From: Ignavibacteria bacterium
GTDB taxonomy: Bacteria > Bacteroidota > Ignavibacteria > Ignavibacteriales > Melioribacteraceae
DNA: 57,227 nucleotides
NCBI GenBank assembly: GCA_009773205.1
Contig: WPAE01000005.1
Span: 1-57,227 of the forward strand
Direction: 5' to 3'
Shown piece by piece: positions 1 through 57,227 of this stretch. Numbering within the stretch: position 1 is the first letter of the stretch; each line of letters opens with the position of its first letter. The translations under genes were made by a program, and so were the position numbers. The notes below the pieces were generated by a model. The model saw only the letters and a program-made list of their open reading frames with translations, ran no database searches and was not told where the DNA came from.

Positions 1-215
1 CTATCTCTCCTGGTAAAAATTATTTTGTTCGGTATATCCAACGCACCCAAACCCAAAGGAGACTTCCGATACTCCTCGATGTTCTTGCCATCAATTGTAA
101 TAATTTCATAGTATTCATTTTTATCTTTTGGAGTCTCTACTATATTTGCTTCATTTTTACAGCCTCCTATTACATGAAGACTTATCAGAACCATTATTTT
201 AAATATGGTTTTCAT
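1..215 (-). CDS. Putative lipoprotein, 3' part cut off by the window edge
   Basis: Seventy-one codons are visible, starting MKTIFKIMVLISL. A hydrophobic stretch ends in a lipobox (VIGGC, Cys at about residue 19), so the product should be exported and lipid-anchored. The part after the Cys is polar (KNEANIVETPKDKNEYYEI) and I recognise no domain. The start is supported by GAGGTG about 5 nt upstream. The sequence around the ATG (GTGTGTTATGAAAAC) is nearly identical to that of the lipoprotein gene at 1237-1635, which suggests a related origin or a shared translation start. It is the last gene of a minus-strand row of lipoprotein genes. The stop lies outside the window. Confidence 0.6.
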   Translation of the reverse strand, partial: MKTIFKIMVLISLHVIGGCKNEANIVETPKDKNEYYEIITIDGKNIEEYRKSPLGLGALDIPNKIIFTRRD

Positions 216-247
216 AACACACCTCGCTATTTTATTTAAGAAGATCA

Positions 248-346
248 TCAAGATAATCCAGCAAAAATTTGAGCTTTCAACTTGAGATTAAATTGAAACA
301 ACATAGCTGCTGTAAGAAGCCCAAAAAGAAATAGTGTCTTTTTCAT
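248..346 (-). CDS. 32-codon signal-peptide-like ORF, possible gene remnant
   Basis: Starting at the ATG at 346-344, the ORF reads MKKTLFLFGLLTAAM and continues to a KLKAQ segment before a TGA. This looks like a complete Sec signal peptide with an A-Q cleavage site, followed by only about six residues. It sits between two lipoprotein genes on the same strand. It may be a real tiny secreted peptide, but the likelier reading is the 5' remnant of a lost secreted-protein gene. No clear Shine-Dalgarno sequence is visible. Confidence 0.25.
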   Translation of the reverse strand: MKKTLFLFGLLTAAMLFQFNLKLKAQIFAGLS

Positions 347-375
347 TTTTTGTTCATCCGTAATTTGTTATTCAA

Positions 376-1224
376 TTATCCCACTATAGGTAGTTTGTAT
401 TTAGCCGGGTGAATATCATATTTTGGTGTTTTACCACGACTAATTTTCCACCAATCATTTCTGATAAAGTCTCGAAGTTTTTTATTAGAATGGACTGGGT
501 GCTGATCGTAAGTATAAAGCCCTGACTTTACTAAGTATAATCCGTGTGGTAAAGGTACGCCAGAATAGTTAATTTTTGTCGGGACTTTATACCTTACACT
601 CCCTTCATAATATTCACCTGCTTTGATAAATAGGTTAAAATCAGTTCCATATGGGTCGTGAAAAAAAAGAAAAATTGGGGGATAATTTTCATAATATAAA
701 CTAACCCAGGGTAATGGGCCAGCATCTCCTCCTCCAGAGAAATATAAAGTACGACCACTTAGATTAGTGCGCCTTTCTGTATATTTTAAATAATCACCTA
801 TTCTATATTCTTGTTTATCTGTCCATCCTTCAACAGAATATGTCTGTTTCAGTTCTTTTGTTTTTATTTTTCCTTCTCTATCTACATCAAGCGTATCAAG
901 TTTTATTTTACCCTTTTCGATAAATATTCTCGAAGAATCCATATCATAATCATTCAAAAAGTAACGCACCTTAAACTCTCCACTATAAATTGAATCCTTT
1001 TCAGAAAACTGAAGTATATAGTTTCCGCTGGAATCTGTACTTACACCTCTATTAAAGCCGTCGATATAAACTAGTGCATTGCTATGTTCTGTTTGGTTCT
1101 GAAGAATTACATCTCCTTTAACGACATTAGTATATTTATTGATTTTAGACTGTAATATTTCATCTTTACATCCAAAGAGAATTATTATTAAGAAGAATAT
1201 ACTTGTTGTTGTTTTTGGTATCAT
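376..1224 (-). CDS. Lipoprotein with carboxypeptidase-regulatory-like domain
   Basis: 282 aa. The N-terminus is a lipoprotein signal with lipobox LFGC (Cys about residue 19). Residues about 35-75 resemble a carboxypeptidase regulatory-like (beta-sandwich) domain: G-D-V near the start, then LVYIDGFNRGVSTDSSGNY, the usual A-x-V...G...T-D-x-x-G-x-Y pattern. The C-terminal 150 residues are rich in Tyr, Gly and Pro with no motif I know. The start codon lies 12 nt after the stop of the upstream lipoprotein gene at 1237-1635, so the two are probably co-transcribed. The function is unknown; it is likely an envelope protein facing the periplasm or the cell surface. Confidence 0.6.
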   Translation of the reverse strand: MIPKTTTSIFFLIIILFGCKDEILQSKINKYTNVVKGDVILQNQTEHSNALVYIDGFNRGVSTDSSGNYILQFSEKDSIYSGEFKVRYFLNDYDMDSSRIFIEKGKIKLDTLDVDREGKIKTKELKQTYSVEGWTDKQEYRIGDYLKYTERRTNLSGRTLYFSGGGDAGPLPWVSLYYENYPPIFLFFHDPYGTDFNLFIKAGEYYEGSVRYKVPTKINYSGVPLPHGLYLVKSGLYTYDQHPVHSNKKLRDFIRNDWWKISRGKTPKYDIHPAKYKLPIVG

Positions 1225-1236
1225 TTTAATACTTCA

Positions 1237-1635
1237 CTATTTTTTTAGGGTAACAGCAAAATATCCTATCGTTAATGCTTCTGCCTTTAAACTATCTTCA
1301 TAAATTCTAAAAGGAAGTCTAGCCAATGAACCATTAGTAAAAAACCTTATTGAATCATTGCCTTTAAATTCAAATGTACCACTATATAACAAATCAGTAC
1401 CGCTGTAATCTGAATAAAAAGTTTTGGGGATAATTATTCTACCACTAACAGTCATGTCTTTCTTAATCTCTGCAGTAATAGAGCCTCCAAGTTTTAGTAT
1501 ATCTACCGGTCTATCTACAGGATCCGATAGCAATCTTGGGTCAGTGTTTTCTGTTGGCACTTGTTCCTCTTTACAAGAAAAAACCAACATCGTAAATAAT
1601 GTAACGACAACCGTTATTAATACTTTTGTTTTCAT
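1237..1635 (-). CDS. Small lipoprotein of unknown function
   Basis: About 132 aa from the ATG at 1635-1633 (an in-frame TTG three codons upstream is less likely). The signal MKTKVLITVVVTLFTMLVFSC ends in lipobox VFSC. The mature part is short and beta-rich, with a segment (SGTFEFKGNDSIRFF) that resembles small lipocalin-like or META-like lipoprotein folds, but I cannot assign a family. It heads the minus-strand lipoprotein row: its stop is 12 nt upstream of the next start at 1224. The bases around the start match those of the partial lipoprotein gene at 215. Confidence 0.55.
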   Translation of the reverse strand: MKTKVLITVVVTLFTMLVFSCKEEQVPTENTDPRLLSDPVDRPVDILKLGGSITAEIKKDMTVSGRIIIPKTFYSDYSGTDLLYSGTFEFKGNDSIRFFTNGSLARLPFRIYEDSLKAEALTIGYFAVTLKK

Positions 1636-1686
1636 AACACACAATATTTTTGGTTAACAATTCAATAGCGACATATTTGCTGTTTG

Positions 1687-1872
1687 TTAACTTTGCCTAC
1701 AATAATAAGGTGGTTGCTTTTTAGCAAACTTGATAACTGAAAATGCTTTGATGACATATCGCCTAACTTTTACATTTAAAAGCAAAGAGCAAAAAAGAAG
1801 TAAACTTGTCCGCCCTGCCAAACTAGTAAATAATGATGCTGTTGCTTTCATTAAACTAATTTTCTTTTTCAC
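1687..1872 (-). CDS. Small hydrophobic ORF with GTG start, doubtful
   Basis: 61 codons starting with GTG at 1872-1870, preceded by a strong Shine-Dalgarno (AGGAG, 5-nt spacing). The product begins MKKKISLMKATASLF, has one hydrophobic stretch (about residues 22-33, LLLFCSLLLN) and a basic tail rich in K, R and Y. An ATG at codon 8 is an alternative start. It lies 58 nt downstream of the cytochrome gene on the same strand. The good ribosome site is the only positive evidence; I recognise no family and composition alone does not separate it from a chance ORF. Confidence 0.3.
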   Translation of the reverse strand: MKKKISLMKATASLFTSLAGRTSLLLFCSLLLNVKVRRYVIKAFSVIKFAKKQPPYYCRQS

Positions 1873-1930
1873 TTTTTCTCCTACCTTAGTTTTTTACTAA
1901 CTTTAGTCAATGCGCCATTCTCTATCGTCT

Positions 1931-3076
1931 TTATTTCGCAAGTGTCTGTCTATTCTTAATCATTTTACCTGGTTTATCTTTCGGATAAGTTATATCCTCG
2001 TGACAGTTCTTACAAGTTATGTTAGAATAATTATTTTCTTGATGACAATCTTTGCATTCAAAATCAGCGTGAACTTCATCCAAAAGTAAACCGGTTACGG
2101 AATGCTTGAAGTTTTCTTTTGTCCAAGTTCCATGACATGTGCTGCAATCGGTTTTCAGTCCGGTGAATTTCCCTTTTTCTACGTGGCATCTGACGCAAGC
2201 AAGTTTCGAGTGATTTTTATCTAAATCAAATCCGGTTCTTGTTTTGTGGTTAAATGGTGCTGCAACTGTATTCTTATGGCAATACGAACAGTTCACCTTT
2301 ACGTTATGGCAGTTAGAACATGAGGTATGTTTTTCATTTGCGCTTCTGCTGGAAATAGAAACCTGTTTATACTTTGCATGGCACTTGTTGCAGCTTTCGT
2401 TTGAGTGGCATTTGTTGCAGCTAACCGAAAATGTGTTTACGTGATCTACGTGATTAAATGTTACAACCTTTCCCTTAGTTTTTGGTGTGTCGTATTTTAC
2501 AATTTCCGGTGGTTTAACTTTTGGATGTACTCTCTTTTTCTCAGTTCCCTTTTCTGTTGTTTTTGTGGCTTTCTTTACAGAATCATTTTGAGCATGACAG
2601 CTTTCGCATTCAACTTTGCGGCTCCACCCGCGATGGCAATTAATACATTGCTGATGGTACGCACCTTTCAAATCAGGCTTGCTTAAATCTATGCGCTTTC
2701 TTTCTTCGTCGTGGCATTCGGAACAAGCAACAACATTTCCTGGCGGATTATAATGATGGCACATTCCGCATCCGCCGCCTATTTCTGCCATTTCGGAATG
2801 GAGTCTGTGAGTAAATACAACAGGCGCATAAATATCGGACTGTTTTTTTAGTTTATCAATAGTTAAAACAGCGGGCGCATCTTCCGGTGTTTGTTCTATA
2901 GTAATTAATCTTTCGCGCGGGCACGGTTTAATACAAGGGTTCTCTTTAGTCGGAATATCGCAGCTATGGCAGGTTTTACAATTTAGAGCTTGTGTTTGAT
3001 GCTGTTTGCTAAGTTTGTTTTGAGCATAAACAAAAAATGGAATTGTAAGTAGTAATATCAACACTTTTGATTTCAT
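1931..3076 (-). CDS. Periplasmic multihaem cytochrome c (13 CxxCH motifs)
   Basis: 381 aa with a Sec signal peptide (cleavage after VYA, about residue 18). I count thirteen CxxCH haem-binding motifs spread over the chain, from CKTCH near residue 33 to CKNCH near residue 357, plus several spare His residues that could serve as distal ligands. A Lys/Thr-rich linker near residues 165-195 splits the haems into two groups. It is the last gene of an operon with an Fe-S protein and an NrfD-type membrane protein, starting 3 nt after the latter's stop with GAGG as ribosome site. The likely role is to pass electrons between the membrane quinone pool and a periplasmic or surface partner. Direction and partner cannot be read from the sequence. 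Confidence 0.9.
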   Translation of the reverse strand: MKSKVLILLLTIPFFVYAQNKLSKQHQTQALNCKTCHSCDIPTKENPCIKPCPRERLITIEQTPEDAPAVLTIDKLKKQSDIYAPVVFTHRLHSEMAEIGGGCGMCHHYNPPGNVVACSECHDEERKRIDLSKPDLKGAYHQQCINCHRGWSRKVECESCHAQNDSVKKATKTTEKGTEKKRVHPKVKPPEIVKYDTPKTKGKVVTFNHVDHVNTFSVSCNKCHSNESCNKCHAKYKQVSISSRSANEKHTSCSNCHNVKVNCSYCHKNTVAAPFNHKTRTGFDLDKNHSKLACVRCHVEKGKFTGLKTDCSTCHGTWTKENFKHSVTGLLLDEVHADFECKDCHQENNYSNITCKNCHEDITYPKDKPGKMIKNRQTLAK

Positions 3077-3079
3077 CGG

Positions 3080-4312
3080 CTATCCTCTTATAGAAAATTT
3101 TGTTTTAGGAGAAGTTGATGTATCCGGCACGCTGACAATAGGTAAATGAATAACAAAAAAGCGGAAGAGCAAAACTTCGAGCGCAATAAAACCTACTGTA
3201 ACTGAAATTTCTCCAAATGAAGGAAAGTATGAATGAACTTCGTATGGCGGAGTATATGCAACTAAAAAGTTATTTATACGATTCAACAGAACGCCGAAAA
3301 CAACCATTACGGAAGCAATAAATAATGCAAGAGGATTCTTAGACAATCCCCGCGATAAAAATATTCTTAGCGGAATAATTACACCAACCAGCATCTCCAA
3401 TGTGAACATTACGCTTTCGGTTGTTATTTCTGTTAAATAAACAAAAGTTTGGCGGATTACCATATCGCCAATCTTAAACGCTAAATAAATTCCTAATAGA
3501 GGAGCTACCATACTTCCTAAATTAGCAAGAATAGGAGTTTCGGGCTTAAGCTTAAATGATCTCGATGTAAGCAATGATTCCATAATTACCATTGGGAAGC
3601 CAACCGAAATTGCAGAAAGAAGGAAAAGCAGCGGTAAAATTGGTGTCTGCCAAAGCGGGTGCATCTTTGGTCCGGCAATTACCATTAAAGTTCCTAAAGA
3701 TGATTGATGTAAACATGAAAGCACAACTCCGGCAATAATGAAAATGAACATCGTTTTTTCCAAACCTTTATCAAGTACTCGCAAAAGTTTATCAAGTGAT
3801 TGATTAAACTTTTTTAGAAAACCGGGAAGATTAACTCTGCCGATAAATCTTTCTGTAACAATCGGGAGAAACTCTATGTAAAGAACAGTCAAATAAATCA
3901 TTACGCAAATACCAACTTCAAATAAAACAGAAGTTCCATTCCACATTAAAAGCGGATGCCAAATAAAATATGGTCTGCCAAGATCAATCATTACGCTTGC
4001 AGCTACAAATGTGTAGCCAAGCGCTGCAGTTAATAATGCCGGGCGAATAACAGAATGATATTGATCTTTGTGCATAATATGACCAAGTGCGGCAGTTGTA
4101 AAACCGCCGGCTGCAAGTGCAACTCCGGCTGCAACATCAATAGCAATCCAAATACCCCAAGGATGCTGGTTGTTTAAGTTAGTAACAGCTCCAATTCCTA
4201 AAACAAATCTTGCGATAAGAAATAATATTCCGTTTAATGCTAAAACTGATAATACTATTACAACTGGAGTAAAATATTTTGTATAAACCGGTGCGGGCTT
4301 GTGGTTTTCCAT
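3080..4312 (-). CDS. NrfD/HybB-type quinone-interacting membrane subunit
   Basis: About 410 aa from the ATG at 4312-4310 (MENHKPAPVYTKYF), one base after the upstream TGA and preceded by GAGAG. A longer reading from 4333 would overlap the upstream gene by 20 nt. The chain has eight to ten hydrophobic segments and the layout of the NrfD/PsrC/HybB family, which anchors Fe-S subunits to the membrane and exchanges electrons with (mena)quinone. Conserved-looking features include a Trp-Gly-x-Trp segment in the first loop (HPWGIWIAIDV) and charged residues in helices (GEI, MEILL types). With the HybA-like protein and the multihaem cytochrome it resembles Cbc-type menaquinol-cytochrome modules of metal reducers. 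The symbol is left blank because no hydrogenase is nearby. Confidence 0.85.
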   Translation of the reverse strand: MENHKPAPVYTKYFTPVVIVLSVLALNGILFLIARFVLGIGAVTNLNNQHPWGIWIAIDVAAGVALAAGGFTTAALGHIMHKDQYHSVIRPALLTAALGYTFVAASVMIDLGRPYFIWHPLLMWNGTSVLFEVGICVMIYLTVLYIEFLPIVTERFIGRVNLPGFLKKFNQSLDKLLRVLDKGLEKTMFIFIIAGVVLSCLHQSSLGTLMVIAGPKMHPLWQTPILPLLFLLSAISVGFPMVIMESLLTSRSFKLKPETPILANLGSMVAPLLGIYLAFKIGDMVIRQTFVYLTEITTESVMFTLEMLVGVIIPLRIFLSRGLSKNPLALFIASVMVVFGVLLNRINNFLVAYTPPYEVHSYFPSFGEISVTVGFIALEVLLFRFFVIHLPIVSVPDTSTSPKTKFSIRG

Positions 4313-4313
4313 A

Positions 4314-5219
4314 TCAGCTCTCATTCTCGGCATCGGTGTGTTTCTTATTCTTGTTTAACCACATAACTCCGCCAAGTAAAGCATACAGTGCAACAGGTGG
4401 AACAAAGTAAGCAAATATTCCATGTTGAATTGCTTCGCTTACGCCAGGCGCAGGGTCTTTACCAAGTTTTGGAAATGCGAGTTCTTCAAACTGACGGTTT
4501 GATAAGTAAAGCCACGATGTTCCGCCTACTTCGTGTTCGCCGAAAATTCTATTTACATATCTGTTTGGATAATTCTTAATTTTTTCTTTTGCAGCTTCTA
4601 GTAAATCTTCGCGTCTTCCGTATGTGATTGCTTCTACCGGGCAAATTTCAACACAGCCGGGAATCTTACCTTTTGCAGTTCGCTCGAAGCAGAAATCGCA
4701 TTTCTTAATATCTGGCTTTAATGCTTCTTCATATTCGAAGGCAGGTATTTGGAATGGACAAGCAACCATACAGTAACGGCAACCGATGCACTTATGTGTA
4801 TCCCAAACTACAGAGCCATTTTCATTTTTAGAAAAAGCGCCAACAATACAAGCAGATAAGCAAGTCGGCTTATCACAGTGCATACATTGTACTTTTACAT
4901 TAATCGGAAATTTCTCTGAGGTTGTGTTTGGATATTCGTTTACAACGGTCAATGCTTTGTCGTTTGGTCTTCTGTGCTTTTTGAAAACGCCTCTGTCTTG
5001 GTAAACTTCAAGTGGATCGGTAGGTAAATTGTTAACTGTTTTACAAGCCCATTCGCATTTTCTGCAGCCTATGCAAACTGAAGTATCTACTAAAACACCA
5101 GCACGGTCTTCAGACAAAGCATTCTTTTGCGATGCTTTAGCTGAATTAGCTAATCCCACCGTCGCAGAACCAATCAGAGCCGTAGTTTTAAAAAAATCTC
5201 TTCTTGATTGTTTTGCCAT
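4314..5219 (-). CDS. HybA/DsrO-like four-cluster Fe-S protein, Tat-exported
   Basis: 301 aa. The N-terminus carries a twin-arginine signal (SRRDFFK, Arg 6 and 7) and a hydrophobic Ala-rich stretch. Four Cys clusters typical of DmsB/HybA ferredoxin subunits follow: CIGCRKCEWAC (about 49-59), CMHCDKPTCLSAC (about 112-124), CIGCRYCMVAC (about 144-154) and CDFC...GCVEIC (about 175-197), enough for four [4Fe-4S] clusters. A C-terminal hydrophobic helix (about 270-290) matches HybA, which is membrane-anchored this way. It is the first gene of the three-gene redox operon and is preceded by GAGG. It should relay electrons between the NrfD-type subunit and the multihaem cytochrome on the outer face of the inner membrane. 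Confidence 0.88.
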   Translation of the reverse strand: MAKQSRRDFFKTTALIGSATVGLANSAKASQKNALSEDRAGVLVDTSVCIGCRKCEWACKTVNNLPTDPLEVYQDRGVFKKHRRPNDKALTVVNEYPNTTSEKFPINVKVQCMHCDKPTCLSACIVGAFSKNENGSVVWDTHKCIGCRYCMVACPFQIPAFEYEEALKPDIKKCDFCFERTAKGKIPGCVEICPVEAITYGRREDLLEAAKEKIKNYPNRYVNRIFGEHEVGGTSWLYLSNRQFEELAFPKLGKDPAPGVSEAIQHGIFAYFVPPVALYALLGGVMWLNKNKKHTDAENES

Positions 5220-5317
5220 TTAGTTCCCTCATATATTTTTTTGTACATAAAATCAAACTGACAAACTCAACGAAAAGCGTAACCTCAAACATTAGAAGTG
5301 GATAGAAACATCCATTT

Positions 5318-5349
5318 CAAACTTACTACTTAAGAAATTTTGTGTCAAA
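5318..5349 (-). promoter_or_regulatory. Promoter of the cytochrome/HybA/HybB operon
   Basis: Read on the minus strand: TTTG, 20 nt, TAAGTTTG. This is a perfect match to the Bacteroidetes-type consensus TTTG-N19/20-TAnnTTTG. The predicted transcript would start near 5312, giving a leader of about 90 nt before the ATG at 5219. Confidence 0.65.
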
Positions 5350-5434
5350 CAAAGAAAGTAAATTGAACTAATACTTTAATAAAGGCGAAAAAATTTTTAC
5401 ATTCAGCCCTCAATTTAGAACAATAAGAAAAAAC

Positions 5435-7447
5435 ATGGCAAAAAAGAAAGACATATCGAATTTGCGCGAAAGCATAAATAAAGTTGATGAAAGTTTAATC
5501 AAGTTACTTTCTAAAAGAAGGGAACTTAGTAAAAGTGTAATTCTTGCAAAAGAAAGTTCACGCAGCGCAATCCGAGATCAGAAACGTGAATCGGATTTGC
5601 TTAACAGGCTAATAAAATTAGGGAAAAAGGAAGGCTTAGATTCTCATTTTCTAACTAACGTATTTTATGAGATAATTGAAGATTCAGTTCGTTTACAGCA
5701 AAACTATATTCAGAACAAAATAAACAAGAGTGAAAAACGTTCTTCAATCTCAATTTCGTTTCAAGGAATTGAAGGCTCTTACAGCTACTTAGCAGCACAA
5801 AAGTATTTTTCTCATTCTAACTACAGCCTGAATTTCCATTTCAAAAAATTATTTAGTGAAGTAGTAGAAGCAGCAGAAAAAGGTGAAGCCGATTACGCAA
5901 TACTCCCGATTGAAAACACAACTTCCGGCGGAATAAACGAAGTTTACGATCTTCTTCTTCACACTACTTTATCTATTGTTGGCGAAGAGAAATTTCAGGT
6001 TAAGCATTGTTTAGTAGCTATTGAGGATATTCCTCTTAACAAGATCAAAAAAGTTTATGCGCATCATCAAGCAGCAGCGCAGTGCAGTAAATTTTTAGAA
6101 ACAATTCCAAAAGCTGCAATAGAATATTTTGCCGATACTGCAATGTCTGTTCAGCGTGTTGCCGAAGAAGGAAACCAACACTTTGCTGCAATTGCAAGTG
6201 AAGAAGCCGCAAAGCTTTATGGATTAAAAATTTTAAAGATAGATATTGCCAACCAAGCAGAAAACTTTACTCGCTTTTTAATTGCTACTCGCAAACCGCA
6301 AAAAGTTGATACAAGAATTCCTTGCAAGACTTCAATTGTTATGGCAACATCGCATACGCCCGGTTCTCTTGTAGATGCGCTCGGCGTTTTCAGAAAATAT
6401 CAAGTGAACTTGCTCAAATTAGAATCGCGCCCGATTATAGGAAATCCTTGGGAAGAAATGTTCTATCTCGATTTTGAAGGAAACATTTTCGATGAGCAGA
6501 TTCAAAAAGTATTGGAAGAACTTGGACACTACACACGTTTTATGAAAGTACTCGGAAGTTATCCATCTCAAGAATTAGAAAAAACCAAACTCGAGTACAC
6601 GAAAATTCTGAATGTTGAAGAGAAAGTTCATTCCGTTGAAGAAAAGAAAGAAGTAGTTAAAGCGCCGGCAGTGGTAAAAGGAAAATCTAAAAGCTACCGT
6701 TTAGCAAGCCGAGAGTACAAACCAGAAGACACAATTATTAAAGTACGCAATGTAGAAATAGGCGGAAACGGATTTGTGGTTATGGCTGGACCTTGTTCTG
6801 TGGAAAATGAAGAAATGATTATGCAGTGCGCTCTTGAAGCAAAAGAAAATGGCGCACACATTTTGCGCGGCGGCTGCTTCAAACCAAGAACTTCTCCTTA
6901 TAGCTTTCAAGGAATGGGCTACGATGGATTAAACTTGCTTGTTGAAGCCGGCAAATATTATGATATGCCTGTAATTACAGAAGTGATGGATACCGAGCAG
7001 GTTTCTGAAGTTGCAAAGACTGCCGATATACTTCAGATTGGCGCAGTTGGCAAAACTCACAGACCTGTAATGCTTAAGCGTGGATTAAGCGCATCTATTG
7101 ATGAATGGCTGAACGCCGCCGAATATATTTTAGCGCACGGCAACAGACAAGTTATTCTTTGCGAGCGGGGAATAAGAACTTTTGAAACGGCAACAAGAAA
7201 CACTTTTGATTTAAGCGCGATTCCGGTTGTTAAAGAATTAACTCACTTACCAATTATCGCCGATCCTTCTCACGCAATTGGAGTACGCGATAAAGTTATC
7301 CCGCTTGCCAAAGCAGCAAAAGTTGTTGGCGCGCATGGAATTATGATTGAGTTCCATCCCGATCCGCCAAAAGCTCTCAGCGATGCCGAACAAGCCTTGT
7401 ACTTTGAACAGTTCGAAAGTTTAATGAAGGATTTGTATAAGTTATAA
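5435..7447 (+). CDS. Chorismate mutase / prephenate dehydratase / DAHP synthase fusion
   Basis: 670 aa. Residues about 8-92 are an AroQ chorismate mutase (RESINKVDESLIKLLSKRR, IRDQKRESDLL). Residues 105-285 are prephenate dehydratase (GIEGSYSYLAA, PIENTTSGGINEVYDLL, NFTRF). Residues 298-375 are an ACT domain with the Phe-binding ESRP...GNPWEEMFYLD motif. Together this equals a full-length PheA P-protein. After a charged linker (380-425), residues 430-670 are a class I-beta DAHP synthase: AGPCS, RGGCFKPRTSPYSFQG, LLKRG-type Lys, CERGIRTFE, DPSH, and metal ligands Cys454, His613, Glu639 and Asp650. After LQIGA (535-537) about 11 residues normally reading R-N-x-Q-N-F are absent, removing the Arg that binds PEP phosphate in this family. 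The protein would join the first shikimate step and the Phe branch in one chain, feedback-inhibited by Phe. DAHP synthase activity is uncertain. Confidence 0.9.
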   Translation: MAKKKDISNLRESINKVDESLIKLLSKRRELSKSVILAKESSRSAIRDQKRESDLLNRLIKLGKKEGLDSHFLTNVFYEIIEDSVRLQQNYIQNKINKSEKRSSISISFQGIEGSYSYLAAQKYFSHSNYSLNFHFKKLFSEVVEAAEKGEADYAILPIENTTSGGINEVYDLLLHTTLSIVGEEKFQVKHCLVAIEDIPLNKIKKVYAHHQAAAQCSKFLETIPKAAIEYFADTAMSVQRVAEEGNQHFAAIASEEAAKLYGLKILKIDIANQAENFTRFLIATRKPQKVDTRIPCKTSIVMATSHTPGSLVDALGVFRKYQVNLLKLESRPIIGNPWEEMFYLDFEGNIFDEQIQKVLEELGHYTRFMKVLGSYPSQELEKTKLEYTKILNVEEKVHSVEEKKEVVKAPAVVKGKSKSYRLASREYKPEDTIIKVRNVEIGGNGFVVMAGPCSVENEEMIMQCALEAKENGAHILRGGCFKPRTSPYSFQGMGYDGLNLLVEAGKYYDMPVITEVMDTEQVSEVAKTADILQIGAVGKTHRPVMLKRGLSASIDEWLNAAEYILAHGNRQVILCERGIRTFETATRNTFDLSAIPVVKELTHLPIIADPSHAIGVRDKVIPLAKAAKVVGAHGIMIEFHPDPPKALSDAEQALYFEQFESLMKDLYKL

Positions 7448-7449
7448 GA

Positions 7450-7599
7450 GATATCTCTGAAAAATTATTACAGAGTCATGGTGATCATTCGGCAAGCTCA
7501 TGACAGGGTTTGTCGAACCATGATGAAATCCTCTAAAAAGCCAGACTTCGACAAGCTCCATTAGACTTAAGTATTGCAACTTTTTTTTTCAGAGGTCTC
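7450..7599. repeat. Degenerate inverted-repeat element after the aro fusion gene
   Basis: The ends GATATCTCTGAAAAA (from 7450) and TTTTTCAGAGGTCTC (to 7599) are inverted repeats, 13 of 15 matching, and resemble the ends of the two better-preserved elements nearby. Inside are CTCATGACAGGG, TGTCGAACCATGA and TTCGACAAGCTCC, pieces of a degenerate TTCGACAAGCTC/TGTCGAA palindrome. The element starts within 3 nt of the upstream stop codon. No clear target duplication is visible. Confidence 0.45.
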
Positions 7600-7777
7600 A
7601 AGAGTTAATAGTTTTTGTAATAACAGATTTTTTGTGGACACTCAACCGCCAAAAGGTTTATACTTCTGTATTTGGAAAAATTTAATTGATGAGCCTACCC
7701 TAAAAAGCCTCAAATTGAGTTTTTGCACTTTGAATTTGAGCAATAATCAAAGCATTTTTTCATCCGAAATACCTTTA
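7600..7777. other. Repeat-rich intergenic stretch without a supported gene
   Basis: This segment lies between two inverted-repeat elements. A 71-codon open frame crosses it (7574-7789), but that frame starts inside one element and ends inside the next, has no ribosome site and shows no recognisable domain. Short internal echoes such as CCTAAAAAGCCTC suggest further decayed repeat. Confidence 0.4.
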
Positions 7778-7896
7778 GGTCATCTCTAAAAATTGTCATT
7801 CTGAACGACCAGCCTCGCCGGCTAGGCGGGAGTGAAGAATCGCAGCTTTGTCTATTTGAAAGAAAACGAAGATTCTTCGGGTTTTTAGAGATACCC
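7778..7896. mobile_element. MITE-like element with terminal inverted repeats and TTTA duplication
   Basis: 119 bp. Left end GGTCATCTCTAAAAA and right end TTTTTAGAGATACCC are inverted repeats, flanked on both sides by TTTA (7774-7777 and 7897-7900), a probable 4-bp target-site duplication. Inside are a TGTCATTCTGA start, a GC-rich near-palindrome (CCTCGCCGGCTAGG) and the pair GAAGAATC/GATTCTTC, which resembles the TGTCATTC palindromic repeat family. It has no coding capacity, so movement would need a transposase encoded elsewhere. Confidence 0.65.
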
Positions 7897-8011
7897 TTTA
7901 TATAGTAGGCTCATAAATGTTGTGCCACGGAACATTCCAATGCAGAGCTATTTAGTTGTTCTTATTAAACAAAGAAACTATATTTCAACCAACTTATTCT
8001 GAGTAAGTAAG

Positions 8012-8248
8012 ATGGAAGATAAAAGCATAAGACGTATAACTATTAATCCGAATATCTGCCACGGAAAACCTGTAATTAGAAACATGCGTTATCCAGTTGA
8101 AACAATCTTAGAATTGCTTAGCTCTGGTATGACTATCGAACAAATACTTGCGGATTATCAAGACATAGAACGTGAGGATATTCTTGCGTGCCTTAATTAT
8201 GCTGTAAAGCTTAGCCAGGTTAAAAGTATAAACAGAATTGCGATATGA
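8012..8248 (+). CDS. DUF433 family antitoxin
   Basis: 78 aa. The sequence fits the DUF433 pattern: INPNICHGKPVIRNMRYPVE, then a helix-turn-helix-like segment with ILELLSSGMTIEQIL and the typical DIEREDILACLNYA end. DUF433 proteins usually pair with a DUF5615 PIN-like toxin; here the ATG of such a partner overlaps this stop codon as ATGA. The partner is truncated, so this antitoxin appears to be an orphan. The pair lies between two MITE-like elements, a setting that suggests acquisition and decay. The family call is from motif recognition. Confidence 0.85.
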   Translation: MEDKSIRRITINPNICHGKPVIRNMRYPVETILELLSSGMTIEQILADYQDIEREDILACLNYAVKLSQVKSINRIAI

Positions 8249-8352
8249 GATTTCTTGTAGATGCACAACTGCCTAAGAGTTTGTCCATCTGGTTTAAGGA
8301 AAAGGGGGTTGATTCAATTCACACTTTCGAGATGTCAGTAAAAACAGTGTAA
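8245..8352 (+). pseudogene. Truncated DUF5615-type PIN-like toxin
   Basis: The first 28 codons (MRFLVDAQLPKSLSIW, then FKEKGVDSIHTFE) match the start of DUF5615 toxins, including the acidic Asp6 of the PIN-like active site and the IHT motif. The frame then ends after 35 codons, whereas the family usually has about 110-120. Shifting by one base near 8338 reads on for about 13 codons (NSVIKETITKYLL) in a way that resembles the family before another stop, so a frameshift followed by further decay is likely. The start overlaps the DUF433 stop by 4 nt, the usual coupling for this pair. Confidence 0.7.
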
Positions 8353-8469
8353 TAAAAGAAACAATAACCAAATATCTGTTATGAAAAGAGACTCAAAAGG
8401 GACTTTCTAAATAGTGATTGCTCAGTCCAGAAAGTAAATACTGAACTGAGCAATCGCGAATCTACATTA

Positions 8470-8570
8470 GGGCGCCTCTAAAAATATCAATTTCCTTTGC
8501 GGGCTTTCCTTTTTCTTTGTCCCGCTTTGCGGGATGAAATATTTTAAAACAAAAGTTTTTAGAGGTGCCC
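8470..8570. mobile_element. MITE-like element with 15-bp terminal inverted repeats and ATTA duplication
   Basis: 101 bp. GGGCGCCTCTAAAAA at the left and TTTTTAGAGGTGCCC at the right are inverted repeats with one mismatch. ATTA occurs immediately outside both ends (8466-8469 and 8571-8574), as expected of a 4-bp target duplication. The interior holds the small palindrome CCCGCTTTGCGGG and no ORF. It lies between the toxin remnant and the convergent C69 peptidase gene and could also act as a bidirectional stop. Confidence 0.7.
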
Positions 8571-8588
8571 ATTAGTCAAAGTGCAATT

Positions 8589-10412
8589 CTATTTATGTGT
8601 ACTTTCCGTAAACTTATCTTGATGAATCTTGTTAATTTCTTTTATGATCTGCTCAACTTTTTCGAGCTTAGTTTTAGCAGTTTCATCGTTCGGTCTTAAT
8701 TTCAATATATTAGTTAAGTGAGTTTTTGCCAGGTGATAATTATTATTTTTCAAACTTTCGTTAGCCTTTGCTAATAAATCGTTTGCTTCGGCTTCAATTT
8801 CCGGAGGAAGTTTCTTCATCTTAATTTTCTCTCCTTCAGCTTCCACCATTGCCCGCTTAAACTCTTCTGGATATCCTACGTTAATCGGATTACCAAATTC
8901 ATTTTTTACTACTCCGTCTAAGTATTTTACAATTAAGCGTTCACCGAGCTTTTTCCATTGGATAATAGTTAAGTCTGCCATTTCAAGCGTATATTGATTT
9001 AAGTATTCAATTGCATCTCTCTTAGAAATTTTGGAAAGGGTTACAGCTTTATCTTCAACTTCTTTTTGACGAGCTAAAAATTTTCCTTCTAATTCATGCT
9101 GAACATTAAGTACATCATCAATCATTAAACTGTATTTTGGATAAACATAATTAGCTACAAAATTGAAAACCCAGAAAGCCGAATCCCATGTAAAATTGTT
9201 GAGTGAGCCAAGTCCTTTTTTGAAATTGTAAGGAATTTTTGTGATTGAAGAATAAACAGGTACATAAACCGTCATCTTAGTATCATCAAAGCCAAACCAA
9301 AGCAGTCCGCCAACTTCGTTAGGCAGCCAAGACCTTGATTGACTAATGAATGACCAGCCGGTTTGAGGCGTAGAAATTGGTCTTTCATTGAAATATTTTT
9401 TACCATCAAACTCCCAAGTTAAAGGACGAAATCTGATTGGTGTATTGTAAGGACCAGCAGCAACACCTTTTTTCATATCAAGTTCGGTTCCATCGTAATG
9501 ATCTCTCATCAAGCTCATTACATCTTCGAGCGAGAGTTTTTTATCTGGCTTAATATATAGAGGCATTCTTTCCAAACTTTCGCCGCGTATGTAATCAATA
9601 TATTTTTCCATCGAAGAATTACACCTTCTAAATAAAGACCACACACGTGCATCGCAAAAACGAACAGCACCAAAATTTAGTGGATTAAAGGCTTCTGAAA
9701 AACTAAACTCTGCATCTTTACCGCTGAAATATCCTTTGCTGCGGGCAAATTCAATTATGTCTTTTGAATACAATACATTCTGCGGATCATTTTGCGCAAA
9801 AGTTGTTATGCGAGATGTATTTGCATGCCCGGATATGTATCCGTCCGGAATTTTTATTGCAACCCAATTAGCACCTTTAACACCGGGACCTTTACCTACC
9901 ATTTCTAAAATCCATACTTCATTTGGGTCGGCAATCGAAAAAGATTCTCCTGAACTATAATAGCCATATTCTTCAACCAATTCTGCCATTACATTTATTG
10001 CTTCGCGGGCTGTTTTTGCACGCTGTAAAGTAATGTAAATTAAACTGCCGTAATCAATAATTCCTTTTGGGTTTACTAGTTCATCTCTTCCGCCAAATGT
10101 TGTTTCACCTATAACTAATTGGTATTCGTTCATATTTCCAACAACGTTATAAGTTTCCGAAACTTGTTTAATCTTACCAAGAAATTTTCCTGTGTCCCAT
10201 TCGTAAATATCGAGCATAGCGCCTTTAGGGTACCTTGCCGCTGGGAAGTAATACAGCTCGCCATACAAGTTGTATGAATCTGCTGTATAAGTAATCATTG
10301 TTGAACCATCTTTAGAAGCTGCTTTGGTAACTAATAAATTTGTGCAGCCGAAAACGGGATTATTAATAAAAAATAAAGATGCAGATACTAAAACAAATAA
10401 GAATAGTTTCAT
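8589..10412 (-). CDS. Secreted C69-family dipeptidase
   Basis: 607 aa. A Sec signal peptide is followed directly by Cys23 in the sequence GCTNLLVTKAASKDGS, the N-terminal nucleophile of peptidase family C69/U34 (PepD-like Ntn hydrolases). Other family hallmarks include GETTFGGRDEL and FSIADPNEVWILEMVG. These enzymes cleave dipeptides after exposure of the Cys; here it would act outside the cytoplasm. A C-terminal extension of about 70 residues (about 535-605), helical with an LLAKANESLKNNNYHLAKTHL...LRPND pattern, looks like a TPR-like addition absent from short family members. The gene is monocistronic and convergent with the toxin-antitoxin remnant. The start is placed before the obvious signal peptide. 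Confidence 0.85.
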   Translation of the reverse strand: MKLFLFVLVSASLFFINNPVFGCTNLLVTKAASKDGSTMITYTADSYNLYGELYYFPAARYPKGAMLDIYEWDTGKFLGKIKQVSETYNVVGNMNEYQLVIGETTFGGRDELVNPKGIIDYGSLIYITLQRAKTAREAINVMAELVEEYGYYSSGESFSIADPNEVWILEMVGKGPGVKGANWVAIKIPDGYISGHANTSRITTFAQNDPQNVLYSKDIIEFARSKGYFSGKDAEFSFSEAFNPLNFGAVRFCDARVWSLFRRCNSSMEKYIDYIRGESLERMPLYIKPDKKLSLEDVMSLMRDHYDGTELDMKKGVAAGPYNTPIRFRPLTWEFDGKKYFNERPISTPQTGWSFISQSRSWLPNEVGGLLWFGFDDTKMTVYVPVYSSITKIPYNFKKGLGSLNNFTWDSAFWVFNFVANYVYPKYSLMIDDVLNVQHELEGKFLARQKEVEDKAVTLSKISKRDAIEYLNQYTLEMADLTIIQWKKLGERLIVKYLDGVVKNEFGNPINVGYPEEFKRAMVEAEGEKIKMKKLPPEIEAEANDLLAKANESLKNNNYHLAKTHLTNILKLRPNDETAKTKLEKVEQIIKEINKIHQDKFTESTHK

Positions 10413-10669
10413 ATTTCTTTCTCTTCTATGTTAATTATTGAATTTTGGTTGAGGTAAATTTAGTATTTTTTTCATGAGAAATTCATTAGGATTAGCCGAA
10501 AATTTCTTTTGATTGTCTTTGCTAATTAAGAGAATTCGTACAAAGCTCCTTTTGAATGCGAGAAAAAGTGAAGCTTGGAAACTCAAGATTGGATTTAGAA
10601 GTAAATTCGAGGATACTTGCAAAAAAGCTCGTAATGAACATGATGAATAATTTTTCATAGATTCAATAA
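10413..10669. other. Intergenic region between divergent C69 peptidase and recN
   Basis: I see no supported gene here. A 75-codon minus-strand frame (10431-10658) has no ribosome site or domain, and its peptide is a low-information mix of Ser, Leu, Phe and Lys. The minus-strand promoter for the peptidase should lie here (TAAATTTA near 10455 is a possible -7 element), but no well-spaced -33 box could be found. Confidence 0.4.
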
Positions 10670-10700
10670 CTTGCTACTTAATTTTTCATTCGTAATATTC
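10670..10700 (+). promoter_or_regulatory. Candidate recN promoter
   Basis: CTTG, 19 nt, TAATATTC: an imperfect match to TTTG-N19/20-TAnnTTTG, ending 23 nt before the recN ATG. The spacing and distance to the start agree with the better matches elsewhere in the window. Confidence 0.4.
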
Positions 10701-10723
10701 GCAATCAACTAATACAGAAAAGT

Positions 10724-12436
10724 ATGCTCAAGACACTTCTTATAAAAGATTATGCGCTTATAGAAAACATAGAAGTTCCTTTCGAGAAAGGATTGAATAT
10801 AATTACAGGAGAAACCGGCGCTGGTAAATCAATTCTTATAGATGCAATGGGTTTACTACTTGGCGAAAGAGCATCAACAGAAGTTGTGCGCAAAGGTGCG
10901 GAAAAATCTATAGTTGAAGGAATTTTTGATGTAACTTCAAATAAAAGTGTTAAGATGTTTTGTGCGCAGAATGAAATTGATTTTACTGATGAGTTTATTG
11001 TACGCCGCGAAGTTTCTGTAAAGGGAAGTAACCGTTGCTTTTTGAATGATTCTCCAGTTGCGCTAAACCTAATTAAAGAAGCAGGTGATTTGCTTGTTGA
11101 TCTTCACGGGCAGCACGAGCATCAATCGTTATTGCATACCGAAACACATATCGGGCTGTTGGATAGTTTTGCAAATCATGAAAATTTATTGAGCGAGTAC
11201 TCAAAGAATTATTATGAACTCAACGCATTGCAAAAAGAGTTGAAAGAACTTCGAGAAAAGGAAAACTCTCTAAATGAAAAGCGCGAACTTTACCAGTTTC
11301 AAATAAAAGAGATTGATGCTGTTAATCCTCAAATTGATGAAGAAGAAAAACTTGCACAAGAATTAAACATACTCGAAAACTCCGAAAAGCTTTTAAGTAT
11401 TACTTCGGATATTTACTCGCTGCTTTATGGAAATGAAGATTCAATAACTGATCAGCTGGGCGCAGTAAAGCACAAACTATCAGAAATTGAGCGCATTGAT
11501 AAATCATTTACAGAAACACTTTCCAATTTCGATTCTGCCGTTGCTCTGCTGAATGAAGTTTCTGGTTTTGTAAGAAGCTACAAAGATAGAATTGATCTTG
11601 ATCCGGAAAAGTTGGAAGAAATTCGAGAGCGTTTGGGTTCAATAATTCTATTGAAAAAGAAATATGGCGGTTCTGTTAGTTCTGTAATTGAACATAGAGA
11701 AAAAATAGGCAGCGAATTTGAACTTGCAGAGAATTTTGCTCAGCGAATTTCGGATTTGAATAAGCAGATAGATTCTGTAAGAAAAAGCAGCGGCGCTGCT
11801 GCTAAAAAACTTTCCGGCGAAAGAAACACGGTTTCTAAAAAAGTTAAGAAAGAAGTTGAAACCGCGCTTAAGCATCTCGGAATTTCCGATTCTCAATTTG
11901 AAGTTCGAATTACAAACTACACTGCAGAAGACGCTTCGGAGAATTTTCTGGTTGTTGATTCCAAAAAATACAAGTTTAATAATCTTGGAATAGATGATGT
12001 TGAGTTTTACATTTCTACTAACGCCGGCGAAGATACTAAGCCTTTGGTCAAAGTAGCTTCGGGCGGCGAGATCTCTAGAATAATGCTTGCTCTTAAATCT
12101 ACTCTTGCAAAAACAGATAAACTGCCAATTCTAATTTTTGATGAAATTGATACTGGCGTTAGCGGGCGCATAGCGCAAAAAGTAGGGCAAACGCTCAAAG
12201 AATTAGCTTCAGTTCATCAAATAATTGCTATTACGCACCTGCCTCAAATTGCCGGATTAGCCGATGTTCACTTTGCTGTAGAGAAGAGGAAATCGGCAGA
12301 AAGAGTTGTAAGTTCCATCCGAAAACTTGAAATCGAAGAACGTATTGAAGAAGTAGCGAAACTTATGAGCGGCGAAGAGATTACAGAAGCTGCGCTAAAT
12401 GGCGCACGTGAGTTAATGAACATTTCTGCTAAGTAA
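10724..12436 (+). CDS. recN: DNA repair protein RecN
   Basis: 570 aa, the usual RecN length. It is an SMC-like ATPase for double-strand break repair. The Walker A motif GETGAGKS is at about 29-36, followed by DLHGQHEHQSL (about 127-137), a RecN signature. A long coiled-coil middle region (about 155-370) is rich in E, K and L. The ABC signature VASGGEISR is near 445, and Walker B ILIFDEIDTGVSG is near 470. The C-terminal ITHLPQIA motif is also present. It has its own candidate promoter and stands alone, with about 100 nt before the next gene. Confidence 0.97.
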   Translation: MLKTLLIKDYALIENIEVPFEKGLNIITGETGAGKSILIDAMGLLLGERASTEVVRKGAEKSIVEGIFDVTSNKSVKMFCAQNEIDFTDEFIVRREVSVKGSNRCFLNDSPVALNLIKEAGDLLVDLHGQHEHQSLLHTETHIGLLDSFANHENLLSEYSKNYYELNALQKELKELREKENSLNEKRELYQFQIKEIDAVNPQIDEEEKLAQELNILENSEKLLSITSDIYSLLYGNEDSITDQLGAVKHKLSEIERIDKSFTETLSNFDSAVALLNEVSGFVRSYKDRIDLDPEKLEEIRERLGSIILLKKKYGGSVSSVIEHREKIGSEFELAENFAQRISDLNKQIDSVRKSSGAAAKKLSGERNTVSKKVKKEVETALKHLGISDSQFEVRITNYTAEDASENFLVVDSKKYKFNNLGIDDVEFYISTNAGEDTKPLVKVASGGEISRIMLALKSTLAKTDKLPILIFDEIDTGVSGRIAQKVGQTLKELASVHQIIAITHLPQIAGLADVHFAVEKRKSAERVVSSIRKLEIEERIEEVAKLMSGEEITEAALNGARELMNISAK

Positions 12437-12477
12437 GTTGTTGTTAATCACAGAACAATAACGAATTAAATATTTGC

Positions 12478-12508
12478 TTTGCTTGCATCAAAATCTTGTG
12501 TAATTTCA
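12478..12508 (+). promoter_or_regulatory. Promoter of the DUF6588-like gene
   Basis: TTTG (12478-12481), 19 nt, TAATTTCA (12501-12508). This agrees with TTTG-N19/20-TAnnTTTG except at two final positions. It lies about 30 nt upstream of the chosen ATG. Confidence 0.5.
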
Positions 12509-12538
12509 AACGAAAGAAAATAAATGATGGAGAAATAT

Positions 12539-13594
12539 ATGAAAAGGAAAACAGTGCTTTTATTAGCCGCTTTATTAATGCTTTTTTCTTTTACCGCTAA
12601 AGCGCAAACCTTGGAAGAAACACTTTCAAAATTAGCTTCCACTGCTGGAAAGGCTTATGTAGCGCCTATAATTTCTGCTTTTGGTTCTAATTTAAATTCT
12701 GGCTGGGTCTCAAACTTTCCATCTGCAAGCAAGGTTGGTTTTCATCTCGATATTAAATTAGCAGCAATGGGTTCTTTTTTTTCTGATGAAAACAAAATAT
12801 TTAACTCTTCCGGAAAATTTCTTTTTATTTCATCACAAGTGGATCAAATTTTAACTTCGTCTAACATTCCAACTTCTAATCCATTGTATAATTCCATTAA
12901 AAGTGAGTTGTTAAAAACAGAATTTGATGTGAATTTTTCTGGACCAACAATTGTAGGAAGCAAAAACCAATTTCTAAAAATTAATTTTCCAGGCAAGAAA
13001 GTAATAGTTCAAAATCAAGAGTTTACTCTTAATCCTAAAAATTTTGATGTAACTGAGGTAAAAGGATTTTTGGATGAACTTCCTGCGCTGCCTACTGCTG
13101 CACCACAAATTACTCTTGGTACTGTTATGGGTACTAATGTTTCATTTCGTTACTTACCCGATGTTGATATTGAAGACTTAGGCAAGTTTACATTTTTTGG
13201 ATTTGGAGCAATTCATAATCCCGGAGTCTGGTTTGCTAATCCGCTGCCTGTTGATTTAGGCATTGGTTACTTTACTCAAAAAATGAAAGTCGGCGATGTT
13301 TTTGAAAGTACAGCAGATCAGTTTGGCCTTTATGTAAGCAAAACTTTTGGAGTAATAATTTCAATAACTCCGTATGCAGGCTTGGTTAGCGAAAAAAGCA
13401 AAACTACAGTTTCGTACGATTATCAACTTGACCCAACAATTCCAAAAACTAAGCTAAAGTTTGAACTTGAAGGTGAAAATACTACCGGCTTTGTAGTAGG
13501 CTTCAATTTACACTTAGCTGCAATTAATATTAATGCCGATTACAAAATTGCTAAAACAAGAACGGCTTCTGCTGGTATTTCTCTTGGATTTTAG
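12539..13594 (+). CDS. Secreted outer-membrane-type protein, possibly DUF6588
   Basis: About 351 aa from the ATG at 12539, which has GGAG six nt upstream; two in-frame ATGs at 12524 and 12527 have no ribosome site. The signal peptide MKRKTVLLLAALLMLF...AKAQ is clear. The mature chain has long alternating hydrophobic segments and repeated Gly/Asn, as in a beta-barrel, and ends in a strand with Phe (AGISLGF). The early segment with GSNLNSGW and the later FRYLPDVDIEDLGKFTFFGFG resemble the DUF6588 family of Bacteroidota envelope proteins; this family call is from memory and tentative. It is followed by a strong terminator, so it is probably a monocistron. Confidence 0.65.
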   Translation: MKRKTVLLLAALLMLFSFTAKAQTLEETLSKLASTAGKAYVAPIISAFGSNLNSGWVSNFPSASKVGFHLDIKLAAMGSFFSDENKIFNSSGKFLFISSQVDQILTSSNIPTSNPLYNSIKSELLKTEFDVNFSGPTIVGSKNQFLKINFPGKKVIVQNQEFTLNPKNFDVTEVKGFLDELPALPTAAPQITLGTVMGTNVSFRYLPDVDIEDLGKFTFFGFGAIHNPGVWFANPLPVDLGIGYFTQKMKVGDVFESTADQFGLYVSKTFGVIISITPYAGLVSEKSKTTVSYDYQLDPTIPKTKLKFELEGENTTGFVVGFNLHLAAININADYKIAKTRTASAGISLGF

Positions 13595-13601
13595 TTTTAA
13601 C

Positions 13602-13635
13602 AATAGGAGCTGCACAAGCTCCTATTTTATTTTTT
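13602..13635 (+). terminator. Intrinsic terminator abutting the hemW start codon
   Basis: A 10-bp perfect stem (AATAGGAGCT / AGCTCCTATT) with the loop GCACA is followed by TTATTTTTT. The T tract ends directly at the ATG of hemW at 13636. Confidence 0.85.
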
Positions 13636-14766
13636 ATGATTGATACAGCAATATATATTCACATTCCTTTTTGCGATCACAAATGTATTTACTGCGATTT
13701 CTATTCAATTATCAATTATGAAAATACTTCACGCTATCTTGAAGCAGTAAAAAAAGAAATTGCCAACTATGCCAAGCAGTTTGCTCACAACAGAAAAATA
13801 ATTTCAATTTTCTTTGGCGGCGGAACCCCTTCTTTGATGGAAGCCGGTTATCTCTGCGAAATAATAAAAGAGATCAACACTAACTTCTCTGTAAATGATG
13901 ATGCAGAAATTACCTTAGAGACAAATCCCGGTACGGTTTCCAAAGCAAAGCTAACCGATTTTAAGAATGCCGGTATAAACAGAATTAGTGTTGGCATTCA
14001 ATCTTTTGATGATGATGACTTAAAATTCTTAACACGGATTCATGATTCAAAAACTGCGAAGAAGACACTTTATGATGCAAGCGAAGCTGGCTTTGAGAAT
14101 CTAAGTCTCGATTTAATTTTTAATCTTCCAAATCAAACAAAAGAAAAGTGGAAAAAAAACCTGGAAGAATCTGTAGCACTTCCAATAAAACACCTATCGG
14201 CTTACAGTTTAATTCTTGAACAAGGAACTATCCTAAACAAAATGGTATTAGATGGGAAAGTAAAACTTCAAGATGTTGATTACGATGCCGATCTTTATGA
14301 ACTTACACTAGAATTTTTATCTGCTAACGGGTTTACACAGTATGAAGTTTCAAATTTTGCTAAGCCGGGTTTTCAATGTATTCATAACAATGCTTACTGG
14401 CATTACAAAGAATACTTAAGCTTTGGCACTTCGGCTCATTCTTTTGCAAATAGTAAACGATGGAAGAATTATTCTAGTGCGCGATTTTATATTGATGCGG
14501 TAAATAAAAAGGGAAACGCTGCTGCATCCGAAGAAGATTTAACTAAAGAACAAATGCTTGATGAATATGTAATGCTCGCACTACGTTCTGCTGGATTGGA
14601 TTTAGCAGAGCTTCAAAACAAATTTGGAAATGCGTGGTATCAAAAGAATGAAAAACTAATACAAAAACTAATTACAGAAAAATTCCTTATCCCCAAAAGA
14701 AATAAACTTGCATTAACATCTTCAGGATTCGCCATCTGTGATGAAATTCTTCTTAAGTTAGAATAA
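13636..14766 (+). CDS. hemW: Radical SAM haem chaperone HemW
   Basis: 376 aa. The start MIDTAIYIHIPFCDHKCIYC carries the HemW form of the radical SAM cluster motif, CxxxCxxC at Cys13, Cys17 and Cys20, plus the adjoining Phe-Tyr-Ser. FFGGGTPSL (about 60-68) and TLETNPGT (about 95-102) are further family marks, and a HemN C-terminal domain follows. HemW binds haem and is thought to deliver it to respiratory proteins; it is often misnamed coproporphyrinogen oxidase. The ATG has no room for a ribosome site because the upstream terminator touches it. No separate promoter was recognised. Confidence 0.93.
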   Translation: MIDTAIYIHIPFCDHKCIYCDFYSIINYENTSRYLEAVKKEIANYAKQFAHNRKIISIFFGGGTPSLMEAGYLCEIIKEINTNFSVNDDAEITLETNPGTVSKAKLTDFKNAGINRISVGIQSFDDDDLKFLTRIHDSKTAKKTLYDASEAGFENLSLDLIFNLPNQTKEKWKKNLEESVALPIKHLSAYSLILEQGTILNKMVLDGKVKLQDVDYDADLYELTLEFLSANGFTQYEVSNFAKPGFQCIHNNAYWHYKEYLSFGTSAHSFANSKRWKNYSSARFYIDAVNKKGNAAASEEDLTKEQMLDEYVMLALRSAGLDLAELQNKFGNAWYQKNEKLIQKLITEKFLIPKRNKLALTSSGFAICDEILLKLE

Positions 14767-14798
14767 TTCCATTAATCTTATCAGTGCATTAATTCTAC

Positions 14799-14830
14799 AT
14801 TGTAATTTGTTAATTCCTTTATTAATTTCG
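14799..14830 (+). promoter_or_regulatory. Promoter of the T9SS-secreted BNR protein gene
   Basis: ATTG (14799-14802), 20 nt, TAATTTCG (14823-14830), close to TTTG-N19/20-TAnnTTTG. It is 24 nt upstream of the ATG. Confidence 0.5.
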
Positions 14831-14853
14831 ATACGACTTAAAGGATCTTTGAC

Positions 14854-16221
14854 ATGAAAAGGATTATTTTTTTAATTACAATATTCGTTTTTTCAGCAAC
14901 AATTTTTGCACAATGGACTCAACTTTCGAGTATTACTGATATTGGTATTGTGAATTCTATCGATGGATGTCAACCAAATTTTTATTTAATTGCAGCAAAT
15001 TCTCCAAATGCTGAAAATCGATTATTAATTTCTAAAGATGGTGGATTAAGCTTTACAAGGTTTACTAATTGGAGCGCTGATTATGGCAATCCAAGTGATG
15101 TTACAGTTATTGATTCACTTCGTTTTTGGATTGCTAGCGGTACCAAAATTGTTTCTACAAGTGATGGTGGAAAATCTTGGCAAATTCAATTTGAAGATAA
15201 ATCTTTAGTCGAGTTTTTTAATTACATAGAAATGTTTAACCTAACTGATGGCGTTGCAATGGGTGATGCTGTTTCATCTTCAAGTTTAACTCCAATTCTT
15301 AAAACTACAAATGGGGGCAAGAACTGGACCCAAGTAAATACAAATTTATATGGAGCTTATTCTGCCGATTTATGGAGGAGAATTGATTTTGTAAATATGA
15401 ATACAGGTTACTTTTACTCTAGTTATCCAAGGGGGTCAAACCCTCCCAACCCGAATGGTCCTATGTTAAAAACTACAGACGGTGGAAAAACATGGAGTTC
15501 TTTACCAAATACTTTTCAAGGAGGCTATGTTTTAAAATTTTTTAATGAAAGCATTGGTGTTGCTTATGCAAATAATATTACTTCATCTTCGAATGGAGTT
15601 TTTGTTACAAAAGACGGAGGAAAAACTTGGCTATATTTTTATGGTATAACCGGTGGTTGGGGTATTGCTTTTGATTTTGTTCCTAAAGATGCCTCTAAAA
15701 TTTGGTTTTCAGATATGAACAATTTGTTTTTTAGTGCTGATACAGGTAAAACTTGGCAAAAATCGATAAGTTCAGGTAGAATTAGAGATATTAAATTTAT
15801 TTCCCATAATAAAGGTTTAGTACAAGCTGATCTTGGAACCCGATTTGTTACAACTAACGGTGGTGGTTTATATACTTCAACAAAAAACCAAATGGATATT
15901 CCTACAAATTTTTACTTGGAACAGAATTACCCAAATCCGTTTAATCCTAAGACAACAATACAATATGTCATTCCGAGCGGAGCAAAGGAATCTTTCGGGA
16001 TTGCTTCGTCGCAAACTCCTCGGGATGACAATTATGTAACTTTGAAAGTGTTTGATGTGCTTGGGAGAGAAGTTGCAACACTAGTAAATGAGGAAAAGTC
16101 GGTTGGTGAACACACAGTTCAATTTAATGGTTCCCATCTTGCCTCAGGAATGTATCTATACCAAATCAATATTGGCCATGGACGATTTATTCAAAACAAG
16201 AAGATGATGTTGGTCAAATAA
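14854..16221 (+). CDS. T9SS-secreted BNR/Ycf48-like beta-propeller protein
   Basis: 455 aa. It has a Sec signal peptide (MKRIIFLITIFVFSATIFAQ). At least five BNR-type repeats follow (TSDGGKSW, TTNGGKNW, TTDGGKTW, TKDGGKTW, SADTGKTW), giving a sialidase/Ycf48-like propeller over about 30-340. Residues 352-455 are a type IX secretion sorting domain (EQNYPNPFNPKT, FDVLGREVATLVNEE, LASGMYLYQI, KKMMLVK), so the protein should cross the outer membrane and be released or anchored. Between QYVIP and VTLKV the sorting domain holds an extra segment of about 20 residues (SGAKESFGIASSQTPRDDN) encoded by an inserted palindromic repeat. The reading frame is kept. The surface function is unknown. AAAGGA serves as the ribosome site. 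Confidence 0.85.
   Translation: MKRIIFLITIFVFSATIFAQWTQLSSITDIGIVNSIDGCQPNFYLIAANSPNAENRLLISKDGGLSFTRFTNWSADYGNPSDVTVIDSLRFWIASGTKIVSTSDGGKSWQIQFEDKSLVEFFNYIEMFNLTDGVAMGDAVSSSSLTPILKTTNGGKNWTQVNTNLYGAYSADLWRRIDFVNMNTGYFYSSYPRGSNPPNPNGPMLKTTDGGKTWSSLPNTFQGGYVLKFFNESIGVAYANNITSSSNGVFVTKDGGKTWLYFYGITGGWGIAFDFVPKDASKIWFSDMNNLFFSADTGKTWQKSISSGRIRDIKFISHNKGLVQADLGTRFVTTNGGGLYTSTKNQMDIPTNFYLEQNYPNPFNPKTTIQYVIPSGAKESFGIASSQTPRDDNYVTLKVFDVLGREVATLVNEEKSVGEHTVQFNGSHLASGMYLYQINIGHGRFIQNKKMMLVK
15966..16030. repeat. Palindromic TGTCATTCCGAG repeat inside the T9SS sorting domain
   Basis: TGTCATTCCGAG at the left and CTCGGGATGACA at the right form an inverted repeat, 11 of 12 bases matching, around a 41-nt centre. 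On translation it gives the IPSGAKES...TPRDDN peptide, which interrupts an otherwise standard sorting domain without breaking the frame. Related ends (TGTCATTCTGA) occur at 7795 and 57021. Confidence 0.7.
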
Positions 16222-16264
16222 GGACATTTGCGGAATAGTAAATAAATTTTTAACAAGGACTAAC

Positions 16265-16996
16265 ATGGAAAACAAAAAAACATTTTATATAGTTGCTGCA
16301 ATTCTTGGCGCTTCATTAATAATTGCCGTATTGATTTTTTCATTAATTTGGAAATCAACAAAGAATGCAGACCAAACGATAACTGTAACTGGCTCGGCTA
16401 AAAAAGCGATTGTTTCAGATTTGGGAATTCAACGCGGAACTTTGCAAGCATCAAGCACCGATAGGAAAACTGCTTATCAAATTGTTCAAGATCAATTGCC
16501 AAGCGTTATAAGTTTTTTGCAAAGCAAAGGTTTTACAAAAGAGCACATAGAAGTTTTTGGAATAAACGGCTACCCGGTTTTTGAAGTAAATGCAAGCGGT
16601 ATGCAGACTGCAAAAATTTTATACTACGTTTATAGCCAGCGTTTTGAAGTAAAAGCAAATGATATTCAAAAAATAAAAGAACTTTCTGTTTCTCTTAGCT
16701 CTCTTGTAGAAAAAGGATTAGATATTTCTACAGATATGCCTGAGTACCTTTACACAAAGATTGATGATCTGAAAATTGCTATTCAAGCAGAAGCTGCAAA
16801 AAATGCAATGGAGAGGGCAGGTAAAATTGCCGAATCAACAGGAAGAAATCTTGGCCCGCTTCGAAACGCACGAATGGGCGTAATTCAAATAACTCCAAGA
16901 AACTCCAACATGGTTTCCGATTACGGCACGAACGATGTTTCATCAATCGAAAAAGAAATTACGGCAGTAGTTTCTGCTTCATTCGAAATTAATTAG
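16265..16996 (+). CDS. SIMPL domain protein (DUF541)
   Basis: 243 aa. One N-terminal transmembrane helix (about 8-30) is followed by a periplasmic SIMPL/DUF541 domain. The domain begins with the usual ITVTGSAKKAIVSDLG, contains YQIVQDQLPSVISFLQSKGF and ends with ITAVVSASFEIN. The closest family form, with a G-S-A-K...D pattern and a long central helix, is the SIMPL-domain group typical of Bacteroidota. No biochemical function is established for this group. It lies 43 nt after the T9SS protein gene and 4 nt before proC, and may be co-transcribed with proC. Confidence 0.8.
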   Translation: MENKKTFYIVAAILGASLIIAVLIFSLIWKSTKNADQTITVTGSAKKAIVSDLGIQRGTLQASSTDRKTAYQIVQDQLPSVISFLQSKGFTKEHIEVFGINGYPVFEVNASGMQTAKILYYVYSQRFEVKANDIQKIKELSVSLSSLVEKGLDISTDMPEYLYTKIDDLKIAIQAEAAKNAMERAGKIAESTGRNLGPLRNARMGVIQITPRNSNMVSDYGTNDVSSIEKEITAVVSASFEIN

Positions 16997-17000
16997 GCAA

Positions 17001-17819
17001 ATGATGACAAAAAAGAAAATTGCTATACTCGGCTGCGGGAATATTGGTTCTGCTATTGCAAACGGCTTAGTTAAAAGTGAAATTTATAAACCTTCTCAGC
17101 TTTACTTAACGCGCAAATCAGATGAAATGCTTTCAAAGTTTGCCGCAAAAGGTTTTAACACTTTGTACGATAATATAGAAGCTGTTAAGAAATCCGAAAT
17201 TATTATTATTGCTGTAACTCCGCAGCAGTTAAATGCTCTTCTAGAAGAAATTGATTTGGCGCTTGTAAATGATAAGCACGTTTTGCTTTCTGTAGTTACT
17301 GGGGTGTCAATTAAACAGATCAAAAGTAAGCTTACTAAGAAATGCCCGGTTGTTCGAGTTATGCCAAATACGGCGATAGCAATACAAGAATCTATGACGT
17401 GCCTTTCTGCAAACGATAAAGATCACGGTGCGCTTGAACAAGCAAAAGCAATTTTTGATCAGCTTGGTAAAACTGTTGTAATTCATGAGGAGTTGATGGT
17501 CCCGGCAACAGCTTTATGCGCTTCCGGTATAGCATTTTTCTTGAGAGCAATTCGTGCCGCATCGCAAGGAGGAATTGAAATAGGTTTCCACGCAGAAGAT
17601 GCTTTGTTCATGGCTGCTCAAACTGCAAAAGGCGCTGCTTCGTTAATTCTAGAAAACGGACAGCATCCTGAAGGAGAAGTGGATAAAGTTACCACGCCTT
17701 TAGGAATAACAATTTCTGGGTTAAACCAAATGGAACATGCCGGATTTAGTTCATCACTTATAAAAGGATTGGTTACTTCTGCTGAAAAAGCAAAAACACT
17801 TTACTCTGAGGAGAAATAA
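17001..17819 (+). CDS. proC: Pyrroline-5-carboxylate reductase
   Basis: 272 aa, normal length. The NAD(P)-binding N-terminus KIAILGCGNIGSAIANGLVKS (G-x-G-x-x-G) is followed by VTPQQLNALL. VVRVMPNTAIAIQESMTCL, the ProC signature, is near 112-130, and the C-terminal dimerisation domain has the ALCASGIAFFLRA and LRDxVTTPLG-like segments (EVDKVTTPLGITISGL). It catalyses the last step of proline synthesis. Two adjacent ATGs (17001 and 17004) are possible starts, with AGG just upstream. Confidence 0.95.
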   Translation: MMTKKKIAILGCGNIGSAIANGLVKSEIYKPSQLYLTRKSDEMLSKFAAKGFNTLYDNIEAVKKSEIIIIAVTPQQLNALLEEIDLALVNDKHVLLSVVTGVSIKQIKSKLTKKCPVVRVMPNTAIAIQESMTCLSANDKDHGALEQAKAIFDQLGKTVVIHEELMVPATALCASGIAFFLRAIRAASQGGIEIGFHAEDALFMAAQTAKGAASLILENGQHPEGEVDKVTTPLGITISGLNQMEHAGFSSSLIKGLVTSAEKAKTLYSEEK

Positions 17820-17828
17820 AGTCATTTA

Positions 17829-17850
17829 TGAATTACGAATTTGGATTTTA
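17829..17850. repeat. Left inverted repeat flanking the IVP gene
   Basis: The reverse complement of this stretch contains AAATCCAAATTCGTAATTC. That differs in two of 19 positions from AAATCCAAAATCGTAAATC in the tandem array downstream of the gene. The four-helix-bundle gene is therefore bounded by inverted copies of one sequence. Confidence 0.55.
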
Positions 17851-17862
17851 GATAGAGAAAAA

Positions 17863-18249
17863 ATGACAAAACAAGAATTGCTTAATAGAACAAAAGGTTT
17901 TGCTATTCAAATCATTCATTTTGTGAATGAGATTCCGAAGAATTCTACAAACAACGTGTTAGGCAATCAACTTTTGCGTGCCGCAACATCTATTGGTGCA
18001 AATTACAGAGCGGCTTGCCGTGCTAAATCGAAAGCTGATTTTATATACAAAATTAAAATTGTTGAGGAAGAAGCTGACGAGTGTATCTATTGGTTGGAGT
18101 TATTAGAAGAAACAACTCAATATCCAAGAATTTCAGTTTTGATGAAAGAAGCAAACGAGTTAACGGCCATTTTTACACAAATAGGCAAGACTTCCAAAGA
18201 TTCTATAGAAGCAAATCGTAAATCCAAAATCGTAAATCGAAAATCGTAA
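17863..18249 (+). CDS. Four-helix-bundle protein (23S rRNA intervening-sequence protein family)
   Basis: 128 aa. The sequence matches the IVP/four-helix-bundle family: LLNRTKGFAIQIIHFVNEIP near the start, NNVLGNQLLRAATSIGANYRAA in the middle, then KADFIYKIKIVEEEADECIYWLELL. Family members are common near repeats and inside 23S rRNA intervening sequences; their role is unresolved. The C-terminal 12 residues (ANRKSKIVNRKS) are encoded by the adjoining 14-bp tandem array and replace whatever the native end was. It interrupts the spacing between proC and the rimP operon and is bounded by inverted repeats, so lateral movement is plausible. Confidence 0.85.
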   Translation: MTKQELLNRTKGFAIQIIHFVNEIPKNSTNNVLGNQLLRAATSIGANYRAACRAKSKADFIYKIKIVEEEADECIYWLELLEETTQYPRISVLMKEANELTAIFTQIGKTSKDSIEANRKSKIVNRKS

Positions 18250-18351
18250 ATCGAAAATCGTAAATCCAAAATCGTAAATCGAAAATCGTAAATCGAAAAT
18301 CGTAAATCGAAAATCGTAAATCGAAAATCGTAAATCCAAAATCGTAAATCC
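18215..18351. repeat. 14-bp tandem repeat array, ten units
   Basis: Ten head-to-tail copies of ATCGTAAATCSAAA (S = C or G) start every 14 bp from 18215 to 18341. Position 11 reads C, G, G, C, G, G, G, G, C, C through the array. Each unit is itself two near-copies of the 7-mer AAATCGN. The first units are inside the IVP gene 3' end. On the other strand it gives long false open frames with DLRFTIYDF-like peptides. Confidence 0.95.
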
Positions 18352-18356
18352 ATTTG

Positions 18357-18388
18357 TTTGCTTATTCCGTCTAATATTCCTAATTTTG
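18357..18388 (+). promoter_or_regulatory. Promoter of the rimP-nusA-infB operon
   Basis: TTTG (18357-18360), 20 nt, TAATTTTG (18381-18388): a perfect match to TTTG-N19/20-TAnnTTTG. It lies immediately after the tandem array and 53 nt before the rimP ATG, so the expected start of transcription is near 18393. Confidence 0.7.
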
Positions 18389-18398
18389 CCCGTCCAAT

Positions 18399-18421
18399 TC
18401 GCCCCGTAGAGGGCGATTTTT
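18399..18421 (+). promoter_or_regulatory. Stem-loop with T run in the rimP-nusA leader
   Basis: A 6-bp GC-rich stem (TCGCCC / GGGCGA, loop CGTAGA) is followed directly by TTTTT. By form it is a small intrinsic terminator. It may end transcripts coming from proC and the IVP gene. It begins only a few bases after the predicted operon start, which is short for attenuation, so it may instead be a 5' stabilising or regulatory hairpin. Confidence 0.5.
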
Positions 18422-18441
18422 ATTTGTAGAATATCGAAAAA

Positions 18442-18873
18442 ATGCAACTAACTCAAAAATTCGAAGAAATTGTTTCATCACTCGGTTATCTTCTTATAGA
18501 AGTTATAATTCGAGGCGATCGTAACCTCAAAGTTATTGAGCTTTATATTGATAACGAGAAAGGAATTACTACGGATGATTGCTCTCTTGTTAGCCGTGCG
18601 GTAAACGAAGCCATAGAGACAGAGAATTTTATAGATTCAAACTTTCGGTTAGATGTTTCATCTCCAGGAATAGAAAGACCGCTTAAGTTTTTGGTTCAGT
18701 TTCAAAAACATATTAATAGAAAGTTTGAGATAATACAAAAAGATGAAGAACGAAAATTGACTGCTAAGCTTTTACGCATCGAAGGTGAGAGCCTTTTCTT
18801 TGCAGATAAAGGCGGCGAAACTAAAATAGAATATAAAAACATTACTCAAGCAAAAGTTTTAATTAGTTTATGA
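18442..18873 (+). CDS. rimP: Ribosome maturation factor RimP
   Basis: 143 aa. RimP helps assemble the 30S subunit. The N-terminal domain has LIEVIIRGDRNLKVIELYID followed by GITTDDCSLVSRAVNEAI, and the signature LDVSSPGIERPL is near 69-80. The C-terminal SH3-like domain is short. It is the first gene of the conserved rimP-nusA-infB cluster, 11 nt before nusA, with a perfect promoter match upstream. Confidence 0.95.
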   Translation: MQLTQKFEEIVSSLGYLLIEVIIRGDRNLKVIELYIDNEKGITTDDCSLVSRAVNEAIETENFIDSNFRLDVSSPGIERPLKFLVQFQKHINRKFEIIQKDEERKLTAKLLRIEGESLFFADKGGETKIEYKNITQAKVLISL

Positions 18874-18884
18874 TAGGAGAATAA

Positions 18885-20132
18885 ATGAACACCGAAATAG
18901 TAGAATCCTTTTCGCAAATGGCGCGTGAGAAAAGTCTTGATAAAGACGTTCTCGCCGGAATTATCGAAGAGATTTTCGGATTAATGGTTAAAAAGAAATT
19001 CGGAGATAAAGCCAAGTACGATGTTGTAGTTAATATGGATAAAGGCGACATCGAAATATTTCTTGAACGAACAGTTGTTGAGGAAGTTATAGAGCCGGCA
19101 ACACAAATAAGTATTGATGAAGTTGAAGAAAGAGGTAACGAAAACGGGCTTGAAATTGGAGAAGATTTTGTTGAAAAACTTGAACTAAAAGACTTTGGAA
19201 GAAGATTGATCAACTTAGCGCGCCAAAGCCTTAGCCAAAAAATTAGAGAAATTGAAAAAGACCTTGTTTATAATGAATATAGTGAGATGATTGGGGAAAT
19301 TGTTGTGGGCGATATTTATCAAGTTCGCCGTAATGATGTGCTTGTTAATCATAACAAAAATGAACTGCTGCTCCCTCGAATCGAACAAATTCCACGAGAA
19401 AAATACCGTAAAGGTGATACTGTACGTGCAGTAGTTAAAGATGTAAAAAATACTCAAAATGGTCCGCTAATTATTATTTCGCGCGCAGATAATTTATTCT
19501 TACGCAGATTATTCGAAATAGAAATACCAGAAATTTACGATGGCGTTATTGAAATAAGGGGAATTTCGCGCGAGCCTGGCGAAAGAGCAAAAGTTGCTGT
19601 AGAATCTAACGATGCAAGAATTGATGCTGTGGGCGCTTGTGTTGGTATGAAAGGAGTCCGCATTCACGCTATTGTACGCGAATTAAACAACGAAAACATT
19701 GATGTAATCAATTATTCCGACGACCCTGTTATTTTTATTCAAAGATGTTTAGCCCCGGCTAAATTGAAGCAGATTGAAATTGATGAGGATGAAAAGAAAT
19801 GTACAGTTACAGCAGATAGCGATCAAGTTTCTTTGATTGTAGGGCGTAACGGTGTAAATATTCGTCTTGCAATGAAACTTACTGGTTATGATATTGAAGT
19901 GATTCGTATTGAAAAGCCGCTTGAAGAATATGAGGAAGACGTTGAACTGCCAGAATTACGCGAAGAACTTGGCAGCGATATTGTTGATTTGTTAATCAAT
20001 CACAACTTTGAAACTGCTGTTGAAGTTCTCAAGGCTGGTGTTGAAAAGTTGTTAGAGATCGAAGGAATTGATGAAGCGAAAGCCAAAGAGATTATTGAGA
20101 TCCTCGAAAATCAGTTTGAAGAAGAAGACTAA
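18885..20132 (+). CDS. nusA: Transcription termination/antitermination factor NusA
   Basis: 415 aa. The N-terminal RNA-polymerase-binding domain (MAREKSLDKDVLAGIIEEIFG...) is followed by an S1 domain (about 135-200) and two KH domains (about 205-350; VGACVGMKGVRIHAIVREL, IVGRNGVNIRLAMKLTGYDIEV). A short helix-hairpin-helix tail (about 360-412) follows. The protein contacts RNA polymerase and nascent RNA to control pausing, termination and antitermination. The order rimP-nusA-infB is conserved. A GGAG ribosome site precedes the ATG. Confidence 0.97.
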   Translation: MNTEIVESFSQMAREKSLDKDVLAGIIEEIFGLMVKKKFGDKAKYDVVVNMDKGDIEIFLERTVVEEVIEPATQISIDEVEERGNENGLEIGEDFVEKLELKDFGRRLINLARQSLSQKIREIEKDLVYNEYSEMIGEIVVGDIYQVRRNDVLVNHNKNELLLPRIEQIPREKYRKGDTVRAVVKDVKNTQNGPLIIISRADNLFLRRLFEIEIPEIYDGVIEIRGISREPGERAKVAVESNDARIDAVGACVGMKGVRIHAIVRELNNENIDVINYSDDPVIFIQRCLAPAKLKQIEIDEDEKKCTVTADSDQVSLIVGRNGVNIRLAMKLTGYDIEVIRIEKPLEEYEEDVELPELREELGSDIVDLLINHNFETAVEVLKAGVEKLLEIEGIDEAKAKEIIEILENQFEEED

Positions 20133-20158
20133 TAAAAATTATAAACCGGGATTTTCTA

Positions 20159-22930
20159 ATGTCCGAACCAAAAGCACAAAAGATTAGGCTTTACAAACTA
20201 GCTTCAGAATTCAATCTTTCTACAGATAGTTTAATGGAATTTTTGCAGAAAAAAGGTTATCAAGTTAAAGGTATTTCGACTTTAGTAACCGATGAGATGA
20301 TGAATGACATCAAATTATTCTTTAAGAAAGACATAGAAAAAGCAGAAAAGCATTATAGGAAGATTGAAGAATTCCAGAAGAAACGGGGTGATCATGCAGA
20401 ACATGAACCAAAAGCCGAAGTAAAACAAGAACCAATACAAACGCAGGTTGTAACTATAGTTCCTGTTTCAGAAGTTTCGGCAGCTGAAGAAACTACTATG
20501 GCTAATGTTGAAGAAGTTTCAGTAGCTGATGCAGTTGATAATGAAGATATTGAAGTACAGATTGAACATGCTTCTGGAGAAACCACTACTGTAGAAATTG
20601 AAGCTGAAGAAATAGTGCTTGATCCAGAACCAGCAGTAACTGTTGATGACGTTCCAAAGATATTTAAGACTGAAACGGAGAAGAGATTAGAAACACAGAA
20701 AAAGGGCTTAACTATTGTTGGCAAAATTGAACTCAATAAGAAAAGACCAAAACAAGAAATAAAACACAAACAAGAATTAAGAACACAGCAAGAAGCGAAA
20801 TCAAGGCAAGAAGCCAAGCCAAAACAAGAAGATAAGTCAAGAGATACGCAGCAAACTCCGCAGCAAAAATCTGTTGCTGTTAAACCAGCTACTACCGCTG
20901 CCGAATCAGAAGCTGATAAGAAAAAGAAAAAAGTACTTAAGGCAAAGAAAAAACCTAAAACTGCTGAAGAAGGTAAAGAAGAAGCTGTTCCGGTTAAGAA
21001 AAAGAAAAAGCTAAAACGTTTTGAAGTTGATAAACAAGAAGTTGAAGCTGCTATTCGTAAAACATTGCTTAGTATGGATGACTCTGCGCTTGGCGACCGT
21101 GCCTCTGCAAGGAAAAAGAAGCGTAAAGAAAAAGCTGAAGAGCAGGAAAGAATTCAAGAAGAAAGAATTTTAGATCAAAAAACAATTAAGGTTACAGAGT
21201 TTATTGCTGTTAACGAACTCGCCAATCTTATGAAAGTGCCGGTTAGCGATGTTATTTCAAAATGTATTTCGCTTGGATTAATGGTTTCTATTAACCAGAG
21301 ATTAGATGTTGAAACAATTACTTTAATTGCAGATGATTTTGGTTTTGAAATTGTACTTCAGCGGGAATATCAAGCCGAGATTGATGCCGACATTCCGGAT
21401 TCCGAAGATACATTAAAGTTCCGTCCGCCTGTTGTTACAATAATGGGGCACGTAGATCATGGCAAAACATCTTTATTGGATTTTATCCGAAGAGCAAATG
21501 TTGTTGCTGGAGAAGCCGGTGGAATTACACAGCACATAGGCGCTTACAAAGTTGCTTTAGACGATGGCAAAGAAGTTGCATTTTTAGATACGCCTGGACA
21601 CGAAGCGTTTACAGCAATGCGTGCCCGCGGCGCTAGAGTAACTGATATTGTAGTTCTTATTGTTGCAGCCGATGATGCCGTGATGCCGCAAACAGTTGAA
21701 GCTATTAATCACGCTCAAGCTGCAAATGTGCCGATTATAGTAGCCATCAACAAAGTTGATAAACCAAACTCGAACATAGAAAGAATTAAACAGCAATTAG
21801 CAGAAAAGAATATTTTAGTTGAAGAATGGGGTGGTAAATATCAATGCGTTGAAGTTTCTGCAAAGCTCGGCAAAAACATTGATGTACTTTTAGAAAAAAT
21901 TGTTCTTGAAGCTGAACTGCTTGATCTTAAAGCAAACCCAGACCGTAAAGCAAGGGGAACAATTATTGAATCTCAACTAGATAAAGGCAGAGGAGTTACA
22001 GCAACTGTTCTTGTTCAGAAGGGAACTTTGAGAATTGGCGATCCATTTATAGCCGGCGTAACTCACGGGCGCGTTCGTGCTATGTTTGATGAGCGAGGCA
22101 AAAAAGTTTTTGAAGCAGTTCCATCAACTCCTGTACTTGTTCTTGGTTTTGAAAATGCACCGCAAGCCGGAGATGTTTTTGCCATTGTTGATTCAGAAAG
22201 AGAAGCACGCGAAACAAGTATAAAGCGTATGCAGCTTAAACGCGAGCAAGATCACCGTCAAGTTCATCACATTACGTTAGATGAAATTGCAAACCAAATT
22301 TCGCAAGGCGGATTTAAGGAATTACCAATTATTGTTAAAGGCGATGTTGATGGTTCTATTGAAGCTTTATCTGATTCTTTGATGAAACTTTCGAACCAAG
22401 AAGTTTCTGTTAAAGTAATTCACAAAGGTGTTGGCGCTATTAGCGAAGGCGATGTTCTTCTTGCAGCAGCATCTAAAGCCATTATTATTGGGTTTCATGT
22501 TCGTCCAAACGTAAACGCACGTAAACTTGCAGAATCAGAAAAAGTAGATATTCGTCTTTACAACATTATTTACGATGCAATTGCAGAAGTTAGATCTGCG
22601 CTCGAAGGAATGCTTTCGCCGGTAGTAAGCGAAGAAAACGTTGCTACTATTGAAGTGCGTGAAGTATTTAAAGTACCAAAAGTAGGTACAATTGCAGGCT
22701 GTTACGTTCAAGATGGAAGAGTTGACCGCAAACATAAACTTCGTTTGTTTAGAGATGGTATTGCAGTTTATGAAGGTGAGTTTGCTTCGCTTAAACGCTT
22801 CAAAGACGATGTTCGCGAAGTAGAACGAGGTTACGAATGCGGTATAGGAATAAACAACTTTAACGATATTAAAGTTGGCGATATAATTGAAACTTATAAA
22901 CTTATTGAAACAAAGAAAAAATTAGACTGA
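20159..22930 (+). CDS. infB: Translation initiation factor IF-2
   Basis: 923 aa. An N-terminal IF2_N domain ([21 protein letters not shown]) is followed by a long low-complexity linker (about 60-320) rich in K, E, Q and V. A second IF2_N-like domain comes next, then the GTPase: G1 GHVDHGKTS near 431, G3 DTPGHEAF, G4 NKVDKP and G5 SAKLG. Domains II, III and IV complete the C-terminus, with [13 protein letters not shown] and [17 protein letters not shown]. It places initiator tRNA on the ribosome. Its TGA overlaps the rbfA ATG (ATGA-type junction). Confidence 0.98.
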
Positions 22931-23292
22931 TGCCTTCATTCAGATTACAAAAAGTTTCACATCAAATAAAAGATGAGATAAGTTTAATTCTGCTTCAAAA
23001 ATTAAACGATCCAAAATTTAGACTGGTAACAGTTACTAACCTTAAAGTTAGCCCGGATTTGAAGCAAGCTAAAATTTACCTCTCTGTTTTTGAAAAAGAA
23101 TTACGCGGAGAACTTATTGAGTTGGTTAACGAAATGAAAGGTATGATTCGTTCCGAGCTAGCTCATAAGATGTCTTTACGTTTCGTTCCAGAACTTGTTT
23201 TCTTTATTGATGACACACTCGATTATGTAGAAAAGATGGAAGATTTGTTTAAGAAGATTCACGAAAATGATAACCAGAATAACAGCAAGTGA
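22930..23292 (+). CDS. rbfA: Ribosome-binding factor A
   Basis: 120 aa. RbfA is a KH-fold protein for 16S rRNA/30S maturation. Family marks are RLQKVSHQIKDEISLILLQ, the DPKFRLVTVTNLKVSPDL segment, AKIYLSVF and LRFVPELVFFIDDTLDYVEKME. It starts inside the infB stop and its end overlaps truB by 26 nt, so all three are translationally coupled. Confidence 0.95.
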   Translation: MPSFRLQKVSHQIKDEISLILLQKLNDPKFRLVTVTNLKVSPDLKQAKIYLSVFEKELRGELIELVNEMKGMIRSELAHKMSLRFVPELVFFIDDTLDYVEKMEDLFKKIHENDNQNNSK

Positions 23293-23980
23293 TTATGAGC
23301 CGCAGTTTGAAAGCGGCGAAATTATTTTAATTGATAAGCAGTTAAGAAAATCGTCCTTTGATATTGTGTACAAAGTGAGAAAAGCTACGGGCGTGAAAAA
23401 AGTTGGTCACGCAGGAACGCTTGACCCAATGGCAACCGGTCTTGTAATTGTTTGCACCGGAAGGAAAACTAAAGAAATTACTCAGCTTCTTACAGTAGAA
23501 AAAACTTACACTGGAATTATTTCTGTTGGCAAAACTACACCTTCGTATGATTTGGAAACTTTCTACGATACAGAAAAAGGTTACGAAGGAGTTACCGAAG
23601 AAATGATTTACAAAGTAAGCAAAGAGTTTCTTGGTGAGCAGCTTCAAACTCCGCCAATGTTTTCTGCTGTTAAGAAAGAAGGTAAAGCGCTTTATCATAT
23701 GGCAAGAAAAGGTATTGAAGTTGAACGTGAGCCGAAAAAAATTTTCATCTCTAAGTTTGGAATAACAAAAATTGATTTGCCGAATATTCATTTTGAAATT
23801 ACCTGTTCAAAAGGAACTTACATAAGAGTAATTGCCAATGATTTTGGGCAAAAGCTTGGTTGCGGCGCTTTCTTGAGAGAGTTAAGAAGAACTAAAGTTG
23901 GCGAGTACAATGTAGAAGATTCGCTTACTATTGATGAGTTTAAGGAACATTACACAATTATCCATGTTGCAGTTGAATGA
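23267..23980 (+). CDS. truB: tRNA pseudouridine-55 synthase TruB
   Basis: 237 aa. It makes pseudouridine 55 in the T loop of tRNA. The catalytic Asp53 lies in GHAGTLDPMATGLV. TYTGIISVGKTTPSYDLE, QTPPMFSAVKKEGKALYHMARKG and CSKGTYIRVIANDFG (near 185) are typical blocks. The C-terminal PUA domain is absent or very short, as in many Bacteroidota-type TruB proteins. The ATG at 23267 lies within rbfA and the end overlaps ribF by 4 nt. Confidence 0.95.
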   Translation: MITRITASDYEPQFESGEIILIDKQLRKSSFDIVYKVRKATGVKKVGHAGTLDPMATGLVIVCTGRKTKEITQLLTVEKTYTGIISVGKTTPSYDLETFYDTEKGYEGVTEEMIYKVSKEFLGEQLQTPPMFSAVKKEGKALYHMARKGIEVEREPKKIFISKFGITKIDLPNIHFEITCSKGTYIRVIANDFGQKLGCGAFLRELRRTKVGEYNVEDSLTIDEFKEHYTIIHVAVE

Positions 23981-24915
23981 TAGTTTATTCAGACAGATTT
24001 GAAAAAGATAAAACAAGAAGTTCCGTTGTAACCGTTGGTTCGTTCGATGGACTGCATCTTGGGCATTTGAAGATTTTGCAAAAGGTAAAGCAGGTTGCAC
24101 AAGAATCCGATTTTGACAGTTTTGTCGTTACTTTTGATCCACATCCAAGATCTGTTCTTGCTCAGAACTCGGAAGTAAGCATTCTAACTTCGCTTGATGA
24201 AAAAAAATGGATTATAGAAGAAGCCGGAATCGAAAATTTAATGGTTATCCATTTTACAAGAGAATTTTCTCAGCTAACTTCCGATGAGTTTATCAAAAAG
24301 TTTGTTCTTGAAAAACTGAATGCATCGCACATGGTTATAGGACACGATCACAAATTTGGCAGAGACCGTTTAGGCGATGAGAATAAGCTAAGAGAGATAG
24401 GCGCGCAGCTTGGGTTTGATGTAACTGCAGTTGCTGCTGAATGTTTGAACAAAGTTACAATAAGCAGCACAAAGGTTCGTAACTTTTTATTTGCAGGCGA
24501 ACTAGATATAGCAAATCAATTTTTAGGAAGATTATACTCGATTTGCGGAATTGTTGTTAAAGGAGCGCAGCGTGGCAGAACGCTTGGGTTCCCAACAGCT
24601 AATATTCAAGTAGATGACCCAAAGAAAGCAATTCCTAAAAACGGTGTGTATGTTGTTCGTTGCTCTTTAGGTAAAGAAAGTTATTATGGAGTTATGAATA
24701 TTGGCTTTCGTCCAACTTTTGAAAATAAGCAGGAGATTGTTCCTGAAGCTTATATTCTTAATTTCGACCGTGATATTTATGGAGAAAAAATTAAAATAGA
24801 ATTTGTTAAACGTCTTCGCGATGAAAAGAAATTTGAATCGAAAGGTTCTCTTATTCAACAAATTGAAACTGATAAGAAAGAAGCAGAGAAAATCGCTTCG
24901 CTAAATAAAAATTAA
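23977..24915 (+). CDS. ribF: Bifunctional riboflavin kinase/FAD synthetase
   Basis: 312 aa. The N-terminal FMN adenylyltransferase domain has VGSFDGLHLGHLKIL near 22-36 (nucleotidyltransferase GxHxGH type) and VVTFDPHPRSVL. VIGHDHKFGRDRLGD follows. The C-terminal flavokinase domain has GAQRGRTLGFPTANI and NGVYVV, then MNIGFRPTF. It converts riboflavin to FMN and FAD. It is co-transcribed with truB (ATGA overlap). A 63-nt gap with a hairpin separates it from rpsO. Confidence 0.96.
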   Translation: MIVYSDRFEKDKTRSSVVTVGSFDGLHLGHLKILQKVKQVAQESDFDSFVVTFDPHPRSVLAQNSEVSILTSLDEKKWIIEEAGIENLMVIHFTREFSQLTSDEFIKKFVLEKLNASHMVIGHDHKFGRDRLGDENKLREIGAQLGFDVTAVAAECLNKVTISSTKVRNFLFAGELDIANQFLGRLYSICGIVVKGAQRGRTLGFPTANIQVDDPKKAIPKNGVYVVRCSLGKESYYGVMNIGFRPTFENKQEIVPEAYILNFDRDIYGEKIKIEFVKRLRDEKKFESKGSLIQQIETDKKEAEKIASLNKN

Positions 24916-24925
24916 TAAATTAATC

Positions 24926-24947
24926 AATTCCGGTTAGCGCTGGAATT
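24926..24947 (+). promoter_or_regulatory. Small hairpin in the rpsO leader
   Basis: AATTCC and GGAATT pair around a GGTTAGCGCT loop, about 30 nt before the rpsO ATG. S15 autoregulates through leader RNA structures in several bacteria, so this could be an S15 site, but the stem is only 6 bp and the call is tentative. Confidence 0.3.
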
Positions 24948-24978
24948 GCATCGTAAAATAAAATAAAGGAGTAGTAAA

Positions 24979-25248
24979 ATGTCATTATCATTGCAAGAGA
25001 AACTTGATATCATCAAGAAATTTGGTACAAACGAAAAAGACAGTGGAAAAGCCGAAGTGCAAGTAGCTCTTTTGACAGCAAGAATCAATCAATTAACAAG
25101 CCACTTTGAAGCAAATAAAAAAGATCATGCTTCACGCCGCGGTTTGCTTCAGATGGTTGGTAAAAGAAAAAGATTATTAGCGTATTTAGCAGAAAAAGAT
25201 ATCGCAAGATACCGTTCCATAATTAAAGAATTGAACATTAGAAAATAA
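24979..25248 (+). CDS. rpsO: 30S ribosomal protein uS15
   Basis: 89 aa, the standard length. The conserved block from [21 protein letters not shown] through [16 protein letters not shown] to [11 protein letters not shown] is complete. S15 is a primary 16S rRNA-binding protein. GGAG is placed 8 nt before the ATG. It is followed after 10 nt by pnp, the classical rpsO-pnp order. Confidence 0.98.
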
Positions 25249-25258
25249 GAGGCAGTAA

Positions 25259-27388
25259 ATGGTAGTAACCAAAGAAGTACAAATTGGCAAACAGAAGCTG
25301 ATTTTTGAAACTGGCAAGTTGGCAAAACAAGCCAACGGAACAATAATGGCTCGTTACGGCGATACAATGGTTTTAGTAACAGCCGTTGCCGGTGGCCTCA
25401 GAGATGAAATTGATTTCTTTCCACTTAGTGTTGAGTATAGAGAAAAAGCTTTTGCCGCAGGAAAAATTCCCGGCGGTTTTTTTAAGAGAGAAGGAAAACC
25501 GAGCGACCGCGAAGTTTTAAGCGCTCGTTTGATTGATCGTCCAATTCGTCCTTTGTTCGATGAAAATTATAGAAACGATACACAAGTTGCAGCATTCGTT
25601 TATTCTTTTGATGGTGAAAACGATCCGGATGTTATTGCTGCTTGTGCTGCTTCTGCTGCACTAACAATTTCCGATATTCCATTTCTTGAACCAATTGGCG
25701 AAGTGCGTGTTGGAAGGATTAACGGCGAGTTCATTATCAACCCAACTTTCAAAGAAGTTGAAGCAAGCGATATTGAGTTAGTTGTTGCTGGAACAGAATC
25801 TTCAATTATGATGGTTGAAGGTGAAGCTAAAGAAGTTAGCGAAGTTGATATGCTTAACGCACTAAAATTTGCGCATCAAGAAATAAAAAAAATTGTAGCT
25901 ATTCAAAAAGAACTGCGCGAGGCTTGCGGCAGAACAAAAATGGAAGTTGTTCCAAAAACTTTGGATGAAAATTTAGTTACAGATGTAAACACGCTTGCTT
26001 TTGAAAAATTCGAAGCCATTGTAGCTTCCGTTCTTGCTAAAGAAGAAAGATATAAAGCTAATCAAGATTTGCATGATGAAGTAGTTGCTGCTTTAGCAGA
26101 AAAATATCCGGAACAAGAAAAAGTTATCGGTCAAATTCTTCACGATATGGAAAAGGATTTGATGCGCAAGCGTATTCTTGAAGAAGGGCTTCGTCTTGAT
26201 GGCAGAAATACAAAACAGATTCGTCCAATTACTTGCGAGCTTGGAATTCTTCCGCGTGTTCATGGAACAGCTTTGTTTACGCGAGGAGAAACTCAAAGCT
26301 TAACAACGCTTACACTTGGTACAAAACAAGATGAGCAAATTATTGATGGATTGCAGGAAGAATACAAAAAGAGATTTCTGCTTCACTATAATTTTCCACC
26401 TTTCAGCGTTGGTGAAACTGGAAAATTTTCCGGCGTTGGAAGAAGAGAAGTCGGGCATGGTAACTTAGCAGAACGCTCTCTTAAAAATGTAATTCCAGAA
26501 GAAGCAAAATTTCCATATACAATCCGTATTAACTCGGATATTCTAGAATCAAACGGCTCATCATCTATGGCAACAGTATGCGCTGGTTCATTAGCTATGA
26601 TGGATGGCGGCGTTCCAATTAAAACTGCAATTGCAGGAATTGCGATGGGTTTGATTAAGGAAGAAGATCAATATGCAGTTCTTTCTGATATTCTTGGTAA
26701 TGAAGATCACCTCGGCGATATGGATTTTAAAGTTGCAGGAAGTGTAAATGGAATTACTGGTTTGCAGATGGATATTAAAATACAGGGAATCTCTTATGAG
26801 ATTATGGAAACTGCACTCGCCCAAGCTCAAGAAGGAAGAATGCACATTATTGCAATTATGAATGAGGCAATTTCTTCTTCAAGAGAAAGTATCTCTTCCT
26901 ACGCTCCAAGTATTTTATCTACAAAAATTCCTGTTGATAAAATTGGGGCATTGATTGGCCCAGGCGGAAAAGTTATTCAAAAAATTCAAAAGGATTACAG
27001 CGTAGAAATAAATGTTGAAGAAGATGGAACTGTTAACATTGCTGGTCAAGATTCCAAACTTGCAAAAGATGCAAAAGAGTATATCAAGTTAATGATGTCT
27101 GAACCAGAAATTGGAAAAGCTTACAATGCAAAAGTAGTAAGTGTTAAAGACTTTGGTGCATTTGTAGAATTTATGCCAGGCATTCAAGGATTGCTTCACA
27201 TCTCACAAATTGATAATAAGAAAATTGCTAAAGTATCAGATGTTCTAAACGAAGGCGATTCAGTTCGTGTAAAGCTGCTTACTATTGAAAACGGCAAATA
27301 TGCTTTATCAAGAAAAGTGTTATTAAAAGAACAAGAAGCAGCCAAAGAAGATGTGAAAGAGGAAAACAATGAAGAAAATGCTGAGTAA
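25259..27388 (+). CDS. pnp: Polyribonucleotide nucleotidyltransferase (PNPase)
   Basis: 709 aa. There are two RNase PH domains (about 10-140 and 315-540), with FFKREGKPSDREVLSARLIDRP in the first and RGETQSLTTLTLGTKQDEQ and MDFKVAGS in the second, an all-helical linker, a KH domain (KIPVDKIGALIGPGGKVI, near 558-575) and an S1 domain (about 620-690). It degrades RNA phosphorolytically 3' to 5' as part of the RNA-decay machinery. It follows rpsO after 10 nt with a GAGG ribosome site. Its last codons form the first arm of the terminator hairpin. Confidence 0.98.
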   Translation: MVVTKEVQIGKQKLIFETGKLAKQANGTIMARYGDTMVLVTAVAGGLRDEIDFFPLSVEYREKAFAAGKIPGGFFKREGKPSDREVLSARLIDRPIRPLFDENYRNDTQVAAFVYSFDGENDPDVIAACAASAALTISDIPFLEPIGEVRVGRINGEFIINPTFKEVEASDIELVVAGTESSIMMVEGEAKEVSEVDMLNALKFAHQEIKKIVAIQKELREACGRTKMEVVPKTLDENLVTDVNTLAFEKFEAIVASVLAKEERYKANQDLHDEVVAALAEKYPEQEKVIGQILHDMEKDLMRKRILEEGLRLDGRNTKQIRPITCELGILPRVHGTALFTRGETQSLTTLTLGTKQDEQIIDGLQEEYKKRFLLHYNFPPFSVGETGKFSGVGRREVGHGNLAERSLKNVIPEEAKFPYTIRINSDILESNGSSSMATVCAGSLAMMDGGVPIKTAIAGIAMGLIKEEDQYAVLSDILGNEDHLGDMDFKVAGSVNGITGLQMDIKIQGISYEIMETALAQAQEGRMHIIAIMNEAISSSRESISSYAPSILSTKIPVDKIGALIGPGGKVIQKIQKDYSVEINVEEDGTVNIAGQDSKLAKDAKEYIKLMMSEPEIGKAYNAKVVSVKDFGAFVEFMPGIQGLLHISQIDNKKIAKVSDVLNEGDSVRVKLLTIENGKYALSRKVLLKEQEAAKEDVKEENNEENAE

Positions 27389-27404
27389 CAACTCAGCATT
27401 TTTT
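27377..27404 (+). terminator. Intrinsic terminator overlapping the pnp stop codon
   Basis: AATGCTGAG and CTCAGCATT form a 9-bp stem with the loop TAACAA, followed by a T run. The pnp TAA is in the loop, so the end of the coding region is built into the terminator. It closes the rimP-to-pnp cluster. Confidence 0.85.
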
Positions 27405-27427
27405 ATAAAAAGTTATTTGGTTGATTG

Positions 27428-28477
27428 ATGAAAATTGGTAACCTTGATATAGGACAAAAACTTTTTCTCGCCCCAATGGCAGAGGTTACCGATTCATCTT
27501 TTAGAAAAGCATGCAAAGAACAAGGCGCTGGCGTAACATTTACTCAAATGGTAAGCGCCGAAGGTATAATAAAAAATAATTTTGAATCTCTCCGAATTCT
27601 TTCATTCAACCGGAACGAAAAACCTATTGGAGTACAAATACTTGGTAACGATCCGGCAATTATAGGGGAAGCGGTAAGAGAAATTTCCAGACTTAAACCG
27701 GATTTGATAGATCTCAATTGCGGCTGCTCTGTTGATAAAGTAACAAGCTGCAATATGGGCTCGGCTCTTCTTGATGATCCTGAGCATATCGGAAAAATTA
27801 CACGTAAAATGGTTGATAATGCTGGAGATATTCCAATCTCGGTAAAATTGAGATTAGGAAAAGATAGAAGCCACATAAATATTTTTGATACAGCCAAAGC
27901 AGTTGAAGACAGCGGAGGTTCTTTAGTAGTTATTCACGCTCGCGCACGCAATGATAAATATATTTCAGAGCCTGAGTGGAACTGGATTGCAAAAGTGAAA
28001 GAAAGATTAAAAATTCCGGTTGTTGGAAACGGTTCTATTTTTTCTCCGCAAGATGTAAAAAGAATGTTTAAAGAAACCGGATGTGATTCTGTAATGGTAG
28101 CCCGCGGCGCTCTTGGAAATCCTTTTATATTTTCACGATACCAAAAGTTGATAGAAACTGGTGATGATCCAGGAACGCCCGATATTGAAACCGTTCAAGA
28201 AATTTTGATTAAACACATAAATAATTTAGAACTTGATTTAGGTGAAGTTGTTGCTTTGGATAGAGCAAAAAAACAAACAGTTTGGTATTTGAAAGATTAC
28301 CCTGGAATAAATTTACTTTTAGAAAATGTTTTTCGTGTAAGAAATTTTGATTCTCTTCGCTATCTAATTATTGAACACGTTTCTAAAATTCAGCAGGGCG
28401 TTTTAGGCGAAGATGATAAAGTAGATGTAATAAATAAGTTTAAGAAAAAAGTTCTTTTCTGGCTAACCGATGATTAA
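27428..28477 (+). CDS. tRNA-dihydrouridine synthase (Dus family)
   Basis: 349 aa from the ATG at 27428; a TTG one codon earlier is less likely. An FMN-binding TIM barrel starts with KLFLAPMAEVTDSSFRKACKE. The catalytic Cys block reads DLNCGCSVDKVTSCNMGSALL, where most family members have GCP rather than GCS; the Cys itself is kept. SVKLRLGKDRSHIN, VIHARARN and VVGNGSIFS, then VMVARGALGNPFIF, complete the DusB-like pattern. It reduces specific uridines in tRNA with NADPH. The gene follows the pnp terminator by about 23 nt. Confidence 0.9.
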   Translation: MKIGNLDIGQKLFLAPMAEVTDSSFRKACKEQGAGVTFTQMVSAEGIIKNNFESLRILSFNRNEKPIGVQILGNDPAIIGEAVREISRLKPDLIDLNCGCSVDKVTSCNMGSALLDDPEHIGKITRKMVDNAGDIPISVKLRLGKDRSHINIFDTAKAVEDSGGSLVVIHARARNDKYISEPEWNWIAKVKERLKIPVVGNGSIFSPQDVKRMFKETGCDSVMVARGALGNPFIFSRYQKLIETGDDPGTPDIETVQEILIKHINNLELDLGEVVALDRAKKQTVWYLKDYPGINLLLENVFRVRNFDSLRYLIIEHVSKIQQGVLGEDDKVDVINKFKKKVLFWLTDD

Positions 28478-28513
28478 ACACGGCGTTAGGAAATGAACGC
28501 ATAAGGTTTTAAA

Positions 28514-30127
28514 ATGAATAAAGAAATAATTATAAACTCATCTTCTTCGCAGAACCGCGTTGCAATAACAGAAGATGGAAACTTGGTTGATTTTTTTGTT
28601 GACCATCCGGAAAAACAAAGAATGGTTGGCGATGTTTATTATGGCAGAGTTGCCAGAGTTTTACCAGGCATTCGCGCTGCGTTTATTGATATTGGAATGA
28701 AGCACGATGCTTTTTTACATTTTTCGGATATAGGTGAACGTACCGAAGCTTTACAAGGAATTTTTGACGATGATGAGGATGATGAAGAAGAAAAAACCTC
28801 GCAACATGAACAGAAGGATGGTCAAGAAGAACCTTCGCCTAACTCCACATTAGAACTTGCCAATCCGGTTAAAGCTAAAGAGGTTGAACAAAAAGAGAGA
28901 CAGACTACACGCCTGCACAAAGGCGAAGATATACTAATTCAGATTATCAAAGAGCCTGTTAAAGATAAAGGAGTTCGGGTAACTTCATCTATTTCAATTC
29001 CGGGCAGGTTTTGTGTTCTTCTTCCTATGGATAACAAAATTGGTGTTTCTAAAAAGATTGGAGATTTTCGTGAACGAAAGAGATTAAGAAGAATTGCGCG
29101 CGGAATATTGCCCAAAGATTGCGGGTTGATTATCCGCACAGCGGCTAAAGACCAAAGTGATGAAGCATTAAGCGGTGATTTGAAATACTTAGTTAAGATT
29201 TGGCAAGATATTCAAAACGAAGCAAAAAAAGAAAACCCGCCCGCGTTGCTATACAAGGATTTAAGCACAACTATTTCGGTGATAAGAGATTTGTTCACGC
29301 CAGATGTCTCTAAAGTATTTGTGGATTCTAAAAAACTTTGGAAAGAAATTAGAAACTATTTGCAATTTATTCAGCCTGCTCTTTTAGACAGGATAGAATT
29401 GTACAAAGATGATGCGCCGGTTTTTGAAACATTTAGAATTGATGAACAAATTAAATCTTTGATGGGACGCAAAGTGCCGCTTCCATCAGGCGGACACATT
29501 GTTGTAGATCATACTGAGGCAATGGTTGTTATAGATGTGAATAGCGGGCGGTACGCTGCAAAGAAAGAACAAGAATTAAATTCCTTAAAAACTGATTTAG
29601 AAGCTGCGCGCGAAATTGCAAGACAATTGCGCCTGCGAGATATTGGCGGTTTAATAGTGGTAGATTTTATTGATCTTGAAGATGAGAAGAACCGCAAAAA
29701 GATTTATGATGAGCTGAAAAAGGAATTTAAAAAAGACAGAGCAAAAACTGCTTTACTTCCTATGACTGAATTTGGATTGATGCAGATTACCCGCGAGCGT
29801 GTAAGAGAAAATATTATTCAATCTATGAATGAAGCTTGCCATTACTGTTTAGGAACCGGTATGCTTACTAAAAAGTCTAATCTCATTCATGAAATTGAAC
29901 GCTGGTTAAAGCGTTACAAAATTCAAGGGAAAGCAAAATCTCTTACTTTAAAAGTTCACCCTTCGCTTGGAGAAAAACTTAAAGCTGGATTTATTTCTAC
30001 ACTTGCTAAATTTCAGCTAAGATATTTTGTGATGATTAAATTGACTGAAGATGAGAGAGTAAGCCCATCTAAGTTTCATTTTATTTCCAATCAATCTGGC
30101 GAAGAAATTACCGACGAAGTTGCTTAA
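28514..30127 (+). CDS. Ribonuclease E/G family endoribonuclease
   Basis: 537 aa, RNase G-like in size. An S1 domain spans about 35-145 and is interrupted by an acidic insert (about 80-135: DDDEDDEEE, then a Gln/Pro-rich stretch). The catalytic DNase I-like domain has VIDVNSGRY near 342 and VVDFIDLED near 383, which hold the two metal-binding Asp residues. The Zn-link CHYC is near 443-446 (ACHYCLGTG). The enzyme cleaves single-stranded RNA in decay and rRNA processing. The long C-terminal scaffold of RNase E is absent. It lies near pnp, consistent with shared RNA metabolism. Confidence 0.93.
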   Translation: MNKEIIINSSSSQNRVAITEDGNLVDFFVDHPEKQRMVGDVYYGRVARVLPGIRAAFIDIGMKHDAFLHFSDIGERTEALQGIFDDDEDDEEEKTSQHEQKDGQEEPSPNSTLELANPVKAKEVEQKERQTTRLHKGEDILIQIIKEPVKDKGVRVTSSISIPGRFCVLLPMDNKIGVSKKIGDFRERKRLRRIARGILPKDCGLIIRTAAKDQSDEALSGDLKYLVKIWQDIQNEAKKENPPALLYKDLSTTISVIRDLFTPDVSKVFVDSKKLWKEIRNYLQFIQPALLDRIELYKDDAPVFETFRIDEQIKSLMGRKVPLPSGGHIVVDHTEAMVVIDVNSGRYAAKKEQELNSLKTDLEAAREIARQLRLRDIGGLIVVDFIDLEDEKNRKKIYDELKKEFKKDRAKTALLPMTEFGLMQITRERVRENIIQSMNEACHYCLGTGMLTKKSNLIHEIERWLKRYKIQGKAKSLTLKVHPSLGEKLKAGFISTLAKFQLRYFVMIKLTEDERVSPSKFHFISNQSGEEITDEVA

Positions 30128-30205
30128 GGACACTTTGCTGTTTTTGTAAGAAATATTTGTAGATGATTTTTATTAATTTTCTTTTAACAAAGAGGGAAAC
30201 TTGGA

Positions 30206-30850
30206 ATGAAATTCTTCATAGATACCGCAAATATTGACCAAATAAAAGAAGCTGCTGCAATGGGGCTTTTAGATGGCGTTACAACAAACCCATCTTTGGT
30301 TGCAAAAGAAGGGAAAAATTTTCTCGGACTGCTGAATGAAATAATTAATGTTGTTGATGGACCAATCAGTGCAGAAGTTGTTTCTACCGATTACGAAGGA
30401 ATTATAACAGAAGCTGATGAACTTTCCAAAATTCATAAAAATATTGTTATAAAAGTTCCTCTTATAAAAGAAGGAATTAAAGCTGTAAAAACTTTGAGCA
30501 GCAAGGGAATAAAAACAAATGTTACTTTATGTTTTTCTCCTACACAAGCGCTAATTGCAGCTAAAGCCGGCGCAACCTACATAAGTCCTTTTGTTGGAAG
30601 ATTAGATGATGTCAGCACAAACGGAATGGAGTTGATTCGTCAGATAGTAACTATTTATAAAAATTACGGATACAAGACCCAAGTACTTGTTGCAAGCATT
30701 CGTCATCCGCTTCACGTTGTAGAAGCAGCAATGATGGGCGCAGATGTTTGCACAATGCCTTTCGATGTAATTGATAAATTATTTAAGCATCCGCTCACAG
30801 ATCTTGGTCTCGATAAATTCTTGAGCGATTGGAAAAAACTTAACTCTTAA
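30206..30850 (+). CDS. Transaldolase / fructose-6-phosphate aldolase family
   Basis: 214 aa, the size of the short TalC/FSA subfamily. The start [20 protein letters not shown] and GVTTNPSL (near 24-31) are diagnostic. The Schiff-base Lys is Lys83 in [40 protein letters not shown] is near 105-136 in two parts. Members act as transaldolases in the non-oxidative pentose phosphate pathway or as fructose-6-phosphate aldolases, and the two cannot be told apart here. A GAGGG ribosome site precedes the ATG. It is 5 nt from gcvT. Confidence 0.92.
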
Positions 30851-30855
30851 TAACT

Positions 30856-31938
30856 ATGAAGAAAACTAAATTTTACTCTATTCACGAAAATCTAGGCGCA
30901 AAGATTGTTGATTTTGCCGGTTACAAGATGCCTATTCAGTATTCATCCATAATTGCCGAGCATAAAGCAGTTAGAACAACTGCAGGCGTGTTCGATGTTT
31001 CTCACATGGGCGAAGTATTTGTGCGCGGAGAAAAAGCATTAAATTTTGTAAATCATATTACTGTTAACGATGCTTCTCTTTTAACCGATGGAAGAGTTCA
31101 GTACTCTGCAATGTGTTACGAAGATGGAGGTATTGTTGATGACTTATTAGTTTACAGAATAAGCGAAAAAGAATTTATGCTTGTTGTTAATGCTTCAAAT
31201 CTTGAAAAAGATTTTGCTTGGATGAACAAAAACAACTCTTTTGGAGTGGAACTGGTAAATGAAAGTGATGAATACTCTTTGTTAGCTGTTCAAGGATCAA
31301 ATTCTAACGAAACACTTCAAAAAATTTGTGATGAGCTGCTTGAATTGGAATATTATCATTTCTTTAAAGCAAAAGTAGCTGGAATAGATATGATTTTATC
31401 GCGCACCGGCTACACTGGCGAGCTTGGTTATGAATTATATTTTAAAGGTGATGAAGCTGTAGCAGAAAAAGTTTGGAACACAGTTTTTGAAGCTGGCAAA
31501 GAATTAGGAATTAAACCGGTTGGACTTGCCGCACGAGATTCTCTTCGATTAGAAATGGGATTTTGTCTTTACGGAAATGATATTGATCAAACTACGAACA
31601 CTATTGAAGCAGGTCTTGGCTGGATTACAAAATTGAAAAAGCCTTCTTTCATTGGCAAAGATGTTTTGACTGCGGCAAAAGAAAATGGAACAAAGAAAAA
31701 ATTAGTTGCAATGATATCCAATGAAAAAACTTTTCCGCGTCCCGGATACGAGCTAACTGTTAATGGTAAAAAAGCTGGTTACATTACTAGCGGCACCGTA
31801 AGCCCAATTTTAGATAAAGCAATTGCACTTGGCTACGTTAATTCTGAATTTGCAAAAGAAGGAAATAAAATAAACTTTTTAATACGCGGCAAAGAAGTTG
31901 AAGCACAAATAACAAAACTACCATTTGTAAAGAAATAG
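30856..31938 (+). CDS. gcvT: Glycine cleavage system T protein (aminomethyltransferase)
   Basis: 360 aa. The start KTKFYSIHENLGAKIVDFAGYKMPIQYSS is the usual GcvT N-terminus. GVFDVSHMGEV, MCYEDGGIVDDLLVYR (with the folate-binding Asp), LSRTGYTGELGYEL and GLAARDSLRLEMG are all present. It transfers the methylene group of aminomethyl-lipoyl H protein to tetrahydrofolate. No gcvH or gcvP is nearby, so the other subunits are elsewhere. It overlaps no gene and lies between transaldolase and comB. Confidence 0.96.
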   Translation: MKKTKFYSIHENLGAKIVDFAGYKMPIQYSSIIAEHKAVRTTAGVFDVSHMGEVFVRGEKALNFVNHITVNDASLLTDGRVQYSAMCYEDGGIVDDLLVYRISEKEFMLVVNASNLEKDFAWMNKNNSFGVELVNESDEYSLLAVQGSNSNETLQKICDELLELEYYHFFKAKVAGIDMILSRTGYTGELGYELYFKGDEAVAEKVWNTVFEAGKELGIKPVGLAARDSLRLEMGFCLYGNDIDQTTNTIEAGLGWITKLKKPSFIGKDVLTAAKENGTKKKLVAMISNEKTFPRPGYELTVNGKKAGYITSGTVSPILDKAIALGYVNSEFAKEGNKINFLIRGKEVEAQITKLPFVKK

Positions 31939-31943
31939 AGACG

Positions 31944-32699
31944 ATGAAAATTAATGTTCATTATTCCACACAACATTTAGACGAACTATATTTTACAGGA
32001 AAAACTAGTGTTGTTATTGATGTACTTCGCGCTACGTCTGTAATTGTTACTGCATTAACAAACGGCGCAAGAGAAGTAATTCCTGTTAGTACTGTAGATT
32101 TCGCAATGAAAGTTTCCGGCAATGCATTTAGCGGGCAAACACTTCTTTGTGGAGAAAGAAACACAAAGAAAATTGAAGGTTTTGTACTTGGCAACTCTCC
32201 TCTTGAGTTTACGCAAGAAGTAGTAAACGGCAGATCTATTATTTTATATACGACTAACGGTTCAAAAACTGTAGTAAAAGCTAAATTTTCAGAAAACTTG
32301 TTCGCTGCGTGTTTTCAAAATCTTCCGGTAGTTGCTAAACATCTAGTAACTCTCAACAAAGATGTAGAAATTCTTTGTTCTGGCAACAACGGCAATTTTA
32401 GTTTGGAAGATACTATCTGTGCAGGCAAATTAGCTGCAGAAATAGTTGCTTTATACCAAGAAACTCAATTAACCGATTCTTCAAGAGCGAGTATGGTTCT
32501 CGCAAAATCAATCGGCAAAAATTTATTTAAGATGCTTAAAGAAACCGAACACGGCAAGTTGTTAATTGAAAATGGATTTGATGCTGATATTAAAGAGTGT
32601 TCACTTTATGGTGTTAAGGATGTTATTCCCTATTTTGTTTCCGGTTCGCTAAAAAAATTAGACCTTCCGGAAAATAATTCTGAAATAACTGCTTCATAA
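31944..32699 (+). CDS. comB: 2-phosphosulfolactate phosphatase family (ComB-like)
   Basis: 251 aa. The N-terminal VIDVLRATSVIVTAL, then NGAREVIPV, LCGERNTKKIEGFVLGNSP and TTNGSKT match the ComB family of Mg-dependent acid phosphatases. ComB removes phosphate from 2-phosphosulfolactate, a step of coenzyme M biosynthesis in methanogens. Many bacteria without coenzyme M carry homologues whose substrate is unclear, so the in vivo role here is open. It is tightly packed: 5 nt after gcvT and 1 nt before ftsK. Confidence 0.85.
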   Translation: MKINVHYSTQHLDELYFTGKTSVVIDVLRATSVIVTALTNGAREVIPVSTVDFAMKVSGNAFSGQTLLCGERNTKKIEGFVLGNSPLEFTQEVVNGRSIILYTTNGSKTVVKAKFSENLFAACFQNLPVVAKHLVTLNKDVEILCSGNNGNFSLEDTICAGKLAAEIVALYQETQLTDSSRASMVLAKSIGKNLFKMLKETEHGKLLIENGFDADIKECSLYGVKDVIPYFVSGSLKKLDLPENNSEITAS

Positions 32700-32700
32700 A

Positions 32701-35181
32701 ATGGCAAAAAAAGTAAAACCAAAAGAACCAACTCCGGCTTTAGGAGATAATTTTTTTGTATTCTCTCCGGAGAAAAAAACGAAAATTCTCGGAATTTTCT
32801 TAATTGTTTTTGCGCTGCTTATATTCTTAAGCATACTTTCATTTTCACGTTCGGATGAACCATTTTTACATTATACCTTTCTAGACATTTTTGGAAGAAT
32901 TTTATCCAATGAGCAGCAGTTAAAAGACAATGTAGCTGATGTTCATAATTGGTTAGGCATTTTAGGCGCTTACATTTCTTATTTCTTTGTTGTTTCTACT
33001 ATTGGCTACTTTTCTCTAGTATTCCCAACTATTATGTTTATTTGGGGATATACAATTCTTAAAAAAGAAAAAGTTTTTAGAGTTCCGCTTTACATCTCAA
33101 ATTTTCTCATAATCATTACTCTGCTTATTTCCACTTTCTTCGGTGTGCTTCAATCAGTTCCTGAAATTGAGTTGTTCAAAGATGTATACGAGCTTTCCGG
33201 CAAGATAGGCTTTTTTCTTGGAACCGTAATAGGAAGACTTTTAGGCGGACTTGGCAGCATTATAGTTCTTTCAACAGCAATTTTAATTTCATTAATTGTT
33301 GCATTCGATTTTCAGTTTGGCTCAATTATAGATTTTTTTAAGCGATTGCTGAAGGATGAAGAAGTAACGGATGAACAAGATGAAACTAATGTTGCCAAAA
33401 CCGAAGAGAACTTAAATAAGATTAAAAATCTTCGCGAAGAAGGAAAATTTAAAAGGTTATTCAGCAACAAGGTTAATGATGTAAACGATGATGTAGAGTC
33501 TATTGAACCAGAGACAAAAATTACAATTGTGAAGAAGGATGATCCGGAAAAAGTTGTTGAAACCGAAATTGAAAAACCTGTTGAAACAGCTAAGAAAAAA
33601 TTGGAAACTAAAAAAGGGCACTCGAAAGGGAATGACTCAGAATTAGAGATAGATAAAACTTTAGAAGCTTCATTACCTAATCAGTGGGATGAGGAAATTG
33701 ATTACTCTCCGCCAAAACTTGATTTACTTTCTCTGCCAGAAAGCGAAGACGTTGTTGTTGCCGAAAGTGAATTAAAACGCAATGCCGAACTACTTAAAGA
33801 AAAACTTTCGCTATTCGATATTCTGATTGAGGATATAACTGTTACGCCCGGACCTGTTGTAACACTTTACGAAATTGTGCCAGCACCAGGTGTTAAGATT
33901 AGCAGAATAGTTTCACTTGAGCATGATATTGCTTTAGCTTTAGCTGCAAGAGGCATTCGTATAATTGCACCAATACCTGGTAAAAGCGCAATTGGTGTAG
34001 AGATTCCAAATGCAAAAGCAACTTTGGTACGCGCTCGTTCTGTTTTATCTAAAATAAAAGAAACTAAAGCAGAATTGCCTTTAGCTTTTGGTAAAACAAT
34101 TTCTGGTGATGTTTTCATAACCGACTTGGCAAAAATGCCTCACATGTTAATTGCAGGCGCAACCGGCTCTGGAAAAAGTGTTGGCATTAATATGCTGCTA
34201 TGCAGTTTAATTTATGCTAAACATCCTTCCGAAGTAAAGTTTGTTATTATTGATCCGAAAAAAATTGAACTTACTTTCTACAAAAAGCTTAGCAAACATT
34301 TTCTTGCTATTTCTCCGGATTTGGAAGAAGAGATTATTACAAATCCGCAATATGCGCTGCTTGCATTAAAGTCTGTTGAGTATGAAATGGAGAAACGTTA
34401 TGATAAGCTTGCTAAAGCCGGCGTTCGTAATATTGTTGATTACAATGCAAAGATGGCTAATCCAAAGACTCGCTTAAAAGATACAGATGAAATGAAACAT
34501 CACAAGATGCCATATATTGTTGTTGTGATAGATGAGCTTGCAGATTTGATGATAACATCGGGTAAAGAAGTTGAAGAGCCTATTGCACGTTTAGCACAAC
34601 TTGCCCGCGCTGTTGGAATTCATTTGATACTGGCAACGCAACGTCCTTCTGTAAATGTAATAACCGGTGTTATTAAAGCAAATTTCAATGCACGCGCTGC
34701 TTACCAAGTAGCTTCCAAAATTGATTCGAGAACAATATTAGATATGAACGGTGCAGAGCAATTACTCGGAAGCGGCGATATGCTACTCTTGCCTGCAGGA
34801 ATGCCCAAACCTATTCGTATTCAGAACGCATTTATCTCAACCGAGGAAGTGGAAAAGGTTACAAACTTTATTTATGTTCAAAAAGGTTATTCAAAGCGTT
34901 ATTTTTTACCTTCTCTTTACGATAAGAAAAAAGAAACAGCAGCCGATTTCTTGGCAGATCTTGACCCAATGTTTGAAGAAGCCGCTAGAACAGTAGTAAG
35001 ACATCAACAAGGTTCTGTTTCATTGCTGCAAAGAAGATTGAAACTTGGTTATTCGCGCGCAGCTCGTATTGTTGATCAGATGGAACAAGCCGGAATTGTT
35101 GGACCTTCGGAAGGGAGCAAAGCCAGGGAAGTAATTGTAGAAAGCGAAGAACAACTCGAAACAATTTTGAGAAGCTTATGA
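32701..35181 (+). CDS. ftsK: DNA translocase FtsK/SpoIIIE
   Basis: 826 aa. Four N-terminal transmembrane helices (about 27-205) are followed by an acidic/Lys-rich linker (about 220-335). The alpha/beta motor domain comes next, with Walker A GATGSGKS near 486 and Walker B VVVIDELADLM near 605. The FtsK hallmark RLAQLARAVGIHLILATQRP follows, then a C-terminal winged-helix gamma domain (about 765-826; SLLQRRLKLGYSRAARIVDQ) that reads KOPS sites. It pumps DNA at the division septum and activates XerD. xerD is 16 kb downstream. Its stop overlaps the lolA start (ATGA). Confidence 0.97.
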   Translation: MAKKVKPKEPTPALGDNFFVFSPEKKTKILGIFLIVFALLIFLSILSFSRSDEPFLHYTFLDIFGRILSNEQQLKDNVADVHNWLGILGAYISYFFVVSTIGYFSLVFPTIMFIWGYTILKKEKVFRVPLYISNFLIIITLLISTFFGVLQSVPEIELFKDVYELSGKIGFFLGTVIGRLLGGLGSIIVLSTAILISLIVAFDFQFGSIIDFFKRLLKDEEVTDEQDETNVAKTEENLNKIKNLREEGKFKRLFSNKVNDVNDDVESIEPETKITIVKKDDPEKVVETEIEKPVETAKKKLETKKGHSKGNDSELEIDKTLEASLPNQWDEEIDYSPPKLDLLSLPESEDVVVAESELKRNAELLKEKLSLFDILIEDITVTPGPVVTLYEIVPAPGVKISRIVSLEHDIALALAARGIRIIAPIPGKSAIGVEIPNAKATLVRARSVLSKIKETKAELPLAFGKTISGDVFITDLAKMPHMLIAGATGSGKSVGINMLLCSLIYAKHPSEVKFVIIDPKKIELTFYKKLSKHFLAISPDLEEEIITNPQYALLALKSVEYEMEKRYDKLAKAGVRNIVDYNAKMANPKTRLKDTDEMKHHKMPYIVVVIDELADLMITSGKEVEEPIARLAQLARAVGIHLILATQRPSVNVITGVIKANFNARAAYQVASKIDSRTILDMNGAEQLLGSGDMLLLPAGMPKPIRIQNAFISTEEVEKVTNFIYVQKGYSKRYFLPSLYDKKKETAADFLADLDPMFEEAARTVVRHQQGSVSLLQRRLKLGYSRAARIVDQMEQAGIVGPSEGSKAREVIVESEEQLETILRSL

Positions 35182-35795
35182 AAGCGAAAGTATTAATTAT
35201 GTTTTTCTTTTCCGTTGCTTTTGTAATTGCTCAGTCGCCTTCAGAGACGATTAAGAAAATTCAAAACAAGTTCAGGGCTATTGATAATTTTACAGCCGAT
35301 TTTTCTCAGAATTTTTTTAATGTAAGCGGAAACGAACAAGGCAAAGCCTCTGGTAAATTTACTTATAAGAAAAAAAATAAATTTGTAGTAGAACTGAAAA
35401 ACCAAAATATAGTTTCCGATGGAGAAACTATCTGGAATTATGATAAGAAATTTAATCGTGTTGTAATTAGCTACTTAAGCGATGATCCCACTTCTTTTTC
35501 ACTCGAAAAATTTGTGTTCGATTATCCCCCTTTGTGCAAAGCAAAAATTGTAAAAGATAATACTGCTGCCAATGATTTTGTGCTTGAGCTGACACCTAAG
35601 GATAACGATTTGCAGTTTAAGTTAGTTAGAATTTGGAAAAACTCAGACAACTTAATTTCGAAAATGGAATTAGTTGACGTAGGGGATATGAAATACGCTT
35701 TTACTTTCAGCGATATTAAAGTTAATCAAAACTTAGCAGATCAGATTTTTTCATTTAATCCGCCTAAAGGAACGAAAGTTATTGATCTCCGCTAA
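35178..35795 (+). CDS. lolA: Outer membrane lipoprotein carrier protein LolA
   Basis: 205 aa with a Sec signal peptide (about 1-19, cleaved after VIAQ or VIA). The mature protein has FTADFSQNFFNVSGNEQGKA, KKKNKFVVELKNQNIVSDGETIWNY and FSFNPPKGTKVIDLR, the usual LolA blocks of an open beta-barrel that carries lipoproteins across the periplasm. This fits the many lipoprotein genes in the window. It overlaps ftsK by 4 nt and the following gene by 14 nt. Confidence 0.93.
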   Translation: MKAKVLIMFFFSVAFVIAQSPSETIKKIQNKFRAIDNFTADFSQNFFNVSGNEQGKASGKFTYKKKNKFVVELKNQNIVSDGETIWNYDKKFNRVVISYLSDDPTSFSLEKFVFDYPPLCKAKIVKDNTAANDFVLELTPKDNDLQFKLVRIWKNSDNLISKMELVDVGDMKYAFTFSDIKVNQNLADQIFSFNPPKGTKVIDLR

Positions 35796-36852
35796 ATCAA
35801 ATAAAAGCTCGGCTAAAATTTGGGGAGCTTTATTAACTGTTGTTATCTCGTTAATATTTCTTTTTATTGCTTTTCAAAAAGTTGATCTTTCCCGTTCATT
35901 CTCAATAATCTCTAAAACCTCATTAATTGCAGTTCTTATTTATTTAGCAGTATTCTTTGCTTCTCATTATGCACGTGCTATTCGCTGGAAATTTATGCTT
36001 GATTCTGTTAAGCCGGATGTTTCTAAAAACTATCTTTTTGGGGCTGTAATGGTTAGCTATGGCGTAAGCTGTGTAATTCCAAGATTAGGCGAAGTTTACC
36101 GTGCATTGTTTCTTGGCAAATGGGAAAATATTTCTAGAACTACTGTTTTAGGTACAATTGTTGTTGAAAGAATTATTGATGTTACTTTTTTTGCTTTTGC
36201 TTCTTTAGTTAGCGCTGCAATTTATTCCGGCAATCTTTATTATGAAATTCCTTGGCTAAAAGCATTATTAGTAACCGGTTTCAGTTTGATTTTCTTAGCG
36301 GTAATCTTTTTGATTTTGTTAATTAGTTTTCAGAATAAATTTGCTGCTATATTAGTTTCGTTAACTGCAAAGCTGAGTATTAAATTATCCGAAAAATTAA
36401 AATCTCTGTTCGAAACGCTAGTTGAAGGATTTTCAAGCATTAAAACTTGGCGGCACATTGTTGGAATAATGTCTTGGTCGTTAATTATTATGCTGCTTTA
36501 TACGCTTAATACTTATGCCGGTTTTTTTATGCTTGATATGCACAACGAAGAGAGCATTAATTTTGCTACTGCTTGGATTGTGATGACAATTAGTTCTTTT
36601 GGGAATTTTGTGCCTACACCTGGCGGAACCGGTTCTTATCATGCAATTGCAATTTTTGTACTTACAAAAGTTTACGGCTTTGATTCCGAATCAAGCGCTG
36701 CCTATGCAATTCTTACTCATTTTGTTGGTTACGTAGGTTTTATTGTTTCTACATTTCTAATAATTAACTACTTAAATATGAAAAGAGCAAAGAAAGGGTT
36801 GCCTAAAGAAACTTTTCTTTCTGTACTTAGATCAAACTCGGATTCAAAATGA
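35782..36852 (+). CDS. YbhN/UPF0104-type integral membrane protein (flippase-like domain)
   Basis: 356 aa from a TTG start at 35782, inside lolA; I see no better in-frame ATG before the first membrane helix. There are eight or so membrane helices. The motif RAIRWKFML, the segment PRLGEVYRALFLGKWENIS, and FGNFVPTPGGTGSYHA in the last third are characteristic of the lysylphosphatidylglycerol synthase/YbhN membrane domain. The family is linked to lipid transfer or flipping, but the substrate here is unknown and no aminoacyl-transferase domain is fused. It overlaps the next gene by 4 nt. Confidence 0.85.
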   Translation: MISAKSNKSSAKIWGALLTVVISLIFLFIAFQKVDLSRSFSIISKTSLIAVLIYLAVFFASHYARAIRWKFMLDSVKPDVSKNYLFGAVMVSYGVSCVIPRLGEVYRALFLGKWENISRTTVLGTIVVERIIDVTFFAFASLVSAAIYSGNLYYEIPWLKALLVTGFSLIFLAVIFLILLISFQNKFAAILVSLTAKLSIKLSEKLKSLFETLVEGFSSIKTWRHIVGIMSWSLIIMLLYTLNTYAGFFMLDMHNEESINFATAWIVMTISSFGNFVPTPGGTGSYHAIAIFVLTKVYGFDSESSAAYAILTHFVGYVGFIVSTFLIINYLNMKRAKKGLPKETFLSVLRSNSDSK

Positions 36853-37481
36853 AAAAATGTTTAGCAATATTGGTTACAATATTTTTGTCATCAACTTCTT
36901 TTGCACAATGGGATTTTAGTGCTTCTATGGGATTGGATTTCAAATCCATGCCCAATTTTAGAGATTATGTAAACGTAAATTTTGCATCAGCTAATAATCA
37001 AATTTCTTCTTTCAAAAGTGCAGTAGCATTTAGCACGGAACTAGATTACAAAGTTGCCAAGAATTTTGCTGTAGGATTTGAATATAATTTGCAATTAGAT
37101 TCTTATCTCGGTTCGCTAAGCAATTATGAAATTTCTTACGGATTGCACCGACCATCTTTGATGGCATATTATTTAATTCCAGGTGCTGGCTATCAATTTA
37201 AATTAGGCGGCGGACTTGGTTACAGATATGCATTACTTAGAGAGAAAATTATTACAAGAACAGATTATGTTTCAAGCGGAATTGGATTACTTCTTAAAGC
37301 CGAAGGAAATACACTGCTTGCAAATAATTTTTACGCATTAATTGGAGGCAATTTGAGATACGACAACACAGGCGAGCTTGCAAACGGTTCTCAAAACATT
37401 ATCAATAAGTCTAATGGTGAGAAACTCAATCTTAATTCAATTTCAGTTGGAATTTATTTAGGTGTTACTTTTACTTTTTAG
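36849..37481 (+). CDS. Secreted beta-barrel-like envelope protein
   Basis: 210 aa with a clear signal peptide (MKKCLAILVTIFLSSTSFAQ). The mature part alternates hydrophobic and polar residues in eight or so strands (SAVAFSTELDYKVAKNFAVGFEYNL; GAGYQFKLGGGLGYRYALL) and ends in SVGIYLGVTFTF with a C-terminal Phe, as in outer-membrane beta-barrels. No family name is certain. It starts inside the previous gene's stop and is 9 nt from uppP, so it belongs to this envelope operon. Confidence 0.7.
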   Translation: MKKCLAILVTIFLSSTSFAQWDFSASMGLDFKSMPNFRDYVNVNFASANNQISSFKSAVAFSTELDYKVAKNFAVGFEYNLQLDSYLGSLSNYEISYGLHRPSLMAYYLIPGAGYQFKLGGGLGYRYALLREKIITRTDYVSSGIGLLLKAEGNTLLANNFYALIGGNLRYDNTGELANGSQNIINKSNGEKLNLNSISVGIYLGVTFTF

Positions 37482-37490
37482 GAGCAAAGA

Positions 37491-38339
37491 TTGAATTTAA
37501 TTGAAGCTATTATTCTTGGGATTATTCAAGGCTTAACAGAATTTTTACCAATCAGCAGCACCGGGCATTTAACAGTTGCCGGCAAGTTTATGAATCTGAT
37601 TTCTGAAGATAATCCGCAAAGATGGACATCATTTATAGCAGTTATTCAACTTGGAACTTTGCTTGCAGTCTTAGTTTATTTTTGGAGAGATATTATTTCT
37701 ATCATCCGAGAATTTTTACGAGACAACTGGTTTAACCGTGTTAAATTTGCCGAGCAAACACTTCACTCAAAAATGGGTTGGTATTTGATTATTGCTACTT
37801 TACCAGTTGCTATTATTGGTTTTTCCTTTAAAGACTTTATAGAAGGTATTTTTACAAAGAATCTTTTTGTTATTGCGGCAAGTCTCATCATTCTTGCACT
37901 TATACTTGCTTTAGCAGAAAAGTTTAGCAAGCTAAACCGCAAGAGCGATAGCTTGAACTTTATAGACGCACTCGTAATTGGATTAGCTCAAGCCATAGCA
38001 CTCATTCCAGGTTCTTCTCGTTCCGGAACTACAATTACAGCCGGTTTATTTCTTGGCTTCAACAGAGAAACTGCTGCCCGCTTTTCTTTTCTATTAAGCA
38101 TTCCGGCAGTGGCTGCAAGCGGACTTTTACAGTTTTACCAAGCAACGAAATACATTAGCCCAAATGGTTTTGTAGTTTTAATTATTTCAACAATTGTTGC
38201 CGGTATTGTTGGTTATCTATCTATTGAGTTTTTATTGAAATATCTTAAGACCAAATCCATGTTGATTTTTATTGTTTACAGAATAATTGTTGGTGTTGTA
38301 ATTATTGTTTTAATTTCTGCAGGTATAATTAGTCAATAG
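37491..38339 (+). CDS. uppP: Undecaprenyl-diphosphatase UppP (BacA)
   Basis: 282 aa from a TTG start, supported by GGAG 6 nt upstream. There are eight membrane helices. The two family motifs are present: GIIQGLTEFLPISSTGHL near 11-28 (with Glu and the His of the active site) and ALIPGSSRSGTTI near 168-180 (with the catalytic Arg). It recycles undecaprenyl pyrophosphate for peptidoglycan and other cell-wall polymers. Confidence 0.97.
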   Translation: MNLIEAIILGIIQGLTEFLPISSTGHLTVAGKFMNLISEDNPQRWTSFIAVIQLGTLLAVLVYFWRDIISIIREFLRDNWFNRVKFAEQTLHSKMGWYLIIATLPVAIIGFSFKDFIEGIFTKNLFVIAASLIILALILALAEKFSKLNRKSDSLNFIDALVIGLAQAIALIPGSSRSGTTITAGLFLGFNRETAARFSFLLSIPAVAASGLLQFYQATKYISPNGFVVLIISTIVAGIVGYLSIEFLLKYLKTKSMLIFIVYRIIVGVVIIVLISAGIISQ

Positions 38340-38347
38340 GTACAAAT

Positions 38348-38971
38348 ATGAACTGCAAACACGTCTTAATATTTGTTTTACTTTCCTTATTTCTTTTTAG
38401 CTGTGGTAAGCGTTACGAAACGGTAAATATTGAAAACGAAATTAATAGTGGGGAAAAGATAGAAGAAGTAATTAAATTAAAAGAGAGAGAGCAGCTTGTT
38501 GCCACTTTAATTACAAGTTTTGGAAAGATTGAGTTTGAGCTTTATCCCAATATAGCTCCTAAAGCAGTAACAAATTTTATTGGGCTGGGGCTTCAAGGTT
38601 ATTACAACAAACTTACATTCCACCGTGTAGTTAGAGATTTTATGATTCAGACAGGAGATTCAACAGCAACCGGTTCCGGCGGAAGAAGCTATTTTGGCAG
38701 CGAGTTTGAAGATGAATGCACTTCTGAATTAAAACACAGCTCTCCTGGTACAGTTTCTATGGCTAATCGTGGACCTCACACAAACACAAGCCAGTTTTTT
38801 ATTACTACTGTTGCTACACCTTGGTTAGATGGTAAACATACTTTATTCGGAAAAGTTATTGACGGAATGGATGTAGTTTATAAAATTGGCATAGTAGAAA
38901 CCGACAGAATGGAAAAACCAATTAAATCTATCTTTATAAACAACATTACTTTTGAAAAAAGAATCCATTAA
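38348..38971 (+). CDS. Lipoprotein peptidyl-prolyl isomerase (cyclophilin type)
   Basis: 207 aa. The signal ends in lipobox LFSC (Cys about residue 19), so the enzyme is membrane-anchored outside the cytoplasm. The cyclophilin domain (about 55-205) has FHRVVRDFMIQTGD with the catalytic Arg, SMANRGPHTNTSQFFIT, and WLDGKHTLFGKV with the Trp associated with cyclosporin binding. It should catalyse cis-trans isomerisation of Xaa-Pro bonds in exported proteins. It lies between uppP and holA. Confidence 0.93.
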   Translation: MNCKHVLIFVLLSLFLFSCGKRYETVNIENEINSGEKIEEVIKLKEREQLVATLITSFGKIEFELYPNIAPKAVTNFIGLGLQGYYNKLTFHRVVRDFMIQTGDSTATGSGGRSYFGSEFEDECTSELKHSSPGTVSMANRGPHTNTSQFFITTVATPWLDGKHTLFGKVIDGMDVVYKIGIVETDRMEKPIKSIFINNITFEKRIH

Positions 38972-38976
38972 AATTT

Positions 38977-40017
38977 ATGGCAAAGCAGAGTTTACAGCAG
39001 ATAAATCAATTAAATAAATTTCTTACCAAAGAAACTCTTTTGCCTATTTATTTTCTTTGCGGAGAAGATAGTTATACAATTGAGCATGCAGTTGAAGATA
39101 TAGAAAAAGTTGTTTCTCCTTTACTCGGCTCTGATTTTGACCGAGAAGTTTTTGCTGCTGATAAATCAACCGAATTGAATCAAATTTTAGATCTAGCCCT
39201 TTCTTTTCCGTTTGGAGGAGAAAAAAGACTTTTAGTGATCAAAAATTTTGAAAAATTTAACGATAAAAAGACTTTGTGCAGCTATGTTAAAGATCCTCCT
39301 TCTTTTTCTGTGCTTATTATTACACAAATGGGTGCAGTTTCTAATATATCAAGTGAACCGTACAACCTTCTTATTTCTAAAGGATTTTTGTTTGAAGCTA
39401 AACCAATAAGCGGAAACGAACTTGTTGATTGGTTCATAAGAATTGCTAAAAAAAGAGGTTTGGACCTTCCTGCAAACCATGCAGGAGCAGTAATTGAAGT
39501 AGTTGGTGAAAACAAAGCCTTGCTCGAAATGCAAATTCAGAAGTTTTTAGATTACTCTAACTCCGGTAAAAAACTTACTGTTGATGAATTGATAAAACTT
39601 TCTTCGCCTACTAAAGAATATTCGATTTTTGATTTCCAAGCTGTACTTGGTCAAGGCAATAAAACTAAATCTTTAGAGATTGGTCTCAACTTGCTAAACT
39701 CAGGCGTTGATATAGTATTGATAATAAACATGGTTGCAAAATTTATAATGACTGTTGCTCAAGTGTTTGATCTAAATAAGCAGGGCATCACAGATAAGTT
39801 TACTGCAGGTAAACTAGCAGGAGCTAATCCATTTTATTATTCTAATTGTCAAAAGGCAACTTATTTTTTATCCGAGGCAAAACTCCATAATGCGGCTAAA
39901 GCTCTACTCAATGCAGATTTATCAGTAAAAGGCTCTGGTATAGATCATAAAACGATATTGCAAATACTAATTGCTGAGCTGCTTGGCGAAGTTGCAGTTT
40001 CTCATTTTCAATATTGA
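38977..40017 (+). CDS. holA: DNA polymerase III subunit delta
   Basis: 346 aa. The clamp-loader delta subunit opens the beta sliding clamp. The N-terminal part has PIYFLCGEDSYTIEHAVEDI and LDLALSFPFGGEKRLLVIKNFEKF, typical of HolA. The middle has SKGFLFEAKPISGNELVDWFI and VIEVVGENKALLEMQIQKF. The C-terminal domain has FDFQAVLGQGNKTKSLEI. Sequence identity across HolA is low, so the call rests on this block order and the length. The -33 box of the next promoter overlaps its stop codon. Confidence 0.9.
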   Translation: MAKQSLQQINQLNKFLTKETLLPIYFLCGEDSYTIEHAVEDIEKVVSPLLGSDFDREVFAADKSTELNQILDLALSFPFGGEKRLLVIKNFEKFNDKKTLCSYVKDPPSFSVLIITQMGAVSNISSEPYNLLISKGFLFEAKPISGNELVDWFIRIAKKRGLDLPANHAGAVIEVVGENKALLEMQIQKFLDYSNSGKKLTVDELIKLSSPTKEYSIFDFQAVLGQGNKTKSLEIGLNLLNSGVDIVLIINMVAKFIMTVAQVFDLNKQGITDKFTAGKLAGANPFYYSNCQKATYFLSEAKLHNAAKALLNADLSVKGSGIDHKTILQILIAELLGEVAVSHFQY

Positions 40018-40048
40018 TTGCGAGAAATATAAAATATGGGTAAAATTG
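40017..40048 (+). promoter_or_regulatory. Promoter of the ECF sigma/anti-sigma pair
   Basis: ATTG (40017-40020), 20 nt, TAAAATTG (40041-40048), a near match to TTTG-N19/20-TAnnTTTG. It is the housekeeping pattern, so the sigma gene is not obviously autoregulated by an ECF-type promoter. Confidence 0.5.
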
Positions 40049-40094
40049 TTCACAAATTTGAAACTTTTTCAATTATTATTAGGTAAAACCAATT

Positions 40095-40679
40095 TTGGTA
40101 AAGCGTTTATCCGATTTGACAGATGAAGAACTAATTAAAGAGTATCAAGACAACAATACTCTTGAAGCCTATGAGATATTGGTTAAGCGGTATAAAGACC
40201 CGCTTATGAATTTTGTTTATAGGTTCCTTGGCGATAGAGATGCTTGTACAGATGTAGTTCAAGAAACGATGATTAAATTTTATCTTAACAAAGATTCTTA
40301 TCGTTCTTTCGCAAAATTTTCTACTTGGATTTATACTATCGCCGCTAATCTGGCTAAGAATGAACTCAAGCGAAGAAAAAGAAGAGTGATTTTTTCGATT
40401 GATAATTCCGATGATGAAAAATCTCCTCAGATCGAAGATAAGATGTTCTTGGCACCGGATAAATCTGCCGATAGTGAAATCAAAAGCGAAATTATTCAGA
40501 AAGCATTGCTAAAAGTAAAACCAGTATACCGGGAAGTTGTTGTTTTGAGAGATATTCAAGACTTGTCTTACGAAGAAATTTCTGAAATTACAGGATTAGC
40601 ATTGGGAACAGTAAAATCAAGAATTAATAGGGGTAGAATACAATTACAAAAACTACTTAAAAACATTTATAAAGAGTAG
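40095..40679 (+). CDS. ECF-type RNA polymerase sigma factor
   Basis: 194 aa from a TTG start (TTGGTAAAGCG), the only start near the N-terminus. Sigma-70 region 2 has DACTDVVQETMIKFYLNKD and FSTWIYTIAANLAKNELKRRKRR. Region 4 has YREVVVLRDIQDLSYEEISEITGLALGTVKSRINRGRIQLQKLL. This is an RpoE-like group IV sigma factor. The next gene, 4 nt downstream, encodes a one-helix membrane protein and is the likely anti-sigma factor, a usual arrangement. The input signal cannot be read. Confidence 0.95.
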   Translation: MVKRLSDLTDEELIKEYQDNNTLEAYEILVKRYKDPLMNFVYRFLGDRDACTDVVQETMIKFYLNKDSYRSFAKFSTWIYTIAANLAKNELKRRKRRVIFSIDNSDDEKSPQIEDKMFLAPDKSADSEIKSEIIQKALLKVKPVYREVVVLRDIQDLSYEEISEITGLALGTVKSRINRGRIQLQKLLKNIYKE

Positions 40680-40682
40680 CCT

Positions 40683-41354
40683 ATGAGCGAATTTTACAAT
40701 AATAAAGATGAACAAAAGATTTCCAATTTAATTGCAGATCTTAAAAAACTTCCTAAAGTTGAAGCTCCAGAAAATTTTGAATTCAATCTGATGACCCGAA
40801 TTCAAAATGAAAATTTTGGGCAAGCAGAAGAAGTTAGACCACGATTTAATCTGCTCAAATTTTTGGCACCATCGGCTGCTGTTTTAGCTACAGTTGTCTT
40901 GTTTTTCATTTTCTATCCACAACAGCAGGATATTCAAACTCAGATTGCTGAGAAGCAAAGTATTACCGATACACCATCAATTGCTGGAAATTCAGCCGAT
41001 AAAAATGTTGAATCACTTTTTAGTGTGCCGCAAAAGAGCACTTCACCTGAAGTAAAAAGCCAAAGACCGTCAAATATTCAGAGTGTTGAACAAAATTACA
41101 AACCTGCAAAGCAAACCATTGAATTTAATCCAAGGAAATCGGTTTCTGTTGATGATTATATTTCTGGTGCAAATACCAGCCCAAATTCCGGTACAAGAAA
41201 CAGTGTAGTAAATGTTGGCGAAAGGGCAATTGCTGATGGATTCTTTGTAGAAAAAAAGGCTGATCAAAAGACAATAGAAAAATATAGACACGAACTCGAT
41301 TCACTCAAAAAAGCCCTATTGAAGGCGGATTCTTTGAAGAAAGCAAGAAAATAA
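40683..41354 (+). CDS. Putative membrane anti-sigma factor
   Basis: 223 aa. A cytoplasmic N-terminus of about 58 residues (ISNLIADLKKLPKVEAPENFEFNLMTRI) precedes one transmembrane helix (about 60-78) and a periplasmic part rich in Ser, Asn, Pro and Lys, with a coiled coil at the end (YRHELDSLKKALLKADSLKKA). It lacks the His-x3-Cys-x2-Cys motif of ZAS-type anti-sigma factors. The position 4 nt after the ECF sigma gene and the topology are the basis for the call. Confidence 0.7.
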   Translation: MSEFYNNKDEQKISNLIADLKKLPKVEAPENFEFNLMTRIQNENFGQAEEVRPRFNLLKFLAPSAAVLATVVLFFIFYPQQQDIQTQIAEKQSITDTPSIAGNSADKNVESLFSVPQKSTSPEVKSQRPSNIQSVEQNYKPAKQTIEFNPRKSVSVDDYISGANTSPNSGTRNSVVNVGERAIADGFFVEKKADQKTIEKYRHELDSLKKALLKADSLKKARK

Positions 41355-41375
41355 AGGCTTTTTAAGTGTTCTTGA

Positions 41376-41407
41376 TTTGGATATTTAATTCAGCATAGCT
41401 AAATTTG
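41376..41407 (+). promoter_or_regulatory. rpmE promoter
   Basis: TTTG (41376-41379), 20 nt, TAAATTTG (41400-41407): an 8-of-8 match to the -7 consensus TAnnTTTG with a perfect -33 box. It lies 30 nt upstream of the rpmE ATG. Confidence 0.7.
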
Positions 41408-41437
41408 AGCCCAAAATTTTAAGGAAGTAGTGTTAAA

Positions 41438-41644
41438 ATGAAACCAGGAATTCATCCAAGTTATAAGAAATGTGCAGTTACATGTGTTTGTGGAAATACA
41501 TTTGTTACCCGTTCAACTGTAAGCAGCATCAAACTTGAAATATGTGCAGCTTGCCATCCGTTCTTTACAGGAAAACAAAAAATGTTAGATTCTACCGGGC
41601 GCGTTGAAAGATTCAATAAAAAATATGGCATGAAAAAAGCATAA
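41438..41644 (+). CDS. rpmE: 50S ribosomal protein bL31
   Basis: 68 aa. [11 protein letters not shown], then the zinc-site cysteines in TCVCGN (Cys16, Cys18) and [13 protein letters not shown] (Cys36, Cys39), and FNKKYG at the end identify the Zn-binding (C+) form of L31. It has its own consensus promoter and a terminator right after the stop, so it is monocistronic. GGAAG precedes the ATG. Confidence 0.97.
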
Positions 41645-41665
41645 TTTTATTTTTTTTGTTAAACC

Positions 41666-41690
41666 AGGGCTGTTTTACAGCCCTTTTGCT
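41666..41690 (+). terminator. rpmE intrinsic terminator
   Basis: AGGGCTG and CAGCCCT form a 7-bp stem with the loop TTTTA, followed by TTTTGCTTTTT. It is 22 nt after the rpmE stop. Confidence 0.85.
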
Positions 41691-41718
41691 TTTTAAATAG
41701 TGATGAGGTAGTAGTTGT

Positions 41719-42183
41719 ATGGAAAAGACTTTGTTATTACAATCTGAAAATATGTCTAACACCCAAAAAGCTCTATTTATGGTTATGGGAATTCTATTGC
41801 TCACTCAAGGTGGTCTAAATTTTAATGAAGCAGCGCTATTTGGATGGATTCAAATTACAGTTGGTTTGTTTTCTTTGTTCCTTGTTATGTATTTAATTTT
41901 GAGTAGAAATAACTTAACCTCATTTATTAAGATTGTAGAAAACGGTATTTATTTTAAGAAACACCCTTTTACTAAAGAAATATTCATTAAATCTGAAGAA
42001 ATTCGAAAACTGGAGTTTTCTAAAAGTTTAATTTTAGTAACTGATAATCACAATTCGTATAAAATTAGTCTTCAACACTTGACCTATAAACAGAGAAAAG
42101 AAGAACTGTCAAACTTTCTTAGAACGATAGAAGAGTTTAAGGTAATTAACAAAATAAGCGATAATGTCCCGAATACCGCTTAG
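41719..42183 (+). CDS. Two-helix membrane protein of unknown function
   Basis: 154 aa. Two transmembrane helices (about 17-34 and 44-62; ALFMVMGILLLTQGG and ITVGLFSLFLVMYLIL) are followed by a cytoplasmic domain of about 80 residues with a beta-rich pattern (IVENGIYFKKHPF...LEFSKSLILVTDN), reminiscent of bacterial PH-like domains. I do not recognise a named family. A GAGG ribosome site is about 12 nt before the ATG. It stands alone: a terminator precedes it, and a 188-nt gap without a gene follows before rsmB. Confidence 0.6.
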   Translation: MEKTLLLQSENMSNTQKALFMVMGILLLTQGGLNFNEAALFGWIQITVGLFSLFLVMYLILSRNNLTSFIKIVENGIYFKKHPFTKEIFIKSEEIRKLEFSKSLILVTDNHNSYKISLQHLTYKQRKEELSNFLRTIEEFKVINKISDNVPNTA

Positions 42184-42371
42184 TTATTAGCTTTGCAAGG
42201 TTACTTCTAAATGTATTATAGCAAGTACACTTTGCAATTCGGTTGTTTGCTAAGATTGGATTTCAGTGTAAACTATTTTATTAATTAAAGATGTTGCTTC
42301 TGCCAATGTTTGGTTTTCTATCAACATAAAGCAACTTATGGATATTAAGCACCTTTAAAATCTTGGATATT

Positions 42372-43739
42372 ATGGAAGAAACAAACGAAAGTACCGGATT
42401 AAATCTCTATCAAGGTGTTAGAGGTTTTGCAGTAAAAATTCTTAACCGAGTTGACCGCACAGACGCTTATCTTGATAAACTTCTTGAAATCGAAATCAAA
42501 AATTCTAACCTTGCTGGCGCAGATAAAGCTCTACTTTTTGAAATTGTTCATGGCGTTACAAGATGGGAAGGTAGAATAGATTGGATTTTAACTGGGTTTT
42601 ATAAAGGACAATTTTCTAAAGCAATTCCAAACGTAAAGAACGCACTGCGCGTAGCACTTTATCAGATATTGTTTTTAGATAAAGTACCAGACTATGCGGC
42701 AGTTAATGAAGCTGTTGAATTTGTTAAAAAACTTCAAGGGCAGGCTGCGGCAGATTTGACTAATGCAATTCTTCGCAACATTATTCGAAACAAAGAAAGT
42801 ATACGCTATCCAAATCCGGATGAAGATATTAACGCTTATCTAAGCGCATATTATTCGCATCCTTCTTGGCTGGTGAAGAGATGGTTAAATAGATTTGGGA
42901 GAGAAGAGGTAGAAAAACTATTAGTTGCTAACAATAACAAACCTTCACTTTCTATTCGAGTCAATAATCTTGTTACTAATTCTGCCGAAATGAAATCTCT
43001 TTTGAATTCGGTTGATCTGAAGTTTACGGAGGGAAAATATCTTAAAGAATTTATTAGGATGAATTCTTTAACTAACATTACAGATTGGGAATATTTTGCA
43101 AAAGGATATTTCTCGGTTCAAGATGAGAGCACGGGTTTTCCAATAAAATTGTTAAATGCAGAGCCAGGTATGAGAGTTCTTGATTTATGTGCGGCGCCTG
43201 GTGGTAAAACCGGATTTATTGCAGATGAAATGAAAAATACAGGCGAGATTGTGGCTCTTGATAAATTTGAAAGCCGTCTTAAAATCTTGGAAAAAAACCT
43301 CGCAAGATTGAAAGTAACAAATGTAATTACAAAGGCTATTGATGCTTCTGATTATGAAGATGAAACTGGTTTTGACAGAGTTTTAATAGATGCTCCTTGC
43401 AGCGGACTTGGTACCTTAACAAAGAAGCCAGACCTAAAATGGAAAAGAGACTTGGGAGACATTAGAAAAATTGTTAATATACAATACGAACTATTGAAAA
43501 AAGGCGCTTCTTTAGTAAAAGAAAAAGGCTATGTTGTTTACAGTACTTGCACAATTGAGCCTGAAGAGAATTACGAATTAATTAAGAAATTCCTTGCAGA
43601 GAATTTAAATTTCTCACTTGTAAAAGATATTTCTATAATTCCAAAATCTGTTATTGATGAAAATGGTTGTGTTGCAACTTTGCCACATGTTCATGGCGTA
43701 GATGGAGCGTTTGCTGCAAAACTAATTAGAAACAATTAA
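42372..43739 (+). CDS. rsmB: 16S rRNA cytosine-967 C5 methyltransferase RsmB
   Basis: 455 aa from the ATG at 42372; a TTG three codons upstream also opens the frame. The N-terminal NusB-like RNA-binding domain (about 10-145) has RVALYQILFLDKVPDYAAVNEAVEF. The methyltransferase domain (about 160-455) has VLDLCAAPGGKTGFI (SAM site), VLIDAPCSGLGTL (catalytic PC motif) and YSTCTIEPEENYELI (the second Cys). It makes m5C967 in 16S rRNA. Confidence 0.94.
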   Translation: MEETNESTGLNLYQGVRGFAVKILNRVDRTDAYLDKLLEIEIKNSNLAGADKALLFEIVHGVTRWEGRIDWILTGFYKGQFSKAIPNVKNALRVALYQILFLDKVPDYAAVNEAVEFVKKLQGQAAADLTNAILRNIIRNKESIRYPNPDEDINAYLSAYYSHPSWLVKRWLNRFGREEVEKLLVANNNKPSLSIRVNNLVTNSAEMKSLLNSVDLKFTEGKYLKEFIRMNSLTNITDWEYFAKGYFSVQDESTGFPIKLLNAEPGMRVLDLCAAPGGKTGFIADEMKNTGEIVALDKFESRLKILEKNLARLKVTNVITKAIDASDYEDETGFDRVLIDAPCSGLGTLTKKPDLKWKRDLGDIRKIVNIQYELLKKGASLVKEKGYVVYSTCTIEPEENYELIKKFLAENLNFSLVKDISIIPKSVIDENGCVATLPHVHGVDGAFAAKLIRNN

Positions 43740-43749
43740 ATGTAGATAA

Positions 43750-46684
<2,935 letters not shown>

Positions 46685-46685
46685 A

Positions 46686-47216
46686 ATGTTTGTAGAACTA
46701 AAACGTAAAATTGCTCACTACATTATCAAGAAAAAGTATTTTCGCCGTTATTCGGAAGCTATTGAATTTAAATCTGTTATAAGAGATGCTAAGAAAATAT
46801 TTGTGATTATGCCAGAAAACGAATTGGACTTTACTGACTCATTAGAAATTGTAAAGTATTTTCATATTCACAAAAAAGATGTATCAATTTTTCTTTCTGA
46901 GGTAAAGCACAGCACTCTTCAATTATCTTATCCATTAAAATATGTCTCTTATCTTCCTGCTCAAATCAATCGTCTTTTTCTGCCGAATAAAATGTTAATT
47001 GCGCGATTAAAGGATAAGCATTATGACTTTGTTATAGATTTGAACCGGCAAGAAGATACTTTTTATAGTTGTGTTGCAAATGTTGTTAATTCGAAAATTC
47101 GCATAGGTTTCCACAAAAATCGTTCGGAAGATTATTATAACCTTCTTTTTGAAAGCAAGCAGAGAGAGAATTCTTCTGTATATAAAAGGCTTCTGGAACA
47201 TCTTAGTATGTTTTAA
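46686..47216 (+). CDS. Glycosyltransferase-9-like or DUF6913-like protein of unknown function
   Basis: 176 aa. The segment DAKKIFVIMPENELDF followed by DSLEIVKYFHIHKKDVSIFLSE, and then HYDFVIDLNRQEDTFYS...IRIGFHKN, has the alternating beta/alpha pattern of the N-terminal half of heptosyltransferases (family GT9), where YDLVIDL...RIGF is typical. The C-terminal sugar-nucleotide domain is absent, so it is not a complete GT9 enzyme. It could be a degenerate or non-catalytic relative. It begins 1 nt after the ligA stop and is probably co-transcribed with it. Confidence 0.5.
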   Translation: MFVELKRKIAHYIIKKKYFRRYSEAIEFKSVIRDAKKIFVIMPENELDFTDSLEIVKYFHIHKKDVSIFLSEVKHSTLQLSYPLKYVSYLPAQINRLFLPNKMLIARLKDKHYDFVIDLNRQEDTFYSCVANVVNSKIRIGFHKNRSEDYYNLLFESKQRENSSVYKRLLEHLSMF

Positions 47217-47224
47217 TTGTTTAC

Positions 47225-47256
47225 ATTGGGATTATTGGGCTTTATTTGTAACTTTG
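47225..47256 (+). promoter_or_regulatory. Promoter of the STAS protein gene
   Basis: ATTG (47225-47228), 20 nt, TAACTTTG (47249-47256), a full match to the -7 element TAnnTTTG. The ATG is 24 nt downstream. Confidence 0.6.
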
Positions 47257-47279
47257 TATAAATAAAAAACAGAAAAAAT

Positions 47280-47639
47280 ATGGGCGAAAACTTCAATTAC
47301 GAACTAAAGAAAATTGGTGATATAGCCATTTTTAAGTTGAATGAAAAAAGATTTGATTCTACTATAGCCGGTTTTGTTAAAGGCGAATTTACAATCTTAC
47401 TACACACAGAGGATGTTCGTAAATTAATAATCGATCTTTCGGAAGTTGATTATTGCGACAGTTCGGGGTTAAGTTCAATTCTGCTTGCTTTTAGAATTCT
47501 TCAGTCTAACGAAGGTCACATCCGCTTAGCTTCACCAACTAAAAACGTTAAAACACTTATCGATATTTCTCAGTTAAATCGTGTTCTTACAATCTGTAAC
47601 ACTGTAAACGAAGCAATTAAAGATTTAGAAGCAGTTTAA
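47280..47639 (+). CDS. STAS-domain anti-sigma factor antagonist
   Basis: 119 aa, a single STAS domain. LIIDLSEVDYCDSSGLSSILLAFRILQ holds the D-S-S-G-L-S motif (Ser61/Ser62) whose Ser is phosphorylated by a partner HPK/RsbW-type kinase in this family. IRLASPTKNVKTLIDISQLNRVL is the usual C-terminal block. It should relieve an anti-sigma factor or act in a related partner switch. No RsbW- or SpoIIE-like gene is nearby, so its partners are elsewhere. Confidence 0.88.
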   Translation: MGENFNYELKKIGDIAIFKLNEKRFDSTIAGFVKGEFTILLHTEDVRKLIIDLSEVDYCDSSGLSSILLAFRILQSNEGHIRLASPTKNVKTLIDISQLNRVLTICNTVNEAIKDLEAV

Positions 47640-47700
47640 TTAGCTTTTGCAGCTAAGAAATTATAATAAATTCACGAAAAATTTTTGCGCTTATTTTCTG

Positions 47701-48546
47701 ATGATTGATAAAGATATTTTAAAAAAAATTAAACTTGTTGTTTTCGACTTAGACGGTACATTAGTTAATGATCAAAACCAAATAGGTGAAGAAACAAAAA
47801 GTTTGATTAAAGAATTATCTGCTTTAGGTGTTCAATTTTCTATTGCAACAGGAAGATTATTAAGCGCAGTTACCGATCATGCTGATGAATTGGGCATAAA
47901 AATACCTCTTATTACCTTAGATGGCACTTTGATACAAAGGCATCCTGGAGAAAAAAGTATTTTTGAATCGCATCTTCCTAAAAAATATGTTCTACGCGCT
48001 TTAAAACTTGCTGATAAATATCTTGTTCAGGCTGCTCTGTGCCATGATAAGGCAATTTACTACACTGAAGAAAACGCACTGTTTCCTAAACTTATGGATA
48101 AATTTGGAGCAAAGTACCAGCAAGTATTTTCTTATGATAATTATTTGGACGAAACTTTAGAAGTAATAATGGTTAGCGATTACAAAGAAAATGTTAAGCA
48201 TATTTCAAATAAAATGTCGTTCCCATATACTTTTGGTATAAGAACTGCTTTCTACAAATCGAGCGGACAAGGTGGTAATTATTATGTTGAAGTTAGAAAA
48301 ATGGGATGCAGCAAAGGAGATGGACTTAAACGTTTGCTCAAACATCTTAAGATAAAGATTAAAGAAACAGTTGTTGTTGGAGATTGGTACAATGATAAAT
48401 CATTATTCGAAAACGATTCGTTGAAAGTTGCAATGGAAAACGCTGTGCCAGAATTGAAAAGGATGGCCGATCTAGTGTTAAAGAAAAACAATAATGAAGA
48501 TGGTACAGCAGACTTTCTAAGAATGCTGTTACAAGCTAAAAAATAA
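47701..48546 (+). CDS. HAD-superfamily phosphatase (Cof type)
   Basis: About 281 aa from the ATG at 47701; a longer reading from a TTG at 47647 adds 18 residues unlike the family. HAD motif I is VVFDLDGTLVND near 14-25, motif II is FSIATGR, motif III is a Lys in GCSKGDGLKRLL, and motif IV is VVGDWYNDKSLFE. The inserted cap domain makes it Cof/YbiV-like. Such enzymes hydrolyse sugar phosphates or other small phospho-metabolites; the substrate is unknown. It joins the next gene without a gap. Confidence 0.88.
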   Translation: MIDKDILKKIKLVVFDLDGTLVNDQNQIGEETKSLIKELSALGVQFSIATGRLLSAVTDHADELGIKIPLITLDGTLIQRHPGEKSIFESHLPKKYVLRALKLADKYLVQAALCHDKAIYYTEENALFPKLMDKFGAKYQQVFSYDNYLDETLEVIMVSDYKENVKHISNKMSFPYTFGIRTAFYKSSGQGGNYYVEVRKMGCSKGDGLKRLLKHLKIKIKETVVVGDWYNDKSLFENDSLKVAMENAVPELKRMADLVLKKNNNEDGTADFLRMLLQAKK

Positions 48547-50724
48547 ATGCACACACCAGAAATAAAATCCATACTGAGAAGAAGTAAGAGAATTAAAATT
48601 CTTCTGATATTCATTACAATTCTTACAATTGTACTATTATTTCCAAAAGGTGAATCCCTTGAATCTGAAATTACAGTAGGTTCAATTTGGATTCATGAGG
48701 ATTTAATTGCATCAACAACATTCGAAATATTAAAAGACACTAAGATTTACGAAGCAGAGAAAAACCTTGCTCTAAAAAATGTTTATCCAATTTATGTACG
48801 TGATACGGCGTTGCAGTCTAAAATGATTGATTCTATGGCAGTTTATATAGAATTGTTACGAGCAAAATATAACAATCCGAACTTTGTTTCTGATAACGAT
48901 AAATTAAGCAAAGCCGCTCTAACAATACTTCAAAAACTAAAAACTCCACAAACAAATGTCTTTGGTAAGAGAGTAACTATAAACGAACTCTTTTTAAATG
49001 CACAATCTACTTTAGAAGAGATTTACAAGCTCGGACTAATAAACGGAATTGAGAATAAACGCGATTCTATAGCTTTACGAGATGGTAATTATGAAAGAGT
49101 TTACTCAAAGAATAATTTTATAGATGTAGAAAAACTCAATGATTATGTGGCTTTCAAAGCCAAAGTGTTGGTAGGAAGTAAATCTGATTTAATTGAAGTA
49201 ATAGAAGAAATCGTTCATCTTTTTTCTGAACCTAATATTGTTTTTAGCAAAGCATTAACAGACGAAGCAATTCTCAATGCGCAGTCTAAAGTTGTGCGTA
49301 ACATTGGAATTGTAAATGAGAATGAAAGAATAATTGCTAAACATGATCGTATTTCGCACGAGGCTAAATTAAAAATAGATTCTTATAGAATTACCAAAGG
49401 AGAGGAACGCAGTTTTCTTAGCAGGCTCTTGCAAAATATTGGAAAATTTCTCCACATCTTCCTCGTTATGCTTCCAATGATGATTTACATTTATCTCTTC
49501 CGTCCCAAAATCCTAAACGATAATTTAAGCATTGGTTTAATTTCTGTTGTAATACTCTTTATTAGCTTTCTTACTTATCTGGTTTACAGCATAAGTGTTT
49601 CTTCGCCGCTTGAGTATTTAATACTTGTACCTGTAGCTTCTATGCTTCTCTCAATTATTTTTGATTCCCGAGTTGGTTTCTACAGTACTATTGTAATTTC
49701 TCTGATAGTTGGAGCATTACGAGGTAACGATTATGTTTTTGCTGTAACTAACATCGTTGCCGGCAGTTTAGCCGCTTACACAGTTCGAGACATTAAAAAC
49801 AGAGCTCAAATCTACCGCTCTTTTCTTTACATTCTTCTTGGGTACTTTTTAAGCATTCTTGCCTTTGGCTTAGAACGTTTTGAATCAGTTGATGAAATAC
49901 TTGCTGGTTTTACTTTCGCTGCTTTCAACGCACTAGTTAGTCCTGTGCTTACTTATGGTTTAATAGTATTTGTGGAAAAGATATTTAACTTAACTACAGA
50001 TTTAACTTTTCTTGAACTTACAGATTTGAACCGTCCATTGTTAAAAGAATTGGCTAAGAATGCACCGGGTACTTTCAGTCATTCAATTTCGATGGGTACT
50101 TTGGCTGAAACAACAGCAGAAGCTGTTGGAGCAAATGCAATTTTGGCTAGAGTTGGCGCATATTATCATGATATTGGAAAGATATTAAACCCGGATAGTT
50201 TTGTTGAAAACCAAATTGATTCAAATAGTGTTCACGAGAATTTAGCTCCGGAAAGAAGCAAAGAATTAATTAAAGAGCATGTTAAAAATGGAATTGCCCT
50301 TGCTGAAAAACATAAATTACCCAAAGAGGTGATTGACTTTATTCCAATGCACCACGGTAATATGGTAATTACCTATTTTTATGAAAAGGCAAAAGAGCTT
50401 TACGGTGAAGAAAATGTTAAGCTCGATGAATTTAGGTATGACGGACCAAAGCCAAATACGAAAGAAACAGCAATTGTAATGCTTGCAGATGCATGCGAAT
50501 CTACTGTAAGGTCTTTGCAAGAAGCTGACCCACAGGTTATTGAGAATGTAATTAATAATCTTATTAATTCTAGAATTGAAGATGGACAGTTAGATGAAGC
50601 GCCGTTAACGTTCAACGATATTAATAAAATTAAAGAGTCTTTTCTTAATATTTTAATGGGGCATCATCACAGAAGAATCCGCTATCCAAACCAAGAAGAG
50701 CTAGAAACAAAGCCGGAAGAATAA
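48547..50724 (+). CDS. 7TM-HD family phosphohydrolase (PgpH-like)
   Basis: 725 aa. An N-terminal helix (about 18-35) precedes an extracytoplasmic 7TMR-HDED domain (about 45-290). A block of seven membrane helices (about 300-480) and a cytoplasmic HD domain follow. The HD motif is His541-Asp542 in YYHDIGK; FSHSISMGTLAETTAEAVGANAILARVG and MHHGN are also typical. PgpH of Listeria is a cyclic-di-AMP phosphodiesterase, so this protein likely degrades c-di-AMP in response to an external signal. It starts 1 nt after the HAD gene stop and ends 5 nt before xerD. Confidence 0.9.
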   Translation: MHTPEIKSILRRSKRIKILLIFITILTIVLLFPKGESLESEITVGSIWIHEDLIASTTFEILKDTKIYEAEKNLALKNVYPIYVRDTALQSKMIDSMAVYIELLRAKYNNPNFVSDNDKLSKAALTILQKLKTPQTNVFGKRVTINELFLNAQSTLEEIYKLGLINGIENKRDSIALRDGNYERVYSKNNFIDVEKLNDYVAFKAKVLVGSKSDLIEVIEEIVHLFSEPNIVFSKALTDEAILNAQSKVVRNIGIVNENERIIAKHDRISHEAKLKIDSYRITKGEERSFLSRLLQNIGKFLHIFLVMLPMMIYIYLFRPKILNDNLSIGLISVVILFISFLTYLVYSISVSSPLEYLILVPVASMLLSIIFDSRVGFYSTIVISLIVGALRGNDYVFAVTNIVAGSLAAYTVRDIKNRAQIYRSFLYILLGYFLSILAFGLERFESVDEILAGFTFAAFNALVSPVLTYGLIVFVEKIFNLTTDLTFLELTDLNRPLLKELAKNAPGTFSHSISMGTLAETTAEAVGANAILARVGAYYHDIGKILNPDSFVENQIDSNSVHENLAPERSKELIKEHVKNGIALAEKHKLPKEVIDFIPMHHGNMVITYFYEKAKELYGEENVKLDEFRYDGPKPNTKETAIVMLADACESTVRSLQEADPQVIENVINNLINSRIEDGQLDEAPLTFNDINKIKESFLNILMGHHHRRIRYPNQEELETKPEE

Positions 50725-50729
50725 AGTAA

Positions 50730-51620
50730 ATGGAACAGTTCATTAAAGAATTTATTTCCATTTTACGTTATGAAAAAAATCTTTCGGATAACACTGCCAA
50801 ATCTTATTTGAGTGATCTAAAACGCTTACTTGCATATTTATTACTACACAAGATTAATGACTGGAATGAAACAAGCAGCATAATTTTATCAGAGTTCTTT
50901 AATGACCAGAGAAAGAGTAATTTGAGCAGTGCTACAACTGCGCGTTATATGACTTCATTCAGGAAGTTTTTTCAGTATTTGGAAGACAATAAGTACATCA
51001 AGAAAAATCCTACTATTACTTTAGGCAAAGTAAAGCGTTCCAGAAAATTACCTTCTGTACTTTCGTTCGATGAGATTGAAAGAATACTTAATGCTCCAAA
51101 TGTAAAAGAGAAATCCGGTTTGCGAGATAAAGCAATTTTAGAATTGTTATACTCCTCGGGTTTGCGAGTAAGTGAACTCATAAATCTAAAAACAAATGAT
51201 CTTTATTTTGACGAAGAAGTAATAAGAGTTCTTGGCAAAGGATCAAAAGAAAGAATAGTTCCAATAGGAAGCAGCGCAATAACTTGGATTAATGAATATC
51301 TTATTGCATCACGTCCTTTGTTTGAGAAAAAAGACAAAAGCAAAGGTTTTGTTTTCTTAAATTATCGTGGAACGAAGATCAGTAGAATTTCGATATGGAA
51401 AATGGTTGATTTATATGGTAAGCAGGCAGAAATTAGCAAGGAAATTCATCCGCATATTTTTCGCCATTCTTTTGCAACTCATTTACTTGAAGGTGGTGCA
51501 GATCTTCGTGCAGTTCAAGAAATGCTTGGGCATTCAGATATTTCGACTACTCAAATTTATACGCACGTGGATAGGCAATACATTAAGCAAATTCACAAAG
51601 ATCACCACCCAAGAGGATGA
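50730..51620 (+). CDS. Site-specific tyrosine recombinase XerD/XerC
   Basis: 296 aa. A SAM-like N-terminal domain (about 1-90) is followed by the catalytic domain with Arg146 in SSGLRVSELINL, Lys in LGKGSKERIVP, HPHIFRHSFATHLLEGGADL (catalytic His-x-x-Arg) and LGHSDISTTQIYTHV (His and nucleophilic Tyr). The length and lack of an arm-binding domain fit the chromosomal dimer-resolution recombinase, not a phage integrase. FtsK, its activator, is in the same window. XerC and XerD cannot be separated by eye; XerD is favoured by the C-terminal YIKQIHKDHHPRG tail. Confidence 0.92.
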   Translation: MEQFIKEFISILRYEKNLSDNTAKSYLSDLKRLLAYLLLHKINDWNETSSIILSEFFNDQRKSNLSSATTARYMTSFRKFFQYLEDNKYIKKNPTITLGKVKRSRKLPSVLSFDEIERILNAPNVKEKSGLRDKAILELLYSSGLRVSELINLKTNDLYFDEEVIRVLGKGSKERIVPIGSSAITWINEYLIASRPLFEKKDKSKGFVFLNYRGTKISRISIWKMVDLYGKQAEISKEIHPHIFRHSFATHLLEGGADLRAVQEMLGHSDISTTQIYTHVDRQYIKQIHKDHHPRG

Positions 51621-51623
51621 TGC

Positions 51624-52865
51624 TTGAATAAGTATTTGCTGAATATTTTATTACTCACTTTTATTATTATACTTTCAGTATCTGGATGTAAGCAGAAAGA
51701 TGATGAGCTGCAAAAGGATAAACAAAATCCTTACTCTGTTTCGTTAGGGAATTTTAATACTTATGAACATGCATTGAAATTCAAAACGAAGTTGAGTGAT
51801 TCTGTAAGAGCGCATTCCAGGTTAGAATCCACTGCAAAAAAGAGTTATAAAATTCTTTATGGAAAGTATTCAACTTCTTATGATGCAGGGGAAAAGGGAT
51901 TTGAGTTGTTCTTGCAGAAGTACATAATGGATTATGAAATTAACCGCAACGGACAGCGTGTTTTAGACGAATTTATAAATGTTCCTTTCATAGGTTTTTA
52001 TCTAGGCAAACCAGCTTTGTATAATTACAACTTGAAAACAAGACAGACAGAAATTTTATGGAGCAGATTTAATAAAAAAGTTCTTTCGGTAAGACTAACT
52101 CAAAAAGCAAAAGCGGTTTTTTTAATTACAGCAGAAACAATATCTAAGAATAAATCCCAATCATCTCTTAGAGAAGCAGCCGTACATTTTTTGAGAAGAA
52201 ATGAAGATGAATCGGAAGAACTTAAGCAGCTTGGAAATGTAGATCGAATTTATTCTTATTGGGATTTACCAGATACTTTCCGTATCAATACAACCTTTCC
52301 AGATTCAAATAGCTCTCGTATAATTTACCAGAGAATATATTCTTGGGATAATTATGGCAGAATTGGAAAAATTAGCCAGCGTTCTTTTGATCTTTTGCTT
52401 CAAGGATATCCTGTAAAACCCAAAATTAAGCAAGAGGTTTTTTCTCCTAATTCCTTATTACAGATTAGAGTAACAAAGACTAACGAAACAGCATACTTTT
52501 ATATTAAAAACTTCCCGGATAAATCAGAACTATTAGCATTAGCACTTCATGGAGAAATTAAAGACATAAGATGGTCAGATGATTCAAGGTATGTTCTTGT
52601 TATTTCTGAAGAAATTATAAAGCCCAACAAAACCGGCGCAAAACAAAACCAGCTTTTAGCTATTTATGATACTTTTAGTAAAAAAGTAGTAAGAATTATT
52701 GAAGGAACCGGCTTTAACAATTTATTACTTCGTGGAAAGTTCTTATTTTTTGATGAAAGCTTGAATGGCTCGAAACATATTGTAATAACTGATATTCAAG
52801 ATAAAACTGTTTATGATAGAATTAACTTACCTGGCGGTTGTGCGCTGAATACTTTACCGGAATGA
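51624..52865 (+). CDS. Lipoprotein with SPOR-like N-terminal domain
   Basis: 413 aa from a TTG start (GAGG 7 nt upstream; nearby ATGs are out of frame or blocked by a stop). The signal ends in lipobox VSGC (Cys about 22). Residues about 37-95 (NPYSVSLGNFNTYEHALKFKTKL...YKILYGKYSTSYDAGEKGFEL) look like a SPOR domain, two repeats of Y-x-V-x-x-G-x-F/Y plus a helix, which binds denuded peptidoglycan at division sites. The rest (about 115-410) has beta-propeller-like short repeats (WSRFNKKV, WSDDSRYVLVISEE) but no named family. The context of xerD and an ABC exporter suggests an envelope role. Confidence 0.65.
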   Translation: MNKYLLNILLLTFIIILSVSGCKQKDDELQKDKQNPYSVSLGNFNTYEHALKFKTKLSDSVRAHSRLESTAKKSYKILYGKYSTSYDAGEKGFELFLQKYIMDYEINRNGQRVLDEFINVPFIGFYLGKPALYNYNLKTRQTEILWSRFNKKVLSVRLTQKAKAVFLITAETISKNKSQSSLREAAVHFLRRNEDESEELKQLGNVDRIYSYWDLPDTFRINTTFPDSNSSRIIYQRIYSWDNYGRIGKISQRSFDLLLQGYPVKPKIKQEVFSPNSLLQIRVTKTNETAYFYIKNFPDKSELLALALHGEIKDIRWSDDSRYVLVISEEIIKPNKTGAKQNQLLAIYDTFSKKVVRIIEGTGFNNLLLRGKFLFFDESLNGSKHIVITDIQDKTVYDRINLPGGCALNTLPE

Positions 52866-52872
52866 GAAATCA

Positions 52873-54729
52873 ATGAAAATTTATTTAAGAGTTCTCTCTT
52901 ACATCAAACCGTTTAGAAAGCATCTTGCGGCTTCAATTATTTTTACTATACTTTATGCAATATTAAATGGTGCATCTATTACTCTTACAATTCCATTGTT
53001 AGATACACTCTTTGCACAAGACTCATCTGTAAAAACAGAACAATCAATTCCCAAAACAATTAATGCTCCAACCTTGGGCTGGATAAACGAAATTATAGAT
53101 TCGATTATAACTTCATTTAAGGAAATTGTTTTTTCAGGCTCTCAAAATCAGATATTATTAAAAATCTGTTTGCTGTTATTTTTTTCTTTCTTGTTGAAGA
53201 ACTTATTTGGCTACTTGCAATCATATTATCTCGCATTTGTAGAACAGGGAATGATTAGAGATTTACGTAACCAGGCGTATTTCCATCTTCACAAATTGCC
53301 TATGAGTTATTTCAAAAATGAAAAAACCGGCAATCTGATTTCACGATTAACTAACGATGTTTACGTAGTCCAAACTAGTGTCTCTGCTGTATTCCTTAAT
53401 ATGATACGAGAACCTTTCTCAATACTTGTCTTTTTGTTAATTGCGTTGAGTATTAGCTGGCATTTAACACTTTTCTCATTACTTGTTATTCCGATTTCCG
53501 CTGGTATTATTGGCTGGATTGGGTTAAAGCTACGAAAACAAACTTGGATTTTACAAGATAAGATGAGTGAAATTACAACTACGCTGCACGAAACTATTAC
53601 AGGCGTAAAGATTGTAAAAGCATTCGGTATGGAGTACTATGAAAACAAAAAGTTTTCAGGTCAAACTTTTAGCTTTTTCAAAACGATATTGAAAATTAAC
53701 AGAATCCGTAATGCTGCGCCGCATATTACCGAAGTTCTAAGTGTAATTGTTGGATGTGTTATGATTTATTTTGGCGGGCAATTAGTGCTAGTTGATAAAA
53801 CTCTAAGCGCAAGTGAGTTTATAACTTTTCTTCTTGCAATATTCCAAATGATGCCGCCGATAAAAGAATTAAGCAGTGTAAATAACCGTATTCAAGAATC
53901 TAGTGCTGCGGCAGAACGTGTGTTCGAAATTTTAGATACCGAACCGCGAATCAAAAATATTGAATCGCCTATAAATAAAAGTGATTTTGAAGAATCGTTG
54001 GAATTCAAAAATGTTTCATTCCATTATGATGATTCTGATGAATTAATTCTCGATTCAATTAACATCAAAGTAGAAAAAGGAAATATATTGGCAATTGTTG
54101 GAAGCAGCGGTGCAGGTAAAACTACTATGGTAGATTTGATTCCAAGATTTTACGACCCAACTAATGGTAAAATTCTCATAGATGGAATTGATTTAAAAGA
54201 TGTTAAATTAGAAGACTTGCGCAAGCTATTAGGTATTGTAACTCAAGAAACAATACTATTTAACGAAACAGTACGCAGCAATATTTCTTATGGTATAGGA
54301 ACCTGCACCGATGAAAATTTAATTGCTGCGGCAAAAGCAGCCAATGCTCATAATTTTATTATTGATTTGCCGAACGGGTACGATACAATTATTGGTGAAA
54401 AAGGAACAAAGCTTTCCGGCGGACAGCGCCAGCGGTTGAGCATTGCCAGAGCATTACTTAAAAATCCTCCGATTATGATTCTTGACGAAGCTACTTCTGC
54501 CTTGGATAATGAATCTGAAGTTCTTGTTCAAGAAGCAATAGAACGTTTAATGGCAGAGCGAACAACATTTGTTATTGCACACAGATTGAGTACAATCAGA
54601 AATGCTCATAGAATAATTGTCCTTGATAAAGGGAAAATAGTTCAGGATGGAAAGCATGATGAACTGCTTTCTCAAGAAAACGGTATTTATAAAAAACTTT
54701 ATGAACTTCAATTCAGAGATCAGACATAA
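52873..54729 (+). CDS. ABC exporter, fused membrane and ATPase domains (MsbA type)
   Basis: 618 aa. A six-helix ABC transmembrane domain (about 15-365) is followed by the nucleotide-binding domain: Walker A GSSGAGKT near 411, Q-loop in IVTQETILF, signature LSGGQRQRLS near 515, Walker B IMILDEATSALD near 537 and the switch His in IAHRLST. It is a homodimeric type IV exporter like MsbA, most probably moving lipid A or another lipid or drug. The neighbouring glycosyltransferase (20 nt on) resembles LPS core enzymes, which favours a lipopolysaccharide role. Confidence 0.92.
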   Translation: MKIYLRVLSYIKPFRKHLAASIIFTILYAILNGASITLTIPLLDTLFAQDSSVKTEQSIPKTINAPTLGWINEIIDSIITSFKEIVFSGSQNQILLKICLLLFFSFLLKNLFGYLQSYYLAFVEQGMIRDLRNQAYFHLHKLPMSYFKNEKTGNLISRLTNDVYVVQTSVSAVFLNMIREPFSILVFLLIALSISWHLTLFSLLVIPISAGIIGWIGLKLRKQTWILQDKMSEITTTLHETITGVKIVKAFGMEYYENKKFSGQTFSFFKTILKINRIRNAAPHITEVLSVIVGCVMIYFGGQLVLVDKTLSASEFITFLLAIFQMMPPIKELSSVNNRIQESSAAAERVFEILDTEPRIKNIESPINKSDFEESLEFKNVSFHYDDSDELILDSINIKVEKGNILAIVGSSGAGKTTMVDLIPRFYDPTNGKILIDGIDLKDVKLEDLRKLLGIVTQETILFNETVRSNISYGIGTCTDENLIAAAKAANAHNFIIDLPNGYDTIIGEKGTKLSGGQRQRLSIARALLKNPPIMILDEATSALDNESEVLVQEAIERLMAERTTFVIAHRLSTIRNAHRIIVLDKGKIVQDGKHDELLSQENGIYKKLYELQFRDQT

Positions 54730-54749
54730 AATTAGAGTAGGTTTTATTT

Positions 54750-55505
54750 ATGAAGCTATCTGCAATAATAATTGCAAAGAATGAAGAAAAAAATTTAGAA
54801 GTATGTCTTAAAAGCATGATTGAAGTTTTTGATGACATAGTTGTTATCGTAGATTCAAGTACAACCGATAATACTTTAACGGTTGCTTCAAAATATCAAA
54901 TTGTGAATTGTGAAGTACGTCAATGGCAAGGCTATGCATTAGCTAAGAGCTATGCAGTTTCAAAAACTAAACACGATTGGGTGTTTTGGATTGATGCAGA
55001 TGAAGAATTAACTAAAGAACTTGCAGATGAGTTAATTCAATTAAAGCAGAGCAGCCCAAGATATAATTGTTATAACGTAGCTCGCCGGGCTTATTTTCTT
55101 GGTAAATGGATCAAGCATAGCGGCTGGTATCCAGCAAGAGTTAAGCGCTTCTTTAACAAGAACTATATTCTTTTTGATGATAAGCAAGTACACGAAGGAT
55201 TGATTGTTAATGGCGAGATTGGAAGTTTAAAATACGACCTCAATCACTACACCGATCCAAGTATCGAACATTATTTTATAAAATTTAATTTATACACATC
55301 TCTTGCTGCTAAAGAACTTTTTTCTAAAAAAAGAAAAGCAAAGCTAAGCGATATTCTCTTTCGCCCGCTTTTTTTATTTCTAAAAATGTATATCTTCAAA
55401 AGAGGGTTTTTAGATGGTTTGCATGGATTTATACTTGCAATATTTTCTTCGGTTTATGTTTTTGCAAAGTACAGTAAACTTTGGGAGCTTAATAGAAATA
55501 AATGA
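54750..55505 (+). CDS. Family 2 glycosyltransferase (LPS core type)
   Basis: 251 aa. KLSAIIIAKNEEKNLEVCL, VDSSTTDNT and the metal-binding WIDADEEL (DxD near 86) mark a GT-A fold family 2 enzyme. The sequence resembles WaaE/KdtX-type beta-1,4-glucosyltransferases (GYALAKSYAV, then CYNVARRAYFLGKWIKHSGW and PARVKRFF), which add a sugar to the LPS inner core. A short C-terminal hydrophobic segment may associate with the membrane. It lies between the MsbA-type exporter and nadK, overlapping nadK by 4 nt. Confidence 0.88.
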   Translation: MKLSAIIIAKNEEKNLEVCLKSMIEVFDDIVVIVDSSTTDNTLTVASKYQIVNCEVRQWQGYALAKSYAVSKTKHDWVFWIDADEELTKELADELIQLKQSSPRYNCYNVARRAYFLGKWIKHSGWYPARVKRFFNKNYILFDDKQVHEGLIVNGEIGSLKYDLNHYTDPSIEHYFIKFNLYTSLAAKELFSKKRKAKLSDILFRPLFLFLKMYIFKRGFLDGLHGFILAIFSSVYVFAKYSKLWELNRNK

Positions 55506-56386
55506 CTATTGGAATAATTCCAAATATTACAAAGATGGAAGTTAGCGGAATACTTGAGCAGATCATTTTAGACATAACCAAGAATGAACTGGATTATGTA
55601 ATAAGTAATTCTCTCTTACTTTCATCAACCGGGCTAACTGATAAAATTGACAAGCAAAAATTTGTCCCGCTTGAGCAAATAGGAACTCAAAGTGATATGG
55701 TTGTTTCAATAGGCGGTGACGGCACAATGCTAAACACTGCTTACCATGTTAGGAAAAGCGGAACCCCAATTGTAGGTGTAAATTTTGGCAAACTTGGTTT
55801 TTTAGCTGAGTTTGATGTTGATAGTTTTAGCAGTTTTTTAAAAGAAGTAAAAAACAATAATTACGTTGTTGAAGATAGAATTGCTTTAATAGGAAATTGT
55901 ACTAATATTGAAGAAACATTGTATGCTATCAATGATTTGGTTATTGATAAAGGTTCTTGGTCAAAGATGATAGAGCTTACAGTTTATGTCGATGATGATT
56001 ATGTAACTACTTTTGCCGCAGATGGAATTATTGTTGCAACTCCTACCGGTTCAACTGGTTATTCATTATCAACCGGCGGACCAATTGTTAATCCCAAAGC
56101 TGATGTAATTACTCTTAGCCCAATTTCACCTCATACTCTTACTATGCGCCCTCTTGTAATATCTAGCTCGCAAAAAATTAAAATAAAAGTAAATTCTCTC
56201 CACGATACGATTCAAGTAAGCAGCGATGGGCAGCGTGTGAACTTCATAAATCCTCCGGCTGAAATAAATATTGAAAAAAGTAACAAGCCGGTAAAACTTG
56301 TTCACTCTACTATAAATAATTATTTTGAAACACTACGCAAAAAACTTTTTTGGGGACTTGATATACGCCAATCTAACAACTCATAG
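55502..56386 (+). CDS. nadK: NAD kinase
   Basis: 294 aa. NAD kinase phosphorylates NAD to NADP. The ATP/NAD motif SIGGDGTMLNTAYHVR is near 69-84 and the NAD-binding GVNFGKLGFLAEF follows. The conserved NDLVIDKG, then ATPTGSTGYSLSTGGPIVNP near 180-199, and ITLSPISPHTLTMRPLV complete the family pattern. It overlaps the glycosyltransferase stop by 4 nt and is 8 nt from the next gene. Confidence 0.96.
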   Translation: MTIGIIPNITKMEVSGILEQIILDITKNELDYVISNSLLLSSTGLTDKIDKQKFVPLEQIGTQSDMVVSIGGDGTMLNTAYHVRKSGTPIVGVNFGKLGFLAEFDVDSFSSFLKEVKNNNYVVEDRIALIGNCTNIEETLYAINDLVIDKGSWSKMIELTVYVDDDYVTTFAADGIIVATPTGSTGYSLSTGGPIVNPKADVITLSPISPHTLTMRPLVISSSQKIKIKVNSLHDTIQVSSDGQRVNFINPPAEINIEKSNKPVKLVHSTINNYFETLRKKLFWGLDIRQSNNS

Positions 56387-56394
56387 AGGTTGTA

Positions 56395-56898
56395 ATGAAA
56401 TCGTTTTTCTTTATTCAATTTCTTCTAATAACAAGCTCTCTTTATGCTCAGCTCAATAAAACAATAATTGATGAAAAATCCGGGAAACAAATACTTATAG
56501 GAATTTGTGACCGCACAGCATTTGCAGATTCAAATTACTCTTGGTGGTTTAACGCAGAGTATGAGAATTACGAGCCGGATTCATCCGTTGTAGAAAAATT
56601 TAACCAAACCATTCATTATTTCAATATTAAAATTGTTATGGCTTCTTGGTGCGGAGACAGCAAAAGGGAAGTGCCTCGCTTTTTTAAGATTATAGACGCA
56701 GCACATTACGATTGTAATAAATTACAAATTGTAAGTGTAGATAGAACAAAGCAAAGTTCAGAAGGAGAGATAAATAATCTTGAAATTAAATTCGTACCAA
56801 CATTTATCTTTTTCAAAGGCGAAACTGAGTTGGGGAGAATTATCGAAATGCCGAAGGGAAAGTTGGAAGAAGATATTTTAGAGATTGTATGTAAGTAG
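56395..56898 (+). CDS. Secreted thioredoxin-like protein
   Basis: 167 aa with a signal peptide (MKSFFFIQFLLITSSLYAQ). A thioredoxin fold is indicated by IKIVMASWCGDSKREVPRFFKII, with a CGDS motif where classical thioredoxin has CxxC, so only one active-site Cys remains. LQIVSVDRTK, the segment with a likely cis-Pro (VPTFIFFK) and ELGRIIEMPKG follow. A second Cys (YDCNKLQ) is not at the usual position. It resembles the periplasmic 'thiol reductase thioredoxin' proteins of Bacteroidota; catalytic activity as a disulfide reductase is doubtful. Confidence 0.78.
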   Translation: MKSFFFIQFLLITSSLYAQLNKTIIDEKSGKQILIGICDRTAFADSNYSWWFNAEYENYEPDSSVVEKFNQTIHYFNIKIVMASWCGDSKREVPRFFKIIDAAHYDCNKLQIVSVDRTKQSSEGEINNLEIKFVPTFIFFKGETELGRIIEMPKGKLEEDILEIVCK

Positions 56899-57020
56899 GA
56901 AACCGATAAAAAATTTAATTGTAATTATTTATCGCAAAAGGAATGGTTGGCGAAGTATTGCATAATTATAGCAATGTAGAATCAGTGTTTGTAATCTCTT
57001 TTGCACAAAGAGCAATTATT

Positions 57021-57122
57021 TGTCATTCTGAAACTATATATATATAGAATCTGAAAACTTCGTTATTGATAGATTTTGATATTCTTCTCCATCACACTTC
57101 AGTATGGTGGAGAAGAATGACA
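57021..57122. repeat. Palindromic TGTCATTC repeat with internal hairpin
   Basis: TGTCATTC at 57021 is repeated inverted as GAATGACA ending at 57122. Inside is a long stem: ATTCTTCTCCATCA (57081-57094) against TGGTGGAGAAGAAT (to 57118), 13 of 14 paired. There is also an alternating TATATATATATA run near 57035. This is the only structure in the region from 56899 to the window end; I see no gene in that 329-nt stretch. Confidence 0.65.
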
Positions 57123-57227
57123 TGCACTAAGGTAAAAAGTCAAACTTAGTTGAAATTAAAGAGACTCTCATATTTTAAGCAACCAACTTTTGTTTTAGTT
57201 TAAGTTCTGTTTTTAATGCTTCTCTTA

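Follow-up and report, generated by a model that had tools for sequence, protein, structure and literature searches.

In-frame palindromic repeats in loops of T9SS sorting domains from genomes of the Ignavibacteria group

Palindromic repeats of several families lie in frame in loops of T9SS C-terminal sorting domains (CTDs) in many genomes of the Ignavibacteria group. We consider it probable that such repeats are tolerated in CTD loops and are then partly copied among CTD paralogues. The unit from which this reading is developed lies in the window, that is, the whole stretch of 57,227 nucleotides of Ignavibacteria bacterium DNA that was analysed. It is an imperfect palindrome of 65 bp at positions 15966..16030 of the plus strand, where it occupies the s2-s3 loop of a CTD and keeps the reading frame.

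The palindromic unit and its host protein

The host gene (14854..16221, plus strand) encodes a BNR/Ycf48-like repeat protein of 455 amino acids that matches PF14870, PF15902, PF02012, and PF18962 and begins with a stretch that, judged by eye, is signal-like. Its C terminus scored over the curated cut-off for the T9SS sorting domain with both PF18962 (residues 359-449, 41.4 bits versus a cut-off of 27) and TIGR04183 (28.6 bits versus 23), and the PF18962 match on the genome placed the CTD at positions 15928..16200 of the plus strand. The AlphaFold model of the CTD (31 sequences; pLDDT of 83 and pTM of 0.75) predicted an Ig-like β-sandwich, confident from residue 51 on, with six strands of at least three residues (19-26, 47-53, 59-67, 71-78, 85-93, and 98-106), while insert residues 35-42 were modeled with pLDDT under 50. 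A direct search of solved structures with the CTD sequence returned no match, and therefore folds were compared instead. PorU, mirolase, and PorZ were among the structural matches, as was a chain of 75 residues from 8glk, a NucA-bound T9SS entry (all at Z of 7.6 to 8.6); many unrelated Ig-like folds had similar or higher Z, and no RgpB CTD chain was present among the matches listed. In the RgpB CTD, D696 of the s3-s4 loop is described as bonded to G699 and R700 (PMC4804311). The VFD-V-L-G-R motif of the CTDs analysed here has the same spacing, and the strands were therefore named after that description. The domain shares with the T9SS type A sorting domain (PF18962, TIGR04183; RgpB CTD, PMC4804311) the sequence family, the predicted Ig-like sandwich, and the Asp-x-x-Gly-Arg motif in the s3-s4 loop. 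It differs in that the connecting loops of the RgpB CTD are described as short (PMC4804311), whereas the CTDs here have loops with repeat-derived inserts.

The unit is composed of 12-bp outer arms around 41 bp. The left arm (TGTCATTCCGAG, 15966..15977, plus strand) contains GTC ATT CCG, read as the VIP triad that closes strand s2, and the right arm (CTCGGGATGACA, 16019..16030, plus strand) matches the complement of the left one except at one position. The left half holds a further ATTCC...GGAAT pairing of 5 bp around 12 bases, followed by CT. Folded as DNA, the region 15960-16036 yielded a z of −3.1, with 2 of 200 shuffles equally good, and with RNA energies the unit reached −4.1 versus shuffles. 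The initial annotation had described a palindromic 65-bp repeat in frame within a T9SS domain, and this was confirmed, with the arms exactly where it had placed them and the fold beyond that of shuffled sequences. The plus-strand codons at 15967-16029 encode the peptide VIPSGAKESFGIASSQTPRDD in 21 whole codons, so the expected addition of about 20 residues with an intact frame held as far as codons are concerned; nevertheless, the spacing between NYPNPF and VFDVLG is 41 residues compared with a baseline of 25, and the net gain is therefore 16 residues. The right end of the unit contains a stop codon in one of its three reading frames. The unit had also been located between the IP and VTLKV blocks; however, the IP is itself encoded within the unit (GTC ATT CCG), which does not simply follow it. 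The bare 12-mer has seven matches in the window at up to two mismatches, with 2.75 expected, and seven were reached by 3 of 100 shuffles. Taken alone, this is weak evidence; what carries the case is the complete palindrome together with its relatives elsewhere.

Homologues argue for an insertion. A search of 58 genomes, its own included, with the body of the window protein gave 16 non-own homologues at 31-43% identity, some of them paralogues in one genome and one with an in-frame stop. In 15 of them the s2-s3 loop exceeded the baseline by at most seven residues, with zero extra residues in the best-scoring homologue (L004, 42% identity), and the sixteenth (L012 in genome G028) carried, in the same loop, a unit of the DNA cluster to which the window unit belongs. 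Because 15 of the 16 are short-looped and the remaining one bears a related unit, the window unit is very probably an insertion. A non-palindromic loop of equal length, by which the initial annotation would have recognized an ancestral segment, was not found among these 16 homologues at 31-43% identity. Five genomes of the same genus gave no match to the window protein at an E value of 1e-20.

Closer relatives were available for hosts of the unit in another genome, G017, where it is carried by unrelated proteins named by eye as an M1 peptidase, an amylase-like, an endonuclease/phosphatase, and an Omp28-like protein. The relative of the M1 peptidase in G126 (73% identity) has no s2-s3 insert, and that in G127 (71%) has a different, shorter palindromic insert (L293). 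Similarly, the amylase-like protein has a relative without insert in G128 (58%) and one with another palindrome in G006 (57%; L295). The endonuclease/phosphatase relatives in G126 (59%) and G128 (56%) have no insert, and that in G127 ends before the CTD. At an E value of 1e-25, the 16 genomes searched contained no close relative of the fourth host outside G017.

Distribution of inserts among loops and genomes

We catalogued the loops in G000, the genome of the window, and in G017; with PF18962 at an E value of 0.01, these gave 84 and 58 rows, respectively. An 80-position CTD profile built on 42 insert-free CTDs found 83 and 62 distinct CTDs (145 in total); the s2-s3 loop is also referred to as loop 1, and the s3-s4 and s4-s5 loops correspond to profile positions 25-46. 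Inserts of at least 8 amino acids, adding 8 to 23 residues, were confined to three loops, with 15 in s2-s3, 21 in s5-s6, and 9 in s6-s7, in a catalogue that starts from the CTD profile and from which CTDs broken by an insert elsewhere could escape. Genome G000 contributed 3, 18, and 9 of these in 23 CTDs, its s2-s3 count being at least 3 as one CTD with a loop-1 insert (L235) stands outside the catalogue count, and G017 contributed 12 in s2-s3 and 3 in s5-s6, in 13 CTDs. Natural variants of the s5-s6 loop measure about 5 amino acids, and the longer ones were counted. Among the 145 CTDs, the s3-s4 and s4-s5 loops had no insert of even 3 amino acids.

Not all of these inserts are whole palindromes. 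Folding below a z of −2 was seen for 10 of the 15 inserts in s2-s3, 7 of the 21 in s5-s6, and none of the 9 in s6-s7, compared with 4 of 109 controls (windows of 60 bases), and some loop inserts are thus less than a whole palindrome (14 of 21 in s5-s6 and 9 of 9 in s6-s7 lie above this value). The nine s6-s7 inserts, all from G000 (e.g., L236, L257, and L233), are 8 amino acids long and follow YRLTAG; seven of the nine have an NPSAGSGQG-type sequence in common by BLAST, which is repeated yet non-palindromic by itself.

The two insert-free loops, s3-s4 and s4-s5, are the very ones singled out in the description of the RgpB CTD, where they were speculated to matter in sorting (PMC4804311). The loop inserts may be regarded as an insertion scan performed by nature on the T9SS export signal, one that maps its changeable parts, with s2-s3, s5-s6, and s6-s7 as natural tagging sites. 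Since the insert-free loops coincide with those flagged for RgpB, the question of which CTD surface the T9SS reads becomes open to direct test.

The search of related genomes for the unit, which the initial annotation had suggested, revealed in-frame units at the same CTD place in many genomes of the Ignavibacteria group. We scanned 84,980 named genomes with a pattern that combined the right end of the element with the CTD core within 30 bases and that, by fixing this core, says nothing on the frequency of the element elsewhere. There were 27 matches in 26 stretches, 25 of them in-frame CTD inserts between the YxIP and VTLKVYD blocks and 2 non-coding. The 25 inserts came from 11 metagenome-assembled genomes (MAGs), with 8 in a single MAG, and the gap between element end and core was 15, 21, or 24 bases, always a multiple of three. 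The MAGs bear the names Ignavibacteria, Ignavibacterium, Ignavibacteriae, or Melioribacteraceae, apart from Bacteroidetes bacterium MM_PC_MetaG.mb.18 (G119), the source of three matches, which is placed in the family of the window. A profile of the insert region matched, at an E value of 1e-7, 31 of the 164 genomes of the order and 21 of its 68 genera, a few of the matches spanning the CTD core alone.

Searched as DNA over the order, the unit had matches in 31 of 164 genomes. Of 30 fetched loci, 7 (the window unit and six others) were CTD loop-1 inserts and 23 lay elsewhere, with 8 in other open frames of at least 100 amino acids, several of them doubtful, and 15 in no such frame. As 23 of the 30 loci fall outside CTDs, the family constitutes a dispersed repeat and not a CTD-only one. 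A complete unit of like kind also lies in frame in a 1011-amino-acid open frame outside T9SS CTDs (L043 in G034).

The initial annotation had pointed to similar units at 7795 and 57021, and both are indeed intergenic, but they share the ends alone: the relative at 57021..57122 is a complete inverted repeat (TGTCATTCT...AGAATGACA), and that at 7794..7841 is one-armed (TGTCATTCTGAACG...GTGAAGAATC). Across G000, the half-unit had eight matches at up to three mismatches versus two for a reversed-pattern control, and these counts, from one pattern, left a high-copy REP unsupported. The matches represent seven loci including the window unit. One (L328/L245) lies in the s5-s6 loop of another CTD, where it is read as GHSERSRGM, one (L325) is in frame but antisense in the domain preceding a CTD, and four are outside any open frame of at least 120 amino acids. 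CTDs make up about 0.48% of the genome and hold two of the seven loci, giving a binomial value of 4.8e-4 that is weakened by counting the window unit, which was known beforehand. The half-unit at L325 (G000:C155:87330-87351) and another at L029 (G046) lie in frame at a similar place in the domain that precedes T9SS CTDs, after GFNVERG or GFEIQRS and before W..GFV.G, and this domain is possibly another recurrent landing place. The unit had no match in plasmid and phage collections at an E value of 0.01, and its Rfam match (17.8 bits versus a gathering score of 91) was taken as chance.

Several repeat families share loop 1. From all loci we assembled 249 distinct CTDs, among which inserts are overrepresented because of how the CTDs were collected. 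The stretch separating the aromatic residue from the following strand had at least 15 residues in 92 CTDs, assigned to an insert class, and at most 9 in 143, assigned to an insert-free class; 14 in-between CTDs were left unused. The 92 inserts fell into 23 DNA clusters, with 65 inserts in the cluster of the window unit, and several of the clusters are unrelated palindromes. Besides palindromes of the GTAGAGACG...CGTCTCTAC type (L203, L285, L293, and L295), the loop harbors CTGCCTACCGGCAAGGCAGGC (L125), a G-rich LLGGAGGG type (L067), FQHL...KQVRGD (L178), and PSPYQGEGQRE (L306). We take these non-unit types to be common dispersed repeats of environmental Bacteroidota. Some further inserts (e.g., L007, L127, and L186) are singletons with no recognizable repeat and resemble ordinary loop extensions. 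In one CTD (L176, G160:C403), a perfect 28-bp GTAGAGACGCGATTAATCGCGTCTCTAC palindrome of the GTAGAGACG...CGTCTCTAC form is nested in a GTCATTGC...GCAATGAC unit, and the same arrangement with decayed ends was found in L187 (G160:C186). The proposal that the loop is a tolerated landing place was thus strongly supported and proved more general than anticipated, as several repeat families occupy the same place in many genomes and inserts are also found in two other loops.

Origin and spread of the inserts

We propose that a short, non-autonomous palindromic repeat, bounded by TGTCATT-type ends, gave rise to the unit by inserting in frame into the s2-s3 crossover loop. The s2-s3, s5-s6, and s6-s7 loops would be exposed turns of a small Ig-like sandwich serving export guidance alone, and insertions would survive there, presumably as neutral changes, because the loop is such a turn. 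The same loops would repeatedly capture different dispersed repeats, insertions out of frame or elsewhere in the CTD would presumably be lost by selection, and the insert-bearing CTDs would then multiply within a genome through copying between CTD paralogues. As a point against this reading, neither a target-site duplication nor a mobilising enzyme was pinpointed: Y1 transposases (Y1_Tnp) occurred in 13 of the 13 genomes tested regardless of whether inserts were present, and as a candidate mover they were uninformative.

The junction at strand s2 raises the question of whether insertion is targeted. V-I-(P/A) directly after an aromatic residue was found in 42 of the 92 insert CTDs and in none of the 143 insert-free ones, with GTCATTGCG (17 cases) and GTCATTCCG (16 cases) as its commonest codons. 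Because of its absence from the insert-free CTDs, we dropped the assumption that V-I-P ahead of the insert is host sequence and read it as element-coded in the family of the unit. In two of the 42 (L203 and L285, both of G017), VIP precedes a different palindrome, and these cast doubt by suggesting that the triad may sometimes be host sequence. Judged from the codons, the TGTCATTCC end appears to replace the usual SIP or QLP triad and to complete strand s2. The VIP junction may reflect either homology-guided insertion or selection for a junction compatible with the fold. Guidance by short homology, with the TGTCATTCC end resembling the Tyr-x-Ile-Pro codons at the end of s2, would account for the 42 to 0 split, but 50 of the 92 inserts lie outside the VI(P/A) register (in 34 of the 50 the triad is SIP or TIP and the repeat begins a few residues further on), the same loop also takes repeats with unrelated ends, and two other loops are used too. 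We regard targeted insertion as unlikely, though worth keeping in view. A bolder reading, to which we likewise give roughly one chance in several, is that T9SS CTDs act as a domain-specific reservoir of palindromic repeats: the TGTCATTCC end, read as Y-V-I-P, would also supply the last residues of strand s2 and so spare the fold, and the element would then move between proteins as a CTD cassette. If true, the repeat would be a selfish one, adapted to a single protein domain.

Copying of whole domains could also, by itself, explain the recurrence, if gene conversion or domain shuffling had multiplied a CTD cassette with one old insertion of an element that is no longer mobile. In line with this, all 10 right-end copies in G017 (at most one mismatch) lie in CTDs, one of them stop-broken. 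Moreover, in a tree of 55 CTDs of G017, 9 of them with loop-1 inserts, the insert label needed 5 changes compared with a shuffled mean of 8.5, and none of 500 shuffles was as low; this tree, built on 60 columns with the loops omitted, resolved few forks. In G000, 3 loop-1 inserts needed 3 changes and 18 s5-s6 inserts needed 13. The CTD trees have too few columns for counting independent origins and were used for clustering only. Because the G017 inserts cluster, insert counts are not counts of independent events, and the recurrence within a genome is, as read from the sequences, probably due in part to copying of insert-bearing CTDs. Against the cassette as the sole source stand the different repeat families in one loop, the absence of the unit from homologues at up to 73% identity, and the small number of columns and resolved forks in the tree. 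We therefore find it improbable as the only origin, and it fits as a second step after insertion.

Two observations belong beside these counts. At one G017 locus (L348, G017:C64:302-316), the unit lies in a CTD and has a stop codon at its end; this is apparently a decaying copy. In G105, 4 of the 12 right-end copies lie in CTDs, and the other 8 belong to one longer, nearly identical repeat outside CTDs, a block with a ACTCCTCGAAATGAC end (L329, L331, L333, L335, L337, L343, L345, and L347).

Alternatively, the repeat-coded peptide might be useful, for instance by altering T9SS export, anchoring, or surface properties, and be under selection. This view could draw on the identical frame of the right end in 25 of the 25 loop-1 units of the named-genome scan and on the element encoding part of a conserved strand. 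However, insert length and sequence vary between families, much of the loop is predicted at very low confidence, and the frame may be uniform simply because not every frame is stop-free and hydrophilic, a stop being present in one of the three. We consider an adaptive loop very unlikely. Finally, a chance or ancestral loop of accidentally palindromic appearance, for which one could cite the weak enrichment of the 12-mer in the window (3 of 100 shuffles had as many) and the distance of all homologues of the window protein at hand, hardly deserves consideration, as the whole unit folds beyond shuffles and recurs in other CTDs and outside CTDs, and the loop is short in 15 of 16 homologues.

Fate of the peptide and relation to known repeats

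In the characterised system, the CTD is removed by the PorU sortase after export (PMC4804311). We found a PorU match over the cut-off in G000, G017, and G105 and none in the less complete G160. Because PorU cuts off the CTD and the genome has a PorU match, the added peptide is, by analogy, probably part of a discarded export tag and not of the mature protein. The creation of new surface-exposed peptide, which the initial annotation had envisaged, thus appears doubtful.

In-frame palindromes are already known, but no report came to light in which a single secretion-signal domain served as their recurrent landing pad. Literature searches that combined palindromes or repeats with T9SS, Ignavibacteria, or Bacteroidetes, with the subscription literature mostly outside their reach, gave nothing on the subject by title among the papers listed, and a literature search by the letters of the repeat returned nothing related by title among the matches listed. 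A close parallel is offered by the Rickettsia palindromic elements (RPE), several families of which lie in frame within genes (PMC10969869; PMC3733652). Like them, the unit is a palindrome in frame in a gene; RPE, however, are described as being about 150 bp long and present in unrelated Rickettsia genes, whereas the unit here is 65 bp long and inserts occur repeatedly in three loops of a single secretion-signal domain from a different phylum, and the scan genomes are named Ignavibacteria and not Rickettsia.

The unit also resembles the CGTC REPs (Di Nocera et al. 2013, PMC3733652), which are palindromic with CGTC or TGTC ends: it has TGTC at both outer ends, and relatives such as L051 have CGTC. 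According to the same source, these REPs occur also in Chlorobi and Bacteroidetes, and some are intragenic, including dimers that encode 20-30 residues; intragenic REPs are noted in several phyla. However, CGTC REPs are described with stems of 8-9 bp, loops of 4-5 bases, and a CCA-like tail (PMC3733652), as opposed to 12-bp arms around 41 bp without such a tail. Since stem, loop, and tail differ, we did not file the unit under CGTC REPs despite its TGTC tag. For REPs that share about one site, section 15 of that paper names recB of two Xanthomonas species alone (PMC3733652). The RU elements of enterobacteria are likewise small mobile sequences whose open frames are fused into genes (Delihas 2007, PMC2759123), but they measure 103-168 bp and their abstract mentions no recurrent host domain. 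GTAG REPs associated with RAYT are characterized by a GTAG end and a linked Y1 transposase; the unit does not have a GTAG end, and Y1_Tnp was found in 13 of 13 genomes. MITEs combine terminal inverted repeats with a target-site duplication, and of these two features terminal repeats were seen in the unit.

With the CTD inserts, palindromes that code for protein are seen in a recurrent host domain and no longer in scattered genes alone, and the fate of repeats in coding DNA becomes traceable over many paralogues and genera. A separate repeat of short period was noticed in the window at 18117-18447, where overlapping minus-strand frames are built of repeated FTILDLRFSIYDFRF units. It lies at and after the end of the ORF at 17863-18249 and seems to supply the last residues of this ORF.
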